The notes under the pieces were generated by a model, which did not search any database, was not told where the DNA came from, and saw only the letters and a list, made by a program, of their open reading frames with translations. Below are positions 1-64,000 of a stretch of 64,000 bases of DNA, piece by piece. Each line of letters begins with the position of its first letter. The stretch's first letter is position 1. Source of the DNA: Natrialbaceae archaeon AArc-T1-2 (GTDB lineage Archaea; Halobacteriota; Halobacteria; Halobacteriales; Natrialbaceae); assembly GCF_030273315.1 (NCBI RefSeq), contig NZ_CP127174.1:1240001-1304000 (forward strand). The letters are read 5' to 3'. A program made the position numbers and the translations under genes.

Positions 1-274
1 GGTCGTCGATCTCGATACGGGCGATCCGGTCGACCGGTGCGACCGGAAGCTCCAGATCGTCCTTGTCGACGACCACCTCGACGTCGAAATCCGCCGCCAT
101 GAGCGTCTTTCGACCGTCTTCCGTCGCCCGACGGGCCGCATCGCCTGCGAGGTCGGCACCGTGTTCCTGGATGCGTTTTGCAAGTTCCTCCGACGCCTCG
201 GCACTCACCCTGAGGTTTCCTGCGTTTCGCCGGATAATAGAGTCTACTGGGGCGAACGGAAGCTCGACGTTCAT
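1..274 (-). CDS. Archaeal histone, double histone-fold (partial, runs off the left edge)
   Basis: DNA-packaging protein of the haloarchaeal type, in which two histone folds are joined in one chain. The visible 91 residues start MNVELPFAPVDSIIRRNAG and hold the first fold (about residues 1-65). A second fold begins at ELPVAPVDRIARI (about residues 75-87), the same signature that opens fold one. The remainder lies beyond base 1. The start ATG is at 274. A TATA-like CCATTAAGAG on the minus strand lies about 26 bases upstream, so the gene probably has its own leaderless promoter. It is also co-directional with the RPA-like gene 75 bases upstream. Family assignment is firm; only the C-terminal half is unseen. 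Confidence 0.93.
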   Translation of the reverse strand, partial: MNVELPFAPVDSIIRRNAGNLRVSAEASEELAKRIQEHGADLAGDAARRATEDGRKTLMAADFDVEVVVDKDDLELPVAPVDRIARIEIDD

Positions 275-349
275 ACCTTAATGCCTGCAGTTGACACTCT
301 TAATGGTTTTCCTAGCGGGATCGAACCGCGGATCGGTCGACCGGCCGTA

Positions 350-1771
350 TCAGAACACGTCGCTCGCCTCGAGGCGTCCGTCGCGGACGACGCCGCGGGC
401 GGTGACTTCCTCGCCGAGTCCGACGTCCGCGTCCGTTTCGACGCTCATCGTCTCCTCACCGTCGTCTAACACCACCGGGTCGCCGGCCTGGACGACCACG
501 CCCGTGAACTCGAGTTCTTCGCCGTCCGCGTCCGTACCCGTACCCGTAGCTCCGTCGCCCCCGCCGACATCGCTCGAGGTGGCCGTCGAGTCCTCCGTGC
601 CGTCGTCTGAAAACGCCGAGAGCCCGGCCGACTCGTCGTCCGCGTCGGATTCGTCCGCACCGGCATCGTCGGCGTCGAGCACCGTCACCGTCGATCGCCA
701 CCCCGCCGAGGCCTCGAGGTCGTCCTGCCAGCCGTCCTGGACCTCGACGTCCGTGAACGCGACCTCGTCGCCGGGGCCGAGTTCGATATCCGCTTTCTCG
801 CCCCACAGCGCGACGCGAACGTCGCCGGTGGCGTCCTGCAGGCGAACGTTTCGAACCTGACCCTCCGAGCCGTCGTCGCGATCGAAGGTGCGTTTGGGAT
901 CTGCCGACCGGATTACCCCCGCGACGTCGACCGTCTGACCGATCTCGAGGTCCTCGATCGGCGTGCTCTCGGGGACGTACTCGACCTCGGCATCGACCTC
1001 CTCGACTGCACCCCGGTTGCCGACGTGGAGTTCGAGGTCGCCGTCGCGTTCGCGGACGTAGCCGTCGACGACCTCGACGGTCGTCCCGGACTCGAGGTCC
1101 GCGACGCGGTCGGCTCGCTCGTCCCACAGCGTCACGCGAACGCGACCGGTCGAATCGCCCAGCGTGAGGTTCGCGACTCTCCCTTCGGAGCCGTCGTCGC
1201 GGTCGAACGTCCGCACCGAGTCAGTATCGAGTACGACCCCCACGAGGTTGACGTTCGAGAGCCCGAGCGAGAGGTCCTCGACCGTCTGCGTATCGGAGAG
1301 CTGGACGTCGACGTCCGCGTCTGGATCGGGTTCGACCTCGTCGACGCTGACCTCGACGCCGGAAAAGCCCTCCTTCGGACGACCCTTGAGCCGTAACACC
1401 TGGCCCTCCTCGAGTTCTCCGATTGCAGCCTCGGCGTGTTCGTCCCAGAACGCGGCGCGAACGGAGCCCGTCTCGTCTGCGACCTCGACGTTGACCACGC
1501 GACCGTCCTCGTCCTCGCCGTCGCGTTCGAACGTCCGTAGCTCGCCGATGCTCACCACCTTCGCGACGAACTTGGCTTCCTCCATGCCGGGTTCGACGTC
1601 CGCGACGCCGCCGACTTCGCTCTCGCCGAGTTCGTGAGCGACGAGCATCGCCGCCGTCTCCTCGTCCGCGAGTCCACCCATCTGCTCTACTTTCGCCTCG
1701 ACGGCCTCGCGAAACTCCTCGAGGGAGACGTCGGCCTCGAGGTCCTCGTAGACGCCCTCGATGTCGCTCAT
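350..1771 (-). CDS. Replication factor A-like single-stranded DNA-binding protein (multiple OB folds)
   Basis: Binds single-stranded DNA in replication and repair. The 473-residue chain has an N-terminal helical segment (about 1-60) and three OB folds (about 65-155, 165-270, 280-370). Each carries nearly the same loop: RTFERDGEDEDG, RTFDRDDGSEG, RTFDRDDGSEG. An acidic Asp/Ser/Gly linker (about 375-425) leads to a short fourth OB-like segment. No zinc finger is visible, unlike some archaeal RPA1 proteins. Of three in-frame ATGs I chose MSDIEGVYEDL at 1771, because the minus-strand TATA-like GTTTATGC near 1803 would start transcription only a few bases before it and downstream of the other two. 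It lies just upstream of the histone gene, giving a small chromatin/DNA-binding pair. Confidence 0.88.
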   Translation of the reverse strand: MSDIEGVYEDLEADVSLEEFREAVEAKVEQMGGLADEETAAMLVAHELGESEVGGVADVEPGMEEAKFVAKVVSIGELRTFERDGEDEDGRVVNVEVADETGSVRAAFWDEHAEAAIGELEEGQVLRLKGRPKEGFSGVEVSVDEVEPDPDADVDVQLSDTQTVEDLSLGLSNVNLVGVVLDTDSVRTFDRDDGSEGRVANLTLGDSTGRVRVTLWDERADRVADLESGTTVEVVDGYVRERDGDLELHVGNRGAVEEVDAEVEYVPESTPIEDLEIGQTVDVAGVIRSADPKRTFDRDDGSEGQVRNVRLQDATGDVRVALWGEKADIELGPGDEVAFTDVEVQDGWQDDLEASAGWRSTVTVLDADDAGADESDADDESAGLSAFSDDGTEDSTATSSDVGGGDGATGTGTDADGEELEFTGVVVQAGDPVVLDDGEETMSVETDADVGLGEEVTARGVVRDGRLEASDVF

Positions 1772-1936
1772 TCTATACTCGTGCATGAATAGCCCGCGCA
1801 TAAACGTTGTCGTTGCCCGGTTCGTGCTCCCGTCGTCGGTGACATGGCGGAGTCTGGTCGCGGGTTGATACCTAAAGGTTCGGTCCGTCGCCTCGAGTCA
1901 ACGGCCACGGCCCGCGAAACCGCCCGACAGCACGAC

Positions 1937-1959
1937 AGCCCTTTCGAAAGGGCTTTAAC
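1937..1959 (+). promoter_or_regulatory. tRNA-Arg promoter with an 18-bp perfect palindrome
   Basis: AGCCCTTTCGAAAGGGCT (1937-1954) is perfectly palindromic and runs straight into the TATA-like TTTAAC (1954-1959), about 26-30 bases before the tRNA. CGAAA just upstream of TTTAA resembles a haloarchaeal BRE. The palindrome may be only that element with a chance mirror, or an operator. Confidence 0.6.
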
Positions 1960-1983
1960 GTGGACCGCTCTACGAAGAGATGA

Positions 1984-2056
1984 GTCCTGATAGGGTAGTG
2001 GACTATCCTCTTGGCTTGCGGAGCCAGGGACCGGAGTTCAAATCTCCGTCAGGACG
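1984..2056 (+). tRNA. tRNA-Arg (anticodon GCG)
   Basis: The acceptor stem pairs GTCCTGA (1984-1990) with TCAGGAC (2049-2055), with G as discriminator. The anticodon stem TTGGC/GCCAG encloses TTGCGGA, reading anticodon GCG (CGC codons). The T arm is CGGAG-TTCAAAT-CTCCG. No intron, and CCA is not encoded. A TATA-like TTTAAC lies about 27 bases upstream. It is followed at once by a hairpin and a copy of its own 3' end. Confidence 0.95.
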
Positions 2057-2225
2057 TTTTCACCGACGCAGAACGCCGAGCGTAGCGAGGCGTCCGCGTC
2101 GGTGTAAATCTCCGTCAGGACGCTCACTTATCGCGGGCGCTTCGCATCGCTCAGCGCTCGCTCTTGTGTTCGGTCCTGACGTGCCCACCGCTCGTTTCAC
2201 TCGCGTTGGACTCCGTCAGGAAGTC
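2057..2225 (+). repeat. Hairpin plus duplicated tRNA-Arg 3' tail
   Basis: After TTTT, CACCGACGC pairs with GCGTCGGTG around an inner ACGCC/GGCGT stem (about 2061-2104). Then AAATCTCCGTCAGGACG (2106-2122) repeats exactly the last 17 bases of the tRNA (2040-2056). Further on, GTCCTGAC (2173-2180) is complementary to the tail, and a degenerate third copy, CTCCGTCAGGA, lies near 2210-2220. No ORF is present. The same architecture follows tRNA-Val and tRNA-Phe. Confidence 0.85.
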
Positions 2226-2236
2226 ACGACAGAGTT

Positions 2237-3754
2237 ATGACGTCTCACGACAAATGCCAGCGAGTGACAGCCGTTCCCGAAGACATCACGGAGTATCAGC
2301 TGTTCGTCGACGGCGAGCACCGTGACGCCTCGTCCGGCGACCGGATCGAAATCGAGTATCCGTACACCCGTGACGTCTGGGCGACCGTTCCGCGGGCGAC
2401 GGCAGCGGACGTCGAAGACGCCATCGGCGCTGCGAGACGGCGGTTCGAAAGCGACGAGTGGCAGTCGCTATCGGCGTCTGACAGGGCGGAGCTGCTGCAC
2501 TCGCTCGCCGACACGCTCGCCGAACACGCCGAGGAGCTGGCACGTCTCGAGGTGTTCGGAAACGGGAAAGCGATCCGCGAGATGCGCGGCCGTATGCAAT
2601 CGCTGCCGGAGTGGTATCGCTTCTACGCGGGAGCCGCCGACAAGATCCGCGGAAGCACGATCCCGACCGATCAGGACGGGATGTTCGCGTTCACCCGTCG
2701 GGAACCGTACGGCGTGGTGGGCGCTATTACCCCCTGGAACTCGCCGCTGAACCTCGCTACGTACAAAATTGCGCCCGCGTTGGCGGCCGGAAACACCGTG
2801 GTCATCAAACCGTCGGAGGTGACCCCCGTCTCGACGATCCGACTCGCAGAACTCGCACACGAGGCGGGCGTTCCCGCCGGAGCAATAAACGTCGTCACCG
2901 GATACGGAGACGAAGCCGGTGCCGAACTGGCGAACGGAGACGTCGACAAGATGGCGTTCACCGGGAGTACGGCGGCGGGACGAGAGATCGGCGCGACCGC
3001 CGGCGAGAACGTCGTCCCCGTAACGCTCGAGTTAGGCGGCAAGAGCCCGAACATCGTGTTCGAGGATGCGGACCTCGAGAACGCGGTAAACGGCGCGGTG
3101 AAAGGCATCTTCGGATCGGCCGGACAGACCTGCGTCGCCGGTTCCCGCCTGTTTCTCCACGAGTCGATCCACGACCAGTTCGTCGACGCCCTCGTCGATC
3201 GGATCGACGACATCGTGCTGGGAGACCCGTTCGATCCGGAGACGGATATCGGTCCGATCGCGAACGAACACCAGTTCGAGAAGATCTGCGAATACGTCGA
3301 TATCGGTCGAGAGGAGGGGGCGACGCTGCAAGCGGGCGGCAGTTCCCGGGACGACCTGCCGGGTGGACTCTTTTACCCGCCGACGGTCTTCACCGGGGTG
3401 GACAACGAGATGCGGATCGCTCGAGAGGAGATCTTCGGTCCTGTCGTGTCGGTCATCCCGTTCGAAAGCGAGTCGGAAGTCGTCGAGTTGGCCAACGATA
3501 CCGAGTACGGACTCGCCGCCGGCGTCTGGACCACGGACGTGGGGCGGGCGACCCGTCTGTCCCGACAGCTCCGGGCAGGAGTCGTGTGGGTCAACACGTA
3601 TCGTGATTCGTCACTCGCCGCCCCATTCGGCGGGTACAAACAGAGCGGGATCGGCCGCGAGAACGGCACCGAGGTCATCGACCACTACACGCAACTGAAG
3701 ACCGTGTACCTCAATTCGGAGGACGTGTCCGACCCGTTCGTGCCGTACGACTGA
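2237..3754 (+). CDS. NAD(P)-dependent aldehyde dehydrogenase family protein
   Basis: Oxidises an aldehyde to its acid with NAD(P); the substrate cannot be read from sequence. The 505-residue length is normal for the family. Visible motifs are ITPWNSP and KPSEVTP (cofactor side), FTGST, ELGGKSPN with the general-base Glu (about 268), GQTC with the nucleophilic Cys (about 301), and EEIFGPV followed by PFGGYKQSG near the C terminus. No enzyme partner is adjacent: tRNA-Arg precedes it and an inverted-repeat element follows. The last base of the TGA stop is the first base of that element, so the element inserted at the very end of the gene. Confidence 0.9.
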   Translation: MTSHDKCQRVTAVPEDITEYQLFVDGEHRDASSGDRIEIEYPYTRDVWATVPRATAADVEDAIGAARRRFESDEWQSLSASDRAELLHSLADTLAEHAEELARLEVFGNGKAIREMRGRMQSLPEWYRFYAGAADKIRGSTIPTDQDGMFAFTRREPYGVVGAITPWNSPLNLATYKIAPALAAGNTVVIKPSEVTPVSTIRLAELAHEAGVPAGAINVVTGYGDEAGAELANGDVDKMAFTGSTAAGREIGATAGENVVPVTLELGGKSPNIVFEDADLENAVNGAVKGIFGSAGQTCVAGSRLFLHESIHDQFVDALVDRIDDIVLGDPFDPETDIGPIANEHQFEKICEYVDIGREEGATLQAGGSSRDDLPGGLFYPPTVFTGVDNEMRIAREEIFGPVVSVIPFESESEVVELANDTEYGLAAGVWTTDVGRATRLSRQLRAGVVWVNTYRDSSLAAPFGGYKQSGIGRENGTEVIDHYTQLKTVYLNSEDVSDPFVPYD

Positions 3755-3861
3755 TACTGTCGGTCATACCGACGTAACACGGCTGGTGACAGCACGGCCA
3801 GATACACGTTCAACGGCTGGATCACCCGGACACCAGTTCACAGGTCCATGACCGACAGTAT
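3754..3861. mobile_element. MITE-like inverted-repeat element, family A copy 1 (108 bp)
   Basis: ATACTGTCGGTCAT (3754-3767) and ATGACCGACAGTAT (3848-3861) are perfect 14-bp terminal inverted repeats around about 80 bases with no ORF. Inside are two small stems, CTGG/CCAG at 3783-3801 and 3817-3836. A related copy with the same ends lies at 61584-61693. No transposase is encoded and I see no clear target duplication. I infer a non-autonomous element; a structured RNA or regulatory repeat is the alternative. Confidence 0.75.
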
Positions 3862-4001
3862 GACCGCCGCGTCGGTTCACGTCGGATACCTTGTCGCTCT
3901 CTTCCCCCGGCCGTGCGTGATCGCCCCACTCAATCACGAGAATCGAAGCGTCGGTTCCGTATCACAAAACTCATTTCGAGACGCTCGATAGTCGTGCCCG
4001 A

Positions 4002-5204
4002 ATGCCCTCCAGACGTGATCTCCTCCTCGGGACCGGGACTGTCGCCACTGCGGTGCTTGCTGGCTGTCTCGGCGGCACCGACACCGGTCCCGGAACGGAC
4101 GGCGACTACGCGTGGTCGACGACCGGTGCCGACCTCCGAAACTCGAGAGCGATCCCCGACGGCGTTGCCCCGCGGGACGAGCCAGGCGTCGACTGGCGCG
4201 TCAGCCTCGAGTCCGTGAGCGCACTCGGCGAACCGATCGTGACCGACGACACCGTCTTGGTTCCCACGGGCCTCGACGTCGTTGCGTTCGACAGGGAGAC
4301 GAGAGAACGACGCTGGTCGATCGATCCCGAGAACGACGCCTACACGTACCGCGGGTCGCCGGCGGTGTTCGACGATACGGCGTACGTCCCGGAGGTGAAC
4401 ACGCTAACCGCTCGAGACCTCGAGGAAGGCGACGTCGACTGGTCGTACGAACTCGACGACCCGATCGGCAGGGATTCGCTGACCGTCACGGAGACGGACG
4501 ACGGCCGCGTCTACGTGGCCGCCGGCACCGCCGTCCACGCGCTCGATGCAGGAAGCGGCGAGCACCTGTGGGAGCACGCACTGCTCGGGGCCGCCCGCTA
4601 CGCACCCGCGAAGTACGCGGACTGGCTGTTCGTGGCGACGAGAGGCGGCGAGTTGCACAAGATCAACCGATGGGATGGTGACATCGAGTGGCGACGGACG
4701 GTCGAGGCGGGGCTCTCGAGCGCTCCGGTGGTGTTGACTTCGGGGGATCGTCGGACCGGAATGGGCGTCGCCGTCGCAGGCGGTGACGGTTCGATCACGT
4801 ACTTCGATATCGGCGGGGCACGGGAGTGGACGACCGAACTCCGCGGATTCGGCGACGACGGACTCGCGATCGGCCATCGAACCCTGCTCGCTCGGTCGGG
4901 GTCGACGCTGTACGCTCTCGACGCAAACGACGGGGACGAGCGCTGGCGCGTCGACCTCGGTCGCGGCTCCCGGAACCCGCCGATCGTCGTCGGCGACACG
5001 GTGTACGTCGGCGGCGATCGGCTCCGGGCGATCGACATCGACGGCGGCTACGGCGTTCGCTCGCTTCGCGTCGGCGAGCAGCGGTTCGAACGCGAGATAG
5101 AAGGTGACGTCAACTTCGTGACGGCGGCCGACGGAACGCTGTTCGTGACGACGGACGGCAGACAGCTCGAGGACGAAACCGGGGAGTTGATCGTTCTCTC
5201 GTGA
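4002..5204 (+). CDS. Tat-exported PQQ/beta-propeller repeat lipoprotein
   Basis: Predicted extracytoplasmic, lipid-anchored beta-propeller of 400 residues. The N terminus has a twin-arginine signal (SRRDLLLG) and a lipobox LAGC with Cys22, typical of haloarchaeal Tat lipoproteins. From about residue 35 onward, repeats of the PQQ-like type recur: VVAFDRETRERRWSID, VHALDAGSGEHLWEH, LHKINRWDGDIEWRR, LYALDANDGDERWRVDLG. This fits a propeller of about seven or eight blades. The quinoprotein-dehydrogenase active-site residues are not evident, so a binding or scaffolding role is more likely than catalysis. No partner gene is adjacent, and its function is unknown. Confidence 0.8.
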   Translation: MPSRRDLLLGTGTVATAVLAGCLGGTDTGPGTDGDYAWSTTGADLRNSRAIPDGVAPRDEPGVDWRVSLESVSALGEPIVTDDTVLVPTGLDVVAFDRETRERRWSIDPENDAYTYRGSPAVFDDTAYVPEVNTLTARDLEEGDVDWSYELDDPIGRDSLTVTETDDGRVYVAAGTAVHALDAGSGEHLWEHALLGAARYAPAKYADWLFVATRGGELHKINRWDGDIEWRRTVEAGLSSAPVVLTSGDRRTGMGVAVAGGDGSITYFDIGGAREWTTELRGFGDDGLAIGHRTLLARSGSTLYALDANDGDERWRVDLGRGSRNPPIVVGDTVYVGGDRLRAIDIDGGYGVRSLRVGEQRFEREIEGDVNFVTAADGTLFVTTDGRQLEDETGELIVLS

Positions 5205-5296
5205 CGGCCCCTCGAGTCGTCGGATCGTCCGAACGCCCGTTGTGAAGCAAGCACAGCGTCTATCGGTTCGAGTGTGTCGTCACTCGAGTACGAAAC

Positions 5297-5700
5297 CTGG
5301 GCGAGAGGAGTAAGCCCCCTTCTGTTCGTCCTGGCATTCGGCTAAGCGTCCGCGTCTCCCGCGAAATCGCGGCGTGTTCGGGCTACCAGCGACGCGGACT
5401 TGCACCGGTGAGGGTTCGCCGTTCCATCGATCCTCGACCGTCCGGCGTTTGAGTCGCCGTCCCTCTGCGGGTCAACTTCCCTTCCTCGCGGTCGGGTTCG
5501 CACGCATCATCGGTCGGGTCGAGACGTGTCGTTTCTGTTCCAGAGCCAGCGGTCTCCCGCTCCGGGCTTGCGCCCGGTCACCCGCCCGAACGGTGGGGGG
5601 ACTTTCCTCGCGGGCGCGGACAGTCTCGATGAGACGATCCGCGTTGGACGGACGCGCTGTCACCGGCGCGACCGCCGCGGCAGCCAGGCTCTCTCTCCCA
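5297..5700 (-). ncRNA. rnpB: RNase P RNA
   Basis: Catalytic RNA of RNase P, which trims tRNA 5' leaders. Reading the minus strand, conserved region I appears as GAGGAAAGTCC (around 5600-5612) and conserved region V as ACAGAAGGGGGCTTA (around 5310-5325). P1 forms between GGGAGAGAG (5699 leftward) and CTCTCGCCC (ending near 5299), and P2 between CCTGGC and GCCAGG just inside it. A TATA-like CTTATTCGG (5721-5729) sits about 26 bases before the inferred 5' end near 5700; tRNA-Val has the same TTATTCGG box. The length near 404 nt fits archaeal type A. Ends are good to a few bases. Confidence 0.93.
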
Positions 5701-5801
5701 TGTAAGGTAGGGCTCTCGGCCGAATAAGTCCCTCGGTCGGCAAGTGTCGCCGGAGCTTCGAATGGAAGCGCTTTAGACAGGGAAGGATCATGTACGAGTG
5801 T

Positions 5802-6404
5802 ATGTCCCAGCGACAGGGCGTCGACCTCTCCTTCGAGGATGGTGCGCGTGCCGTCGAACTCGCGCGTGAGGCCGTCGAATCCTACGTACGGAACGGGCAA
5901 CGAGAGCAGCCGGGTAGCATGCGCGATGCGTTCTATGCACGGACGGGCGCGTTCGTCCGTCTCGAGTCTACCTGTGGCCGAGGAAGTCTCAGGGGGTGTG
6001 CCGGCGGCTACCAGTCGGGCGATCAGCTCGGACACGTCATCGTCGACTCGGCGATCCAGGCCGCGAGCGACTCCTCCTGCGGGTCGGAGGTGACTCCCTC
6101 GGAGCTGTCGAACCTCACCGTCTCGATCTGTGCGGTGACGAACGTCGTCCTGACCGACGATCCGCTCGCCGACCTCGAGGTCGGCGTCCACGGCGTCGCG
6201 GTCGACGGGAGCGGAAACAGCGGCTGGCTCTATCCTACGGTGCCCGTCGAGAACGGCTGGAGCGGACGCGAGTACCTGGACCGAGTCTGCCGAAAGGCGC
6301 GACTGCCGCCGACGGCGTGGCAGAACGACGACGTCGTGGTCACCCTCTTCGAGGGTCAGGTCTTCCGCGAACGCGAAGCAAACGGCAGCATCGAACAGCT
6401 GTAG
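5802..6404 (+). CDS. AMMECR1 domain protein
   Basis: AMMECR1/TIGR00296 family protein of 200 residues; the family is conserved across archaea and eukaryotes and its biochemical function is unsettled. The diagnostic core is GRGSLRGCAGGY (about residues 50-61), followed by the expected SAIQAA and NLTVSICAVTN regions and GNSGWLYPTVPVENGWSG. I chose MSQRQGV at 5802 over the ATG at 5790 because a TATA-like GCTTTAGA near 5773 would start transcription near 5799, making the downstream ATG leaderless. It is divergent from rnpB, so 5701-5801 carries both promoters. Confidence 0.9.
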   Translation: MSQRQGVDLSFEDGARAVELAREAVESYVRNGQREQPGSMRDAFYARTGAFVRLESTCGRGSLRGCAGGYQSGDQLGHVIVDSAIQAASDSSCGSEVTPSELSNLTVSICAVTNVVLTDDPLADLEVGVHGVAVDGSGNSGWLYPTVPVENGWSGREYLDRVCRKARLPPTAWQNDDVVVTLFEGQVFREREANGSIEQL

Positions 6405-6469
6405 CCTGTCACCGTCGATCCGACCAGGCCTGTCTGCGCTCTGACGTCCGGGCGTCTCGACCGCGTGGG

Positions 6470-7633
6470 TTATCGGTCGGTAGAGATGTCGAAGCCGACT
6501 GTCTCGGCGTCGGCCAGACAGCGCCCTGTCGCGGCCTCGAGGTCGTCCTCCCGGACGATCTCGCCGTCGCGAACGAGTGGCTCGAGCAGCGACTCGCCGT
6601 TTTCCGGCCCGTCACGATCCGCAAGTACGACGTGGTGGCCGCCGTCGGGGGTGCGATAGACGTCCTTTCGTCCCGCGAGTTTGCCCCGCTTCGAGACCGG
6701 CTCGCCCTCGAGTTCGACGATGTCGAGACTGAAGTCGATCGGGTCGGCGTTCGTGACCGCGCTGCCGACGCCGAAGCCGTCGGCAAACTCGCGTAACTCA
6801 CGCAGCTGCTCGGGTCCGAGGCCGCCGCTACAGAAGATGTCGACGTCCTCGAAGCCACGGGCGTCGAGCTCCCAGCGAACCTCGCGGACGATGTGTCGGA
6901 ACTCGCCCCGGCGCGAACCCGTCGTGTCGAGGCGGACGCCGTCGAGGCGATCACCGAGCGTCTCGGCTGCAAGCAGGCTCTCGGCTTTCTCGTCCCAGAA
7001 CGTATCGGTCAACGCGATCCGCGGGACGTCCTCGGGGACGGCCGCGTCGAACGCGTCCCAGGCCTCGTCCTGGTTGCCCTCGCCGAAACAGAACATGAGC
7101 GCGTGTGGCATCGTTCCGCTTGCGTCCCGGCCGAGGAGGTCGCCCGCGGCGACGTGTGAGAAGCCGTCAAGCCCCGCGAGCAGGGCCGCACGTTCGACGA
7201 CAGACGCGATCACCGGGTGGACGTGTCTGGCACCGAACGAGAGGACGGTCGACTCCGGAGCTGCACGGCGGGCCTCGAGTGCGGCCGTCGCGAAACCGCT
7301 CGGCTGAGAGAGCAAGCCAAGTAGTGCGGTCTCGAGTTCGCCGAACTCGAGGTAGGGACCCTCGATCCGCATCACCGGACCGCCGTCGAACAGGCGTCCG
7401 TCCCGGAGCGCGTCGACGTCGACCGCCCGTCCCGAGAGCAGGCGTGCGGCCTCGGAAACGCCGGTGAACACTTCGAACGAGCCCGTGGGAAACTGATCGG
7501 CGGTCACCTCGGCGACCACGTGGGGGTTCTCGCCGACGTGCTCGAGGGTCGTACGCGTTCGCTCGAAGTAGGCGTCGGTCGCCTCGCCGGCGAGGATCGC
7601 CTCGGACGATACGGTTCCGAACGGGTTTGACAT
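6470..7633 (-). CDS. pncB: Nicotinate phosphoribosyltransferase
   Basis: Makes nicotinate mononucleotide from nicotinate and PRPP (Preiss-Handler NAD salvage). The 387-residue protein starts MSNPFGTVSSEAILAGEATDAYF. It shows the family's substrate-binding FGARHVHP, the THTFW-like LTDTFWDEK, the LDTTGSRRGEF phosphate region, and the late FCSGGLGPEQL and FGVGSAVTNADP motifs that bind the PRPP phosphate. Start 7633 is preferred because sequence further upstream is Arg-rich and unlike the family. A nicotinamidase-like gene 3.3 kb away would supply nicotinate, although two unrelated surface-protein genes lie between. Confidence 0.9.
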   Translation of the reverse strand: MSNPFGTVSSEAILAGEATDAYFERTRTTLEHVGENPHVVAEVTADQFPTGSFEVFTGVSEAARLLSGRAVDVDALRDGRLFDGGPVMRIEGPYLEFGELETALLGLLSQPSGFATAALEARRAAPESTVLSFGARHVHPVIASVVERAALLAGLDGFSHVAAGDLLGRDASGTMPHALMFCFGEGNQDEAWDAFDAAVPEDVPRIALTDTFWDEKAESLLAAETLGDRLDGVRLDTTGSRRGEFRHIVREVRWELDARGFEDVDIFCSGGLGPEQLRELREFADGFGVGSAVTNADPIDFSLDIVELEGEPVSKRGKLAGRKDVYRTPDGGHHVVLADRDGPENGESLLEPLVRDGEIVREDDLEAATGRCLADAETVGFDISTDR

Positions 7634-7676
7634 ACCCTCGCTTGCCAGTCCGAGGCGAAAAAGGTCCCGTCTCGGC

Positions 7677-9107
7677 TTACGGCGGTGCCGTCGCCGACTC
7701 GGTCGGCACACCGATGGCCACCGCCGTCGACGCGGCCGGCGACTCGAGCGATGGCGTCGCAGTCGACGCCTGTTCGCCGTCGTGGATCGCGTCCAGACTC
7801 TCGACGGTGGGACCACCCACGATCAGGACCTCGTCGCCCTCGAGTGAGATTTCGTAGGCTCCGGCGAAGGGGTCGCCGTCGGCGATCCGGTAGACGTCGT
7901 TGTCGTCGTCGACCGGCTCGGCGTCGTGTGCGGCGAGTAATTCGCGGTAGGCCTGTGCGAACCGTTCGGCGTCGTCGGCGCTTTCCCAGGCGAGTCGCCA
8001 GACGTGGCCGTGTCGGTCGCCGTTTCGGTAGGCGACGAACGTGTCGCCGCCCCAGCCGTTCGTGATCGGGTGGGAGTAGTTGTACTGGCTGTCGTCGTCG
8101 GCCCCGTCCTCGAGCGGTCGCTCGATGACGCCGTTCGCCCACAGCGTCGCGAACAGGGTCGCCTCGCCGACGGTGTGTTTCTGATCGCCGTTGCTGTCGG
8201 TGAGGGGCTCCCACCCGTCGGTCGACCGATCGGGGACGCCCACCTCGAGCGGGCGGTCGTCGGGGTACGTCTCGGGACGGATCAGCTGTGACGTACTCGC
8301 CGGCCGCTCCTCGTAGGCGGCGTCGACGGCGTCCCAGCCACCACTCTCGTGGAGGTGCTGTACGAACGCCGGCCCCTCGGAGTAGGGGGCGTACATCGAG
8401 AGGAACAGACCGGCGTTGAACGGTCGTTCGTCGGGATCGTCGGGGTCTGGCTCGACGTCCTCGAGACACTCCCACTCCGTCTCACAGCGGTCGTCGTACA
8501 GGGTCGGGAGATAGTCGGCTTCGCCCTCGATCAGCCCGGTCTCGGCGCGACGCTCGTCGAGGGTTTCGCCCTCGACCGAGAGGGCGAGTCGCTGGTCCTG
8601 TAACGCGTGGACGAGTTCGTGGACGAGCGTCGTCCGGTCAATCCGGGCGTCGTCGGGATCGTCGACGACGAGCGCGACCGTCCCGTCCTGGTAGTACCCC
8701 CGAATCGAATCACCGTAGAGCTCGTCGTAGGCCTCGTTGACGTCCGTCTCGCCGTCGACGACGAACGCGCCACGCCACAGTTCGTTCGTGGCCGGCTGTG
8801 CCGGTCGGACGTCGCGATCACGGTACTCGTCGCGGTCGACGATCTCGACGTCGACGGCTCGCTCGAACTTGTGACCGCGCAACACCTCGATCCGGGCCAT
8901 CGCGCGGTAGGTGACCGCCTCGAGTTCGTCCTCGGAGAGCGTCTCGCTCCCGTCGAGACCGAAGGTGTCGTCGTAGCCGTACTCGTCGACGTAGCCGAGT
9001 TCGCGGTCGGTGTCGAGGCTGCCGTCCGAGACGGCGAACGGGGACGCACAGCCCGACAACGCGACGAGGACGACGACGGCGACGAGGACGCTTCGACGTC
9101 GTCGCAT
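7677..9107 (-). CDS. Hvo_1808-family lipoprotein, HExxH metallopeptidase-like
   Basis: Predicted surface lipoprotein of 476 residues. The N terminus MRRRRSVLVAVVVLVALSGC is a signal peptide with a lipobox (Cys20). HELVHALQDQ (about residue 161) is a zinc-metallopeptidase HExxH, followed by GLIEGEADY, where the Glu could be the third zinc ligand as in gluzincins. GGWDAV, LIRPETY and TNGWGGDTF are shared with the next gene, a paralogue. The start at 9107 rather than 9119 is favoured by a TATA-like GATTTGG near 9137. Peptidase activity is inferred from the motif; the substrate is unknown. Confidence 0.85.
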   Translation of the reverse strand: MRRRRSVLVAVVVLVALSGCASPFAVSDGSLDTDRELGYVDEYGYDDTFGLDGSETLSEDELEAVTYRAMARIEVLRGHKFERAVDVEIVDRDEYRDRDVRPAQPATNELWRGAFVVDGETDVNEAYDELYGDSIRGYYQDGTVALVVDDPDDARIDRTTLVHELVHALQDQRLALSVEGETLDERRAETGLIEGEADYLPTLYDDRCETEWECLEDVEPDPDDPDERPFNAGLFLSMYAPYSEGPAFVQHLHESGGWDAVDAAYEERPASTSQLIRPETYPDDRPLEVGVPDRSTDGWEPLTDSNGDQKHTVGEATLFATLWANGVIERPLEDGADDDSQYNYSHPITNGWGGDTFVAYRNGDRHGHVWRLAWESADDAERFAQAYRELLAAHDAEPVDDDNDVYRIADGDPFAGAYEISLEGDEVLIVGGPTVESLDAIHDGEQASTATPSLESPAASTAVAIGVPTESATAPP

Positions 9108-9149
9108 TACCGACAGCATCGATCGGTCGAACCAAATCGTTTCCGACGG

Positions 9150-10826
9150 TTATCGTGAATACGTCCGCCGTGTCGCGAACGCGACGGCGAGCAGTGCGAG
9201 TGCAACTGCACCGAGAGCGAGCGACCCGCCGAACCCGGGCGTCTCGTCGTCGGCTGCGTCGTCTGTCGCGTCGGTCGTGTCGTCGACACCGGTGCCGAGT
9301 TCGAGGGTATTCTCGCCGTCGGGTGCAGCCCCCTCGTAGAGTTCCGACAGTTCGTCGACCGACGGCGCACGGACGATCGTCACCGTCTCGCCATCGTGCT
9401 CGAGATAGTATGCGCCGGGGAATCCGTCGTCGATCGTGACGGTCGATTGGTGGCCGTCGACGGACTCTGCGCCGGTTATCGCGAGTAGCTCGAGATAGCC
9501 CTCGCGGAACTGCTCGGCGTCTCGCTCCGTCGTCCACTCGGTGTGCCAGACGTAGCCGCTCTCGTCTACCGTCTCGTCGTCGGTGGCGTACGGAACGAGC
9601 TTGTCGCCGGCCCAGCCGTCGGTGTACTCGTGGTCGTAGTTGTACGGATTTGTTTCGTCGACGCCGACGGCACCGACGTTGATGACCTCGCCGTGATCGA
9701 CGATGGCAGGTCGGTCGTCGAGCGTGGGAGCGGCGATCATCGAGGCCAGTCCCACCTCTCCGACGGAGATGTGATCGGGGGCGGCGTCGCGCTCGAGGCG
9801 CTCCCAGCGGTCGCTCGAGCGATCTTCGTGGTCGATCTCGACCGGCTCGCGCGTTTCGCCGGGCCGGATGATCTCGCTCGAGCTCGCCGGCGGCTCCTCG
9901 TAGGCTTCGTTGACGGCGTCCCAGCCGCCGTTTTCACGGAGGTGGTCGACGTACGCCGGACCGTCGCTGTAGGGCTGGAAGAAGGTGAGGTACATCCCCC
10001 AGTTGATATCCGGCAGCTCTCCTTGCTCGTCTGCCGGCACCACGCAGTCCCACTCCTCCTCACAGCGGTTCTCGTACTCGGTGTCGACCCAGACGGCGTC
10101 GCCCTCGATCAACCCGAGCTCCGCACTGTTTTGGTCTACGGTCGCGCCGTCGTACTCGTCGAGGTCGAAGTGCTGGTCCTGGAGGGCGTGTAACAGCTCG
10201 TGGCCGAGTGTAATCTCGTCGAGTTCGGGCGTCTCGGGGTTGTCGGAGACGATCACGATCTGGTCGTCCCCGGTGTCGTAGTAGCCGGCCACGGAGCCAC
10301 TGTACAGCGTCTCTTCTTCGTCGACGGCATCGGTCCCTCGATCGACCATAAACAGCGCCTCGTAGCGGAGGTTCTGGTAGAGTCGGTCGGACTCGTTGGT
10401 GTCGTCGGTCATTCCGTCGACGTCCGCTTCGAACTCTTCGCGGCTGATGACGTCGACGGGGACCGTCTCCTCGAAGGTCAGCTCGCGAACGACCTCGACG
10501 CGAGCCATCGATCGGTAGACGACCGCCTCGAGTTCGTCGTCCTCGAGGACGGCGTCGTCACGGTCGTCGACCGGCAGTGAATCGTTGTACCAGTAGCCCT
10601 CGACGTAGCCGACCGTCTCCGTCGTCGTCGGCTCGTCGTCGGCGTCGACGTCGGTCTCGGTGTCGGTATCCGCCAGGACGGACGGGACAGCCGTCGACTC
10701 GAGTCGGTCGACGCTTTCGGGTTCGGACGGCGACGTACCCGTGCCTGCGTCCGCCGCGACGAGTGGCATCGCCGAAAGCGACGTTACGACGAGGACGGCG
10801 AGAACGAACGCGCGAAGGGGTGTCAT
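9150..10826 (-). CDS. Hvo_1808-family surface protein with PGF-CTERM anchor
   Basis: Paralogue of the preceding lipoprotein, 558 residues, exported by a Sec-type signal (residues 1-25). It has HELLHALQDQHFD (about residue 208) and GLIEGDAVWVDTEYENRC, the same metallopeptidase-like core. Shared blocks are GYYDTGDDQIVIV, FFQPYSDGPAYVDHL, GGWDAVNEAYEE and IIRPGET. Anchoring differs: it ends in a Thr/Asp-rich stalk, PGF, a hydrophobic helix and a basic tail (RRTYSR), an archaeosortase PGF-CTERM signal. So the pair arose by tandem duplication but uses two attachment routes. It lies 42 bases upstream of its paralogue on the same strand. Confidence 0.87.
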   Translation of the reverse strand: MTPLRAFVLAVLVVTSLSAMPLVAADAGTGTSPSEPESVDRLESTAVPSVLADTDTETDVDADDEPTTTETVGYVEGYWYNDSLPVDDRDDAVLEDDELEAVVYRSMARVEVVRELTFEETVPVDVISREEFEADVDGMTDDTNESDRLYQNLRYEALFMVDRGTDAVDEEETLYSGSVAGYYDTGDDQIVIVSDNPETPELDEITLGHELLHALQDQHFDLDEYDGATVDQNSAELGLIEGDAVWVDTEYENRCEEEWDCVVPADEQGELPDINWGMYLTFFQPYSDGPAYVDHLRENGGWDAVNEAYEEPPASSSEIIRPGETREPVEIDHEDRSSDRWERLERDAAPDHISVGEVGLASMIAAPTLDDRPAIVDHGEVINVGAVGVDETNPYNYDHEYTDGWAGDKLVPYATDDETVDESGYVWHTEWTTERDAEQFREGYLELLAITGAESVDGHQSTVTIDDGFPGAYYLEHDGETVTIVRAPSVDELSELYEGAAPDGENTLELGTGVDDTTDATDDAADDETPGFGGSLALGAVALALLAVAFATRRTYSR

Positions 10827-10916
10827 GGACGGGGAATATACACGTATTCGGAATCAAACGCAAAAAGCGCCCCGGTCGGCGTGGACGTTTTTGTGATCGG
10901 ACCCCTACCACCAGTT

Positions 10917-11525
10917 ATGAATCTCGAACCAGACACTACCGCTGTCGTGGTCGTCGACATGCAAAACGGCTTCTGTCACCCCGAGGGGGCGCTGTACGCC
11001 CCCGGCAGCGAGGCGGTCATCGAGCCGATCGCCGAACTCCTCGAGCGGGCCCAGGCGGCCGGCGTGGCGATCGTCTACACCCGCGACGTCCACCCGCCCG
11101 AACAGTTCGAGGATACCCACTACTACGACGAGTTCGAACGCTGGGGCGAACACGTCGTCGAGGGGACGTGGGGAGCCGAAATCGTCGACGAACTGCCCGC
11201 CGAGGAGGCCGACCTGATCGTCGAGAAACACACCTACAACGCCTTCTACGAGACCGAACTCGAGGGATGGCTAAGCGCGCGGGGAATCACAGACCTCGTC
11301 TTCTGTGGCACGCTCGCGAACGTCTGCGTGCTCCACACCGGCGGCAGCGCCGGCCTCCGTGACTTTCGGCCGGTGCTGGTCGAAGACTGCATCGGCCACA
11401 TCGAGGAGGACCACCGTGAGTACGCCTTAGAGCACGCCGACTGGCTGTTCGGGGAAGTCGTCGAGAGCGACGACCTCGAGTTCGCATCAACGCGCCGGCG
11501 GGACGACCCCGCGTCGTCTGGGTAG
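10917..11525 (+). CDS. pncA: Isochorismatase-family cysteine hydrolase, probable nicotinamidase
   Basis: A 202-residue cysteine hydrolase of the isochorismatase fold. The catalytic Asp is in VVVDMQNGFCHPEG, the Lys in VEKHTYNAF, and the Cys in FCGTLANVCVLHTG. A nicotinamidase (nicotinamide to nicotinate) is most likely because nicotinate phosphoribosyltransferase is nearby, but other amidases share this fold. I chose the ATG at 10917 (MNLEPDTTAVVVVDM), as residues before it lack family similarity. It is divergent from the PGF-CTERM surface protein and convergent with the MFS gene, whose stop is one base away. Confidence 0.8.
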   Translation: MNLEPDTTAVVVVDMQNGFCHPEGALYAPGSEAVIEPIAELLERAQAAGVAIVYTRDVHPPEQFEDTHYYDEFERWGEHVVEGTWGAEIVDELPAEEADLIVEKHTYNAFYETELEGWLSARGITDLVFCGTLANVCVLHTGGSAGLRDFRPVLVEDCIGHIEEDHREYALEHADWLFGEVVESDDLEFASTRRRDDPASSG

Positions 11526-12842
11526 CTACCGGTACGCCTCGAACTCCTCGCCGAAGATCGCGAAGTAGCCGACGCCGATCAGTCCGACGACCGTCGCGAC
11601 CGTAAACGAGAGTTCCGGCGCGACGAACTCCCAGAGGAACCCACCGAGTGCACCGCTTGGAATCACGATCGCACCGCGGACGAAGTAGTACGAGCCCGTC
11701 ACGCGACCGCCTGCCCCTCGCTCGGCCGGCCCCACGATCAACGCCTTGTGCGCCGGCAACCCGGCAAAGCGCAGTCCCGAAAAGGCAAACAGCGCGATCA
11801 GGATCCAGACGTTCTCCGGCGCGAAGATCAACGCGACCGGGAAGACGGCGTAGACGAGAAAGCCGAGTCCGACGACCGGCTTGAGCCCGGTGTATTCGGC
11901 GACCTTCGCGGCCGGCGCCATCGTCACCAGCGCGACGAGCATCTCGATTGCGAGCAACACGCCGAAGAACGCGGCGGGCGAGAGGTCGATCGTGCCGACG
12001 AGAGGAAGGGTCGCCGTCAGTCCGATCTCCATCAGTTGTGTGATCACGAGGATGAAGAAGGCGTACACCATCCCGTTGGCGAACCTGACGAACGTGTCCG
12101 CCACGAGCAACGGCCGGAGCGGGTCGGGAAGCGCCCGGAGGTCGTCGACGATCTGGCCGAATCCCTCGAACTCCTTGCCGACGGTGTCCTCGCCGGTCTC
12201 GTACAGCAGGTGCTGTGTAATCGTGCCGAAGATTGCGACGGCGATGGCGATCGCGAGCACCCACAGGAACCCGGGCATGAGGTCGTCGGCGACGAGGACG
12301 GCGACGATCAGCGGCGCGATCAGAAAGGCCGTCCGCCGGAACGTCTCCGTGCTGGCAAATCCACGAGCCAGCCGGCTGGGTTCGGTCGCCTGCTTGACGA
12401 TCGCGTAGTGGCCGCCGATCCCGAACGACTTCCAACACTGGGCCAACAGCAGACCGACGAACACCCAGACCCACGGCTCGACAGTCGTGACGCCGAGGTC
12501 GATCGCCGGAACGTAGGCGGAGACGAGCCAGATCCCGAACCCGAACGTCGAGAGGAACCCGAACACGGTCAGGGCGTATCGCGAGCCGACGCGGTCGGAG
12601 ACGACTCCTCCGTAGTACGGATACACCGCGCCGATGACGTTCCCGAGCGTCGCGAACAGCCCCACGACGAATCCGGTCGCCCCGAGGTAGACGAGATAGT
12701 CGGGGAGAAACCGGTTCGTCATCTGAAAGCCGAGACTGAACGCGAACATCGCAAGCGAGAGCACCAGGACGTCTCGCTGGAGCGAGAAAAACTGCCGAAA
12801 CGCGTCAAACGGACCGGCGACTTCGGCTCGCTGTCGTGTCAT
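11526..12842 (-). CDS. Major facilitator superfamily transporter
   Basis: A 438-residue integral membrane protein with about 12 hydrophobic segments and the usual central cytoplasmic loop (near GEDTVGKEFEGFGQIVDDL, residues 200-220). The start is MTRQRAEVAGPFDAF. GGVVSDRVGSRYALTVFG (about residues 80-97) is the classic loop 2-3 signature of the superfamily (GxxxDRxGRR type). The substrate is not readable. It converges with the nicotinamidase-like gene and shares no obvious operon. Confidence 0.87.
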   Translation of the reverse strand: MTRQRAEVAGPFDAFRQFFSLQRDVLVLSLAMFAFSLGFQMTNRFLPDYLVYLGATGFVVGLFATLGNVIGAVYPYYGGVVSDRVGSRYALTVFGFLSTFGFGIWLVSAYVPAIDLGVTTVEPWVWVFVGLLLAQCWKSFGIGGHYAIVKQATEPSRLARGFASTETFRRTAFLIAPLIVAVLVADDLMPGFLWVLAIAIAVAIFGTITQHLLYETGEDTVGKEFEGFGQIVDDLRALPDPLRPLLVADTFVRFANGMVYAFFILVITQLMEIGLTATLPLVGTIDLSPAAFFGVLLAIEMLVALVTMAPAAKVAEYTGLKPVVGLGFLVYAVFPVALIFAPENVWILIALFAFSGLRFAGLPAHKALIVGPAERGAGGRVTGSYYFVRGAIVIPSGALGGFLWEFVAPELSFTVATVVGLIGVGYFAIFGEEFEAYR

Positions 12843-12896
12843 ACGACACAGTTGCCCAACCCCCGGTGAAATATCCCGTGAAACCGGTGAGCCTGG

Positions 12897-13685
12897 TTAC
12901 CAGCTAGCGCGGGTCGATTCCCCGGTGGAGCCGTCGTCGGACGTCTCCCGGGTCACCTCGAGGAAGACGTCCTCGAGACTCCGCTGGTCGCCGGTCTCGG
13001 CGCGACGTTTCAACGTCGCAGGTGCGTCCTCTGCGACCAGTCGACCGTCGTGGAGAACGCCGACGGTGTCGGCGAGGTCGTCGGCGACGGGGAGGATGTG
13101 CGTCGAGAGGAAGATCGTCATCTCCCGGTCGGCGAGATCGGCGATCGTCTCCCGCATCGTGCGTGCGGCACGGGGATCCAGCCCGCTCGTCGGCTCGTCG
13201 AGGAAGGCGACGGCGGGTTCGTGTAATACGGCCTGGATGACGCCGATCTTCTGGCGCATCCCCTTCGAGTACTGCTCGATGCGCTTGTCTGCATCCTCGA
13301 GCAGGTCGAACCGCTCGAGTAAGGCGGCGATGCGTTCGCCGGTCTCGGGCTCGGGGAGGTCACGCAGGCCGGCGGCGTACTCGAGCTGTTCGCGGCCGGT
13401 GAGCTCGTCGTAGACCGGCGGCTCTTCGGGCAGGTAGCCGATGTGGGGCGTGACGGCCGCGCGGTCGTCGATCGGATGGCCGTCGACGCGGGCCGTGCCG
13501 GCGGTCGGTCTGGTGAGCGTCGTCAACATTCTCATCGCCGTCGTCTTGCCGGCCCCGTTGGGACCGAGAAAGCCGTAGACGGTTCCGGCATCGACCGTCG
13601 TCGTCAGCCCCTCGACGGCCGTCGCTTCACCGTAGCGTTTGGTGAGTCCGTCGATCTCGATGACGGGCGTACACTCGGAGGGCAT
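12897..13685 (-). CDS. ABC transporter ATP-binding protein (no permease beside it)
   Basis: A 262-residue ATPase subunit of an ABC-2/DrrA-like exporter. Walker A GPNGAGKTTAMRML (about residue 38), Q-loop region GYLPEEPPVYDELT, signature YSKGMRQKIG (about 139), Walker B VAFLDEPTSGLD (about 158), and a switch His in STHILPVADDL. The C terminus ends with LEDVFLEVT, as in ABC-2 ATPases, plus a Ser/Thr-rich tail. No membrane subunit is adjacent, so its partner must be elsewhere, possibly lost. A separate complete ABC-2 pair occurs at 52.9-54.7 kb. Confidence 0.88.
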   Translation of the reverse strand: MPSECTPVIEIDGLTKRYGEATAVEGLTTTVDAGTVYGFLGPNGAGKTTAMRMLTTLTRPTAGTARVDGHPIDDRAAVTPHIGYLPEEPPVYDELTGREQLEYAAGLRDLPEPETGERIAALLERFDLLEDADKRIEQYSKGMRQKIGVIQAVLHEPAVAFLDEPTSGLDPRAARTMRETIADLADREMTIFLSTHILPVADDLADTVGVLHDGRLVAEDAPATLKRRAETGDQRSLEDVFLEVTRETSDDGSTGESTRASW

Positions 13686-13760
13686 CCGTGATCACGTTCG
13701 AACGCGACGGCTATAAAGCCGTCTCAGATGGACGGGCGGACCAGTCGATCGGCGCTGCCG

Positions 13761-14456
13761 TCAGCCCGTTCCCGAGACGGAAACGGTACGCGTCTCCTCG
13801 TCGTCGTCGGTGGCGACGATCACGGGGAACGAGACGTCCCGTCGGACCGGATACGTCACGTACCCGAGCGTCACGGTCGACGTCCCGCCTGCACCGAGCG
13901 ACACTGACGCCGAGTCGACCTGGTCGCGATCCTCGCCGACGAGGAGTCGGGCGGTCCCGCTCGCCTGTGAATCGCCGGTGTTCCGGACCGTCGCGGTCAC
14001 CTGCAGGAACTCGCCGGCGTCGACCGGATCGTTCGTCCCGGTGATCGACACCGCGAGCGCGCCCGGATCCGGCGGTTCGTCGGCGTACACCTCGACGGTT
14101 CGAGTCGCCGCATCGTCTCCTGCCGCGACCGTTACTGGAAACGAGACGTCCTGTCTGACCGGGTACGTCTCGTACCCCACGTCGGCGACAGCCCGTCCAC
14201 GAGCCGGGATCGATACCCACGCGCGGTCGACGATCTCGCCGCCAACCTCGAGCGTGACCTGCTCCGTCGTCGGGCTGTACTCGAGGTTCCAGATCTCCGC
14301 CGACACGCGCAACTGTCCGCCCGCGGCGACCGGACTGTTCGTCGCCTGGATCGCTACCTGTAGCCGCGACTGTGCTATCGCCTGCCCCGAAACGCCGGCG
14401 ACGGCGGCCGCGCCTCCGGCGAGGCCGAGGAACGTACGTCTGTCGTACCCCTCCAT
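13761..14456 (-). CDS. Tat-exported protein with two CARDB-like domains
   Basis: A 231-residue secreted protein of unknown function. The start MEGYDRRTFLGLAGG gives a twin-arginine signal; cleavage is likely after about residue 30. The mature part is two copies of a beta-sandwich unit, each with a TNSPV/TNDPV opening, a CARDB-like N(x)TG turn, and the closing motif GYETYPVRQDVSFPV or GYVTYPVRRDVSFPV followed by an acidic ATRTV/ETRTV strand. The near identity of the closing motifs points to internal duplication. It probably acts at the cell surface as a binding or adhesion module. Confidence 0.72.
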   Translation of the reverse strand: MEGYDRRTFLGLAGGAAAVAGVSGQAIAQSRLQVAIQATNSPVAAGGQLRVSAEIWNLEYSPTTEQVTLEVGGEIVDRAWVSIPARGRAVADVGYETYPVRQDVSFPVTVAAGDDAATRTVEVYADEPPDPGALAVSITGTNDPVDAGEFLQVTATVRNTGDSQASGTARLLVGEDRDQVDSASVSLGAGGTSTVTLGYVTYPVRRDVSFPVIVATDDDEETRTVSVSGTG

Positions 14457-14538
14457 GTGCCGTGCTACCATTCCATGGCACATCAACCGTGTTGGCCCCT
14501 GAACCGACACTCACGCGTGGTGACGCGATCGAGAGCGG

Positions 14539-15396
14539 TCACGCCGGTTCGACTCGAACGCGGACGTCCTCGCCGATCGAGACCGAGCGGTCGGGACAGA
14601 TCAGCTTCGCCCCGAAGCCGGCGTCACGAGCACAGAACGTCGACAGGCCGGTCACCGGCTCGCCGTCGACCGTCACGACGACGTCGTCCCAGGTGACGGT
14701 TCGTGGACTGGCAACCCCGAGTCGGTCGCCGTTCAGTCGGACCGGGCCGTCCGGTCCCGCGAGCAGACCGCCGCCGTCGTAGTGGGGGACGCCGCCGTCG
14801 AGCACTCCACCGCCGTCGGCACCGATGCCGACGAATCCGGCTCCCGGATCCGGGTGTCGGGGCGCGTCGAGAACGGCGTACGTTTCGCCGGTCGCGACGA
14901 CCGTTCCGGTCCCGTCCCACGACAGGGGGGAGACGTCGACGCCGACCTCGAGCGGGAGCGATCCCGCCGCACGGTGGAGGTTCTGTGTCGGCTCGCGAAA
15001 TCCCACGTGGAGGTGGTTGTCGACCCAGGGGGCGAAGAAGCCGGCCCGGACGAGCGTCCCGAGTTCCTCGCCGATCGCCACCCGGTCGCCGGCCGAGACG
15101 GCGGGGTCGACGTGCAGGATCCGGGCGACGAGCCCCTCGAGATCGCCGGGACCGTCACATGCGAGCAAGAGCAGGTGGTCGTGGGCGGGAGCGTACGGCT
15201 TCGACGGAGCGCGGACGGTCCGCGTCTCGAGGACGGTTCCCGAGACGGGACTGGGCGCGGCGGTCGTCCGGCCGTCCCGGAGCGTCCCCGGGTAGCAGTC
15301 GATCGCCCGCCCCTCGTCGTGAGCCCGGTACGGCGAGTTGTACAGCGAAAAGCGCACGTACTGGGTGAGCATCGATTCGGGAAGCGTGACGGCCAT
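14539..15396 (-). CDS. Haloarchaeal protein with M23 (LytM)-like core
   Basis: A 285-residue protein, apparently cytoplasmic (no signal peptide). The central part resembles the M23 metallopeptidase fold: HDEGRAIDCYPG aligns with the HxGxD zinc motif but with wider spacing; PSPVSGTVLETRTV matches the ApvdGtV strand; DHLLLLAC and the C-terminal NHLHVGF match the HLHxE zinc/catalytic HxH. AGDRVAIGEELGTLV is the usual hairpin before it. Haloarchaea lack murein, so a different substrate, or binding without catalysis, is likely. The start MAVTLPES (15396) is chosen because upstream codons overlap the divergent ligase gene. Confidence 0.6.
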   Translation of the reverse strand: MAVTLPESMLTQYVRFSLYNSPYRAHDEGRAIDCYPGTLRDGRTTAAPSPVSGTVLETRTVRAPSKPYAPAHDHLLLLACDGPGDLEGLVARILHVDPAVSAGDRVAIGEELGTLVRAGFFAPWVDNHLHVGFREPTQNLHRAAGSLPLEVGVDVSPLSWDGTGTVVATGETYAVLDAPRHPDPGAGFVGIGADGGGVLDGGVPHYDGGGLLAGPDGPVRLNGDRLGVASPRTVTWDDVVVTVDGEPVTGLSTFCARDAGFGAKLICPDRSVSIGEDVRVRVEPA

Positions 15397-15450
15397 CGGT
15401 TGCGAGTGTGCGCCGGGAGCGTTTAGAGCCGTCGGCTCCAACGATACCGC

Positions 15451-16146
15451 ATGCGCGTCTTCCGTGGCCGCACCGGAACGATCCCGGCCGACCGCGAGGC
15501 AAGCGCCCGCCTGCTCGAGGTCGCCGCCGCCGGCGAGCCCGCGGTCCGGGTCTGGACCCCGCACCGGCAGGTCGCGTTCGGCCGTCGCGACGCCGGCCTC
15601 GAGGGGTACGACCGCGCTCGCACGGTCGCCCGCGACCGTGGCTTCCCGCCGGTCGAGCGAAGCGTCGGCGGTCGGGCCGTCGCCTACGACGGCGAGACGA
15701 CGCTCGCCTTCGCCCGTGCGGAGCCGGTCGCAGATTTCCGTCGGGGAACCGACGAGCGATACGAGCGCCTGATCGGGGAGCTCGAACGGGCACTCGCCGA
15801 CCTCGGCGTCGACGTCGCCCGCGGCGAGCCGATGGACTCGTTCTGTCCCGGAGCCCACTCACTGCAGGCCGAAGGCGGCAAACTCGCTGGCATCGCCCAG
15901 CGAGTGCGACACGACGCCGCCGTTGTCTCCGGCGTTCTCGTTGTCGACGCGGCCGACGAACTCGCAGGGGTGTTAGAGCCGGTCTACGACGCGCTCGCGG
16001 TTTCGTTCGATCCGGGCTCGGTTGGCAGCGCCGCGGCCGCGGGCGGACCCGCCGATCCGGACCGGGTGCAAGCGGCGCTCGAGGACGCCCTCGTCGGCGA
16101 TCGAGAGACCGTCGAGACGTGCGTCGACGACGAAGACGGCGAGTAA
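15451..16146 (+). CDS. Lipoate-protein ligase A family protein
   Basis: A 231-residue member of the biotin/lipoate ligase fold. Such enzymes attach lipoate, octanoate or biotin to a carrier lysine. Visible motifs are VERSVGGRAVAYD (about 70-82, the RRxxGGxxV motif), CPGAHSL (about 131) and GGKLAGIAQRV (about 143-153), where Lys binds the acyl-AMP carbonyl. The divergent start leaves 54 bases to the M23-like gene. It could be an inactive or specialised paralogue because its carrier is not nearby. Confidence 0.8.
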   Translation: MRVFRGRTGTIPADREASARLLEVAAAGEPAVRVWTPHRQVAFGRRDAGLEGYDRARTVARDRGFPPVERSVGGRAVAYDGETTLAFARAEPVADFRRGTDERYERLIGELERALADLGVDVARGEPMDSFCPGAHSLQAEGGKLAGIAQRVRHDAAVVSGVLVVDAADELAGVLEPVYDALAVSFDPGSVGSAAAAGGPADPDRVQAALEDALVGDRETVETCVDDEDGE

Positions 16147-16191
16147 GCGGGCGGCTTCGTCACGTCGCTTTGACCACTATCTCCAGCCGAG

Positions 16192-17160
16192 TCAACACGC
16201 ATCGAACTCGAACTCGCCATTGAGCGCCATCGAGTGATCGTCGTAGTACGCATAGAGGTTCTGTGGCGCGACGTACCGTCCGCCGTAGTGGCCGACGGGG
16301 CCGTTCGTGTCGATAACGTTGTCCTCGTAGTCTTCCGTGAACCGGAGGTCCCGGCGCTGGTAAATGGGCTCGCCGTCGAGGCTGTAGCGCACGACGCCGT
16401 CGGGGTTTGCAACGCCGTCGGTCATCGTGTTCACGCAGATGTAGTACTCGAGTTCGTACCACTCGCCGGGTTCGATCGAGGCCTCCTCGATCGTGTACTC
16501 CTCACCGTCGACGATGTAATCGTGATCCTGATACTGATCCATGTGATACGTTATTGACAGGAGATTGAACGGTCCCGCCGCGTCGGCGTCGCGCGTCGTG
16601 ACGTACAGACGGTTGCTCCAGCCGTTGGTGCCGTCGGGAACGCCGCCACCGGCGCTTCCCTCGCCGAGTGCTATCGCACAGTTCCAGAGTCGACAGTTCG
16701 ATGGGTCTCGCCCTTCCATCGACCAGCCGGTGTCGAGCGCGAAGTCGACGCGCCCGGTGAGTTCGAACAGCCCATCTTCGAAGCCGTAGTGGAGACTCGC
16801 CCCCCAGTGGTCGTCCTCGCGGACCTGAAGCTGGAGGGCGGTCTCGTCGGACGCTCTCGGGCTGGACACGAGGTCGACGGTGTCGCCATCGCCGCTTGAG
16901 AGCCAGTATACGTCGTCCCAGCTGTCGTACTCGTCGTACTCGAGGTGAACCACCTCGTCCGGCCTGTTACCGTGGTCTGCCATCGCCGTGTCGACACCGG
17001 CTCCGAGGACACCGAGGACGCTTCCGGCACCCACGAGGCTGCCCATCCGGAGCGCTCGTCGTCGCGTCATTCCGGCTCCAGCGTCGTCGGTCGCTTTAGT
17101 GGTCTGTTCTGGCACGCGCGAATCGACATCGGTGTCGACGGCGGGAGTATTCGAGTCCAT
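16192..17160 (-). CDS. Tat-exported polysaccharide lyase/concanavalin-like protein
   Basis: A 322-residue secreted protein. The Tat signal TRRRALRMGSLVGAGSV lies after a 30-residue polar extension. The start at 17160 is supported by a TATA-like ATACAATTACC near 17186, which would give a leaderless message. The mature part looks like the jelly-roll of alginate-lyase-like PL families: VVHLEYDEYDSWDD, GLFELTGRVDF, GEWYELEYYICVNT, DGVVRYSLDGEPIYQRRDL, TNGPVGHYGGRY. Catalytic residues cannot be named with certainty. A carbohydrate-degrading or carbohydrate-binding role is inferred. It stands alone. Confidence 0.6.
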   Translation of the reverse strand: MDSNTPAVDTDVDSRVPEQTTKATDDAGAGMTRRRALRMGSLVGAGSVLGVLGAGVDTAMADHGNRPDEVVHLEYDEYDSWDDVYWLSSGDGDTVDLVSSPRASDETALQLQVREDDHWGASLHYGFEDGLFELTGRVDFALDTGWSMEGRDPSNCRLWNCAIALGEGSAGGGVPDGTNGWSNRLYVTTRDADAAGPFNLLSITYHMDQYQDHDYIVDGEEYTIEEASIEPGEWYELEYYICVNTMTDGVANPDGVVRYSLDGEPIYQRRDLRFTEDYEDNVIDTNGPVGHYGGRYVAPQNLYAYYDDHSMALNGEFEFDAC

Positions 17161-17479
17161 CCGCGTGACGCTATCTGCCAGCCGGTAATTGTATTGGAGC
17201 TGTTACCCGTACGTTTCGGCGCGTCCAACTGTCTACCCCGACGATTGGTACGCGCGGGACGGTAGTAGTGACCCGACTACCGCTCTCGGTTCGTCGCCCG
17301 CCGTCGGAACGGATCACCGATGACTCCGTCGAGCGCCTGGCCTGCGGGCTGACCGGCCGCTCCCGACGCGGGACGGCCGAGACGCGTCGAGGACTCCCCT
17401 CTGCGAGTCGGTGGATAACGCTTTTGGCCTCGACTCTCCCGGACTCGAGCATGGACGCGCGAACGCGTGGAGGGTCGCG
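17161..17479. other. Intergenic region (about 319 bases)
   Basis: Holds the leaderless promoter of the minus-strand lyase-like gene (TATA near 17182-17195) and, for the plus-strand gene, a TATA-like CGCTTTTGG near 17419-17427. A 10-codon ORF at 17451-17483 overlaps the next start, but nothing supports it. I see no RNA gene or repeat. Confidence 0.6.
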
Positions 17480-17989
17480 ATGACCGGAGCCGACGGCACC
17501 GACGGCGGGACGGACGTCGCCCCCGAGCCGGACGATCCCTGGACGGAGCTTCTCGCCGACACCGAGGAGATCGCCACGGAGTACCGCGAGGCGGGCTGGG
17601 AGGCCGTCGCCGTCCGACCCACGGACGTTACGGCCGTCAACCGCGAGGAGCGCGCCTGGCTCACCGTCTTCGCCACCGACGCCGAGTACGAGCCTGTGGC
17701 GTCCGTCGTCGACCGTGACGAGGCCACCTTCGAGGGGGCCGACGTCTATCGACGGCAGGTCAAGGAGACGACCTACGTCCTGGCGGTCGAACTCGACGCT
17801 GCGACCGAGACCGCCGTCGTCGTCCCGCTCTCGTACGATCTCGCGGAGGGCCGGGGTGTGCTCGAGTCGGCTCTCGAAGCCGGCGAGCTGACCGTCCGCG
17901 TTCGTCCCCCCTCGATCGACGACGGCTGGGTGTCGTTCGCTCACGACGAGCCGTCGCTGTTCGTCGCGGACGACGCTTTCGAGAGGTGA
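17480..17989 (+). CDS. Conserved haloarchaeal hypothetical protein
   Basis: A 169-residue acidic soluble protein I do not recognise by function. The start MTGADGTDGG at 17480 follows GGAGGG within 10 bases, a plausible ribosome site. After a disordered acidic head (1-20), DPWTELLADTEEIATEYREAGWEAVAVRPTD-like text suggests a helix and an alpha/beta domain. RRQVKETTYVLAVELDA and VVVPLSYDL are the hydrophobic strands. It lies 84 bases before AMP phosphorylase on the same strand, but that gene has its own TATA-like box, so co-regulation is uncertain. Confidence 0.7.
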   Translation: MTGADGTDGGTDVAPEPDDPWTELLADTEEIATEYREAGWEAVAVRPTDVTAVNREERAWLTVFATDAEYEPVASVVDRDEATFEGADVYRRQVKETTYVLAVELDAATETAVVVPLSYDLAEGRGVLESALEAGELTVRVRPPSIDDGWVSFAHDEPSLFVADDAFER

Positions 17990-18073
17990 ACTGACCGTTC
18001 GAATCGGTTCCGGATCGAGGACGTTCGCGCACCCGGCACCGTTTTGGTCGCGCGGTCGGTTCGAACGGCTAGG

Positions 18074-19552
18074 ATGCAACTCGAGGCCGACGCGATCGAC
18101 ATCGGGACGAGCCGGCCGACGGTCCTGTTGAACGTCGCCGACGCGGCGGAGCTGGGTGCCCACCCGCTAGACCGCGTCCGGATCGACTACGACGAGACGA
18201 CGACGACCGGGATCGTCAAGGTGACCGACGAGCTGGTCGACGCCGGGACGATCGGCGTCTCCGAACCCTTAGAACACGTCCGCGGCCCCGTCGAGGTGGC
18301 CCTGGCCGGCACGCCGGGGTCGGTCCGGTACGTCCGCAAGAAACTCGACGACGTCGAACTCGAGCGCGACGAACTCGAGGCAATCGTCCGAGACGTCCAC
18401 GAGAATCGCCTCTCGGACGTCGAGTTGAGCGCGTACGTCTCGGGCGTCTACGCAAACGGGCTCTCACTCGAGGAGACCAAACACCTCACGGAGGCGATGA
18501 GCGCGATCGGCGAACGCCTCGAGTGGGAGGAGCCGGTCGTCGCCGACAAACACTCAATCGGCGGCGTCGCGGGCAACCGGACGACGCCGATCATCGTCCC
18601 GATCGTCGCCGAGGCGGGGCTGACGATGCCGAAGACGTCCTCGCGGGCGGTGACCTCGCCCGCGGGCACCGCCGACGTGATGGAAGTGTTCTGTGAGATC
18701 GAATTTACGACCGCCGAGATCGAATCGATCGTCGCCGAGACGAACTGCTGTCTCGTCTGGGGTGGCGGCGTCGACCTCTCGCCGGTCGACGACGAGATCA
18801 TCCGCGCGGAGAACCCCCTCTCGATCGACCCGCCGGGCCAGCTCATCGCCTCCGTGCTCTCGAAGAAACGGAGCGCGGGCTCGACCCACGTCGTCGTCGA
18901 CGTCCCCTACGGCGAGGGCGCGAAAGTCGAGAGCCTCGTCGCCGCCCGCGAACTCGCAGACGACTTCAAACGCGTCGGCGACCACCTCGGGGTCGACGTC
19001 GTCTGTGCGATCACCCACGGCACCGACCCGACGGGCTATGGCATCGGCCCCGTCCTCGAGGCCAGAGACGTCCTCTCGGTGCTCGAGGGCGGCGGCCCCG
19101 AGTCGCTCCGGCTGAAGTCGCTTCGGCTCGCGAACATCCTGCTCGAGCACTGCGGCGTCGAGGCCGACGCGACCGAGATCCTCGACTCCGGACGAGCGCT
19201 CGAGCGCTTCCGTGATCTCGTCGCGGCCCAGGGTGGCGATCCCGACGTCGTCGTCAGTGACCTCGAGCCGGGATCGGAGACGGCGACGATCCGGGCCGGG
19301 CGAGCGGGGCTGATCTCGCGGGTCGACAATCGCCAGCTGAGCGATCTCGCCAGACGGGCCGGCGCGCCGAAAGACCTCCGGGCCGGGATCGCTGTCCACC
19401 GGACGACGGGCGAGCCAGTCGACGAAGGCGACGACCTCTATACGATCCACGCCGAGACACCGAGCAAGCTCGACGAAGCTGAACGGCTCGCAGAGAAACT
19501 CGAGCCGATCCGGATTCGGAGCAAAGCCGACGCGCTCGTCGAACGGCGATGA
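18074..19552 (+). CDS. deoA: AMP phosphorylase
   Basis: Phosphorolyses AMP (and CMP/UMP) to base and ribose 1,5-bisphosphate, the first step of the archaeal nucleotide degradation pathway that feeds ribose-1,5-bisphosphate isomerase and type III RuBisCO. At 492 residues it has the long archaeal N-terminal domain (1-85) before the thymidine-phosphorylase core. Signatures are VVADKHSIGGVAGNRTTP (about 157-174), SSRAVTSPAGTADVMEV, and GVDLSPVDDEII. The start MQLEADAIDIG (18074) lies about 30 bases after a TATA-like CGTTTTGG. The isomerase and RuBisCO are not in this window. Confidence 0.93.
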   Translation: MQLEADAIDIGTSRPTVLLNVADAAELGAHPLDRVRIDYDETTTTGIVKVTDELVDAGTIGVSEPLEHVRGPVEVALAGTPGSVRYVRKKLDDVELERDELEAIVRDVHENRLSDVELSAYVSGVYANGLSLEETKHLTEAMSAIGERLEWEEPVVADKHSIGGVAGNRTTPIIVPIVAEAGLTMPKTSSRAVTSPAGTADVMEVFCEIEFTTAEIESIVAETNCCLVWGGGVDLSPVDDEIIRAENPLSIDPPGQLIASVLSKKRSAGSTHVVVDVPYGEGAKVESLVAARELADDFKRVGDHLGVDVVCAITHGTDPTGYGIGPVLEARDVLSVLEGGGPESLRLKSLRLANILLEHCGVEADATEILDSGRALERFRDLVAAQGGDPDVVVSDLEPGSETATIRAGRAGLISRVDNRQLSDLARRAGAPKDLRAGIAVHRTTGEPVDEGDDLYTIHAETPSKLDEAERLAEKLEPIRIRSKADALVERR

Positions 19553-19654
19553 TCGACGGTCCCCGATGTTTGTGTCCCGTACGCCCGCGCGACCGTCGAA
19601 CTGCCGCCTGCGCCTGCCAATCTATAAGAACCCGTTCGTGGTACGGAGACCAGC

Positions 19655-20059
19655 ATGTACGACACGATCCTCGTCCCGGTCGACGGCAGCGAACCGGCAA
19701 ACCGGGCGACAGAGCACGCGATGGACATCGCGTCGACGTTCGACGCGGACCTCCACGCGCTGTACGTCGTCGACACCCGTCGGTACGGTGGCGTCTCGGA
19801 CGCCGGTGGCGTCCTCGAGGACCTCGAAGAGAGCGGACGGGGGATTCTCGAGGATCTCGAAACGCGTGCTGACGTCGAGATGACGACCGAGATTCGACGC
19901 GGACGGCCGAGCGAGGAGATCGACGCCTACGCGGACGCGATCGGTGCCGATCTCATCGTCCTCGGAAACCGAGGACTCGCCGGACCGCCGGGTGGCGAGA
20001 TCGGGAGCGTCGCCGAACGGGTCGTCAGATACGCCGGCCGGCCCGTGATCACGGCCTGA
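19655..20059 (+). CDS. Universal stress protein (UspA), single domain
   Basis: A 134-residue Usp domain, a Rossmann-like stress protein that usually binds ATP and dimerises. It opens MYDTILVPVDGSEPAN and ends with the nucleotide loop GNRGLAGPPGGEIGSVAERVVRYAGRPV, in which GxxG-(9x)-GS is intact, so ATP binding is expected. A TATA-like TATAAGAA about 28 bases upstream suggests a leaderless message. It lies 27 bases before a second Usp gene; the two are likely co-transcribed and form the first of three Usp groups in this region. Confidence 0.92.
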   Translation: MYDTILVPVDGSEPANRATEHAMDIASTFDADLHALYVVDTRRYGGVSDAGGVLEDLEESGRGILEDLETRADVEMTTEIRRGRPSEEIDAYADAIGADLIVLGNRGLAGPPGGEIGSVAERVVRYAGRPVITA

Positions 20060-20086
20060 ACCGTATCCGAACCCTATCGACAATCT

Positions 20087-20506
20087 ATGTACGATACGAT
20101 CCTGGTCGCGACGGATGGCAGCGATCCCGCGAACCGCGCCGTCGAACACGCGCTGACGCTTGCAGACCGCTACGACGCCGAGGTCCACGCGCTGTACTGC
20201 GTCGAAACCCACCGCTACGGCGAGCCCGCGCTAAGCAGCTCCGCGATCGTCCTGAACAAACTCGAAGAACAGGGACAGGCGATGCTCCAGGACCTCGTCG
20301 ACCGCGCCGACAACGAGGGTATCGAGATGGGCTGTACCGTCTGTCACGGGCGTCCCTGGGAGGAGATCCACGACTGCGCCGAGAAGTGCGACGCGGATCT
20401 CATCGTCATCGGCTACCAGGGCCAGAGCCACTCGCGTGACATGAAAATCGGCAGCGTCGCCGAACGGGTCGTCCGGACGGCCGATCGACCCGTCCTGACG
20501 GCCTGA
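20087..20506 (+). CDS. Universal stress protein (UspA), single domain
   Basis: A 139-residue Usp domain, MYDTILVATDGSDPAN to VVRTADRPVLTA, paralogous to its upstream neighbour (both share the DRYDAEVHALY-like strand). The nucleotide-binding loop GYQGQSHSRDMKIGSVAERVV keeps GxxG and the terminal GS. It has an unusual cluster of cysteines (HALYCVETH, GCTVCHGRPWEE, DCAEKCDAD) that the paralogue lacks, so a redox or metal-linked role is possible. It converges on the tandem Usp gene at 20520. Confidence 0.92.
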   Translation: MYDTILVATDGSDPANRAVEHALTLADRYDAEVHALYCVETHRYGEPALSSSAIVLNKLEEQGQAMLQDLVDRADNEGIEMGCTVCHGRPWEEIHDCAEKCDADLIVIGYQGQSHSRDMKIGSVAERVVRTADRPVLTA

Positions 20507-20519
20507 TATCGCCGAGTGC

Positions 20520-21398
20520 TCACCTGACCGTCAACACCGGCCGCTCGGACCGACGCACGACGCGGGCGGTCGTACTTCCGAGCAGGCGATCCGAGCGGCC
20601 GCCACCGCCCCGGCCGCGCGTTCCCATCGCCAGCAGGTCGGCGTCGACGCCGTCTGCGTACGCGAGGATCTCCTCGTCGGGTGCCCCGCGGAGAACCTCG
20701 GTGTTCACGCCGAGTCCGCGCTCGGTCGCCTCGGCTGCAACCTCCTCGAGGACGGTCTCACCGCCCTCGCGGAGGTTCCCGATGATACTCCGGGGGGCGT
20801 CCTCTAAGTCGTAGATCGTCCGGTCGATCACGTAGACGACGTCGACGGTCGCGCCGGTGAGGTCGGCGATCTCGAGAGCGCGGTCTGTGGCCCGGTCGGC
20901 GGCGTCGCTGCCGTCGGTCGGGACGACGACGCGGTCGGTCGTCACGCCCGCGACGGAGGGGACATCTTCGGGACCGTCGGCAAGTCGGACCGCCATCACG
21001 GGGACGTCGGCGGTCGCGATCACACGTTCGGTCGTGCTGCCGAGTCGGACGTCGCGCTCGCCGTGAGTCCCCATCACGATCAGGTCGGCGTCCGCCTCGT
21101 CGGCGTAGGCGACGATCTGGCGGTGGGAAACGCCGTCCCGGACGTGTCGAACGACCTCGACGCCCGCGTCGTCGGCCAGTTCCATCACGTGTTCGGTCGC
21201 CTGCTCGCCCCGTCGTTCCGTCGAGCGACGGACCTGTTCGCGTTCGTCGGCATCGAGGGCCGCGAGGTCGTCTCCGGACTCGATTACGGAGAGCGCGTGA
21301 ACGGTCGCACCGCCGACTCGAGCGAGCGAGAGTGCGCGGGCGATCGCGCCCTCCGCGCCGGGCGTGCCGTCGACCGGAACGAGGATACTGTCGTACAT
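20520..21398 (-). CDS. Tandem universal stress protein (two UspA domains)
   Basis: A 292-residue protein made of two Usp domains. The first (1-145) opens MYDSILVPVDGTPGAEG and closes GTHGERDVRLGSTTERVIATADVPVMAVR. The second (153-292) opens DRVVVPTDGSDAADRA and closes GTRGRGGGGRSDRLLGSTTARVVRRSERPV. Both nucleotide loops end in GS, with a Gly-rich insertion in the second, so both sites could bind ATP. A single chain would replace the usual homodimer. It is convergent with the upstream single-domain Usp gene and divergent from the kinase gene. Confidence 0.92.
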   Translation of the reverse strand: MYDSILVPVDGTPGAEGAIARALSLARVGGATVHALSVIESGDDLAALDADEREQVRRSTERRGEQATEHVMELADDAGVEVVRHVRDGVSHRQIVAYADEADADLIVMGTHGERDVRLGSTTERVIATADVPVMAVRLADGPEDVPSVAGVTTDRVVVPTDGSDAADRATDRALEIADLTGATVDVVYVIDRTIYDLEDAPRSIIGNLREGGETVLEEVAAEATERGLGVNTEVLRGAPDEEILAYADGVDADLLAMGTRGRGGGGRSDRLLGSTTARVVRRSERPVLTVR

Positions 21399-21546
21399 CG
21401 CGTCGGACGTACCACGTCGGGGTTCAAGAAGCTACACGCCACGCTGTGGGCTCTCTCCACCCTCGTACCGGTAGCCTCTTTGAGCAGTTGTGCGAACGGA
21501 GAGATATGTACGGCCAGCTCATCGACGACCGTCCCGATCGACGACG

Positions 21547-23112
21547 ATGAGGGGCTTTTACCGTCGGTACCTCCAGGTCGTCGTTCGCTTTCTGCCGTTC
21601 GCGATCGCCTTTCTCCGGGACCGGCGACGGTTCCTGCTCGTCGGCTCGCCCCGTCGGCTCCCCGAGTCGGCCCACCGCGAACGCGCCGAGGCGATGACCG
21701 AGACGATGCTCGAGCTCGGCCCCGCGTTCGTCAAGGTCGGACAGGTGCTCTCGACGCGACCCGACGTCGTCCCGCCGACGTACGTCGACGTCTTCGGGAC
21801 GTTACAGGACGAGGTCCCGGAGGACGCAGGCGGGGAACCGCGAGACGTCCTCGAGGCCGAACTCGGCGACGAGCTCGATCTCGGGACGCTCGAGCCGGTC
21901 GCCGGCGGTTCGCTCGCGTTCGTCTACACCGCTCGCTACGAGGGCGAGCGGATTGCGTTGAAGGTCCGTCGACCCGGCGTCAGGACGGTGATCGAACGCG
22001 ACCTTCGGGTCGTCAGGGCGCTGGTCCCGATCGTCGGGCTCTTCGCCGACGAGCGCCAGCAGTACTCGATCGAGAACGTCGCCGACGACTTCGAGGAGAT
22101 CATCCTCGAGGAACTGGACTTCGAGCGCGAGGCGCGGATGATGGTCGATATCGGTGCGAACGTCGAGGACGAGGATCGGGTCGTCGTGCCCGGAGTCTAC
22201 GAGGACCTCTCCGCCGAACGGGTGCTGGCGATGGAGTACGTTCCCGGCGAGAAGATCACGAACGAGGATGTCCTGGACGCCCACGAGCTCACCCCCTCGG
22301 AGATGGCGACGCTGATCGCCCGAACGTACCTGAAGATGGGGCTGATCGACGGCGTCTTTCACGCCGATCCTCACCCGGGCAATCTCGCAGTTACCGACGA
22401 GGGACAACTCGTCATCTACGACTTCGGGATGAGCGAACGGCTCACGCCAGCCGAACAGGAGGACATCGTCTCGCTGTACCGGACGCTCGTCCGTCGGGAC
22501 GTCGACGGTCTGATGGACGCGCTGATCGCACTGGAGGTGCTCGAGCCGACGGTCGACCGGGCCGCCGTCCGGGACGTCCTCCGGCTCGTCATCGAGAACC
22601 TCGAGGGACGCTCCGAGATCACCTGGCGGCTGATCATCACGGAGCTGCTGACGATGTTGCAGGACTTTCCGTTCCGGATCCCGCCCGACGTCATGTTGCT
22701 CGTCCGGGTCGGCACCGTCGGCGAAGGCGTCTGTCGGTCGCTCGACCCTGACTTCGACTTCATCGCCGTTATTCGCGACTTTCTGATCGACTACGGCTTC
22801 ATCGAGACCGAACTCCGGGCGCTGCTCGAGGACGTCCGTACCGACCTGCGTCAGTCGGCTCCCGTCGCGGCCGGACTGCCCGCACGAGCCGATCGGGTCC
22901 TCGGACAGCTCGAGCGTGGCGAACTCCTCGTCCGGACCGAGCCCGTCGAGACCGACGACGGCGACGGGGGCGTCGGCTACGCGATTCTCGCTGCTGCCGC
23001 CGTCGTCGCCGCGGCGATCCTGACCTTCCACGAGGCCTCTTACGAGATCGCTGGCCTCGCACTCGCCGTCGCGTTCTTCCTGTTGTACCTCCGGAGCCGG
23101 CTGTCAGCGTAA
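21547..23112 (+). CDS. ABC1/UbiB-family protein kinase-like, membrane-anchored
   Basis: A 521-residue atypical kinase of the ABC1 (AarF/UbiB) family, linked in bacteria and mitochondria to quinone synthesis or lipid homeostasis. It shows the family's KxGQ motif (AFVKVGQVLSTRPDVVPP, about 55-72), Ala-rich-loop region GGSLAFVYTARY, LKVRRPG with the ATP-binding Lys, LDFEREARMM, and the catalytic FHADPHPGNLA and YDFGMSERL segments (about 277-305). Two C-terminal hydrophobic helices (about 478-520) anchor it. The start MRGFYRRYLQ (21547) fits a hydrophobic N terminus. It has its own promoter in the divergent gap. Confidence 0.9.
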   Translation: MRGFYRRYLQVVVRFLPFAIAFLRDRRRFLLVGSPRRLPESAHRERAEAMTETMLELGPAFVKVGQVLSTRPDVVPPTYVDVFGTLQDEVPEDAGGEPRDVLEAELGDELDLGTLEPVAGGSLAFVYTARYEGERIALKVRRPGVRTVIERDLRVVRALVPIVGLFADERQQYSIENVADDFEEIILEELDFEREARMMVDIGANVEDEDRVVVPGVYEDLSAERVLAMEYVPGEKITNEDVLDAHELTPSEMATLIARTYLKMGLIDGVFHADPHPGNLAVTDEGQLVIYDFGMSERLTPAEQEDIVSLYRTLVRRDVDGLMDALIALEVLEPTVDRAAVRDVLRLVIENLEGRSEITWRLIITELLTMLQDFPFRIPPDVMLLVRVGTVGEGVCRSLDPDFDFIAVIRDFLIDYGFIETELRALLEDVRTDLRQSAPVAAGLPARADRVLGQLERGELLVRTEPVETDDGDGGVGYAILAAAAVVAAAILTFHEASYEIAGLALAVAFFLLYLRSRLSA

Positions 23113-23301
23113 CCGAGCGCCTCGAGAGTGGACGAACGTCGATCGAACTCACGGAAATGTTAATGTGCGTGGGCGTTGGAGCCGAGTCCGGGGCCGTGGA
23201 CGTCCCTGTCACACGTCCCAGCTTCCGACCCCACCCCCTGTTTCGCCTCGAGGCCGCGGCGACGGCGCACCTTCTTACCGCGTTCGGCCGTACACCCCGT
23301 G

Positions 23302-23745
23302 ATGGACCGGATCGAGTACATCTACACGTTCGGCATGGACGAAACCGAGATCGGCGACCGACTCGACGCTCACGACGTCGGCGTCCTCTCGCTCGCGAAC
23401 GAGGGCGCGGCGTATGCGATTCCCGTCGGCTATCAGTTCGACGACTCCTCACTTTACATCCGGCTTTCGGCGACGGATTCGAGCAAGAAGATGGCGTTTC
23501 TCGAGGCGACGACCGAGGCCAGTTTCCTGCTGTACGAGGTCGAGCCGCCCGATGACTCCTGGAGTATCGTCGCCACTGGCGAGTTACGTCGGCTGACGGG
23601 CGAGGAACGCGAGGCGTTCGACGCGACGACGGTCAACCGGGAGTTTCGCCGGCTACGGATCTTCGACGAGGACGTCGCCGAGGTCGACCTCGAGATCTAC
23701 GAACTCGAGATCGAGACGCTGACAGGCCGGAAGACGGGTCAGTAG
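23302..23745 (+). CDS. Pyridoxamine 5'-phosphate oxidase-like flavin-binding protein
   Basis: A 147-residue split-barrel protein of the PNPOx-like superfamily. Members bind FMN, F420 or heme, so the reaction cannot be assigned. Typical strands are VGVLSLANEGAAYAIPVGY (substrate/flavin edge), LYIRLSATDSSKKMAFLE (phosphate-binding Ser/Lys) and ASFLLYEVEPPDDSWSIVATGELRRLTGEE. The start MDRIEYIYTFG (23302) is chosen because the preceding reading frame is Pro/Arg-rich. Its stop lies three bases from the convergent tandem Usp gene. Confidence 0.83.
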   Translation: MDRIEYIYTFGMDETEIGDRLDAHDVGVLSLANEGAAYAIPVGYQFDDSSLYIRLSATDSSKKMAFLEATTEASFLLYEVEPPDDSWSIVATGELRRLTGEEREAFDATTVNREFRRLRIFDEDVAEVDLEIYELEIETLTGRKTGQ

Positions 23746-23748
23746 CCG

Positions 23749-24624
23749 CTACGGCAAGAGGCGCTTGAACCGGGAGGAGACGGGTTCGTACCGCTTCGCC
23801 AGCACGACCGAGCCCGCGGCGTGACGACCAACCGCCTCCGAGACCGTCCCGAGGAGCGTTCGCTCGAGAACGCCCCCGCGGGAGACGCCGAGGAACGTGA
23901 CGTCGTGGTCCGCCGTTCGGTCGGTGATCGCACCGGCGACGTCGTCGCGCTCGACGATCACCCGTTCGATCGACGAGACACCCTCGAGCGACCCCGTCGC
24001 CTGCCGAAGGAGCGTCTCCGCGTCCCGCCGGCTCAGCTCGGGGTCGTCGGTCGCCATCACGTGTACCAGCTGTACCGAGGCGTCGTGCTGGCGGGCGGTC
24101 GCGCCGGCGACCTCGGTAGCGAAGGCGTCGTGTGGACCGCCGGCGACCGGCACCAGTACGGAGTCGATCGACTCGGGCCGGGGCGTCTTGATGCGCTCGA
24201 CGAGGACGTCACACGTGGCCTTTTTGAGGACGGTATCGAGGTATCCACCGAGAACGCGGTCCTCCCGTGGCGGTCGTCCCCGCCAGCCCATGAAGACAGC
24301 GTCGGCGTCGTAGGCCTCGATCGAGCTGAGGATGCCGGCGGCGACCCCCCGCGCGATCCGGATACGACGCTCGGCCGGGACTCCGGCCGACTCGACCACC
24401 TCCATGGCGTCCGCGAGCATCGTCTCGTCTTCGTCTTCGAGGAGGTACTCCTTTCCGTCCTGTAAGGACAGCTGTGGCGGGACGTCGAGGACGTAACAGA
24501 GGATGATCTCGAGGTTTCGATCCGTGGCGACGTCGATCGCGGTGGGAAGCTGTCGCTCGGCGGCTTCGGCGTTCGCGATCGGCACCAGCAACCGCCCGTC
24601 GGCGTCCGTCGTGTTGACAGTCAT
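23749..24624 (-). CDS. Tandem universal stress protein (two divergent UspA domains)
   Basis: A 291-residue protein with two Usp-like domains. The first begins near GRLLVPIANAEAAERQ and includes VFMGWRGRPPREDRVLGGYLDTVLKKATCDVLV. The second begins ESIDSVLVPVAGGPHD and ends SRGGVLERTLLGTVSEAVGRHAAGSVVLAKR. Compared with neighbouring Usp genes, the conserved GS closing the ATP loop is replaced (GGY and GTV), so nucleotide binding may be lost, as in transporter-fused Usp domains. It is convergent with the PNPOx-like gene. Confidence 0.83.
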   Translation of the reverse strand: MTVNTTDADGRLLVPIANAEAAERQLPTAIDVATDRNLEIILCYVLDVPPQLSLQDGKEYLLEDEDETMLADAMEVVESAGVPAERRIRIARGVAAGILSSIEAYDADAVFMGWRGRPPREDRVLGGYLDTVLKKATCDVLVERIKTPRPESIDSVLVPVAGGPHDAFATEVAGATARQHDASVQLVHVMATDDPELSRRDAETLLRQATGSLEGVSSIERVIVERDDVAGAITDRTADHDVTFLGVSRGGVLERTLLGTVSEAVGRHAAGSVVLAKRYEPVSSRFKRLLP

Positions 24625-24727
24625 GTTCGTTGCTGTGAAATACGTGGTCCAGTACCATTACTCGTGGTGACTCGGGCAAATCTCGGACGGGAGAACTACC
24701 AAGGCGTCTGCGAGCGTACGTTCGACG

Positions 24728-25570
24728 ATGTACGACGACGTCTTGCTCGCGACAGACGGGAGTACCATCGCGGCGACGGCTGCCGAACAGGGGCTCGCGA
24801 TCGCCGGCCGGTTCGGCTCGGACGTACACGTGCTCTCGGTCGTCGACGACCGCGGACGCAACGCCGTACGCGAGCCGATGCGCGCTCGATGTCGCCGATC
24901 CGTCGAGGACCTCGCAGTCGAGGCGACCGATCGGAACCTGGCAGTCGAGACAACAGTCCGCGAGGGGTCGCCGACACGAGAGATCCTCGCGTACGCCGAC
25001 GACCGCGACGTCGACCTGCTCGTCGTCGGAACGCGTGGTCGGTCCGGGCTGGGTCGGCTCTCGCTCGGGAGCACGGCACTCGGCGTGATCCGGGCGGCCC
25101 GGCGACCGGTGCTCTCTGCCGGGCCGGACGTGTGGGACGTCTCGGACCCGCTCGAGAAGATTCTCGTCGCGACGGACGGCCGACCGGGGGTCGATGCCGC
25201 CGTCGACCAGGCGATCGGACTCGCTGACGCCTACGACGCGACCGTTCGCGTGCTCTCGGTCGCTGATGAGACACGGGCCCGGTCCGAGACCGCCCGCGAG
25301 GCGTTCGAACGCGCCGCCGAAAAGGCGACGAACGAGGTGGCCGTCCGCGCAGCCGATCGCGGCGTCGGCGTGGTCCAGGCAGTCGAGCGCGGACGTCCGA
25401 GTGCAGAGATTCTCGCGTACGCCGAGGCCCACGCGGTCGATCTGCTCGTGATGGGGACCGAGGGACGATCCACGCTCGAGCGCGTCGTCGTCGGCAGCGT
25501 CTCACAGCGGGTCGTAAGCGACGCCCCGGTTCCGGTGATGACCGTGCGAACGGTCGACGACGAGGCGTGA
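24728..25570 (+). CDS. Tandem universal stress protein (two UspA domains)
   Basis: A 280-residue double Usp protein. Domain one opens MYDDVLLATDGSTIAATA and has the loop GTRGRSGLGRLSLGSTALGVI. Domain two opens EKILVATDGRPGVDAAV and has GTEGRSTLERVVVGSVSQRVV. Both loops keep GxxG-(9x)-GS, so ATP binding is expected. It is divergent from the tandem Usp gene at 23749 and 64 bases before a small winged-helix gene on the same strand, which might form a short transcription unit with it. Confidence 0.92.
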   Translation: MYDDVLLATDGSTIAATAAEQGLAIAGRFGSDVHVLSVVDDRGRNAVREPMRARCRRSVEDLAVEATDRNLAVETTVREGSPTREILAYADDRDVDLLVVGTRGRSGLGRLSLGSTALGVIRAARRPVLSAGPDVWDVSDPLEKILVATDGRPGVDAAVDQAIGLADAYDATVRVLSVADETRARSETAREAFERAAEKATNEVAVRAADRGVGVVQAVERGRPSAEILAYAEAHAVDLLVMGTEGRSTLERVVVGSVSQRVVSDAPVPVMTVRTVDDEA

Positions 25571-25634
25571 TGCGACCAGTTACGATCGTCACGTCGGGAA
25601 AACGTCTTTGGTCGTCGCCGCCCTACCGATCCCG

Positions 25635-26015
25635 ATGGTCGTTCTCCGTTCCACCCGCGACGACGAGACCGTCGATCCACGGGCGGTCCTCGAGGCCCTG
25701 GAGGACGAGACCTGTCAGTCGATCGTCGAGGCACTCGACGAACCCCGGACCGCACCGGAGCTTGCAAGCATCTGTGACGTCTCGACGTCGACGCTGTACC
25801 GGAAGCTCGACTTGCTCGTCGACGCGTCGCTCGTCCGGAGCGCAGTCAAGATCAGAGACGACGGCCACCACACGCTCCGGTACAGCCGCGACTTCGAGAC
25901 GGTGATCGTCGCCGCCGACGAGCGAGATGGTCTCGCCGTCGAGATCGAGCGCCCGTCGCCGTTCGGCCCGTTCTACGGGCGACAAACCGGAGATCGAGAC
26001 CGAGACCGAGGCTGA
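25635..26015 (+). CDS. Winged-helix (ArsR-like) transcription regulator
   Basis: A 126-residue DNA-binding protein. A HTH of the ArsR-like class spans about residues 15-85: ALEDETCQSIVEALDEPRTAPELASICDVSTSTLYRKLDLLVDASLV. This is followed by a beta wing (KIRDDGHHTLRYSRDF) and a short C-terminal tail rich in Arg/Asp. No sensor domain is present. The start MVVLRSTRDD (25635) is chosen for its agreement with the family N terminus. Its target could be neighbouring stress genes, but that is only inferred from position. Confidence 0.83.
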   Translation: MVVLRSTRDDETVDPRAVLEALEDETCQSIVEALDEPRTAPELASICDVSTSTLYRKLDLLVDASLVRSAVKIRDDGHHTLRYSRDFETVIVAADERDGLAVEIERPSPFGPFYGRQTGDRDRDRG

Positions 26016-26040
26016 AACCGGTTCCAGACCGCCCTGACCG

Positions 26041-27252
26041 TCACTCGCTAAGCCACCAGCCGTAGACCTTCTCGAGGTCGTCACCGTCGGCCGGCTTCTT
26101 GCTCCGGCCGTAGGTCTTGCCCTCGAGGATCTGGCGCTCGACGGCGTTCAACGCGAGCGAGACGGCGTGGCGGTCGCCGTAGCCCTCGTCGGCGGCAACG
26201 AACGTCCCCTTGTCGGTGAACAGGCGGACGCGAGCGTACAGCAGCGGGATGCCCCGGAGCTGCTCGTCGTGTTCCTGGAAGTGGACTTTCGCCTCGAGGA
26301 CGCGCATGTCCCGGTACTTCCGGGTGGCGTCTTCGATGCGTTTCGCGAGCTCTTCGTGGCTGAGTTCGGTCATCAGGTCGGCTCCAAACACCTGGACCGG
26401 CAGGCGGTCTTCGTCGGTCCAGGTCAGCGACTCGAGCAGGTCGGTCTTGGTGACGATGCCGACGAGCGACTCGTCGTCGTCGACGACGATCGCCGAGGAG
26501 GCGTCGAACTCGAGCATCGTATCGAGCACCGCCTCGAGATCGGCGTCGGGGCGCGTCGTTCCGATCGCCTCGACCATCACGTTGCGGACGGGCAACGCGA
26601 GCATGTCGTCGCTTTCCCCTTCCCGGGCACCGAAGCCGCCGTGGTGGCCGCCAGAGCTCGCGTCCATCTGTTCGCCCGGATCGCCGCCCCGGGAACGCCG
26701 GAGCTCGCGGGTGACGAACTCGAGGACATCGTAGAGGCTGACGATGCCGACGACGCGTTCGCCGTCGTCCTCGGCGACGACCGGCAGGTGTTCGATCCGC
26801 TCGTTCCGGAACGTCGACAGCGCCTTTCCAAGCGTGGTCGAAGGCTCGACCGAGACGACGTCTGCCGTCTGGACGTCGGCGGCGGTGAGCACGGAGAGAT
26901 ACGACTGGACGTGCTCGAGGAGGTCGTCGGCCCGGACGACGCCGGCGAGGTCGTCGCCGTCGACGACGGGCAGCAAACGGGTGTCGCCACCGACCATGAG
27001 CCGGGCGGCCTCGCGGAGGTCCTCGTGGCGGCCGATCGTCGGAACGGGACGAACGAGCGTGCCGGCTTTCCGTTCGGCAGGCTGGTGCGAGGAGAGCACG
27101 TCGCGTCGGGTGACGATGCCCTCGAACTCGCCGTCTGCCGTGACGAGCAGGGCTTTCCGGTTCGTATCCTCGAATGCGCTCCGGAGCTTCGAGACGGGCG
27201 TCGTCTCGTCGAACGTCTCGAACTCCTCGTCGATGAGTTCAGTTATCTTCAT
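26041..27252 (-). CDS. Four-CBS-domain protein fused to an HPF/RaiA-like C-terminal domain
   Basis: A 403-residue fusion. Residues about 1-290 are four CBS motifs in two pairs (KALLVTADGEFEGIVTRRDVL, RLLPVVDGDDLAGVVRADDLL, EHLPVVAEDDGERVVGIVSLYDVL, SSAIVVDDDESLVGIVTKTDLL). Such modules usually sense adenine nucleotides. A His/Gly loop (SSGGHHGGFG) separates the pairs. From about 310 the chain resembles hibernation-promoting factor: KYRDMRVLEAKVHFQ, LYARVRLFTDKGTFVAADEG, DRHAVSLALNAVERQI. I infer ribosome hibernation gated by energy state. The start MKITELIDEE at 27252 excludes an Arg-rich upstream frame. It converges on the regulator gene. Confidence 0.85.
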   Translation of the reverse strand: MKITELIDEEFETFDETTPVSKLRSAFEDTNRKALLVTADGEFEGIVTRRDVLSSHQPAERKAGTLVRPVPTIGRHEDLREAARLMVGGDTRLLPVVDGDDLAGVVRADDLLEHVQSYLSVLTAADVQTADVVSVEPSTTLGKALSTFRNERIEHLPVVAEDDGERVVGIVSLYDVLEFVTRELRRSRGGDPGEQMDASSGGHHGGFGAREGESDDMLALPVRNVMVEAIGTTRPDADLEAVLDTMLEFDASSAIVVDDDESLVGIVTKTDLLESLTWTDEDRLPVQVFGADLMTELSHEELAKRIEDATRKYRDMRVLEAKVHFQEHDEQLRGIPLLYARVRLFTDKGTFVAADEGYGDRHAVSLALNAVERQILEGKTYGRSKKPADGDDLEKVYGWWLSE

Positions 27253-27355
27253 ACGTCGAACTTCGCTCTCCCGAGGTAATGCTCTTTGTCCTTCATCGAC
27301 GGCTCGGCTGCGTCCGGGACGAGGGTTCTCGTATCTCCGACTGGAAGTGTCGTGT

Positions 27356-27823
27356 ATGCGTATCGCCGTCGCCGGCACGTTCGGCCCGATCCACGATGGA
27401 CATCGCGTGCTGTTCGAACACGCCCTCGAGTTCGGCGAAGACGGCGTCGTCGTGGCACTGACGAGCGACGAGCTCGCCGTCGAGACCCGTCACGAGCCAC
27501 GTCCGATCCCGCGGTTCGAAAAGCGCAAGCGTCGCGTCGCCGAGGAGTTCGCGGCGCTCGACGAGTGGGGACGCGACATCGAGATCAGGACACTCGAGGA
27601 CGAACTGGACATCGCCTCGAGCGATCCCAGCCTCGACGGCCTCGTGCTCTCGCCCGAGACTGCACCCGAACTCGAGGCGATCAACGACCGTCGCCGAGAC
27701 CGCGACCTCGAACCGCTCACTGGGATCGTCGCCCCCTACGCCCTGGCCGAAGACGGCGAGCGCATCTCATCGACCCGGGTCGTAAACGACGAGATCGACG
27801 AACACGGGCGCGTCCTCGAGTGA
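27356..27823 (+). CDS. coaD: Phosphopantetheine adenylyltransferase (archaeal type)
   Basis: Transfers AMP to 4'-phosphopantetheine in coenzyme A synthesis. The 155-residue protein starts MRIAVAGTFGPIHDGHRVLFEHA, with the nucleotidyltransferase GTFxxxHxGH motif. RKPIPRFEKRKRRV-like text (PIPRFEKRKRRVAEEF) forms the substrate region. ISSTRVVNDEID near the C terminus is the ISSTxI ATP-binding motif. The length and lack of extra domains fit the archaeal CoaD group. It is divergent from the CBS-HPF gene and 73 bases before the P-type ATPase. Confidence 0.92.
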   Translation: MRIAVAGTFGPIHDGHRVLFEHALEFGEDGVVVALTSDELAVETRHEPRPIPRFEKRKRRVAEEFAALDEWGRDIEIRTLEDELDIASSDPSLDGLVLSPETAPELEAINDRRRDRDLEPLTGIVAPYALAEDGERISSTRVVNDEIDEHGRVLE

Positions 27824-27896
27824 GTCCCGTGTACGCCTGTCCGGCCCTCGTGTGAACGTGTGACCCACCCGAAGTTTAACGCCACAGCGTGGAGTC

Positions 27897-30713
27897 GTGG
27901 CTATCGTGTCGCGGACAGACGCATCCACCGCTTTAGAGCAGGAGACGCCTCCTTCCAACGACTGGCACGCCCGGGATCTCGAGGACGTCTACGACGCTCT
28001 CGAGACCTCAGACGCGGGACTGAATTCGAGTGAGGCGCGCGAACGCCTCGAGCGCGAGGGCCCGAACGAAATCGAGGCCGAAGAGGGCGTCTCGCCGTGG
28101 CAGATCCTGCTCGAACAGTACACGTCGGCGCTGATCTGGGTGCTGATCGTCGCGGCGATCGTGATGGCCGGCGTCGGGCACACGATCGACGCGGCGGTCA
28201 TCGCCGGCATCGTCGTCTTCATCACGCTGTTTGGCTTCCTCCAGGACTACCGGGCCGAACAGAGCATCCAGGCGCTGAAGGAGATGGCGACGACGTACGC
28301 GCTCGTCAGACGCGACGGCGAGAAACGAGAGCTCGACGCCACGAAGCTCGTCCCCGGTGACGTGGTCTTCGTCGAGTCCGGCGACGTCGTCCCCGCCGAC
28401 GCCCGCATCGTCGAGGAGTCGAACCTCAGCGTCGACGAGGCCGCACTCACCGGCGAGAGCGTCGGCGTCTCCAAGGAGGTCGGCACCGTCGATGCGGACA
28501 CCTCGCTGGCCGAACGCGAGAACATGCTCTATAAGGACACCGTCGTCGAGCGCGGCTCCGGGACGGCGGTCGTCGTCGAGACCGGCCCCGAGTCCGAGAT
28601 CGGCCAGATCGCGACCGCACTCGAGGAAGCAGAAGAGCGGGAGACGCCGTTTCAGTCCGAGATGGATCGGCTGGGAAAGATCATCGCCGCCGGCGTCATC
28701 GGTGCGGTCGCGGTGATCGCGATCGCCGAACTCGTCGTCGGTGAGACCGAACCGCTGCAGGTCTTTCTGACGGCGGTCGGTATCGCCGTCTCCGCGGTCC
28801 CCGAGGGTCTGCCCGCGGTCGTCACGCTCTCGCTCGCACTCGGCGCTCGCCGGATGGCAGACCAGAATGCCCTGGTGCGTCGACTCCCGATCGTCGAGGC
28901 GCTGGGATCGGTCGACGTCATCTGTACGGACAAGACCGGGACGCTCACCGAAGAGGAGATGACCGTCCAGCGCATCGTCGCCAACCGCGAGGTCTACGAG
29001 GTTACCGGCACCGGCTACGATACCGACGGCGAGTTTCGCCGAGACGGCGAGCCCGTCGACAGAGAGCGGGTCGCGGCGGTGCTTCGCTGTAGCATGCTGT
29101 GTAACAACGTCGACGTCGGGACGCGAGAACGCGACGAGGACGGGGCAGCGAGTGAGTCCGGCGAGGGAGAACGGACCTACCTCGGCGACCCCACCGAGAT
29201 CGCGCTGTTCGTCGCTGCACAGAAGGGCGGCTTCGACCACGAGGAACTCGCCGCGGAGTACCCCCGGCTCGGCGAGGTCGAGTTCACCTCCGCGCGAAAA
29301 CGAATGACGACGGTCCACGAGACGCCGGACGACGGCCCGGTCGCGTACATGAAAGGCGCTCCCGAGACCGTCCTCGAGCGCTGTGACCGGGAACTCCTCG
29401 ACGGCGAGGTCGTCGACCTCACCGACGACCGCCGCGAGGAGATCGAGGCCCGCAACGAGTCCTTCGCCGAGGACGCCCTCCGCGTGATGGGGTTTGCCTA
29501 CCGGCCCGAGGTTCCCGCCGACCAGGCCGAGAGCCCGGACGCAGACCTCGAACAGGAGATGGTCTTTCTCGGGCTCCAGGGGATGCTCGATCCGCCCCGC
29601 TCTGAGGTTCCCGACGCGCTCGCGGGCAGTCTCGCCGCCGGTATCGACGTGGTGATGATCACCGGCGACAACGCCGTCACTGCACGGGCGGTCGGCGAAG
29701 AAGTCGGCCTCCGCTCGACGACGGTGATCACGGGGCCGGAACTCGAGGAGATGGGAGACGAGGAACTCGCCGACGTCGTCGAGGATGTCGACATCTTCGC
29801 GCGGACGTCGCCGGATCACAAGACGCGCATCCTGCAGACGCTCCAGGAGAAAGGACACACGGTGGCGATGACCGGCGACGGCGTCAACGACGCCCCCGCC
29901 GTCAAAAACGCCGACGTCGGCGTCGCGATGGGCATCCGCGGCACCGACGTCACCGAACAGGCCTCCGACATCGTGTTGCTCGACGATAACTTCGCAACGA
30001 TCCGCGATGCGGTGAAAGGCGGCCGGCGCATCTTCGACAACGTCCGCAAGTTCGTCAACTATCTCCTCTCTGGTAACGGCGGCGAGGTGACGATGGTCTT
30101 TACGGGCTCGATGGTCGGGCTCGGTCTCGTCATCACGCCGATCCAGATCCTCTGGATCAACGTCGTCACCGACGGCATTCCCGCGCTCTCGATGGGCGTC
30201 GACCCGCCCGCGGAGGACATCATGGAACGCGATCCGCGGCCGCCGGGTGAGGGCGTGATCACCGACCGGATCGTCACCTCGATCGTCGGCATCGCCGCCT
30301 TCATGACGGTCTGTCTGCTCCCGTTGTTTACGCTGAACTTCTACGGCGAAGTGATTCCAGGATACGACGTGACCGGTGCCCTCTTCGGCTGGAGTCCCGG
30401 CTACGAGACGGGTAGAGAACTGGCCCAGACGATGGTGTTCACCGGCTTCGTCGTCTTCGAGATCGTCCGCATCCAGGCGATCCGGTACCGCTACGGGCTC
30501 GGGCTCTTCTCGAATCGCTGGCTCGTGCTCGCGGTCGCGGTCGCGGCCGCGCTCCAGATGCTCGTGCTCTATACTCCGACGGGGCAATTCCTGTTCGACG
30601 TCGAACCGCTCGCGCTCGTCCACTGGGTCCAGATTGCCGTCGCCGCGGTCGTCTTCGCACTGCTCATGGCGATCTTCGTGAAGGTGCAGGACCACCACTT
30701 CGAGCGGTACTGA
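27897..30713 (+). CDS. Cation-transporting P-type ATPase (Ca2+-ATPase-like, P2)
   Basis: A 938-residue ion pump that hydrolyses ATP to move a cation across the membrane. In order: an N-terminal cation_ATPase_N segment ([20 protein letters not shown]), TGES (about 183) of the actuator domain, PEGLPAVVT (about 304) in TM4 as in SERCA/PMR1-type pumps, [11 protein letters not shown] with the phosphorylated Asp (about 345), KGAPETVLE in the nucleotide domain, [16 protein letters not shown] (about 660), and a final set of helices to 938. Calcium is likely but Na+/K+ or Mn2+ are possible. The start is GTG (27897), with GTG at 27906 an alternative. Confidence 0.92.
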
Positions 30714-30791
30714 ATCCGATCACACGTTTCACCCTCATCGATGTCCCGGCCACCCGACAGCGTTAATCGTTCTGGACGACTAGCCTGTGAC

Positions 30792-31058
30792 ATGGGATGG
30801 CAATGCCGCCTGTACGGCCACCAGTGGCGTCACCCCGACGAGCACGCGGTGATCGTCACGGACGAACGGCCCCCGTCGTACCCGTTTCGATGTGCGGTCT
30901 GTGACACCGAGATGGTACTCGACGTCGAGGGTAACCGCCGTCCAGACGTCTCCCTCCCGTCAGTCGACGAACCGGAACTCGAAGCCGACGTCGAACCGAT
31001 CGACGAGTCGACGTCCGACCTCGAGCCGGCTACGGGAAGCGACCTCGAGGACGAGTAG
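30792..31058 (+). CDS. Small zinc-ribbon-like haloarchaeal protein
   Basis: An 88-residue protein, MGWQCRLYGHQWRHPDEH, with FRCAVCDTEM further on. It has Cys and His in two clusters (C5/H10/H14 and C36/C39 approximately), suggesting one bound zinc, then an acidic tail (SDLEPATGSDLEDE). No known function. The start is the ATG at 30792; the preceding Arg-rich frame is unlikely to be coding. It ends exactly where the convergent Usp gene ends (31058/31059), so there is no intergenic space. Confidence 0.72.
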   Translation: MGWQCRLYGHQWRHPDEHAVIVTDERPPSYPFRCAVCDTEMVLDVEGNRRPDVSLPSVDEPELEADVEPIDESTSDLEPATGSDLEDE

Positions 31059-31529
31059 TCACCTGACGACCATCACGGGTACCGGCGCACGTTTGACGAC
31101 TCGCTCGGCGACGCTACCGAGCAGAAACCGTTCGGCCCCGGTCCGACAGTGACTGCCCATCACGATGCGATCGACCTCGTTCTCCTCTGCGTACTCGAGG
31201 ATCACGTCGTCCGGTTCGCCGAACTCGAGGACGGTCTCGGCCGACAGGTCGTGTTCGGCAGCCGTCTCCCGGGCGTTCTCGAAGACTGCCTCGGCCTTGC
31301 GTTCAGCCTGTTCGTGCCACTCGCGCCAGTACTCCGGGCTCACCGAGCCGGCCGGCGCGCCGTCGTCGAACGTCGGCCGCATGACGTCGATGAGACTCAG
31401 TCCGGAGCCGATCGGGTCCATGACGTGGAGCACGACGAGGTCGGCGTCGGGGTAATCGGAGAGTGCGACCTCGAGGGCTTTCTGCGAGAGCGGTGATCCC
31501 TCCGTCGGCACGAGGATCGTCATCGACAT
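31059..31529 (-). CDS. Universal stress protein (UspA), single domain
   Basis: A 156-residue Usp domain, MSMTILVPTEGSPLSQKALE to AERVVKRAPVPVMVVR. The loop GSHCRTGAERFLLGSVAERVV keeps GxxxxxG-GS, so nucleotide binding is plausible. An insertion between strands (DPIGSGLSLIDVMRPTFDDGAP, then Glu/Trp-rich EYWREWHEQAERKAE) resembles longer haloarchaeal Usp proteins. It is convergent with the small zinc-ribbon gene, and it is the last of six Usp genes between 19.6 and 31.5 kb. Confidence 0.92.
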   Translation of the reverse strand: MSMTILVPTEGSPLSQKALEVALSDYPDADLVVLHVMDPIGSGLSLIDVMRPTFDDGAPAGSVSPEYWREWHEQAERKAEAVFENARETAAEHDLSAETVLEFGEPDDVILEYAEENEVDRIVMGSHCRTGAERFLLGSVAERVVKRAPVPVMVVR

Positions 31530-31669
31530 ATGCTACCAACTCTCTGGGAGGACAAAAACCGTCTGTCACCGCTCGCGACGGTCCGTCGAACGAAACTGTC
31601 GGTGAGAGAGGGTTCCCAGCCAGCAGAGCGTGCCACGTAACCTTTGACGATCCGGAACGAAACTACCGT

Positions 31670-31921
31670 ATGGAACTCGACTACTACGACAAACTCCTCC
31701 TGGGGATCACGGGGAGTTTTCTGGTTGGGATCGTCGTCGGCGTCGCAACGGCCGTCCCGTTGCACGTCGCGATGGTCGCTGGCGCGATCGGCGCGGCGCC
31801 GTTCGTCTACGCCGCGATGTTCCAGCACCCGCCGCTTCCGGAGAGCCATCCGGCGGTCAAAGCCAGCGCGCTCGCCTGGCACGTCGTCGCCGTGCTCGCC
31901 GTCGGAGCCGCCGCGTTGTGA
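31670..31921 (+). CDS. Small membrane protein, haloarchaeal, unknown function
   Basis: An 83-residue hydrophobic protein: MELDYYDKLLLGITGSFLVGIVVG begins the first of about three transmembrane helices, followed by VPLHVAMVAGAIGAAPFVYAAM and ALAWHVVAVLAVGAAAL. An acidic N terminus and a polar middle loop (FQHPPLPESHPAVKASA) separate them. The start at 31670 is chosen because upstream codons give a non-conserved Arg-rich frame. No function is suggested by neighbours; a tRNA-Gln gene follows 60 bases later. Confidence 0.75.
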   Translation: MELDYYDKLLLGITGSFLVGIVVGVATAVPLHVAMVAGAIGAAPFVYAAMFQHPPLPESHPAVKASALAWHVVAVLAVGAAAL

Positions 31922-31981
31922 GCGAACCGACCGAACCCGACAGGAATAAATAGGGCCGACACCAATCCGCTGGTGCGACGC

Positions 31982-32054
31982 AGTCCCCTGGGGTAGTGGC
32001 CAATCCTGAAGCCTTCTGGGGGCTTCGACACAGGTTCGAATCCTGTGGGGACTA
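31982..32054 (+). tRNA. tRNA-Gln (anticodon CTG)
   Basis: The acceptor stem pairs AGTCCCC (31982-31988) with GGGGACT (32047-32053), discriminator A. The anticodon stem AAGCC/GGCTT encloses TTCTGGG, reading CTG (CAG codons). A TATA-like AATAAATAG lies about 33 bases upstream. Unlike the other three tRNAs here, no tail copy follows; the chemotaxis transducer gene ends 77 bases downstream on the opposite strand. Confidence 0.94.
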
Positions 32055-32130
32055 CTCCTTTCGGTTTCAGTTCACCTCGAGCAATTTCTCGACGTTGTCC
32101 CGTGGTTTCCAGTTGAAACGAGGGGGTTTC

Positions 32131-33696
32131 TCACGTGTCGTCGGCGATCGGCCGCTGTGCCGTCTCGAGGTCCTCGATCGTCGAGTCGTCGACGACGGGA
32201 TCGGCGGCATCGTCACGAGCGTCGGTTTCGAACCGGTCGAGCGCCTCCGAGAGTCGCACGGCCCGGTCGGCGAGTTCGTCTGCGCTCTGTGAGACGTCCG
32301 TCAGCGCCGTGGTCTGTTCTTCGGCGGCGGCGGCGACGGTCTCGCTTTCGGCGGTCGTCTCTTCGGCGATCGTCGCGGCCTCGTCGACCATCGCGACGAC
32401 CTGCTGGGTCGAGGCCGCCTGCTGTTCGCTCGCCGCCGAGATCTCCTGGACGCCGGTGTTGGTTTCGGCTGCGTACTCGGCGATGTCCTCGAGTGCGTCG
32501 ACGGCGCGTTCGACCGACGTCGCGTGCTCGGAGACGTGCTCGCTCGTGGCCCGGATCTCCGATGCCGTCCGCTCGCTCTGGCGCTGGATGCGCGCGAGGC
32601 GGTCGTCGATGTCCTCGGCGGCGGCTTTGGTCTCCTCGGCGAGTTCTTTGACCTCGCCGGCGACCACCGAGAACCCCTCGTCGGAGCCGCCGGAGCGAGC
32701 CGCCTCGATGTTCGCGTTCAGCGCCAGCATGTTGGTCTGCTCGGCGACCTCGGTGATGAACTCGAGGAGGTCGTCGATCTGTTCGATCTCCGCTTCGAGG
32801 CGTTCGAACTCCTCGACGGCGGCGTCGGACTCGGTTTCGATCTCGCGCATCCCCTCGATGGCGTCCTGGGCCGCCTCTCGACCCTGGTCGCCGGCGTTGG
32901 CGGTCTTTGCGGCGATCTCTGCGACCTCGTTCGAGGAGGCGGCGATCTGCTGGATCGTCGTCGAGAGCCCGTTCATCTCGTGGGTGACCGACTGGAGGTG
33001 CTCGTTCTGCTCGTCGGCTCCGGCGGAGATCTCCTGGACGGACTCGGTGACCTGCTCGGAGGCCGATCTGACCTCCTCGGAACTCGCCGTGACCTGCTCG
33101 GAGGCGGTCGCGACCTCGCGTGCGAACGCTTTGATCCGCTCGGTCGTCTCTTCGATCTCGGCGATCATCTCGTTGAACTCTTCGGCGATGTCCGCCATGG
33201 CCTCGTTGTCCGCGTCGGGGCTCATCCGGGCGGTGAAATCGCCGTCGGCACAGGTCTGCATCACCTCGCTGTACTCGTCGGCTTTCGCCTCGAGCTGGCG
33301 GTTGACCCGCTCGGTCTCCTCGCGTGCCTGCTCTGCCTCCTGGCGAGCCTGTTCTGTCTCCGCTTTTTCGGCCTGAAGCGACTCGCGTTTTTCCTGTAGA
33401 TCAGTGATCGTCGCCAGTCCAGTGTTGACGACCAGGAAGACGAACACCGCACCGAACAGGAACACGAGCCCCGTGAGAGCCTGAAAGAGCGTGTCGTGGC
33501 CGGCGAAGACGACCCACAGGGAGCCGGCGTATCCGAGCAGGAAAAACACCATCAGTGCGAACAGACCGCGCCACCGTCGTCGGTAGACGCCGTCGTCCAG
33601 GCGCACGAACAGGCGACGTGTATAGAGGATCGAGACGAACAGCACGACCGCTCCGGCGGCGACGAGTAGCTGCATGGCCGTCGATAGCGCGATCAC
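32131..33696 (-). CDS. Methyl-accepting chemotaxis-type transducer with three N-terminal TM helices
   Basis: A 521-residue signal transducer that would control CheA. The N terminus is three hydrophobic helices (about 8-28, 44-66, 70-93) with almost no extracellular loop. A coiled coil (about 96-140) and a HAMP-like segment ([19 protein letters not shown], about 140-158) come next. The long methylated coiled-coil signalling region holds the hairpin tip [37 protein letters not shown] (about residues 317-353). The lack of a ligand domain suggests a membrane-energy or redox sensor, or a partner protein. The start is GTG at 33696; ATG at 33675 (MQLLVAAG) is equally possible. Confidence 0.85.
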
Positions 33697-33716
33697 CGTC
33701 TCTCACCCCCCGTTTC

Positions 33717-33728
33717 GGAAACGTTTCC
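33717..33728 (-). promoter_or_regulatory. Palindrome GGAAACGTTTCC upstream of the transducer gene
   Basis: A perfect 12-bp palindrome at about -21 to -32 from the GTG start, with a second overlapping inverted repeat GTTTCGGAAAC just before it. It sits where a TATA box would be, so it may be an operator for a repressor or part of the promoter itself. No regulator gene lies next to it. Confidence 0.35.
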
Positions 33729-33937
33729 CCTCGGTCGTGACTTGCCAGCTGCGTCGTGTCGGTGTTGTCTCATACTCGATGTGCCGGCGTCGGTCCCCAC
33801 CGTGACGACCAGACGCGTCTCATTCGAACACTGTTGGAACTACTATACAATCGTGTCCATTTATGATTGTTGGTCAATGACACGCATAGAGGGCAGAGAG
33901 TTAGACAACTGCGATCCTAACGCCGCAGTCGATTCCG

Positions 33938-35269
33938 TTACGAGCTACGATCGACGTCGTACGCGCCCGCTCGCTCGAGTTCGCCGCGTCGTCGTAACAC
34001 GGACGGCGTCCGACACATCCCCGGCGCGCCGGTCGCCTGGGGCACTGCACAGTTGTTACAGCTCTCACAGAGGACGCGCGCGTCGGACTCGAGCAGACGG
34101 GCGGCGAGTCGGGGCTCGGCGTAGAACGGCCGGGCCATCCCGACCACGTCACAGGCCGGCTCTGCACCGGTGTCGCCCAGCAATCGATCCATCTCCGCCC
34201 GCTCGCGGATACCACCCTCGGCGAGGACGGGGATCGAGACGGCCTCGCGCACCCGCCGACAGAACTCCTCGTTCCAGGCCGACTCGGTGCCGTACTGCAG
34301 CGACTGGAGTCGATTGGCCGCGGCCACCAGCCGCCGTCGCCACGGACCGCCGAAGGCGGCGTCGTACGCCGCCTCGAGGTGTTCGAGCTCCCACGCCCGC
34401 TTCGGGTACTTTCCGCGGACGATACTCATGTCCCAGGTCACCGACGTCTGCACCGGCACGACCGCGTCGTAGCCGATTTTCTCGAGTCGGCGGGCGATCT
34501 CGACGCCGTCTTCGAGTGAGAGCTTCCGGCGGACAATCGGCGACGGCGGGGCAGGCGTCTCGGCGGGGACCTTCGTCGTCAGCGGGACGTCGCCGGCTCG
34601 CTCGCGGATCTCGTCGTGGACGAGCGCGAGAAACGAAAGGCGAGCTTCGGGCGAGCCGCCGAACTCGTCCTCGCGGCGGTTGTAAAACGGCGAGAGAAAC
34701 TGCTGGACGATTCCCATGTTCGCCCCCGAGAGGTGCAGTCCGTCGTAGCCCGCCTCGACGAGCCACGCCGCCGACCGTCCGAAATCCGCCGCGAGTTCGT
34801 ACACCTCCGCCGTCGAGAGGACGTGGGGATCGTACGAGAGGACGCCGAACCGATCCAGCGCGCGCAACTGCCACGGGGGCCGCGAGACCGCGAGTTGTTC
34901 GAGGTCCGGATTCGCCGCCCGGAACTCGGCGTGCCAGGTTTCCATGCTCCGAAGGCCGCCGTGTTCGAGCTGGGCGAAGATCCGGCCGCCGTGGTCGTGG
35001 ATGCGCTCGGTCAGCGCCGAAAGTCGCGAGACGAACTCGGGATCGTGGACGCGGGTCATCCCCGGCGCGGCACAGCCACCCTCGCCGCGGACGATCACCG
35101 CTCCCTGGAAGATCAGGCCGACCCCGGAGGCAGCCGCCGGCTCGAGGTCGTCGATCAACGTTGCGACCGCGTCCGGGCCGTTGCCCGCACACTCGAGCAA
35201 CGGCGCGCGATAGAGTCGGTTCGGGATCGTCACGCCGCCGATCTCGATCGGATCCTCGAGGGAAGCCAT
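33938..35269 (-). CDS. Old Yellow Enzyme family NADH:flavin oxidoreductase with 4Fe-4S cysteines
   Basis: A 443-residue FMN TIM-barrel enzyme that reduces activated C=C bonds with NAD(P)H. The start MASLEDPIEIGGVTIPNRLYRAPL matches the family N terminus. QLEHGG (about 106) is the flavin-contacting HxG motif, GYDGLHLSGANMGIVQQFLSPFYNRREDEFGG (about 166-197) is the OYE signature, and VLAEGGIRERAEMD is the phosphate loop. Near the end, CESCNNCAVPQATGAPGMC gives CX2CX2CX11C, a likely 4Fe-4S cluster as in 2,4-dienoyl-CoA reductases, but the second flavodoxin-like half of those enzymes is absent. The usual middle spacing is three, not two. Confidence 0.87.
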   Translation of the reverse strand: MASLEDPIEIGGVTIPNRLYRAPLLECAGNGPDAVATLIDDLEPAAASGVGLIFQGAVIVRGEGGCAAPGMTRVHDPEFVSRLSALTERIHDHGGRIFAQLEHGGLRSMETWHAEFRAANPDLEQLAVSRPPWQLRALDRFGVLSYDPHVLSTAEVYELAADFGRSAAWLVEAGYDGLHLSGANMGIVQQFLSPFYNRREDEFGGSPEARLSFLALVHDEIRERAGDVPLTTKVPAETPAPPSPIVRRKLSLEDGVEIARRLEKIGYDAVVPVQTSVTWDMSIVRGKYPKRAWELEHLEAAYDAAFGGPWRRRLVAAANRLQSLQYGTESAWNEEFCRRVREAVSIPVLAEGGIRERAEMDRLLGDTGAEPACDVVGMARPFYAEPRLAARLLESDARVLCESCNNCAVPQATGAPGMCRTPSVLRRRGELERAGAYDVDRSS

Positions 35270-35404
35270 GACGGCGGTACGGGCCGGGCGTACAAGAGCG
35301 TGTGTTCGCCGGGACGGGCGACGCGGTTCTCGGGTCGATCCGATCGACGACACCGTCGACGTCGTCGCCAGGTATTAAGTCACCTGTGCGATTAATTCAC
35401 ACGC

Positions 35405-35794
35405 ATGTCACGAATCGCGTTCGGATTGCTGGGGAGTCTCATCGCGCTGTTCCCGGCGGACGTCCTCGAGGCGTTCGAGAGAGCCACGCTCGAGAACCCC
35501 GAGGAGAGCCGGCCGAAGTCGTGGCTCGTCTCGGGCATCCGTGCGGAGGGGATCGGCTACGTGCTGGTCGGCGTCGTCGGCGGAAAGAGCTACGCCTGGC
35601 TGATGAATCTCATCGGGATCGTCGGCGTCGTCGTCACGCTGTTTCCGAAACGGTACCTCGAGGTCGGTGGCAGACTCGCCTACGAGAATTCCGAGGACCT
35701 CGAGTGGCGAGAGGGGTTCGTCACCGCAACCCGCGGAATCGGTGTCCTCTGTGTGCTTCTGGCACTCAGAGCCGCCAAAAACCGCGATGGCTGA
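35405..35794 (+). CDS. Small membrane protein, unknown function
   Basis: A 129-residue protein, MSRIAFGLLGSLIALFPADVLEAFERA, with hydrophobic stretches at about 4-20, 48-78 and 110-124. Charged motifs between (NPEESRPKSWLV, YENSEDLEWREGFVTATRG) suggest loops. I recognise no domain. It is divergent from the Old Yellow Enzyme gene and its stop lies three bases from the convergent leuS stop. Confidence 0.72.
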   Translation: MSRIAFGLLGSLIALFPADVLEAFERATLENPEESRPKSWLVSGIRAEGIGYVLVGVVGGKSYAWLMNLIGIVGVVVTLFPKRYLEVGGRLAYENSEDLEWREGFVTATRGIGVLCVLLALRAAKNRDG

Positions 35795-35797
35795 TCG

Positions 35798-38512
<2,715 letters not shown>

Positions 38513-38595
38513 TTGCTTACGTATGGAGGGGACGGAGCCCTATACCTTTCCATACTACTGGCAACGAGAGAACGGGACGGGCACGCAGACCCGGA

Positions 38596-38982
38596 TTAAC
38601 AGCTACGGGTGTCGGGCGAGCGATCCAGACAGGAACAGGTCCGCTCGAGCGTCTCGTACGTTCGCGCGAAAGCCGGCCCCCGGCTGACGGTGCCCGTATC
38701 GCGGTCGTACTCGAGAACGTCGGCAGCCTCGAGTTTCGGCAGATGTCGGTGCTCGAGTTCGATGCGAACCGTCGCAGTGTCGCCGGTAGCGTTGGACAGC
38801 CACTCCTCGAGGTGCGTCGCAAGTCCGGAGACAGAAAGCGGATCAGAGCGATCGGACAAGACGAAAAGAATAGCACATCGATGCTTCTCCGAGAGGAGCT
38901 CGAAGACGTCGGCGATGTCCGACGAGAGCGGCCGGTCGAGTGTCGCCGTTTCAGTCTCGGTGTCGGTCATCGTATCCGTCAT
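38596..38982 (-). CDS. Winged-helix regulator (DUF7344-type)
   Basis: A 128-residue DNA-binding protein of a haloarchaeal winged-helix family. The core DVFELLSEKHRCAILFVLSDRSDPLSVSGLATHLEEWL (about 25-62) is the HTH, then IELEHRHLPKLEAADVLEYDRDTGTVSRG forms the recognition helix and wing. A Cys-rich tail (ERTCSCLDRSPDTRSC) is odd and could bind metal or be redox-active. It is next to the large Bat-like regulator, which ends 41 bases upstream on the same strand. The target is unknown. A similar family member occurs at 55.6 kb. Confidence 0.8.
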   Translation of the reverse strand: MTDTMTDTETETATLDRPLSSDIADVFELLSEKHRCAILFVLSDRSDPLSVSGLATHLEEWLSNATGDTATVRIELEHRHLPKLEAADVLEYDRDTGTVSRGPAFARTYETLERTCSCLDRSPDTRSC

Positions 38983-39023
38983 CGGCGCTGATTCGAATAA
39001 GCACCGTCCCTAAATGCTTAGTG

Positions 39024-42000
39024 TCAATCAGTTCGCTCTTTATCCTCGTCGAGCAACGCAGCAAACAGCTCCTTTTCGGCTCGCCGGACGTGCTGGTGGA
39101 AGGTCGGCGACGACACCCCGAGCGTATCGGCGACGTCCTCGCCGGAGTTCTCCCGTGGCCACTCGAAAAAGCCCGAGTAGTACGCGACCTCGAGTGCCGT
39201 TCGCTGGCGGTCGGTCAACGCGTCCGTCCAGGCCCGGCCGAGCCGTGCCGACGGCTCGTTCGAGTGTGAACGCTGGCGGTGTGCGAGGACGGTCGCGGAC
39301 GGATGAACAGCTTTGACCGCGTCGATCACGCGCCGGACGTCCCCGTCCTGGGGAAGCCGGACCGTCAGATACAACGCCGCGTCCTCGATCGTCGCCGCGC
39401 CGACCGAGCCGCCGTGTGAGGCGACGGTCGAGATGACCGGCGGCTCCGAGAGCCGGAGTTCGAACCAGATCTCGCCGAATTCTTCGCTGACGACGGTCAC
39501 GTCCGTCCAGGACGAGCGCGTCGCACAGAGTCGCTCGAGCACGTCGAGTCCGTCCGCGGTCGTCGTGCCGTACTGGACGTACTCCCCGTCGCCGATGGGG
39601 ACAGTCCGCTCGAGATCGATCGAGGCGTCGGTCGCGTCGGTGGCGTCGACCGGATCGAAGACGTCCTCGATGCGAATCTCGAGTTCGACGACGTCGTCGC
39701 TCATCAGCGCCCGTTTGCGTTCGGCTGCCGCGATGGCGTGGCCGACGATCTCGCCGAGTCCGCCGACGACCGTTCGTTCGTCGTCTGCGAACGCGTGCGG
39801 CCGATCGGCGTAGACGTTAAGGACGCCGTAGAGCGTTCCCCCGTGTACGATCGGAATCGCCGCCGCGGACTGGAATCCGAACGCGGCGGCTCGATCGCAC
39901 CACCCCTCGTCCTGTCCGTCCCGAACGACCCGAATCTCGCGGCTCCTGACCGCATTGCCGGCCGGTCCCGTACAGCGATCGTCGTCGGGATCGGTCGAGA
40001 TCGTAACGCCGTCCAGATAGCCCTCGACGCCGGCTTCGGTCCGCAGCTCGATCGTCTCCGTCCCCGGATCGAGTCCGCCGATCCAGGCGAACGCGTACGA
40101 GTCCGCGGCTGCGAGACGCTCACAGACGACCTCCTCGATCTCCTCGCGGGTCGACCGCTCCAGGATCGCGTCGGTGATCTCCCGGACGACGCCGTTGAGT
40201 TCGTTCAACGCCTCGAGCTGTTCGCGTCTGCGCTCGAGGCTGCGTTCGCGTTCCTTTCGCTCGCTGATGTCACGGACGACGCCGACCCGTCCACGGTACT
40301 CGCCGTGTTCGTCCGTGAGTGGGGTGAACCGGCTCTCGGCCGGTACCCGCTCGCCGTCGGGCCGGCGGGCTGACGCGTCGATCGTCGCGTACTCCCTGTC
40401 CTCGTCCACGAGGTCGTCGGTCAGCGATCTCGCTTTCCGGGCGACCGCCTCGCCCGAGATCAGCGAGATGTGTGAGCCGAGTAACTCCTCGCGCGAGTAG
40501 CCGCTTAGCTCGACGAGCGCGTCGTTGACCGTGACGGTCCGGTCATCCTCGTCGAGAACGAACACTCCGTCGGTCATCGTCTCGACGATCGTCTCGTAGC
40601 GCTCGAGTTCGCGTTCGCGCTCCGTGCGGTCGGTGACGTCCTGGGCGACCGCCATACCGGCGAAAGCCTCGCCGTTCTCGTCGGTCACCGGTACCGTTCG
40701 GAGTTCGAACTCGTAGCCCTCGAGCGTGAGTTCGAACGCGTTCTTCTCACCGTCGAGCGCGGCGCGAAAGTGCTCCTCGAGGGCGTCGGCGACGCGTGGC
40801 TGAAAGAGGTCGCGAGGACGCTCGCCGTGCATCGTCTCGGGATCGATCTCGAGTTCGTCGAACTTCCTGCCTTCGACGAGCGTGTACCGCAGGTCCCGAT
40901 CGAAGAGGATGACCACGCCGTCCGGGAAGTGTTCGACGAGCGTCCGGTAGCGCTGTTCGGGCTCCACCAGGGCCTGCTCGCGTTTCTCGCGGTCGCTCAC
41001 GTCCCGGAAGTACACCGAGAGGCCGCTCTCGGACGGGTAGATGCGGACCTCGAACCAGGCATCGATCGTCTCGGAGTACTCCTCGTAGGTCACCGGCTGC
41101 TGGCTCTCCATCGCCCGTTCGAACCGGTCCCGTCGCTCGGCGTTCGGGTACTCCATCCAGATGTTCTTCCCGAGAAGCTCCGTCTCCGACCGGCCGAGAA
41201 GCGCCTCGGCACGCTCGTTCAGATACGTAAAGCGCCACTCGTCGTCGAGCGCGTAGAAGGCGTCGGTCACGCGATCGAAGACGTCGTCGAGTTCGCGCCG
41301 GAGTCCGTCGCGCTGGCGCTCGAGCACTGCCTCGGACTGGATGCGAGCGATCAGCCCGCCCAGTTCGGCCCCGACCGAGACGACGTGTTCGATCAGCCGA
41401 TCGTCCGGGGCGCGTCGCTCGGACGCGCCGAAGACCAACACGGCGGTCACGTCGCCGTCGTCGACGACCGGCACCCCGAGTACGGCCGTCAGGCCGACCG
41501 ACTCGGCGATCTCGGCCCGGACGACGTCGTCGACGGTCGAGACGTCCGCGATCCACTCGGGTTTGCCCGACGCCCAGACGCGGCCAGGCAATCCCTCGCC
41601 GCGGTCGAACCGCGCGCCGGTGGACGCCTCGTCGAACGGCTCGAATCGATCGGACTCGAGCCAGGAGACCGGAGCCCGCCCGATCGTCTCGGATCCCTCC
41701 GGCAGCCAGGCCTCGCCGTACTCCCAGTCGGTCTCCTCACAGACCGCTCCGAGGACGCCCTCGAGCCCCTCCGACAGCGACGAGGCCGCGGCGATCGCCC
41801 GGCTCGCCGCGTACTGGAGACCGTACCGGTCGTGATCGTCTCGCTCGCTAACGACGGCGAGCACCCCTCCCGAATCGCTGTCGGTCGCCTCGAGCGCCGA
41901 CAGTCGCCACTCACAGCGTCGCGTCTCGCCGTCGGTCGTCCGGAGCGATCGGTCCGTCGTGTAGACGTCGTCGGGATCGTCGCGGAACCGGGCGATCGCA

Positions 42001-42224
42001 TCCGTGAGCGCGTTCTCGCCCTCGGCCAGCACGGTCGCGACGGGCTCGCCACAGATGGCATCGCGGTCGGCACCGACGAGATCGAGAAACGCCCCGTTGG
42101 CCTCGACGACGTGGCCGTCGTCATCGAGTCGAACGACGCCGTCGTCGACGGTCTCGAGCAAAGTCCGGTACCGGTGACGTGCCGACGAGGACAGCGAACC
42201 CCCACTCACGGAACGGTCGTTCAT
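39024..42224 (-). CDS. Bat-like sensor-regulator: PAS, GAF and HTH_10 domains
   Basis: A 1066-residue intracellular multi-sensor transcription regulator of the bacterio-opsin-activator type. In order: PAS (about 20-135), GAF (about 140-300), three more PAS (about 315-425, 430-540, 545-670), GAF (about 680-840), a Bat middle domain (845-1000) and a C-terminal HTH_10 (LTDRQRTALEVAYYSGFFEWPRENSGEDVADTLGV, about 1015-1049). The PAS domains carry the family's NxxA/LGRSE and FRDVSDREKRE joins. No histidine-kinase catalytic part is present, so it acts as a one-component sensor. The ligand or light input is unknown. Opsin genes are not in this window. Confidence 0.88.
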   Translation of the reverse strand: MNDRSVSGGSLSSSARHRYRTLLETVDDGVVRLDDDGHVVEANGAFLDLVGADRDAICGEPVATVLAEGENALTDAIARFRDDPDDVYTTDRSLRTTDGETRRCEWRLSALEATDSDSGGVLAVVSERDDHDRYGLQYAASRAIAAASSLSEGLEGVLGAVCEETDWEYGEAWLPEGSETIGRAPVSWLESDRFEPFDEASTGARFDRGEGLPGRVWASGKPEWIADVSTVDDVVRAEIAESVGLTAVLGVPVVDDGDVTAVLVFGASERRAPDDRLIEHVVSVGAELGGLIARIQSEAVLERQRDGLRRELDDVFDRVTDAFYALDDEWRFTYLNERAEALLGRSETELLGKNIWMEYPNAERRDRFERAMESQQPVTYEEYSETIDAWFEVRIYPSESGLSVYFRDVSDREKREQALVEPEQRYRTLVEHFPDGVVILFDRDLRYTLVEGRKFDELEIDPETMHGERPRDLFQPRVADALEEHFRAALDGEKNAFELTLEGYEFELRTVPVTDENGEAFAGMAVAQDVTDRTERERELERYETIVETMTDGVFVLDEDDRTVTVNDALVELSGYSREELLGSHISLISGEAVARKARSLTDDLVDEDREYATIDASARRPDGERVPAESRFTPLTDEHGEYRGRVGVVRDISERKERERSLERRREQLEALNELNGVVREITDAILERSTREEIEEVVCERLAAADSYAFAWIGGLDPGTETIELRTEAGVEGYLDGVTISTDPDDDRCTGPAGNAVRSREIRVVRDGQDEGWCDRAAAFGFQSAAAIPIVHGGTLYGVLNVYADRPHAFADDERTVVGGLGEIVGHAIAAAERKRALMSDDVVELEIRIEDVFDPVDATDATDASIDLERTVPIGDGEYVQYGTTTADGLDVLERLCATRSSWTDVTVVSEEFGEIWFELRLSEPPVISTVASHGGSVGAATIEDAALYLTVRLPQDGDVRRVIDAVKAVHPSATVLAHRQRSHSNEPSARLGRAWTDALTDRQRTALEVAYYSGFFEWPRENSGEDVADTLGVSSPTFHQHVRRAEKELFAALLDEDKERTD

Positions 42225-42307
42225 ATACGGTTTCAGTTGGTTGATGCGGATAAATCACTCGCGGAGCCTGTGAGATATCCAGTCGATCATCGACGCTGGC
42301 TCGTAGC

Positions 42308-42724
42308 CTACTCGACGTCGATTCGGGTCGTCTCTTCGCCGGTGTCCTCCTTCGGGAGTTCGACCGTCAACACGCCGTCGTCGTACGACGCCGAGACCTC
42401 GTCCTCCTCGACGGGTTCCGGGATCCGGAGCGTCCGACTCGCCGATCGACGCGTCCGCTCGCGGCGGATGTACCGTCCCTCCTCGTGTTCGTCGTCGCGG
42501 GTCGCCTCGAGTCGAAGCGTCCCCTCAGAGAGGGTCAACTCGATGTCGCCGGTCTCATAGCCCGGCAGGTCGGCCGTGACGACGTAGGCATCGTCGGCAT
42601 CGAGGACGTCGACGGCGACTTCGCCGGGAACCGGAAAGCCGGTTCCGCGGGACATGCCCGTTTCGATCTGGCGGCTCACGCGCTCGAGTACGTCCTCGAG
42701 TTCCTCGAACGGGTTGGGTCGCAT
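42308..42724 (-). CDS. Hsp20-family small heat-shock protein
   Basis: A 138-residue alpha-crystallin-type chaperone that holds unfolding proteins. The start MRPNPFEELEDVLERVSRQIE is the disordered N-terminal arm. The alpha-crystallin domain runs about 35-125, with AYVVTADLPGYETGDIELTLSEGTLRLEA, GRYIRRERTRRSASRTLRIPEPV (the usual FxRxFxLP region) and ASYDDGVLTVELPKE. The usual C-terminal IXI motif is weak or missing (TTRIDVE). It is 65 bases from pheA on the same strand, with no evidence of a shared operon. Confidence 0.9.
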   Translation of the reverse strand: MRPNPFEELEDVLERVSRQIETGMSRGTGFPVPGEVAVDVLDADDAYVVTADLPGYETGDIELTLSEGTLRLEATRDDEHEEGRYIRRERTRRSASRTLRIPEPVEEDEVSASYDDGVLTVELPKEDTGEETTRIDVE

Positions 42725-42789
42725 ACGTGCGGGTACGCAACCGACGGGGATAAATCTGCCCACAGCACGAGGTCAGAAGCGCAGACGGG

Positions 42790-43596
42790 TTACTCGACGA
42801 CGTGTTCGGTGTCGTACGATCCGAGCCAGCGCACCCAGCCGTTCTCTGCGATCTCCTCGAGGTCGGCGACGGCGTCTTTCGTGCGCTGTTCGTACATTCC
42901 CGCCGCGACGTCGATGTGGAAGACGTAATCGCCCAGCCGCGCCCCGCTCGGACGGGACTCGACGCGGGTGAGGTTGATGTCCCGATCGGCGAAGGGCACG
43001 AGCAACTCGAGCAACAGACCGGGGTAGTTCGCGTTCGGGTAGACGACGAGCGAGCTCTTTCCGCCGCCTTCCGAACGTTCGGATTCGGGCGCGAGCGCGA
43101 AAAACCGCGTCGAGTTCGAGGACTGATCCTGGATGTCCTCTGCGAGCACCTGGAGACCCTCGCCAGCGTTCGCCGGGTGGCCGATGCCCGCTACGGCGGG
43201 ATCCTCCCGGGCCCGTTCGACGCCCTGGGCCGTGCTCGCGACGGCCTCGAGGCTCGCCTCGGGGTGTTCGTCCTCGAGGTAAGACCGGCACTGGGCAAGC
43301 GCCTGAGAGTGACTGGCGACGACCTCGAACCCGTCGTGTTGGGCAAGCAGGGCGTGGCGGATCGGCGTGACGATCTCGCGGACGACGGCGACATCGTACT
43401 CCGCGACGGCGTCTAAACTCTCGGTGACGCTCCCTTCGATGCTGTTTTCGACCGGAATGACGCCCCTGTCGTATTCGCCGCTTGCGACGGCGTCGACGAT
43501 CGCAGTCACGGACTGTCGGAAGTCGATCTCGTCGCCGATCGCACGCGCTGCGCGGTGAGAGTACGTCCCTTCGGGCCCGAGCGTAACGGCGGTCAT
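42790..43596 (-). CDS. pheA: Prephenate dehydratase
   Basis: Converts prephenate to phenylpyruvate in phenylalanine synthesis. 268 residues: an N-terminal PDT domain (1-180) with GPEGTYSHRAA, PVENSIEGSVTESLD (about 46-60) and NSTRFFAL (about 150-157, the TRF motif), then a C-terminal ACT domain (about 185-265) with SSLVVYPNANYPGLLLELL and RVESRPSG, the Phe-binding ESRP motif for feedback inhibition. A TATA-like GCGTTTTTCCC about 30 bases upstream suggests a leaderless message. No Phe-rich leader precedes it, unlike pheST 4 kb away. Confidence 0.95.
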   Translation of the reverse strand: MTAVTLGPEGTYSHRAARAIGDEIDFRQSVTAIVDAVASGEYDRGVIPVENSIEGSVTESLDAVAEYDVAVVREIVTPIRHALLAQHDGFEVVASHSQALAQCRSYLEDEHPEASLEAVASTAQGVERAREDPAVAGIGHPANAGEGLQVLAEDIQDQSSNSTRFFALAPESERSEGGGKSSLVVYPNANYPGLLLELLVPFADRDINLTRVESRPSGARLGDYVFHIDVAAGMYEQRTKDAVADLEEIAENGWVRWLGSYDTEHVVE

Positions 43597-43744
43597 ACCA
43601 TCCCGTAGCGGGGCGGCCGGGAAAAACGCGTCGAGAGCGCCACGTCGACGAGACGAGATCGAATCGGCACTCAGAACGCGACAGCCGACAGTTCGAACTA
43701 GCTACGAACGCTCGATGCCGCCGAGAAGACGTCCACAGAGTCCA

Positions 43745-44053
43745 CTACTCCTCTAAGTGTTCGATCCCCTTCTTCGAGACGTTCGCTTCGGTGATCTCGT
43801 CCGGCATCCAGTCCGGCTTGTCCTCTGGTGCCGTCTCCTCCCAGGCCCAGCCGTCGTAGATGTGAACCTTGTCCGTACCTTTCTCGCGGAGTCTGAGTTC
43901 GGTCATCTCGGCGTCGTCCTCGCTCGGTGCCGGCTCGAGCCGGCGGGCCGCTTTCAGCGCCGCCTGTCGCGGAGTGTTACCCGAGAAGACGCTCGACTCG
44001 TCGCCATCGGAGTCGCGCAATGCGAAGTTCCGTTTCCCATCTTCACGTACCAT
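43745..44053 (-). CDS. Chromosomal protein MC1
   Basis: Small non-histone DNA-bending protein of archaea. 102 residues, MVREDGKRNFALRDSDGDE. Family landmarks are SVFSGNTPRQAALKAARRLE (about 21-40), LRLREKGTDKVHIYDGWAWEE (about 57-77), and the C-terminal EANVSKKGIEHLEE. The start ATG 44053 is set six bases after GGAGGT, an unusually good Shine-Dalgarno. A TATA-like TCTTTATG lies further upstream near 44090. With the histone at the left edge, this window holds both chromatin proteins of the organism's lineage. Confidence 0.93.
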   Translation of the reverse strand: MVREDGKRNFALRDSDGDESSVFSGNTPRQAALKAARRLEPAPSEDDAEMTELRLREKGTDKVHIYDGWAWEETAPEDKPDWMPDEITEANVSKKGIEHLEE

Positions 44054-44162
44054 GGTTTTACCTCCATGCCAACCCAGCACAGGGCCCGACATAAAGATAT
44101 CCCCCAAAACCGAGTGCAAGCGTCGGTATCTTTAAGTGGGTTCGGGTCACCACCGTTCCGCA

Positions 44163-44267
44163 ATGTCGGTAGACGGAGACGACTCTCGTTCCGTCGACCG
44201 AGACAGTGCTGTCGAGTTCGGCGGGCAGCGTGACGGATATTCAACCCATGTCGTAGAAAACACTTAA
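44163..44267 (+). CDS. Candidate 34-residue small ORF between MC1 and the AbrB-like gene
   Basis: An ATG at 44163 opens 34 codons, MSVDGDDSRSVDRDSAVEF then a Gly/Arg-rich stretch, ending STHVVENT and TAA at 44265. A TATA-like TCTTTAAGT at about 44129-44137 is spaced for a leaderless message. The protein is acidic and haloarchaeal in composition. Its stop codon overlaps the TATA-like CTTAAGTATA of the next gene. No homologue or function is known to me; it could be chance. Confidence 0.35.
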   Translation: MSVDGDDSRSVDRDSAVEFGGQRDGYSTHVVENT

Positions 44268-44304
44268 GTATATCCTACGGCGAAGTTCGGAGTAGAATCC
44301 CGCG

Positions 44305-44502
44305 ATGGTCCGGAAAAAGAAGTTGAGTCCAAGCGGTGCGAAAGACGAAGACGGCAACTACCACAACGTCCACCTCAACCTCCACGAGGACGAACTTGCA
44401 GTCGCGGGCATGGATATCGGCGACGAAGTTTTCGTCCGGGTACGGGACGGCAAGATCATCATCCAGAAAGCCGACAAAGAGGACGTAGAACACGAGTTCT
44501 GA
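44305..44502 (+). CDS. AbrB-like small protein
   Basis: A 65-residue protein, MVRKKKLSPSGAKDEDGNYHNVHLNLHEDELAVAGMDIGD then EVFVRVRDGKIIIQKAD. The second half reads like a swapped-hairpin AbrB/SpoVT strand-turn-strand (VHLNLHEDELAVAGMDIGDEVFVRVRDGKIII), a DNA-binding or antitoxin-like fold, and the basic head (VRKKK) could contact DNA. It is divergent from MC1. A TATA-like TTAAGTATA lies about 35 bases upstream. A toxin partner is not adjacent, so a chromatin or regulatory role is as likely as an antitoxin. Confidence 0.7.
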   Translation: MVRKKKLSPSGAKDEDGNYHNVHLNLHEDELAVAGMDIGDEVFVRVRDGKIIIQKADKEDVEHEF

Positions 44503-44631
44503 CCGATCCCATCACACCGCTGGCCGAATCCGCCCGGTGGGTTCACGTAGCGGTCGGTCGACGGCCACAACCGGCCGACTCGCCCCGATGTGACGTTCGG
44601 AGTGGCGACACGTCCCCCGACGCGCACCCGC

Positions 44632-46359
44632 TTACCGGAGCGCGTCGAGTTCGAACTCGAAGGCTGCGACGGGTACCTCGAGGTCGTGTTCGACGAGCAC
44701 CGTCGGGTGGAGTTCGCCGACGACGCCGACGTCCTCGCCGTCGATGACGACCGCGGCTGTGCGCCCGTCGATGAACGACGGATGGGTCGTCGGTGGCGTC
44801 TCGAGGGAGACGTCAAACGTCCGGGCGAGTGCCTGCAGGCGGGCCTTGGCGTCCTCGTAGGCGGCGTCGTGGCGCGCGAGGGCGGCCCCGACGTGGCGTC
44901 GTTCGGCGACGCCCGTGTTCGCCGTCTCGTCGATCCGTGCCGTGAAGCCGACCTCGGCGAGGTCCTGTGGGTACGCCCGATGGGTGTTGTTCTCGAGTAC
45001 CTGCACCAGCGAGGGCAGCGTCCAGGTCCGCAGGATGGTGTAGTCCTCGCTGTAGGGCTCTTTGATCGTCGCGGGCGAGCCCGCGCCGACGACCTCGTCA
45101 CCGGGAGCGAGGGCCATCCGCTCGAAGTTCGCTTCCTCGTTCGTCATGTGGAAGTTCAGCAGGTCCTCGAACCCGAGCCCGACCAGCCGGGTCCGGGTCG
45201 CCTCCTCTATGCGGCTACGGTCGTGACGGCCGCCGACGGTGCCGACGTCGGGGTAGGTCGGCTCGAGGTCGTTGAAACCGTACGCGCGCCCGAGGTCGTC
45301 GATGACGTCCAGCGGGTGGAGCACGTCGACGCGGTAGGGTGGGATCGTCACCTCATAGACCAGCTCGCCGTCGTCCTCGGCGCGCTCGGCGTCGAGGCCC
45401 GCCCGTTCGGCGAGGTCGAGCACCTCCTCGGGGTCGACGTCGATGCCGAGAATCGTCTCGATGCGATCGTGGGCGACGGTCTTCGTCTTCGTCGAGAAGT
45501 CGGGCCGGACGAGGTCGCGTTCGCCGTCGGGCGTGGACGGACCGTACTCGACGCGAACCTTCTCGATCGTCGCCCCGCGGGCCGACAGCGCGTAACAGAC
45601 GACGTTGAGCATCTTGTCGATCGTCCACTGGTCGGTGCCGGTCATCTCGACGAACAGCTCCCGGGAGTCCGTCGAGACCTCGGTCCGGCGGCCGTTGATC
45701 ACGGGCGGGAACGAGAACAGCCCGATGTCGTCGTAGATCGCCGGATACCGCTCGTAGTCGGCGACGAGGTCGGCGTAGGTCTCGCCGGTCGGGTGCTCCT
45801 CGAGCACCTCGGCGAGGGTCATCTCCGCGTCCGAATCCAGCGGGACGAACCGGTCGCCGTCGGGCTCGACGCCGACGTACCGGATCGTCGGCTCCCCTTC
45901 GGTGGCGGGGCTGCCTTTTAACATCGTCAGATCGTGAATCCCGATCGCGCCCTTCGCGCGCTTGCGGCCCATCGTCGCGTGGAGTTTCTCCTGGAGCTGG
46001 ATGAGCGAGTCCAGCGCGTCTTCGTCCAGGTCGACGCCACGGATCACCGCACCCGTGACGTAGGGTCGCTCGTCGGGAACGGTCTCGTCGACCTCGATCG
46101 TCCACTCCGGACTGTTCGTCGACGGGACAGTCACGCCGCGGTCGTCGCCGTACTGGTAGCGAAGCGAGCGGGCGACGCCCTCGACGGAGAGTCGGTCGAG
46201 CCGATCGGGCGCGAACTCGAGTTCGAACTCGCCCTCCTCGGTGCGGCCCTCGAACTCGAGGCCGAGCCCGAACAGGTCCTCGATCAGGTCGTCGTCGCTT
46301 TTCTCCTCGTGGCCGGTCAGGGTTCGCAGTTCGTCGGGGTCGACGTCGACGGTTGGCAT
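44632..46359 (-). CDS. pheT: Phenylalanine-tRNA ligase, beta subunit
   Basis: The editing and tRNA-binding subunit of the alpha2-beta2 synthetase. 575 residues, the archaeal/eukaryotic short type that lacks the bacterial C-terminal anticodon-binding domain. It starts MPTVDVDPDELRTLTGHEEK with a B1-like region, then a B3/B4 editing domain (about 100-260: SLIQLQEKLHATMGRKRAKGAIG, ELFVEMTGTDQWTIDKML), B5 (about 275-345) and a core that mimics the alpha catalytic domain (FEDLLNFHMTNEE). Its ATG overlaps the pheS stop by one base (TGATG), so the two are translationally coupled. Confidence 0.95.
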   Translation of the reverse strand: MPTVDVDPDELRTLTGHEEKSDDDLIEDLFGLGLEFEGRTEEGEFELEFAPDRLDRLSVEGVARSLRYQYGDDRGVTVPSTNSPEWTIEVDETVPDERPYVTGAVIRGVDLDEDALDSLIQLQEKLHATMGRKRAKGAIGIHDLTMLKGSPATEGEPTIRYVGVEPDGDRFVPLDSDAEMTLAEVLEEHPTGETYADLVADYERYPAIYDDIGLFSFPPVINGRRTEVSTDSRELFVEMTGTDQWTIDKMLNVVCYALSARGATIEKVRVEYGPSTPDGERDLVRPDFSTKTKTVAHDRIETILGIDVDPEEVLDLAERAGLDAERAEDDGELVYEVTIPPYRVDVLHPLDVIDDLGRAYGFNDLEPTYPDVGTVGGRHDRSRIEEATRTRLVGLGFEDLLNFHMTNEEANFERMALAPGDEVVGAGSPATIKEPYSEDYTILRTWTLPSLVQVLENNTHRAYPQDLAEVGFTARIDETANTGVAERRHVGAALARHDAAYEDAKARLQALARTFDVSLETPPTTHPSFIDGRTAAVVIDGEDVGVVGELHPTVLVEHDLEVPVAAFEFELDALR

Positions 46360-47870
46360 CAGTAGATCACCTCCGCGTTACGCAGGAACTCGAGATCGGC
46401 AAGCGTGCCGTGCAGGTCGCGGATGTCCTCCGCGCCGGTGACGAGCATCGCGAGTCGCTCTAAGGCCAGTCCCCAGGCCATCACGTCACAGTCGACGCCG
46501 AGCGGTTCCAGCATCTCCTCGCGGAAGATGCCGGAGTTGCCGATCTCGATCAGTTCACCGGTCGTCGGGTGAGTGCCGAACAGCTCGAAGCTCGGTTCCG
46601 TGTAGGGGTTGTAGTGAGGTTTGAACTGGATGTCCTCGATCCCGAACTGGGCGTAAAACTCCTCGAAGGTGCCCATGAGATCGCGAACGGAGAGGTCCTC
46701 GGCCATCACCCAGCCCTCGATCTGGAAGAACTCGAGCAGGTGGGTCGCGTCTAAGGTGTCGTTGCGGTAGGCCTTCTCGACGCTGAAGAAACGCGCGGGC
46801 GGATCGATCTCGCCGATCTCGGTGCCGGAGAGGTATCGCGTCGACAGCGAGGTCGTGTGTCCGCGAAGCGCGAGCGCACGGGCGAACTCCTCGTCCCACG
46901 GCGAGTGATAGCCCTCGCTGTCCTCGCCGACGCCCTCGCGGTGGGCGCGTTCGACCCGGGAGACGAGATCCTCGGGCAGTTCGTCGATGTGGCTCGGCTC
47001 CTCGAGTGCGAACCGGTCCCAGTGGGTCCGGGCGGGGTGATCCTGGGGCATGAACAGGCAGTCGTTGATCCAGAAGTCCGCGTCGGCGTGCGGGCCGTCC
47101 ATCTCCTGGAAGCCCATGCCGACCAGCACGTCCTTGACCCGTTCTGCGGTCTGACGCAGGACGTGGACCCGACCGCCCTCGAGGCGTTCGGCGTCGGCCT
47201 CGACGTTGTACTCGGCAAACTCGACGGCCTCCCACTCGCCGCTGGTCAGCAGTTCGGGCGTGACCTGGCCGACGGTCTCGGCGACCTCGACGCCGGCCAT
47301 CAGTTCCGTGACGCCCGTCTCGGTCAGGACGATCTCGCGGACCGTCCGTTCGTGGCGCTCGATCAGGTCGCGTCGCTCGAGGGTCTCGATCGTCTCCTCG
47401 TCGACGTCGCCGCCATCGCCGGCCTCGATCGCCTCGAGGGCGGCCGCCTCGGGGTCGGAACCGGGGTCGGCGTCGGGGTCGGCGGTGATCTCGCCGCCCT
47501 CGATCGTGCCGTACCCCTTCCGGGCGTAGTTCGACAGCGCGATGTCGACGCCCCCGCCCTCGAGTCCCGAGGCGCCGATGACACGGCCCATCTCGACGGG
47601 CTCGTCGTCGGCCCCGGCCTCGAGGGCGGCCTCGTAGAGGGAGATTTCGGGCAGGGCGGTCGCGACGTACTCGCTGCCCTCGTCGGTCGTCGTCGTCGTC
47701 TCGTCTGTGCGTTCCTCGACGGCGAGGAGGCCCCGGTCCTCGAGTTCGAACGCCGCCCCGGTGACGGTCTCGGGTGGGAGCTCCGTCGCCGCCGCGAGCT
47801 CGTCGACAGACTGTGCCTCGTCTGCGCTCGCGGCCTCTAAGACCGCGGCCTGTGCCTGTGGTAGTTGCAT
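46359..47870 (-). CDS. pheS: Phenylalanine-tRNA ligase, alpha subunit
   Basis: The catalytic subunit that charges tRNA-Phe. 503 residues. The N-terminal 200 hold winged-helix repeats (VLEAASADEAQSVDELAAATELPPETVTGAAFELEDRGLLAV) typical of archaeal PheS, which bind tRNA. The class II core follows: motif 1 near MDGPHADADFWINDCL, motif 2 PPARFFSVEKAYRNDTLDATHLLEFFQIEG (about 354-383), motif 3 GLALERLAML (about 469). The start ATG at 47870 follows GTAAGCGA, nearly the same as before leuS. About 150 bases of untranslated leader separate it from a Phe-rich small ORF that probably starts the same transcript. Confidence 0.95.
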   Translation of the reverse strand: MQLPQAQAAVLEAASADEAQSVDELAAATELPPETVTGAAFELEDRGLLAVEERTDETTTTTDEGSEYVATALPEISLYEAALEAGADDEPVEMGRVIGASGLEGGGVDIALSNYARKGYGTIEGGEITADPDADPGSDPEAAALEAIEAGDGGDVDEETIETLERRDLIERHERTVREIVLTETGVTELMAGVEVAETVGQVTPELLTSGEWEAVEFAEYNVEADAERLEGGRVHVLRQTAERVKDVLVGMGFQEMDGPHADADFWINDCLFMPQDHPARTHWDRFALEEPSHIDELPEDLVSRVERAHREGVGEDSEGYHSPWDEEFARALALRGHTTSLSTRYLSGTEIGEIDPPARFFSVEKAYRNDTLDATHLLEFFQIEGWVMAEDLSVRDLMGTFEEFYAQFGIEDIQFKPHYNPYTEPSFELFGTHPTTGELIEIGNSGIFREEMLEPLGVDCDVMAWGLALERLAMLVTGAEDIRDLHGTLADLEFLRNAEVIY

Positions 47871-47953
47871 TCGCTTACTTCGATCAGCGTGTGTCGGTCA
47901 GTTAGCGGTTCCGATACTGGGGGCGGCCGCCGGTCGTCTCGAGTCGTCGACGG

Positions 47954-47992
47954 CCGAGTGCCGGCGTGGACGGTTTCACGCCGGGGACTCGG
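47954..47992 (-). promoter_or_regulatory. Long hairpin in the pheST leader
   Basis: On the minus strand CCGAGT-CC-CCGGCGTG pairs with CACGCCGG-C-ACTCGG: 14 paired bases around an eight-base loop with a small internal bulge. It begins about 28 bases after the stop of the Phe-rich leader ORF. A competing pairing exists: GTGGAC (48013-48008) can pair with GTCCAC (47971-47966), which spans the loop and descending arm. No T-run follows, so this is not an intrinsic terminator of the bacterial kind. Confidence 0.6.
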
Positions 47993-48020
47993 TGTGAGGC
48001 CCCGACGGTCCACCGGCCGA

Positions 48021-48101
48021 TCACCGGGCGAAGAAGAAGCCGAACCCCGGACGCGTCGCTGGTTGGCGGGCGAGACACCGGCTGTGGGGTTCGGGTGCCA
48101 T
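48021..48101 (-). CDS. Candidate Phe-rich leader ORF (26 codons) of the pheST transcript
   Basis: An ATG at 48101 starts 26 codons ending RPGFGFFFAR and TGA. Four of the last seven residues are Phe, all TTC, and the residue before the cluster is Gly. It lies 150 bases upstream of pheS on the same strand. A TATA-like CTTTTG at 48131-48126 is placed to begin transcription at about 48102, so the ATG would be leaderless. The peptide has no homology I know. The position before phenylalanyl-tRNA synthetase genes suggests a leader peptide whose translation rate senses charged tRNA-Phe; this is inference. Confidence 0.55.
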   Translation of the reverse strand: MAPEPHSRCLARQPATRPGFGFFFAR

Positions 48102-48125
48102 ACGCGAACGGTTGTGACAGGCTCC

Positions 48126-48131
48126 CAAAAG
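48126..48131 (-). promoter_or_regulatory. TATA-like box for the pheST leader transcript
   Basis: CTTTTG on the minus strand in AACGCTTTTGGGAGCC, about 26 bases before the leader ORF ATG. No comparably good box lies between the leader ORF and pheS (47871-48020), so a transcript beginning at the leader is the simplest reading. Confidence 0.55.
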
Positions 48132-48249
48132 CGTTACGCGTTCGGTCGGACCGGGGTAGTACCGATGCCGCTCGAATCGGCGACACCTTATCAGAAACGA
48201 CGCCAGGACCGCCGAAAGGTTTGACTCCCTCCGTGTCGACGTCCGCTCG

Positions 48250-49458
48250 ATGGACGACATCGTCCTCGTCGACGGGGCACGGACGCCCCACGGAACCCTG
48301 CTGGGATCGCTCGCCGACGTCGAGGCGGTCGAACTCGGGCGAACCGCGATCGACGGCCTGCTCGAGCGGGTCGACGTCGGCCCGGAGGAAGTCGACTGGG
48401 TCTCGCTGGGCAACGCGATCCAGGCCGGGATCGGCCAGGTGCCGGGCCGACAGGTCGTGATCAAGTCCGAGTTGCCGAATTCGACCCGGACCACGACGAT
48501 CAACGAGGCCTCCGGCTCCGGCTTGCGGGCGATCACGCTCGCGGCGGATCGCATCGCGGCCGGGGAGGCGTCGATCGCGATCGCCGGCGGCTTCGAGTCG
48601 ATGACGAACGCGCCCTGGATCGTTCCCGACTACCGGACGGGGGTCCGCCACGGCGACGTCACCATGAAGGACTCGATGATCCTCGATTCGCTGTGGGACT
48701 GCAACCTCGATATCCACATGGGGGAGATCGCCGAACGACTGGTCGATCGGTTCGACGGCGAGGCGATCTCCGAGAGGAGCGACCGCTACGATCTCTCGCG
48801 GGAGGCCCAGGATCGCTACGCGCTCGAGAGCCACCGCCGGGCCGCCGAGGCGATCGAGGACGGCGTCTTCGACGACGAGGTCGTCCCCGTCCAGACGGGC
48901 GAGACCACCGTCGACCGCGACGAAGGACCACGCCCGGAGTCGACGATCGACGATCTCGACGCACTCTCCCCGGCGTTTCGCTCCGACGGCACCGTCACGC
49001 CCGGGAACGCCTCGAAGCTTTCCGACGGAGCCGGCGTCGTCTTGCTCGCCGACCGCGAGACTGCCGCAGACGCCGGCCTCGAGCCGACGGCCCGCCTCGT
49101 CGACTACGACCTCGTCTACCGGGAGCCCGACGAGTTCAACGAGGCCGTCGGCGACGTCGTCGAGGAGGTACTCGCCGCAAACGACCTCGAGCCCGCGGAC
49201 GTCGATACCTGCTGGATCAACGAGGCCTTCGCCGTCCAGTCGGTGTACGTCATGCAACGGCTCGGGATCGACCGCGAGGCGATGAACCCGCTCGGCGGGG
49301 CCGTCGCGTTCGGCCACCCGATCGGTGCGTCGGGCGGCATGTTAGCCGCGAGTCTTGCCTCCCAGCTTCGTCGCGAGAGCCTCGAGTACGGGCTCGTCGG
49401 AATGAGCATCGGCGGCGGCGGCGCGATCATGTCCCTGTGGGAAAACGTAACCGAGTAG
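48250..49458 (+). CDS. Thiolase-family acyltransferase lacking both catalytic cysteines
   Basis: A 402-residue thiolase-fold protein related to acetyl-CoA C-acetyltransferase. N-terminal ARTPHG, mid NEAF (about 322), and GHPIGASGG (about 355, catalytic His) are present. But the nucleophilic-Cys motif (usually N-x-x-C-G-S-G) reads NEASGSGLRA (about 85-94), with Ser for Cys, and the C-terminal CIGGG motif reads GMSIGGGGA (Ser for Cys). Some haloarchaeal ketothiolases use Ser-His-His, so activity may persist with serine. A role in acetoacetyl-CoA or fatty-acid metabolism is inferred. It has its own TATA-like AGGTTTGAC and is divergent from pheST. Confidence 0.82.
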   Translation: MDDIVLVDGARTPHGTLLGSLADVEAVELGRTAIDGLLERVDVGPEEVDWVSLGNAIQAGIGQVPGRQVVIKSELPNSTRTTTINEASGSGLRAITLAADRIAAGEASIAIAGGFESMTNAPWIVPDYRTGVRHGDVTMKDSMILDSLWDCNLDIHMGEIAERLVDRFDGEAISERSDRYDLSREAQDRYALESHRRAAEAIEDGVFDDEVVPVQTGETTVDRDEGPRPESTIDDLDALSPAFRSDGTVTPGNASKLSDGAGVVLLADRETAADAGLEPTARLVDYDLVYREPDEFNEAVGDVVEEVLAANDLEPADVDTCWINEAFAVQSVYVMQRLGIDREAMNPLGGAVAFGHPIGASGGMLAASLASQLRRESLEYGLVGMSIGGGGAIMSLWENVTE

Positions 49459-49547
49459 CCTACGGCGGGGAAACGGTAGGTTCCGTCGAGCGTCGCCGAG
49501 AAACGGAGCCGTGGATTTTTCCGTTCCAAGTTCGTACCATCATACGT

Positions 49548-49721
49548 ATGGGATTCGGAAGTTACGACGAATCCGAGCAGCAGGACCTCGACGCCGATTT
49601 CGACGACGACGACGCAGTTGAGTCCGAACAGAACACGCACGAGGGTACGATCGAGTTCGAAAACGGTGCCTCGAGTGACGAACTGATCGACCGTCTGAAG
49701 GACATCAAAGACGAGGAGTGA
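49548..49721 (+). CDS. DUF5786-family small haloarchaeal protein
   Basis: A 57-residue, highly acidic protein, MGFGSYDESEQQDLDADFDDDD, ending DELIDRLKDIKDEE. The GFGSYDESE head is typical of a haloarchaeal family of unknown function. Its TGA overlaps the ATG of the DUF99 gene (TGATG), so the two are translationally coupled and probably form an operon. Confidence 0.85.
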   Translation: MGFGSYDESEQQDLDADFDDDDAVESEQNTHEGTIEFENGASSDELIDRLKDIKDEE

Positions 49722-50284
49722 TGAAACCCGGCGTCCGGGCGCTGGGTGTCGCCGAGTCCTTCAGAGACGACCGAAGTACGTTGGCCGGCGCAGTGGTGCG
49801 GGCCGACAGGGTCGTCGACGGACTCTCGTTCGCGTCGTGTACCGTCGGTGGGACGGACGCAACTGACGCCATCGTCTCGCTTTCCAATCGACTCGCGCGC
49901 GAGGACGTCCAATACGTCCTGCTCGGGGCCGTCGCCCCCGCGTGGTACAACGTTCTCGATCTTTCAACGCTCCACCAGCGCGTCGACCGGCCAGTCGTCG
50001 CCGTCACCTTCGAGGAAAGCGACGGCCTCGAGGCCGGCATTCGGGAGGCGTTTTCCGGTTCCGAACGCGAGGAGCGCCTCGAACTGTATCGGAGCCTGCC
50101 GCCCCGTCGGGAGGTCGCCGTCGGCGACGAGACGGTCTACGTCCGGGCGGTCGGACTCGCGGACGAGGAGGCTGACACGGTCGTCCGGGCGTTCACCCCC
50201 GAGGGCGGCCGGCCGGAACCGCTCCGGGTCGCACGGCTCGCTGCGCGCGCCGCAGACGCGTACCGCCGCGAGCGACGCGGATAA
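49721..50284 (+). CDS. DUF99-family (endonuclease V-like) protein
   Basis: A 187-residue protein of the DUF99 family, which resembles the endonuclease V fold but has no proven activity here. MKPGVRALGVAESF is the usual opening; the middle has VQYVLLGAVAPAWYNVLDLSTLHQRVDRPVVAVTFEESDGLEAGI, then SLPPRREVAVGDETVYVRAVGL, and the C terminus PEPLRVARLAARAADAY. A possible DNA-repair role is known only from fold similarity. The start is the ATG at 49721, overlapping the upstream stop; GTG at 49718 is less likely. Confidence 0.85.
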   Translation: MKPGVRALGVAESFRDDRSTLAGAVVRADRVVDGLSFASCTVGGTDATDAIVSLSNRLAREDVQYVLLGAVAPAWYNVLDLSTLHQRVDRPVVAVTFEESDGLEAGIREAFSGSEREERLELYRSLPPRREVAVGDETVYVRAVGLADEEADTVVRAFTPEGGRPEPLRVARLAARAADAYRRERRG

Positions 50285-50383
50285 GAGGCTGTGGCCGCCG
50301 GAACAGCCCATCAGCTATAGTAGGTGCCGTTGCTCTCGGGCGTAAAATACTGCAGTCAAGTGCCGATACGCTACGAAATCGCC

Positions 50384-50578
50384 TTACAGGCGCTCGACGT
50401 TCGTCGCGCGCGGGCCCTTGGGGGCCTGCTCGATGTCGAACTCGAGTTCCTGTCCTTCTTCGAGATCCGGGCCGCCGATGTCTTCCATGTGGAAGAACAC
50501 GTCGTCGTCCGCGTCCTCAGTTTCGATGAATCCGTAGCCGCCAGTGTCGTTGAAGAAATCAACGGTTCCTTTCGCCAT
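50384..50578 (-). CDS. Cold-shock domain protein
   Basis: A 64-residue CSP-type RNA chaperone: MAKGTVDFFNDTGGYGFIETEDADDDVFFHMEDI, with RNP1-like GGYGFI and RNP2-like VFFHM, and the closing GPRATNVERL. The acidic surface is haloarchaeal. It probably binds single-stranded RNA and helps translation. The start at 50578 is set by the family N terminus. It converges with the DUF99 gene. Confidence 0.93.
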   Translation of the reverse strand: MAKGTVDFFNDTGGYGFIETEDADDDVFFHMEDIGGPDLEEGQELEFDIEQAPKGPRATNVERL

Positions 50579-50670
50579 TGCCTCTGAAGAGAGCGTCCGC
50601 CCACTCATAACCCTTCCGACTCACTCGGACGGCAGTCGAGCGCGACTACGCACACGCCCACCAGTATCGC

Positions 50671-51195
50671 TCACTGGTCGTACTCGAACCGTTCGATGGT
50701 CGTGTCGTACGGCATACGGCCCGGATGGCAGGGATGCCCTGCCGCGGTCGTATCGAGAGCGTACAGCTCGACGTCGACGGCCGTTGCGACGTCGCGGCCC
50801 CGGCCTCGTTTCGCTCCGTGGCGTCCCCACCCGGCGATGACCCTGTCGGCTTTGTCACAGGTCGCCCGAAGGTACCGCTCGTTCTCGGGTCCGATCGGTT
50901 CGGGGTGGGTATCGATCGCCGCGGGATCCGAACTCCGAACGGCGAACAGATTGGCGACGACGAGCTTCCCGAACCCCATCCCGTTCGCGTACTTCACGCA
51001 TCGTGTGATGGTCCGGTCGTCATTGTCACCGTCGGCGCTACTGGGATTTACCATCAGAAACGCCAGCACCGGTCTCTCCTCGTCCCACGTTCGCGAGAGA
51101 CGGTAGCGATACTCCCCGTCGTCGCTGATCACGGCAGTTGCGTCCGTATACTCCGGTTTGGCCGGATCCGGACCCGGCGTCTCGCGTACGTTCAT
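50671..51195 (-). CDS. DUF1643-family protein
   Basis: A 174-residue protein. YRYRLSRTWDEERPVLAFLMVNPSSADGDNDDRTITRC (about 30-66) and the later VIAGWGRHGA and LYALDTTAAGHPCHPGRMPYD are diagnostic of DUF1643. Bacterial members occur near phage and defence genes, but the molecular function is unknown. Here it stands between a cold-shock gene and a small membrane protein without any mobile-element signature. Confidence 0.85.
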   Translation of the reverse strand: MNVRETPGPDPAKPEYTDATAVISDDGEYRYRLSRTWDEERPVLAFLMVNPSSADGDNDDRTITRCVKYANGMGFGKLVVANLFAVRSSDPAAIDTHPEPIGPENERYLRATCDKADRVIAGWGRHGAKRGRGRDVATAVDVELYALDTTAAGHPCHPGRMPYDTTIERFEYDQ

Positions 51196-51221
51196 GTCCG
51201 TCCTGTCGTTCCGATCGACAG

Positions 51222-51440
51222 TTACACCCCGTCGCCGTCCTCGAGTCGCTGGACGGAGATGGAGACGAAATACACGAGCATGTAGACGAGAAAGCCGACG
51301 GTCAACGCGGCCATCGTCGACACGTCGACGAATCCCGGGTAAACGACCGCGAGGACCGCCAGCCCGAGGACGAAAACCGCGATCGTAAACGCGCCGATCG
51401 CGAAGTAAAACCGGGTATCGGGCCCGAGAAACGCCTGCAT
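51222..51440 (-). CDS. Small membrane protein, two TM helices
   Basis: A 72-residue protein, MQAFLGPDTRFYFAIGAFTIAVFVLGLAVLAVVYPG with a second helix VSTMAALTVGFLVYMLVYFVS and a polar tail. The start at 51440 is chosen because upstream codons give an Arg-rich frame. It lies 41 bases after the carbonic anhydrase gene, on the same strand, so it may be co-transcribed with it. The function is unknown. Confidence 0.75.
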   Translation of the reverse strand: MQAFLGPDTRFYFAIGAFTIAVFVLGLAVLAVVYPGFVDVSTMAALTVGFLVYMLVYFVSISVQRLEDGDGV

Positions 51441-51481
51441 GGGACGGAGTTCACGTTCGACGTCTAAAACGGTGTCGGCAG

Positions 51482-52186
51482 TCAGTACAGCAGACTCGCC
51501 ACGGCGTCGTCGTAGGCGTCGGGAACCTGCGTTGCGATCTCGTCGGGGTCGGTTACGCCGTCGAGGTTGACGAGGTACGCCCGTCCCTTCGACTCGCCGT
51601 AGACGCCGTGAAAGTCGTAGACGAAGCCGTAGACGGCGACGTCCTCGGGTACGTCCCCGGAGTCGCGGAGAAACTGCGCCTGGTGGTCGACGTTGTACTC
51701 GACGAGCTGGTTGACGACGTCGGTCTCGGGCACGTCCCGATCGACCAGATCGCTCTCGAGCCCGTCCTCGACCACCGGTACGAGCAACTCGACCCACTTG
51801 GCCACTCCCTCCGGTTCGGGGAGTTCACCGCCGGCCGCGACGTCGTAAGCCGCCGTCACCGCGCCACAGCCCGTGTGGCCGACGACCGCCACGGCCTCGG
51901 TGCCCGCGTGGTGGATCGGATACAGCAAACTCCCGTCGACGATCCGTTCGCCCTCGTGGGCGTCCCAGGTCTGGTTTCCGATGTTGCTCGGTGTGAAGAT
52001 CGTTCCCGGTTCCTCGACGTCCCACATCCCTTCTTGTGAGACCCGCGAGTCGGAACAGCAGATCGATACCACCGACGGGTGTTGTGCCTCCTGGACATCT
52101 GCGAAGTGGCCCTCGGACAGTCTCTCGAGGTGAGCTTCGTTTCCGGCGAGTAACTCCTGGAGTACGTCGTCCGTGTCCCCGGTCAT
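51482..52186 (-). CDS. Beta-class carbonic anhydrase
   Basis: Hydrates CO2 to bicarbonate. A 234-residue beta-class enzyme: SICCSDSRVSQEG (about 40-52) carries the zinc Cys and the CxDSR dyad, TIFTPSNIGNQT (about 61-72) the typical GNAGN-like turn, and VGHTGCGAV (about 101-109) the His-x-x-Cys zinc pair. The start MTGDTDDVLQELLAGNEAHLERL (52186) is chosen over 52216 by family length. It may feed carboxylases or pH balance; no partner gene is adjacent. Confidence 0.92.
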   Translation of the reverse strand: MTGDTDDVLQELLAGNEAHLERLSEGHFADVQEAQHPSVVSICCSDSRVSQEGMWDVEEPGTIFTPSNIGNQTWDAHEGERIVDGSLLYPIHHAGTEAVAVVGHTGCGAVTAAYDVAAGGELPEPEGVAKWVELLVPVVEDGLESDLVDRDVPETDVVNQLVEYNVDHQAQFLRDSGDVPEDVAVYGFVYDFHGVYGESKGRAYLVNLDGVTDPDEIATQVPDAYDDAVASLLY

Positions 52187-52299
52187 GGTATCGTTAGTGC
52201 CAGAGGGAGACGGCAAAAGGCTTGTGTCTCAGCCCGACGCGACGGGTGGTTTCCGTCTCTCCCGCACCATTATCTTCGACCGGACGAATAGCCCGGACG

Positions 52300-52845
52300 A
52301 TGGTGCATCCCTTCCTCCGGGCGATGGTCGTTCCGTCTCTGATGGCGCTGTTTCCGGCGCTGTGGTTCGTCAACCGGAACGTGACGACCGCGGTCCTGTG
52401 GCCACACCTCGAGCCGACGGCCGACGTGATCGTTGGAGCTGTCGTACTCGCAGTTCTGGGAGCGCTCGTCGTCGGCGTGATCGGCGCGGCCCTCGTACGA
52501 AGCGTCGTCGGCGATCGGCCGGGCTCGTTTCCTGCTCGCGTGTTCGTTCCGGACGATCGCTCCCTCGGCGTGCTCGCGATCTGGCTCGTCGTCATCGCCG
52601 GCTGGGCAGCCGTCGCGATGGTCGACGTCGGTCCGTTCTGGCTCGAGTATCCCTTCTGGCCGATCGTGGTCGTCGCTGGACTCCCGTTTCTCGTGCTCGC
52701 GCCGGTCGCAATTCACTCCTGGACCGCGGTCGTGATCGGGCTCGTAGCCTGTGCGCTCTGGCTGTCGGCGCTCTCGGCGGTTCTCGCAGACGCACTCGAG
52801 TCGCGGGAACTCGTGGGCGAGCGGGGAGAACGACTCGGATCGTAA
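52300..52845 (+). CDS. Membrane protein, about five TM helices, unknown function
   Basis: A 181-residue hydrophobic protein beginning MVHPFLRAMVVPSLMALFPALWFV, followed by helices near VIVGAVVLAVLGALVVGVIGAAL, VLAIWLVVIAGWAAVAMV, PIVVVAGLPFLVLAPVAIH and AVVIGLVACALWLSALSAVLA. A polar loop (DRPGSFPARVFVPDDRSL) lies in the middle. I recognise no domain. The start ATG at 52300 lies about 30 bases after a TATA-like ATTATCTT. It is convergent with the ABC-2 permease and divergent from the carbonic anhydrase. Confidence 0.7.
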   Translation: MVHPFLRAMVVPSLMALFPALWFVNRNVTTAVLWPHLEPTADVIVGAVVLAVLGALVVGVIGAALVRSVVGDRPGSFPARVFVPDDRSLGVLAIWLVVIAGWAAVAMVDVGPFWLEYPFWPIVVVAGLPFLVLAPVAIHSWTAVVIGLVACALWLSALSAVLADALESRELVGERGERLGS

Positions 52846-52910
52846 GTCAGTACCGCCGCGACCGGGGACCGTCCCGCGACCGCGCCAGTACACAGTTCCA
52901 GCAGTCCGTA

Positions 52911-53726
52911 TCAGTCGGAGAGCCCGTACCCAATCTTGAACAGGTAAACGTCGAGCGCGAGCACGAGGAGGGTGAGCGCGGTGAGCACGCCGAGTGAGAG
53001 CACCGGGACGACCTCGCCGTAGGCCGCCGGCGCGAGCTCGAGGAAATCCGAGTGGCCGAGTAGGCCGTACCGGACGCTGTCGACCATGTAGACCATCGGG
53101 TTCAGCAGGGAGGCGTACTGGGCGAACGGCTCCAGCATGGTCAGCGAGTAAAAGACCGCCCCGAAGAACACGAGCGGGCGCAGGATGAACTGGTTCATCA
53201 CGGTGAGGTCGTCGAAGTCTCTGGCGACCAGCCCGCCGATGATCCCGAAGCCGGCAAACAGCGCCGAGATGACGACCATCGTCGCCACGAGGAAGACGGC
53301 GTTTTCGACCGTGAACGAGCCGCTCTCGACGGTGAAGGGAACGAACACCCACCCGACGACGGCGATGATGAGCCCGACGATCAGTCCCCGGACGGCACTC
53401 GCGGCGACGTAGGCGACCACCATCTCGAGATACGACAGCGGTGAGGTGAGCGTCTCGTGGATGTACTCGTTCCAGCGGCCGTGAAAGATCGAAAAGGAGG
53501 CGTTCTCGAAGGCGTTCGAGATCGTCCCGAGGACGATCAGGCCAGGCAGGATAAAGAGGAGATACTCGTAGCCGGCGATGTCGTCGATGCGCGTCCCGAG
53601 GATCACCCCGAAGACGGCGAAGTAGAGCACGTTCGTGATCGCCGGCGGCATGAACGTGTTCTTGGGCCGGCGGACGAATCGCAACAGTTCGCGTTTGAAC
53701 AGCGCCCGGGAGCCGACCGACCACAT
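52911..53726 (-). CDS. ABC-2 type transporter permease
   Basis: A 271-residue integral membrane subunit with six hydrophobic segments (VLYFAVFGVILGTRI, YLLFILPGLIVLGTI, VVAYVAASAVRGLIVGLIIAVVG, NAVFLVATMVVISALFAGFGIIGG, FFGAVFYSLTMLEPFA, VLSLGVLTALTLLVLALDVYLF). NAFENASFSIFHGRWNEY is the typical ABC-2 elbow loop. Its start overlaps the stop of the upstream ATPase gene by one base, so the two form a coupled pair. The substrate is unknown; drug, lipid or polysaccharide export are all seen in this family. Confidence 0.9.
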   Translation of the reverse strand: MWSVGSRALFKRELLRFVRRPKNTFMPPAITNVLYFAVFGVILGTRIDDIAGYEYLLFILPGLIVLGTISNAFENASFSIFHGRWNEYIHETLTSPLSYLEMVVAYVAASAVRGLIVGLIIAVVGWVFVPFTVESGSFTVENAVFLVATMVVISALFAGFGIIGGLVARDFDDLTVMNQFILRPLVFFGAVFYSLTMLEPFAQYASLLNPMVYMVDSVRYGLLGHSDFLELAPAAYGEVVPVLSLGVLTALTLLVLALDVYLFKIGYGLSD

Positions 53727-54718
53727 CAGGCGATCCCCTCCTGTTCGAGTTCGGCCGACTCCTCGCCGTCCGCTTCGCTCGCACTCGAGCGCGTCACCGT
53801 CCGGTCTTCCCGCTCGGTGAGGTCGACGAAGATCTCCTCGAGCGACGTTCGCGAAATCTCGAGGTCGGTGATCTCGTAGCCGTCGGCCTCGAGGTCGTTG
53901 AGCAGGCGCGGCGCGAGCCTGCTGCCGTTGTCGACTTTGACCTCGAGGCGGTCGCCGGCGAGGGAAGTCTCGTGGGCGTACGCGCCGAGCGCCGGGGTCG
54001 TCTCGGGGACGGGCTCGAGGGTGACGTCCACGGTGTCGGTGCCACGCGTTTTCAGCTCGTCGGGCGTCGCGACGGTGACTTTCCGGCCCTCGTTCAGGAT
54101 TGCCACCCGGTCACAGAGCCGTTCGGCCTCCTCGATGTAGTGCGTCGTCAGGAGGATCGTCGTCCCCTCCTCGTTGAGTTCGGTCACGAGCTCCCAGAGG
54201 TCGTGACGGAGCTGGACGTCGACGCCCGCCGTCGGTTCGTCTAAGATCAGCAGATCGGGTTCGGTGACGAGCGCCCGGGCGAGCAGCAGGCGGCGTTTCA
54301 TCCCACCCGAGAGCCAGTCGAACCGTTCGTCTCGCTTGTCGTAGATGCCGACCCGCTGTAAGACCTCGTCCGCTCGGTCGGCGGCTTCCGCCTTCGGAAT
54401 CCCGTGATAGCCGGCCTTGTGGATCAACACCTCTCGAATCGGGAAAAACCGATCCACGTTGAACTCCTGAGGGGCGACGCCGATCGCGTCCCGGACCTGC
54501 CGGTACTCGTCTTCGACGTCGTGACCGAAGACGGACGCCTCGCCGCCGCTTTTCCGGACCAGCCCGACGAGGGTGTTGATAAACGTCGTCTTGCCGGCGC
54601 CGTTTGGCCCGAGCAGACCGAAGAACTCGCCTTCCTTGACGGTCAAATCGAGCCCCGACAACGCCTGGAGATCGCCGTACTCCTTGACGAGGTCTTTCGT
54701 TTCGATGGCCGGTGGCAT
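53726..54718 (-). CDS. ABC-2 type transporter ATP-binding protein
   Basis: A 330-residue ATPase partner of the permease. Walker A GPNGAGKTTFIN (about 39), signature LSGGMKRRLLLARAL (about 136), Walker B DLLILDEPTAGVD (about 157), and LTTHYIEEAERLCDRV. The C-terminal extension (about 225-330) holds EKITDLEISRTSLEEIFVDLTEREDRT-like text and an acidic tail (ASEADGEESAELEQEG). It starts MPPAIETKDLVKEYGDL and opens the two-gene operon. Confidence 0.92.
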   Translation of the reverse strand: MPPAIETKDLVKEYGDLQALSGLDLTVKEGEFFGLLGPNGAGKTTFINTLVGLVRKSGGEASVFGHDVEDEYRQVRDAIGVAPQEFNVDRFFPIREVLIHKAGYHGIPKAEAADRADEVLQRVGIYDKRDERFDWLSGGMKRRLLLARALVTEPDLLILDEPTAGVDVQLRHDLWELVTELNEEGTTILLTTHYIEEAERLCDRVAILNEGRKVTVATPDELKTRGTDTVDVTLEPVPETTPALGAYAHETSLAGDRLEVKVDNGSRLAPRLLNDLEADGYEITDLEISRTSLEEIFVDLTEREDRTVTRSSASEADGEESAELEQEGIA

Positions 54719-54775
54719 TCAATCGTTGGTCGGCCACGACGGCGGTTAAGGATGTTGGACTCGGCATTCGGTGTG

Positions 54776-55258
54776 TCACCCGTCGTCGATTCGCACTTCG
54801 TCGCCGACCTCGACATCCGTCTCGTTCGTGTAGCTACGTGGCACCTCGAGCACCCACTTCGCCCGACCCGAGTACCGGAGCTCCTCGCCGTCCTCGCCGG
54901 GCTCCGGTGCGCGTGCGTGATGGATCGTCGTGATCTCGCCGTCCGCACCGATGAAGACGATGTCGATGTCGAACGCCATCTCGCGCATGACGTAGGTTCG
55001 TTCGTCTTCGCTTCCGTGGACGAACAACATCCCCTCGCCGTCCTCGAGGGAGTCGTGCTCGCTGAGTCCGACGTACCTGTCGCGATAGGTGTCTGCGACC
55101 TCGGCGTCGACGACGGCTTTCGTCGTTCCGTCGTCAACGATCCGAACCTCCGTCTGATCCTCGTGCCACGGCGCTGGAAGAAACCCAAGTATTGCGAAGC
55201 CGCCGCCTGCAGCGACGACGACGGCGAACGCGACTGCGAATGCACGTCGCGTCTCCAT
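54776..55258 (-). CDS. DUF192-family protein with N-terminal membrane anchor
   Basis: A 160-residue protein. An N-terminal hydrophobic helix (METRRAFAVAFAVVVAAGGGFAILGF) would anchor it or act as a signal. The DUF192 domain follows: VADTYRDRYVGLSEHDSLEDGEGMLFVHG, YVMREMAFDIDIVFIGADGEITTIHHA, AKWVLEVPRSYTNETDVEVGDEVRI. The family is a small beta-barrel of unknown function found at cell surfaces. Its promoter gap is shared with divergent tRNA-Val. Confidence 0.87.
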   Translation of the reverse strand: METRRAFAVAFAVVVAAGGGFAILGFLPAPWHEDQTEVRIVDDGTTKAVVDAEVADTYRDRYVGLSEHDSLEDGEGMLFVHGSEDERTYVMREMAFDIDIVFIGADGEITTIHHARAPEPGEDGEELRYSGRAKWVLEVPRSYTNETDVEVGDEVRIDDG

Positions 55259-55321
55259 TCGAACGGGGGTGTGCGACGAGAAGGTAAAGGTTATTCGGAC
55301 GGGGCGACTTTCCTCAAGTGC

Positions 55322-55395
55322 GGGCTCGTGGTCTAGCTGGTCATGACGCGGCCTTTACAAGGCCGAGATCGGTGGTTCGAACCCGCCCGAGCCCA
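55322..55395 (+). tRNA. tRNA-Val (anticodon TAC)
   Basis: The acceptor stem pairs GGGCTCG (55322-55328) with CGAGCCC (55388-55394), discriminator A. The anticodon stem CGGCC/GGCCG encloses TTTACAA, reading TAC (GTA codons). The T arm is GGTTCGAACCC. A TATA-like TTATTCGG (55291-55298) lies about 28 bases upstream, the same box as rnpB. A hairpin and tail copies follow. Confidence 0.95.
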
Positions 55396-55501
55396 TATTT
55401 CTGCCGCGAACAGCCCGTGAGCGGCAGGAATTTGTCGCGAGCGGCGGTTCGAACCAGGGAGGAGCTTTGCTCCGACCGAGGTTCGAACCCGCCCGAGCCC
55501 A
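55396..55501 (+). repeat. Hairpin plus duplicated tRNA-Val 3' tail
   Basis: Directly after the tRNA, TTTCTGCCGC pairs with GCGGCAGGAA around GAACAGCCCGTGA. Then comes a partial T-loop copy (GCGGTTCGAACC near 55443), a small GGAGC/GCTCC hairpin, and at 55480-55501 an exact 22-base copy of the tRNA's last 22 bases (55374-55395). No ORF is present. The remaining gap to 55628 holds nothing else I can name. Confidence 0.85.
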
Positions 55502-55628
55502 CTGGGCCGTCTCGAGCAGCCTCGAAACACACGTCCAGTATCGTGCCTGCGTTTCGGTTCGACCGCTGTACGCGTCGAATCGAGAGACCTCACGACGCTT
55601 GGGTGTAGCCCCGTATTGCAGGGAGTAG

Positions 55629-56075
55629 TCAGGGCTTGAGTCGGGCGACGTTCTCGCGTATCTGACGGATAAAGCCCTCGCCCGAGTCGGCCTCGAGTTC
55701 GGCATGTAGCGTGGAGTCTTTTGGCTCGTCCAACACCACCAGCTGGAGGTACGGCTCGAGTTGCTCGAAGTTCTCCGAGAGCACCACCGTGTGGTTGTCC
55801 TCGTCGTGGTCGACGACGCCAGCGTCGGCGAGTTTCGGAACGTGACACTGAACAGACGAGACGTAAACGCTTTTGTACTCGTTCTGTGCGACCTCTTCGG
55901 GTGGGACGTCGTGTTCCCAACCGGCGACAGTTTCGGCGAGTTTCGAGAGTTCGGTCGGATCGTCACGTCCCCGGAGCGCATAGAGGAGATACCGGCGGCG
56001 GCGGTTCGCGAGGAGTTCGAGGATCGTATCCGCGCTCAGTTCCTCCGTCTCATTTCCGGTGGTAAGGGCCGCCAT
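55629..56075 (-). CDS. Winged-helix regulator (DUF7344-type)
   Basis: A 148-residue DNA-binding protein of the same haloarchaeal winged-helix family as the gene at 38.6 kb. SADTILELLANRRRRYLLYALRG (about 14-36) opens the HTH, followed by TELSKLAETVAGWEHDVPPEEVAQNEYKSVYVSSVQCHVPKLADAGVVDHDEDNHTVVL with the recognition helix and wing. The NRRRRYLLYAL signature is characteristic. The target is unknown. Upstream, 56076-56299 is AT-richer than the rest and holds its promoter and that of tRNA-Phe. Confidence 0.85.
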   Translation of the reverse strand: MAALTTGNETEELSADTILELLANRRRRYLLYALRGRDDPTELSKLAETVAGWEHDVPPEEVAQNEYKSVYVSSVQCHVPKLADAGVVDHDEDNHTVVLSENFEQLEPYLQLVVLDEPKDSTLHAELEADSGEGFIRQIRENVARLKP

Positions 56076-56299
56076 AACATACGCTTACTCCCGAGAGCGG
56101 AAAAGGGTGACTGGAATATCTGAAAATTAGACACAGAATGACCGAAACTTCGGACGATCTGAACGTATTGTCGGAATCACCAATGAAAGGTTGAATTGTA
56201 CTGGACGTTGTGTTTGCAGCTACTACTGCGAGTAAGGGGATCGGTATCGGCGGCGATTCGAAATCCTTTTTTGCTCCATCCACCCACCTTCGAGTGCGC

Positions 56300-56373
56300 G
56301 CCGCCTTAGCTCAGACTGGGAGAGCACTCGACTGAAGATCGAGCTGTCCCCGGTTCAAATCCGGGAGGCGGCA
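56300..56373 (+). tRNA. tRNA-Phe (anticodon GAA)
   Basis: The acceptor stem pairs GCCGCCT (56300-56306) with AGGCGGC (56366-56372), discriminator A. The anticodon stem CTCGA/TCGAG encloses CTGAAGA, reading GAA. The T arm is CCCGGTTCAAATCCGGG. A TATA-like CCTTTTTTGC near 56265-56274 lies about 30 bases upstream. A hairpin and tail copies follow. This tRNA is also the substrate of the pheST synthetase in the same window. Confidence 0.95.
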
Positions 56374-56589
56374 TTTCTCTCGCGAACAATCCGTGAGCGA
56401 GAGAAATCTATCCGAGCGGATTTGAACTAGACCGAGGTTCTGCGAGCGATGCGAGCAGGTTCTCGGGCGTAGTTCACAATCCGGGAGGCGGCATCCCGAT
56501 TTTACGCGATTCTCGCTCCCGTTCCCGTGAGCGAGCACAACCGTCTTGGCGAGGTTCAAATCCCGAAGACAGACTCACGGCCGTCGGCA
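56374..56589 (+). repeat. Hairpin plus duplicated tRNA-Phe 3' tail
   Basis: TTTCTCTCGC pairs perfectly with GCGAGAGAAA around GAACAATCCGTGA (56374-56408); the loop matches that after tRNA-Val (GAACA..CCGTGA). A T-arm-like GGATTTGAAC near 56420, then at 56478-56494 AATCCGGGAGGCGGCAT, identical to the tRNA 3' end plus one base, and a degenerate GGTTCAAATCCCG near 56550. No ORF is present in this 216-base gap. Confidence 0.85.
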
Positions 56590-57144
56590 TCACTCCGTAC
56601 GTTCAGCGACGTCGTGTCGGGTGGTACCTCGGGTCGAGCGGTCGTGGAGCCGTCGGAGCAAACCGTGACGAACGAGAAGTAAGAACGCACAGAACTCGGC
56701 CTGACGGCGCGTCTCGGTGAAGTGAAACGCTACGTTGTAGTGGTTGCTCCATGCCGTGACCGTCCCAGCGACCTGTGCTGGATGCACATCTCGTCTCGCC
56801 ATACAGCCGCGGTTGCGAAGCAGCGTCTGCCACGACGTTTCGACGACGACGGGGAGCGGTTGTGGCCAGTGGGCTGCCCGCTTTACCTCGCGTTTGAATC
56901 GGTCCCGCTCCCAGGTGAGCGCAGTGAGAAAGTCGTGGCCGGACTTGCGTTCGATCGCGAATCGTGGGTGATACGTATCCAACTCGAGATCGTGCGTACA
57001 GTCCGTCGGTACGGCGTAATCTCCCGTCGAGAGCGTCACGTCTCGCGTCTCGACCGGGTAGCAGTCGAACGTCCACGGGCGTCGTTCGCGCGTATCTCGT
57101 AGGATCGTCGTCGGGATCGGACTCGAGTCTCGTGTCTCGACCAT
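56590..57144 (-). CDS. ERCC4-type nuclease domain protein
   Basis: A 184-residue stand-alone ERCC4 (XPF/Mus81-type) nuclease. ILRDTRERRPWTFD, LSTGDYAVP and RFAIERKSGHDFLTALTWERDRFKREVKRA give the metal-binding GDY...ERKxxxDF arrangement with all catalytic acids in place. There is no helicase and no HhH2 pair, unlike archaeal Hef, so it is a nuclease-only form, as often found on plasmids and integrated elements. It sits immediately after the tRNA-Phe tail copies, so it may be a relic of an integrated element. It is divergent from the M20 peptidase gene. Confidence 0.85.
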   Translation of the reverse strand: MVETRDSSPIPTTILRDTRERRPWTFDCYPVETRDVTLSTGDYAVPTDCTHDLELDTYHPRFAIERKSGHDFLTALTWERDRFKREVKRAAHWPQPLPVVVETSWQTLLRNRGCMARRDVHPAQVAGTVTAWSNHYNVAFHFTETRRQAEFCAFLLLVRHGLLRRLHDRSTRGTTRHDVAERTE

Positions 57145-57262
57145 CGGCGGCGTCTGGCTCCGGTATCACGGGTAAACGTTCGTTGCGTCGGCGAGCGTAC
57201 TGCCGTCGCTGGCTCGGTCGGTACGGAACCATCAAACCCGGCGGGAACGTAACTGTCGGGAG

Positions 57263-58381
57263 ATGGTGGCAAGTGCCGACGGTTCGATCCGAGAGCGCGT
57301 GACCGAACTGACCGCCGAACTCGTGGCCTATCGGACGACGGCGGACAGACCGGAAGAGATCGAGGCCTGTATGGATCGCGTCGCGGCGTTTTTCGAGGAC
57401 GCGGGCGTCCCCATCGACCGATACGAAGATGGTGGCGTCCCGTCGCTCGTGGCCTCACTCGCGGACTCGAGCGCGCCCGAGGTCGTGTTTCACGGCCACC
57501 TCGACGTCGTGCCCGCCCAGGAACGGCTGTTTTCCCCGGAGGTGAGAGGCGATCGGCTGTACGGTCGCGGAGCTGCGGACATGAAAGGCGGACTCGCGGC
57601 GATGATGTACGTCATAGAGCGGATCGCGACGGCGGAGCGGACCCCGTCGGTCGCGATGATGGTCGTCGCCGACGAGGAACGCGGCGGCACCCACGGCGCA
57701 CGGTATCTCCTCGAGGACGTCGGCTACGATCCCGACTTCTGTATCACCGGGGAGCCGAACAACCTCGATGGCTACATGGACGTCATCAACCGACAGAAAG
57801 GGATCGTCCAGGTGAGCGTTTCGGCGACGGGCGAGCCGGCCCACGCCGCGACGCCGGAGCAAGGCGAAAACGCCATCGAGAAGATCATGGCAGCCTATCC
57901 GGATCTTCGGCAGGTGTTCGACGATCGAGACGGCGAGTGGGGACCGACGCTCAACGCCGGCCGGATTCGAGGCGGCGAGGCGTTGAACCAGGTGCCCGCG
58001 GAAGCGACCCTCGAACTCGACGTCCGCTACCCGGACGAGGAGACGAGAGACGAGGTGCTCTACGAGCTGCGACAGCTTCCCGACCTCGAGGTGAAGACGA
58101 TGGGACACGGCAACCCGGTCGACACTGACCCGGACGAGCCACACGCGCGGGCGTTGCTCGAACACGCCCGGTCGGTCACGGACCGGGGCCGGGAGGTCGA
58201 GTTCACCCGGAAACCACACACGAGCGACCTTCGCCACTTCGCCCGCAACGACGTCCCCGGCGTGGCGTTCGGTCCGGAGGCCTACGGCTCCCACGAGGAG
58301 TTCGAACATCTGCTCCTCGAGAGCCTCGAGGACTACGTCGAAACGCTGTACGAGTTCGCTACCGGCGGCCCGTACGGCTGA
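57263..58381 (+). CDS. M20-family metallopeptidase (ArgE/DapE-like)
   Basis: A 372-residue zinc hydrolase. VVFHGHLDVVPAQ (about 74-86) holds the first zinc His and Asp, GRGAADMKGGLAAM (about 100-113) the bridging Asp, VADEERGGTHGARYL (about 133-147) the catalytic Glu pair, and CITGEPNN the next ligand. A dimerisation domain lies at about 180-290, and a final His occurs in SHEEFEH. Substrates in this family range from N-acyl amino acids to dipeptides; here it is undefined. The start MVASADGSIRERVTELTAEL lies after GTCGGGAG. Confidence 0.9.
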   Translation: MVASADGSIRERVTELTAELVAYRTTADRPEEIEACMDRVAAFFEDAGVPIDRYEDGGVPSLVASLADSSAPEVVFHGHLDVVPAQERLFSPEVRGDRLYGRGAADMKGGLAAMMYVIERIATAERTPSVAMMVVADEERGGTHGARYLLEDVGYDPDFCITGEPNNLDGYMDVINRQKGIVQVSVSATGEPAHAATPEQGENAIEKIMAAYPDLRQVFDDRDGEWGPTLNAGRIRGGEALNQVPAEATLELDVRYPDEETRDEVLYELRQLPDLEVKTMGHGNPVDTDPDEPHARALLEHARSVTDRGREVEFTRKPHTSDLRHFARNDVPGVAFGPEAYGSHEEFEHLLLESLEDYVETLYEFATGGPYG

Positions 58382-58441
58382 CAGCGGCCGAAGTTGCGAC
58401 TCGAGCGAACGACGATCCACGCGCCACCCTGGATGGAGGCA

Positions 58442-61117
58442 TCACGCGTCGACGGCTGGAAGCGTAAACGAGAACGTCGCTCCGTCGCCGGACTCGGACT
58501 CGACCCACATCTCGCCGCCGTGGCGCTCGACGATCCGTTCACAGAGCGCGAGTCCGATCCCCATGCCGTCGTTCTCGCCGTGGGTGTGGAGCCGTTGGAA
58601 GACCTCGAAGATCCGTTCTTGGTCGTCCGGATCGATCCCGATCCCCTCGTCACGGACCGAAACGATCCACTCCGATCCGTCGCGATCAGCCGACACGTGG
58701 ATCCGTGGCGGCTCGTCGCCGCTGTACTCGATCGCGTTGTCGAGCAGGTTCTGGAATACTTGCCGGAGCTGGTTGCCGTCTCCCTCGACCGTGGGCAGGG
58801 AGTCGGCGGTGATCTCGGCATCGTGGCGCTCGACTTTCACCCCCAGATCCGTGCGAGCGTTCTCGAGGACCGTATTCAGGTCGATTGGTTCGAACGGCTC
58901 TCCCTGCGTCTCGACCCGCGAGTACGCGAGCAATCCGTCGATCATCTCGCGCATCCGTTCGGCACCGTCGACGGCGAACTCGAGAAACTCTTCGCCGTCC
59001 TCGTCGAGCGCGTCATCGTAGCGTCGTTCGATGAGTTGCAGGTAACTCGAGACCATCCGCAACGGCTCCTGGAGGTCGTGGGAGACGGCGTAGGCGAACT
59101 GCTCTAACCGTTCGTTCGAGGTCTCGAGTTTCCGTTCGTACTCCTTGCGTTCGGTGACGTCCTGGCCGATGCCGATGACCCGGTCAGGGCCGTCCCCGGC
59201 TTCGACGCGGCTGCCGCGGACGTGGAGCCAGCGGGTCTCCCCGTCGGGTCTATCGATCCGGAACGTCTCCTCGAACGGCTCCGTCGGGAGTTTCGCGAAG
59301 TTCTCGCGGACGCGGTCGCGGTCTTCGGGGTGGACCCACTCGAGATAGGCGTCGGGATCGTCGTACAGCTCGTGGCGGTCGATGCCCCAGACGTCGTCGA
59401 ACGAGGGGCTGATATAGAGATACGCCGAGGCATCGGCCGTCATGATCCAGACGATCTCATCGAGGTTCTCCGCGACCATCTGGAACTTCGCCTCGCTCTC
59501 GTGCAGGGCCCGTTCGGCCTCTTTGCGCTCGGTAATGTCGATGAGTGCACCCGGAAACGTGGTCGGATCTCCCTCCGCGTCGCACTCGACGTGGCCCCGG
59601 GCCAGCACCCACCGGAGGTTCCCGTCGTCGTTCCAGACGCGATACTCCGCCTCGTACTCGCCACAGGATTCGAGCGCCGCGTCGATCTTCGCCTCGACGC
59701 GGTCGCGGTCGTCCTCGTGGATGGCCTCGACGAAGTGCTCGAGCGAGACGCCCTCGCGGGCCGCCGCCGGATCGACGCCGAACGTTCGGGCGAAGGACGC
59801 GCCGACGACCATGCGGTCCTCGGGGGCGTGCCACTCCCAGGTCCCGATCGCGCCGGCCTCGACCGCGGCTTCGAGTTGGGATTTGGCGTCCTGTAGCTCC
59901 TGTTCCATCTTCCGGCGCTCGGTGACGTTCTGGGACAGGCACATGGCGGCGAAGATCTCGCCGTCGTCGTCCCGGACCGGATGGAAGTGAAACCGGTATA
60001 TCTCGTCGTCGACCGGTGCCTCGAACTCGCTGGGTTCGCCCTCGAGGGCGGCTTCATAGCGGGGAACGACGATCTCGGCGATCTCCTCGGGCAACACGCC
60101 GGGGAGATACTGCCCCTCGAGTTCCTCCCTGGGGATGTCGGCTCGTCCTTCGAGCGTTCCGCCGAAGGTGGCGTAATGAAGGTCCTCGTCGACGAGGGCG
60201 ACGACACCGTTCGGGAAGTGCTCGATCAGCGTCCGGTAGCGGCGTTCGCTTCGCTCGAGTTCGCGTTCGCGCTCTTTGCGCTCGGTGACGTCCCTGAAGT
60301 AGACCGAGAGGCCGGTCTCGGAGGGGTAGACGTCGATCCGGTACCACGCCTCAAGCGGCTCGGGATAGTAGAGTTCGAACGACGTCGACTCCTGGGTCTC
60401 CATCGCCCGCTCGTACTCCTCGCGGAGCCTCGAGTCGGCGGCCCACTCGAACGTCTCCCAGACGCGTTTTCCGACGAGCCCATCACCCTCGACGTCGATC
60501 AGCTCTCGGGCCCGGTCGTTGGCGTACGTAATCCGCCAGTCGGTGTCGAGTGAGTAGAACGCATCCGAGATGCGACCGTGGAGTTCCTCGAGTTCGTGCT
60601 CCCTCTCGATTGCCGATGCGAGAACGTTCGCGACGTTTCGGACGAACGTGGCGTCGTGCTCCGTGAACGTCCGCTGGTCTCGCGTGTACACCCCCAGAAC
60701 GCCCCACGGGTCATCGCCTGGGCCGACGGTTACGCTTACGGCACTGACGACGTCGTGGCTGGCGAAAAACGACGCGTCGGAGAACCGCTCTTCGGCAGAG
60801 AGATCGTCGACGATGACCGGCGTCTCCGAACGCAGCGTCTGTCCCACCTGCGAGTCGTCGGTCGCCGGTACCGTCGCCTCGCCGACGAGGCCGTCGCGCC
60901 AGCCGACACCCCCCTCGAGAACCGCGTTCTCTCCCCTGGGGCACAACTCGAACACTGCTGCGCAGTCGGCGTCGAACGTCTCGGCGACGGCGTCGGCGGT
61001 ATCGGAGATCAATCGATCGAGGTCGTCGGTTTCGAGTGCCCGCTGCCCGAGGTCCGCGACGACTTTCTGTCGCCGGAGCCACGTTCGACGATCGGTGTCC
61101 GCCGGGGTCGGATCCAT
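58442..61117 (-). CDS. PAS/GAF sensor histidine kinase
   Basis: An 891-residue cytosolic kinase with no transmembrane helix. A GAF domain (about 20-175), four PAS/PAC domains (about 178-290, 290-400, 405-530, 530-655, with LSVYFRDVTERKERERELE-like joins), HisKA with the phosphorylated His in AYAVSHDLQEPLRM (about 676), and HATPase_c (about 770-890) with LLDNAIEYSG, RDEGIGIDPDD and GMGIGLALCERIVERHGG. All catalytic boxes are intact. The cognate response regulator is not adjacent. Many PAS domains suggest redox, oxygen or light input. Confidence 0.92.
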   Translation of the reverse strand: MDPTPADTDRRTWLRRQKVVADLGQRALETDDLDRLISDTADAVAETFDADCAAVFELCPRGENAVLEGGVGWRDGLVGEATVPATDDSQVGQTLRSETPVIVDDLSAEERFSDASFFASHDVVSAVSVTVGPGDDPWGVLGVYTRDQRTFTEHDATFVRNVANVLASAIEREHELEELHGRISDAFYSLDTDWRITYANDRARELIDVEGDGLVGKRVWETFEWAADSRLREEYERAMETQESTSFELYYPEPLEAWYRIDVYPSETGLSVYFRDVTERKERERELERSERRYRTLIEHFPNGVVALVDEDLHYATFGGTLEGRADIPREELEGQYLPGVLPEEIAEIVVPRYEAALEGEPSEFEAPVDDEIYRFHFHPVRDDDGEIFAAMCLSQNVTERRKMEQELQDAKSQLEAAVEAGAIGTWEWHAPEDRMVVGASFARTFGVDPAAAREGVSLEHFVEAIHEDDRDRVEAKIDAALESCGEYEAEYRVWNDDGNLRWVLARGHVECDAEGDPTTFPGALIDITERKEAERALHESEAKFQMVAENLDEIVWIMTADASAYLYISPSFDDVWGIDRHELYDDPDAYLEWVHPEDRDRVRENFAKLPTEPFEETFRIDRPDGETRWLHVRGSRVEAGDGPDRVIGIGQDVTERKEYERKLETSNERLEQFAYAVSHDLQEPLRMVSSYLQLIERRYDDALDEDGEEFLEFAVDGAERMREMIDGLLAYSRVETQGEPFEPIDLNTVLENARTDLGVKVERHDAEITADSLPTVEGDGNQLRQVFQNLLDNAIEYSGDEPPRIHVSADRDGSEWIVSVRDEGIGIDPDDQERIFEVFQRLHTHGENDGMGIGLALCERIVERHGGEMWVESESGDGATFSFTLPAVDA

Positions 61118-61166
61118 CAGGTGATGTAATGCTCGAGAACCGGTAAAGCCTGCTGTTCACTCACTG

Positions 61167-61541
61167 TTACCGGAACTGATTATCGTCGTCGCCGCGTTCG
61201 ACGTCGATTCGGTGGGGTTCCTCGCTCCGTTCGTCGTCGCCGCCGACCGGGATCTTCGTTCGAAGATCGGACGCGAACGACTGGACCTGATCGAGCAGTG
61301 TGCTGACTTCCTCTTCGAACTCCTCGACGGACCGTTCGACGTAGTGGACTCGTCTGGCAGGAACCCGCCGGACGATATCGTTCCCCTCTTCGTCCTCGTC
61401 AGTCTTGATGATCCAGTGGTCCTGGAAGTACGCGACGTGTTCGTTCGGAACCGTCTTCCTGACGGTCCCCTCGTCCGGTTCTTCGTAGACGATCGTCGCC
61501 TCTCCGAGGTCACGCTCGAGTTCGAGGTCTTCGTCGACCAT
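61167..61541 (-). CDS. Conserved haloarchaeal hypothetical protein
   Basis: A 124-residue protein starting MVDEDLELERDLGEATIVYEE, followed by VPNEHVAYFQDHWIIKTDED and GNDIVRRVPARRVHYVERSVEEFEEEVSTLLDQVQSFASDL, a beta region and then a coiled-coil helix. An acidic tail (RIDVERGDDDNQFR) ends it. I recognise no domain. The ATG at 61541 is chosen over an upstream in-frame start at 61697 because that frame runs through an inverted-repeat element. It is downstream of, and on the same strand as, the element pair. Confidence 0.75.
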   Translation of the reverse strand: MVDEDLELERDLGEATIVYEEPDEGTVRKTVPNEHVAYFQDHWIIKTDEDEEGNDIVRRVPARRVHYVERSVEEFEEEVSTLLDQVQSFASDLRTKIPVGGDDERSEEPHRIDVERGDDDNQFR

Positions 61542-61583
61542 ACGAAACGTCCCATAGCGACGGGAATAGACGCTGTGCTTGCT

Positions 61584-61693
61584 TATACTGTCGGTCATAC
61601 ATACGTAACCTACCCGTGAGAGCGGACGGGCTGACATGCGCTGTACCGCCGGTTCTGGCACACGCCAGTTCACCGGTCCACGACCGACAGTAT
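61584..61693. mobile_element. MITE-like inverted-repeat element, family A copy 2 (110 bp)
   Basis: ATACTGTCGGTCAT (61584-61597) and ACGACCGACAGTAT (61680-61693) are 14-bp terminal inverted repeats with one mismatch, the same ends as the 3754-3861 copy. Internally, CCCGT/ACGGG (61612-61630) and CCGGT-CTGG/CCAG-ACCGG (61649-61676) replace the CTGG/CCAG stems of copy 1 at the same places, so structure is kept though bases differ. No ORF. It lies 42 bases upstream of the hypothetical gene and overlaps the next element by three bases. Confidence 0.75.
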
Positions 61694-61803
61694 ACACCCG
61701 GTCATGATTCGTTCAACAGTCGGCTGCCAGGAGTGGCCTCGATACGGGTTCAGTCGGCCGTTCAATCCACGCAACCGTTGACTGGACCATGACCGGGTGT
61801 ATA
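61691..61803. mobile_element. MITE-like inverted-repeat element, family B (113 bp)
   Basis: TATACACCCGGTCATG (61691-61706) and CATGACCGGGTGTATA (61788-61803) are perfect 16-bp terminal inverted repeats. The inner part of the ends (GGTCATG/CATGACC) is shared with family A but the outer bases differ. It starts within the last three bases of the family A copy. The interior has a CAGTC/GACTG pairing and no ORF. It may be a related non-autonomous element or a second arm of one composite element. Confidence 0.72.
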
Positions 61804-61890
61804 TCAACAACGGGCCTTCGGACGACTCGACGACTCGAGGGCGATCGACTGCACACCCTCTGTCGGTTTCCCCAACCGGGTACGGATTTC

Positions 61891-62949
61891 CTAGATTTCG
61901 AGGGTCCAGTACCGGTCGTGTTCCTCGAGGACGCGGTAGTCGGTTCCGAGCACGTCGAGCAGCGCTTTCACGTCGTCGATGACGTCGACCTCGGCCGGCG
62001 TTTCGTCCGGATCGTGCTGGAAGACGAACGCGTCGCGGTTCGTGCCGTTTCGGGTGAGCCAGTCGGGCAGGAAACCGGCCGGCTCGAGGCCGCTGCTTTC
62101 GAGGGCTCCATACAGCGACCACAGCTCCTGGGCGTTCGCGTCGATCGGGACCATCATGTGGGTGTCGTTTCGTTCCATCGCGGCCAGGATCTCCCGTTCG
62201 GATTCGGCCCACGACTCGTCGCCGGCTGCGGTCACCTCCCAGAGGAACTCGCGGCTGTGTTCGAGGCCGATTTCGAGCCACTCGAGGGCGACGCCCGGGG
62301 AGGTCGTTCCCTCGGTGATCTCGAGGTCTCGCCCGAGGAGATCGAGCGATGCCTGCGCGAGCGTTCGCTCGACGACGTGGCGGTAGGCCTCGGGGACGTA
62401 GACGGTCCGTTCGTCGTACGCGATGCTGTCGGTGTAGAGCATGATGATCTCGCTTTCGTTCGCGACGCCGAAGTATCGGCCCTGGAAGTGTCGCTGGAAC
62501 GAAAACGGGGCGAATCCGCGCGCGACGAGGTTGTGCTGGGAGGCGGGATGGGAGGTGACGGCGCCGGCGTAGATCAGCCCCCGAAAGGAGTCGTCGGTCT
62601 CGAGGACGTTCACCCGGTGTTTCAACAGCGCACGGCCAAGCCCCTTCCCGCGAAACGGCGGTTTGACCGCGAGCTTTCCGATCTGTGCGTTTCCCGTCTC
62701 GAGCGAGTCGTACTCGATCGCCGCGGCCGCGACGACGTCCTCGCCGTGTTCGACGACGAACGGGCGGGTTCGTTCGTCCGCGAGGAGGTCCGTCCGGACG
62801 GCTCGTTCCGAGACGAGCGGGTACTCGGTTCCGTCGGGATACGCGTCTGCGTACACGCTCGCGACGTCCGCCGCGTCGCCCGCGGCGGCCTCGCGGACGG
62901 CGTACCCGTCCGGCAGGTCGAGTACGAACGGGGCGTCCCGGTTTCCCAT
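61891..62949 (-). CDS. GNAT-family acetyltransferase with C-terminal extension
   Basis: A 352-residue protein. The N-terminal half (about 15-165) is a GNAT acetyltransferase: GYAVREAAAGDAADVASVYADAYPDG, then GKLAVKPPFRGKGLGRALLKH (about 92-112), the Q/RxxGxG/A coenzyme A loop. The C-terminal half (about 170-352) includes IIMLYTDSIAYDERTVYVPEAY and RNDTHMMVPIDANAQELW, and may be a second degenerate GNAT fold. The acceptor is unknown. It is convergent with the inverted-repeat elements. Confidence 0.82.
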   Translation of the reverse strand: MGNRDAPFVLDLPDGYAVREAAAGDAADVASVYADAYPDGTEYPLVSERAVRTDLLADERTRPFVVEHGEDVVAAAAIEYDSLETGNAQIGKLAVKPPFRGKGLGRALLKHRVNVLETDDSFRGLIYAGAVTSHPASQHNLVARGFAPFSFQRHFQGRYFGVANESEIIMLYTDSIAYDERTVYVPEAYRHVVERTLAQASLDLLGRDLEITEGTTSPGVALEWLEIGLEHSREFLWEVTAAGDESWAESEREILAAMERNDTHMMVPIDANAQELWSLYGALESSGLEPAGFLPDWLTRNGTNRDAFVFQHDPDETPAEVDVIDDVKALLDVLGTDYRVLEEHDRYWTLEI

Positions 62950-62997
62950 GGGCTCGATTCGACGCGGCCAGCCATGTCGGTTTCGGACGGGCAGACG

Positions 62998-63978
62998 CTA
63001 CGACCGGGAGGCCGAAGACTCGAGAGCGGAGACGAACCGATCGAGCAGCGAGTTCGGCTCGCGCGGACGCTCGGTGATTTCGTACTCGCTGGTCAACTCG
63101 TCGTCGCGCTCGCTCAGGACCGTCACCCCCTCGGCGTCGATCAGGTCCGCGACCCGTTCGTCGACCGTTCCGTCGGTCGCGAGGACGACCGGGCGGGCAT
63201 CGACCTCGCGTGCGGCCTCGCACAATCGGGAAACGTCGTCTTCCGTCGGCGACTCGTGGACGTCCGCGACGATGCAGTCCTCGAGGAGGCCGTCCTCGGC
63301 GTAGACGTGGACCGGAATCTCGCCGTCTGCCGTCGTGATCGTCGTATCGACGCTCGTTTCGTACCGGCGCGCGTCGAAGGCGTCCGCGAGCGATCGACGG
63401 CCTTCGAGCTGGGCGACGGTCCACTCCTCGCCGGCGACGGTCAGGTGGTAGTGATAGAGCGGCTCCTCGCGTGTTTCCGCCGGCGGGTAGATCCCGTCAC
63501 AGTCCCGACACCAGAGTCGATGCGTCGGATCGTCGAACGACGACCCGCAGTCGTGACACCGATACCGGCGCTGGCGCTCGAGGTCGGCTTCCGTGACGTC
63601 CTCGCTACAGCCCGGACACGTCGCGTCGTCGCCGTCCTCGAACGAATCGGACTCGAGCGTTCCGCCACACGTCGCGTGGACGATCACGGGCTCTCGCGTC
63701 GCGTGCACCGAGCCACAGCTTGGACAGCCGCTGCTGTATTGCATCCCTTCGCCGGCACAGTCCGGGCAGATGTACACCTTGTACTCGAACGCCGGGCGCA
63801 ACAGCTCGCGATCGGTCATCGCCTCGAGGAACGCCTCGGGGTCGCCGTCCCGATCGTCGAGCTGTTGTTCGACGAACGGGTACGTAACCGCACCCGTCTT
63901 CGCGACCGTCGGCTCGATCACGTCCCGATCGCTCTCCCGTAGCTCGGCCAGCACGCGGAGCGTACCCGGTGATACCAT
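62998..63978 (-). CDS. Zinc-cysteine-rich protein of the TackOD1 type
   Basis: A 326-residue protein with an N-terminal helical segment (MVSPGTLRVLAELRESDRDVIEP) and a Cys-rich zinc region (about 65-175): YICPDCAGEG, GCPSCGSVHA, HATCGGTLESDSF, CPGCSEDV, YRCHDCGSSFDDP, LWCRDCDGI. This order matches the TackOD1 output domain of archaeal signalling proteins. The rest (about 176-326) is an acidic alpha/beta part with EGRRSLADAFDARRYETSVDTTI that could be a further sensor or effector. It starts at 63978. The function is unknown; protein or nucleic-acid binding through zinc is inferred. Confidence 0.75.
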   Translation of the reverse strand: MVSPGTLRVLAELRESDRDVIEPTVAKTGAVTYPFVEQQLDDRDGDPEAFLEAMTDRELLRPAFEYKVYICPDCAGEGMQYSSGCPSCGSVHATREPVIVHATCGGTLESDSFEDGDDATCPGCSEDVTEADLERQRRYRCHDCGSSFDDPTHRLWCRDCDGIYPPAETREEPLYHYHLTVAGEEWTVAQLEGRRSLADAFDARRYETSVDTTITTADGEIPVHVYAEDGLLEDCIVADVHESPTEDDVSRLCEAAREVDARPVVLATDGTVDERVADLIDAEGVTVLSERDDELTSEYEITERPREPNSLLDRFVSALESSASRS

Positions 63979-64000
63979 CGAATAGACACCTACTCGACAC

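Follow-up and report, generated by a model that had tools for sequence, protein, structure and literature searches.

In the attenuators of bacterial pheST (pheM), pheA (pheL) and the trp and his operons, the cognate gene is directly preceded by a short open reading frame (ORF) that carries codons for the amino acid concerned. Hairpins lie within and after this ORF, and only a short distance separates its control codons from the stop codon. The same general logic applies to T-box riboswitches and other amino-acid switches in Rfam, which act in cis on aminoacyl-tRNA synthetase genes in response to the charging state. In Escherichia coli, thrS is autoregulated through an operator that is bound by the synthetase itself. 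To our knowledge, sensing of amino-acid shortage by a stalled ribosome has so far been established only in bacteria. We found no relevant description of leader-peptide attenuation in archaea in the literature searched, a search with many subscription papers outside its scope, and a 2025 review on Haloferax mentions neither attenuation nor upstream ORFs (uORFs).

Here we describe a leader upstream of the phenylalanine--tRNA ligase genes pheST of Natrialbaceae archaeon AArc-T1-2, in a stretch of 64,000 nucleotides (the window), and its counterparts in other haloarchaea. The Phe leader shares the arrangement of bacterial attenuators described above. Unlike them, it belongs to an archaeal host and a leaderless transcript, often has a second promoter and uses different helices, and neither a U-tract terminator nor an antiterminator pairing was detected. 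It resembles ribosome-mediated attenuation but lacks these last two marks of the bacterial form, and nothing indicates common descent with the bacterial systems. It also differs from T-box riboswitches, as its sensing codons stand in a translated frame. The best explanation is a cis-acting leader-peptide sensor of an amino acid, that is, ribosome-mediated attenuation in an archaeon, and we regard this reading as quite probable.

The leader ORF and its conservation

A preliminary description of this DNA had proposed a phenylalanine attenuator of the bacterial type before pheS. The TATA-like box, the ATG, the 26 codons, the four TTC Phe codons and the pheS start that it named were all verified by reading the DNA (Table 1). 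Under a criterion of 15-50 codons and at least four of one residue among CFHIKLMNQWY in the last eight codons, the leader ORF is unique in the window. None of 2000 shuffles of the intergenic region yielded a comparable residue-rich short ORF under the same criterion. Downstream of pheT, the same strand encodes a prephenate dehydratase domain, which belongs to phenylalanine synthesis (43084-43584, minus strand), and no Phe leader was seen upstream of its gene.

Table 1. Features of the pheST leader region, in positions of the window
Feature	Positions	Strand	Basis or remark
P1, TATA-like box CTTTTG	48126..48131	-	DNA read; from its spacing, a leaderless transcript that begins with the ATG of the ORF is predicted
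Leader ORF, 26 codons, MAPEPHSRCLARQPATRPGFGFFFAR	48021..48101	-	DNA read, conservation and kept frame; ATG 48101, TGA 48023-48021; C-terminus RPGFGFFFAR; Phe at codons 20, 22, 23 and 24, TTC throughout
Hairpin A, 5' arm CCGAACCCC	48086..48094	-	Within ORF codons 3-6; covaries with the Gly-Phe codons
Hairpin A, 3' arm GGGGTTCGG	48040..48048	-	Immediately 5' of the FFF codons; covariation
Post-stop RNA element, model R1	47966..48020	-	Covariation; covariance model 54.3 bits
R1 outer helix	48019-48013/47973-47967	-	
R1 inner helix	48007-47998/47988-47979	-	
P2, promoter-like GGAACCGCTAAC	47901..47912	-	Conserved across relatives, ahead of pheS
pheS, phenylalanine--tRNA ligase alpha subunit	46359..47870	-	NCBIfam NF003210, 589.6 bits (cut-off 350); ATG 47870; stop overlaps the pheT start codon
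pheT, phenylalanine--tRNA ligase beta subunit	44632..46359	-	TIGR00471 pheT_arch, 435.3 bits

The regions upstream of pheS were read across the order Halobacteriales. The pheS gene was found in 121 genomes of the family, in 390 of the 392 genomes of the order and on 80 named contigs, as well as in 97 of the 99 genomes from another large family (f5), called Haloferacaceae here from its named members. No pheS gene was found on a plasmid in this survey. The leader ORF is present in 145 of 159 distinct upstream regions, and in about 165 of 185 once more Haloferacaceae are included (a few of these are weak). A Phe-rich ORF, which had been suggested as a check in relatives, was thus found at the matching position across the order. 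Its carriers belong to many families, and the named ones are species of Natronorubrum, Natrinema, Natrialba, Haloarcula, Halobacterium, Halorussus and Haladaptatus. The consensus of 24-30 codons reads M(A/P)(S/P)E(P/S)...GFGFFFA(R/A) up to the stop, and MASEPHSRCLARQPCVRPGFGFFFAG is a typical leader peptide. The Phe run mostly begins five codons ahead of the stop, with two codons after the last Phe, and the residues behind the run vary freely (AR, AA, A, LTA, SA, VAA).

With anchors scored irrespective of any ORF, the ATG and the Gly-Phe codons were separated by a multiple of three in 130 of 131 regions, and these in-frame distances took ten different values between 51 and 120 nt. A frame that is kept across so many spacings is strong evidence that the leader ORF is translated. 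A third-position codon bias, which had also been suggested as a check, is absent from the variable middle of the ORF, where GC3 is 0.67 compared to 0.90 in three neighbouring genes. As this part does not carry the haloarchaeal codon bias, it is probably not the peptide as such that matters. The Phe codons of the leaders show a mild enrichment of TTT (22%, versus 4 of 44 for three genes nearby). Altogether, the leader is almost certainly real. At one locus (L262 in genome G336), the post-stop element is present and the upstream ORF carries a single Phe codon; here, the leader may be decaying or the frame may differ.

RNA structure within and behind the leader

Comparison of the leaders shows strong covariation in two conserved RNA structures, a hairpin inside the ORF (hairpin A) and a two-helix element behind the stop codon. 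In hairpin A, the CCGAAYCC of codons 3-6 is base-paired to the GGRTTCGG of the Gly-Phe codons, and the 5' arm is located 8-16 nt from the 5' end of the transcript. The first base of codon 5 and the third base of the Gly codon occur as T-A 78 times, C-G 53 times, T-G 17 times and never as C-A (n=159); these sequences are related and the events not independent, and the stronger argument lies in several distinct compensated types, such as GACACC/GGTGTC, GGACCC/GGGTCC and GAGCCC/GGGCTC. In duplex energy, the margin of the real pairs over partner-swapped controls is about 14 standard deviations. The compensating changes alter Glu, Pro/Ser and the first Phe and leave the FFF run untouched. What is under selection is therefore the pairing of the RNA together with the Phe run, rather than the peptide as a whole.

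The same observations speak to the idea that the nascent chain arrests the ribosome in response to free phenylalanine, in the manner of TnaC. Such a peptide would be expected to show a conserved C-terminus near the stop codon, and a GFGFFFAR-like end is indeed conserved. However, hairpin A accounts for its Gly-Phe-Gly part, which varies whenever the hairpin does (GVG, GSG), and the free variation of the residues after the Phe run also argues against a specific arrest sequence. We consider this idea extremely improbable.

The post-stop element (model R1) has the form CGGYGGAN-stem-CGAAACCG and begins at the stop codon or a few bases from it. Its internal loop, UGGAC/UGAAA (consensus YGGAN/CGAAA), is strongly conserved. 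The structure, with 17 pairs, gave a covariation score of 0.477 in 45 sequences, compared to 0.154 ± 0.014 after shuffling, and none of 500 shuffles reached this value; slid versions of the structure scored 0.153 or less. Among the best 150 of 8400 candidates scored with the covariance model, the AArc-T1-2 genome holds a single copy (48020-47966, 54.3 bits). Matches were found in 170 of the 392 genomes of the order (E up to 0.1) in a search that used strict filters, which drop weak matches, and that included some genomes that had contributed to the 45 training sequences. Where the position of pheS is known, 113 of 115 matches lie 51-161 nt upstream of it on the same strand, and the remaining two are distant from pheS and look like chance matches. 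An Rfam scan of positions 47600-48600 gave no family match at E up to 1, and on this ground identity with a T-box riboswitch was rejected.

A different anatomy had been proposed in the preliminary description, with a 14-bp hairpin and a GTGGAC/GTCCAC pairing as its competitor. The 14-bp hairpin is present in the sequence and in the minimum-energy fold but is not conserved. The window is an outlier here, with the second strongest hairpin of 145, and relatives pair worse at this site than partner-swapped controls (-14.2 versus -15.0 ± 0.2). The competing pairing exists in the window and in only 3 of 146 relatives. Owing to this lack of conservation, we rejected the two pairings as the anatomy of an attenuator. 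The absence of a T-run, in contrast, is borne out, since T-runs from the leader stop to pheS do not exceed three in any of the 165 leaders. Likewise, an intrinsic terminator consisting of a G+C-rich hairpin and a U-run was found in none of the 165. Between the Gly-Phe control-codon region and the downstream RNA there is no excess pairing (-16.3 versus -16.2 ± 0.1 for swapped partners). The 3' end of the ORF and the outer helix (GCCCGG/CCGGGC in many Natrialbaceae) show a modest excess, in which relatedness is included (-10.4 versus -9.7 ± 0.15). No mutually exclusive antiterminator pairing was detected among the leaders compared. The unconserved pairings and the missing T-run leave a classical terminator with antiterminator unsupported. 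What holds of the attenuation idea is the conserved Phe-codon leader ORF before pheST, joined by a cognate case for tryptophan, while the hairpin and competitor do not.

A tryptophan leader before trpS

In genomes of a Haloferax-like genus (g70), the tryptophan--tRNA ligase gene is preceded by a leaderless-looking ORF of 23 codons, for example MVSTSHANCWRWHVSREVDSIAV. This Trp leader recurs in several families (L343-L362, L368, L370, L371, L373 and L374; in L373 about 166-94 nt before trpS), with WRW conserved and a conserved GGTGCTCACTCGCTTTCT stretch between the leader and trpS. It also occurs on plasmids of Haloferax mediterranei and Haloferax larsenii, at sites for which the gene table, which is incomplete, lists no gene. 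The Trp leader contains an internal hairpin, TCCACTTCC/GGAAGTGGA, for which we found the compensated pairs TCTACTTCC/GGAAGTAGA, TCCGCTTCC/GGAAGCGGA, GCCGCTCCC/GGGAGCGGA and TCCGCTCTC/GAGAGCGGA. Some variants end earlier or have a single Trp codon (L352, L361, L375 and L376); their stop codon is right behind the Trp codons and the downstream hairpin arm is retained. Such early-stop leaders suggest a requirement for the RNA arm and not for the tail of the peptide.

Both leaders very probably correspond to entries of a published dRNA-seq study of Haloferax volcanii (Babski et al. 2016, PMC4983044, Table 2). Row 12 of that table is a 23-aa uORF before the tryptophan--tRNA ligase gene HVO_A0127, and row 13 is a 26-aa uORF with a pI of 5.9 before pheS (HVO_2948). 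Several members of g70 encode a 26-aa Phe leader with a calculated pI of 5.94 and a mass of 2822-2850, compared to a listed mass of 2772 for the uORF. Given the matching length and pI and the similar mass, the g70 leader is very probably the same element. The study lists the uORFs as small proteins, and its text on them does not refer to cognate codons, RNA structure, conservation or regulation. Reading them as Phe and Trp leaders would explain two listed, previously uninterpreted uORFs.

No R1-like element was found at the Trp leaders, and this bears on the possibility that the RNA is an operator bound by phenylalanine--tRNA ligase itself, comparable to that of thrS, with the Phe codons being secondary. 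A structured element that is specific to pheS, has a fixed internal loop and occurs once per genome would suit such an operator. The kept frame, the Phe run beside the stop codon and a Trp-codon leader that is free of R1 are left unexplained by it, and we judge it highly improbable. In contrast, two synthetase genes that each carry matching control codons are hard to explain other than by amino-acid sensing via translation.

We propose that the two belong to a family of haloarchaeal synthetase leaders, with putative Phe/pheST and Trp/trpS members. Traits found in both are a leaderless cognate-codon ORF, an internal hairpin that covaries and whose 5' arm falls within codons 2-6, conserved RNA behind the ORF and the adjacent cognate gene. 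It seems rather probable that at least the Phe and Trp synthetase genes of haloarchaea are under leader-peptide control that evolved independently, in which the ribosome-sensing ORF and its hairpin govern termination or another step of RNA fate and no intrinsic terminator is used. Before the TyrRS/TrpRS and other class I synthetase genes (PF00133) of AArc-T1-2, no clear cognate-codon leader was found apart from a weak valine case. In this genome, the valine--tRNA ligase gene valS (G000:C1:908266-909957, minus strand) has an upstream, leaderless-looking ORF of 16 codons, MRRSVGSRLAVFVGAS (L307), with three Val codons (GTC, GTT and GTA) and a GGGGC/GCCCC repeat at the stop.

Promoters and proposed mode of control

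In 143 of 164 cases, the leader ATG follows the start of the T-rich P1 box at a distance of 29 nt, as would be expected if the transcript is leaderless. A promoter-like site closer to pheS (P2), overlooked in the preliminary description, has the conserved box GGAACCGYTAAC. It is found in most genomes that have the leader and is also kept in 20 genomes without it (19 above threshold and one variant below). As all 20 retain it, P2 is most likely the basal promoter of pheS, and pheST need not rely on P1 in most genomes. At other loci, the leader is present and P2 is absent or has lost its consensus (L104, L215, L258, L259, L264, L285, L293 and L294), implying that pheST is expressed there by read-through from P1. 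These genomes hint indirectly at a single P1 transcript spanning the leader and pheST, with which the start-site data of Haloferax volcanii agree.

These promoters allow for another reading, namely that the leader is an independent small gene, for a microprotein or an sRNA, which always ends after the post-stop element, and that pheST is transcribed from P2 alone. The post-stop hairpin could then be a hairpin terminator of the type known from Haloferax (PMC7237163), and a conserved, promoter-like P2 that is present also where the leader is missing would be expected. However, at H. volcanii pheS no additional transcription start site (TSS) is recorded and the sole listed TSS lies upstream of the 26-aa uORF (PMC4983044), a result that answers the earlier suggestion to consult a TSS map in a relative. 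An independent gene also does not account for the leader genomes without P2, for the distance of 51-161 nt within which R1 is held from pheS across the order, for a peptide that, with the exception of the Phe run, is unconserved where the RNA pairing makes no demand, or for the separate Trp leader of trpS. We therefore consider it very unlikely.

It is likely that pheST is controlled through translation of the Phe codons. In the leader-peptide model, the leaderless P1 transcript would begin at the ATG of the 26-codon ORF and be translated, with the three to four Phe codons just 5' of the stop acting as control codons. With ample Phe-tRNA, the ribosome would reach the stop, where its footprint would extend into the outer helix of the post-stop element. 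After its departure, hairpin A could close and hinder further leaderless initiation. The untranslated RNA upstream of pheS would then be lost by premature termination or decay, and pheST would rest on P2, where present. When Phe-tRNA is scarce, the ribosome would stall on the Phe codons and cover the 3' arm of hairpin A; coexistence of hairpin A with a ribosome on the control codons is unlikely. The post-stop element would be free to fold, and the P1 transcript would serve pheST. The Trp leader probably follows a similar logic, in which a hairpin held open by a stalled ribosome would favour synthetase expression and completion of the leader would reduce it. We infer the stall, the sign of the response, in which a stalled ribosome would raise pheST expression, and the terminating or decaying step.

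Termination without a U-tract might proceed by an FttA/aCPSF1-dependent or a hairpin-type route. Factor-dependent archaeal termination by FttA has been described, and a quality control of transcription-translation coupling by FttA has been hypothesised (PMC11616081), which makes FttA/aCPSF1 termination a putative effector step. Hairpin-type termination sites are known from Haloferax (PMC7237163), and Haloferax RNA polymerase co-purifies with ribosomal proteins and initiation factors (PMC8576121). Transcription termination and outputs at the level of RNA fate or translation appear about equally probable. A variant of leader-peptide control, whose probability thus overlaps with that of the preferred explanation, is that the position of the ribosome sets the fold, processing or half-life of a full-length P1 mRNA and acts on translation or stability instead of termination. 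Leaders without any U-tract are consistent with this variant, as are the location of hairpin A right at the 5' terminus, a place from which it would affect leaderless initiation, and the strongly conserved internal loop behind the stop, a potential site of binding or cleavage by a protein. The long and variable distance between element and pheS (51-161 nt) and the finding of no conserved pairing that hides the pheS start point the other way, and we hold this variant to be possible but somewhat doubtful.

If the leader-peptide model is true, the Phe and Trp leaders would form the first leader-peptide control system of synthetase genes in Archaea, and ribosome-mediated attenuation would operate with a eukaryote-like polymerase and no intrinsic terminators. 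Termination of the FttA type or RNA decay may then come under metabolite control. The Phe leader would be a compact natural test of whether archaeal transcription and translation are coupled tightly enough for regulation by ribosome position. It combines a conserved sensor with control codons and two helices that are defined, and Haloferax provides a relative amenable to genetics. Several lineages have lost the leader and kept P2 (L070, L074, L075, L106, L114, L174, L212 and L219) and represent natural deletions of the cassette.
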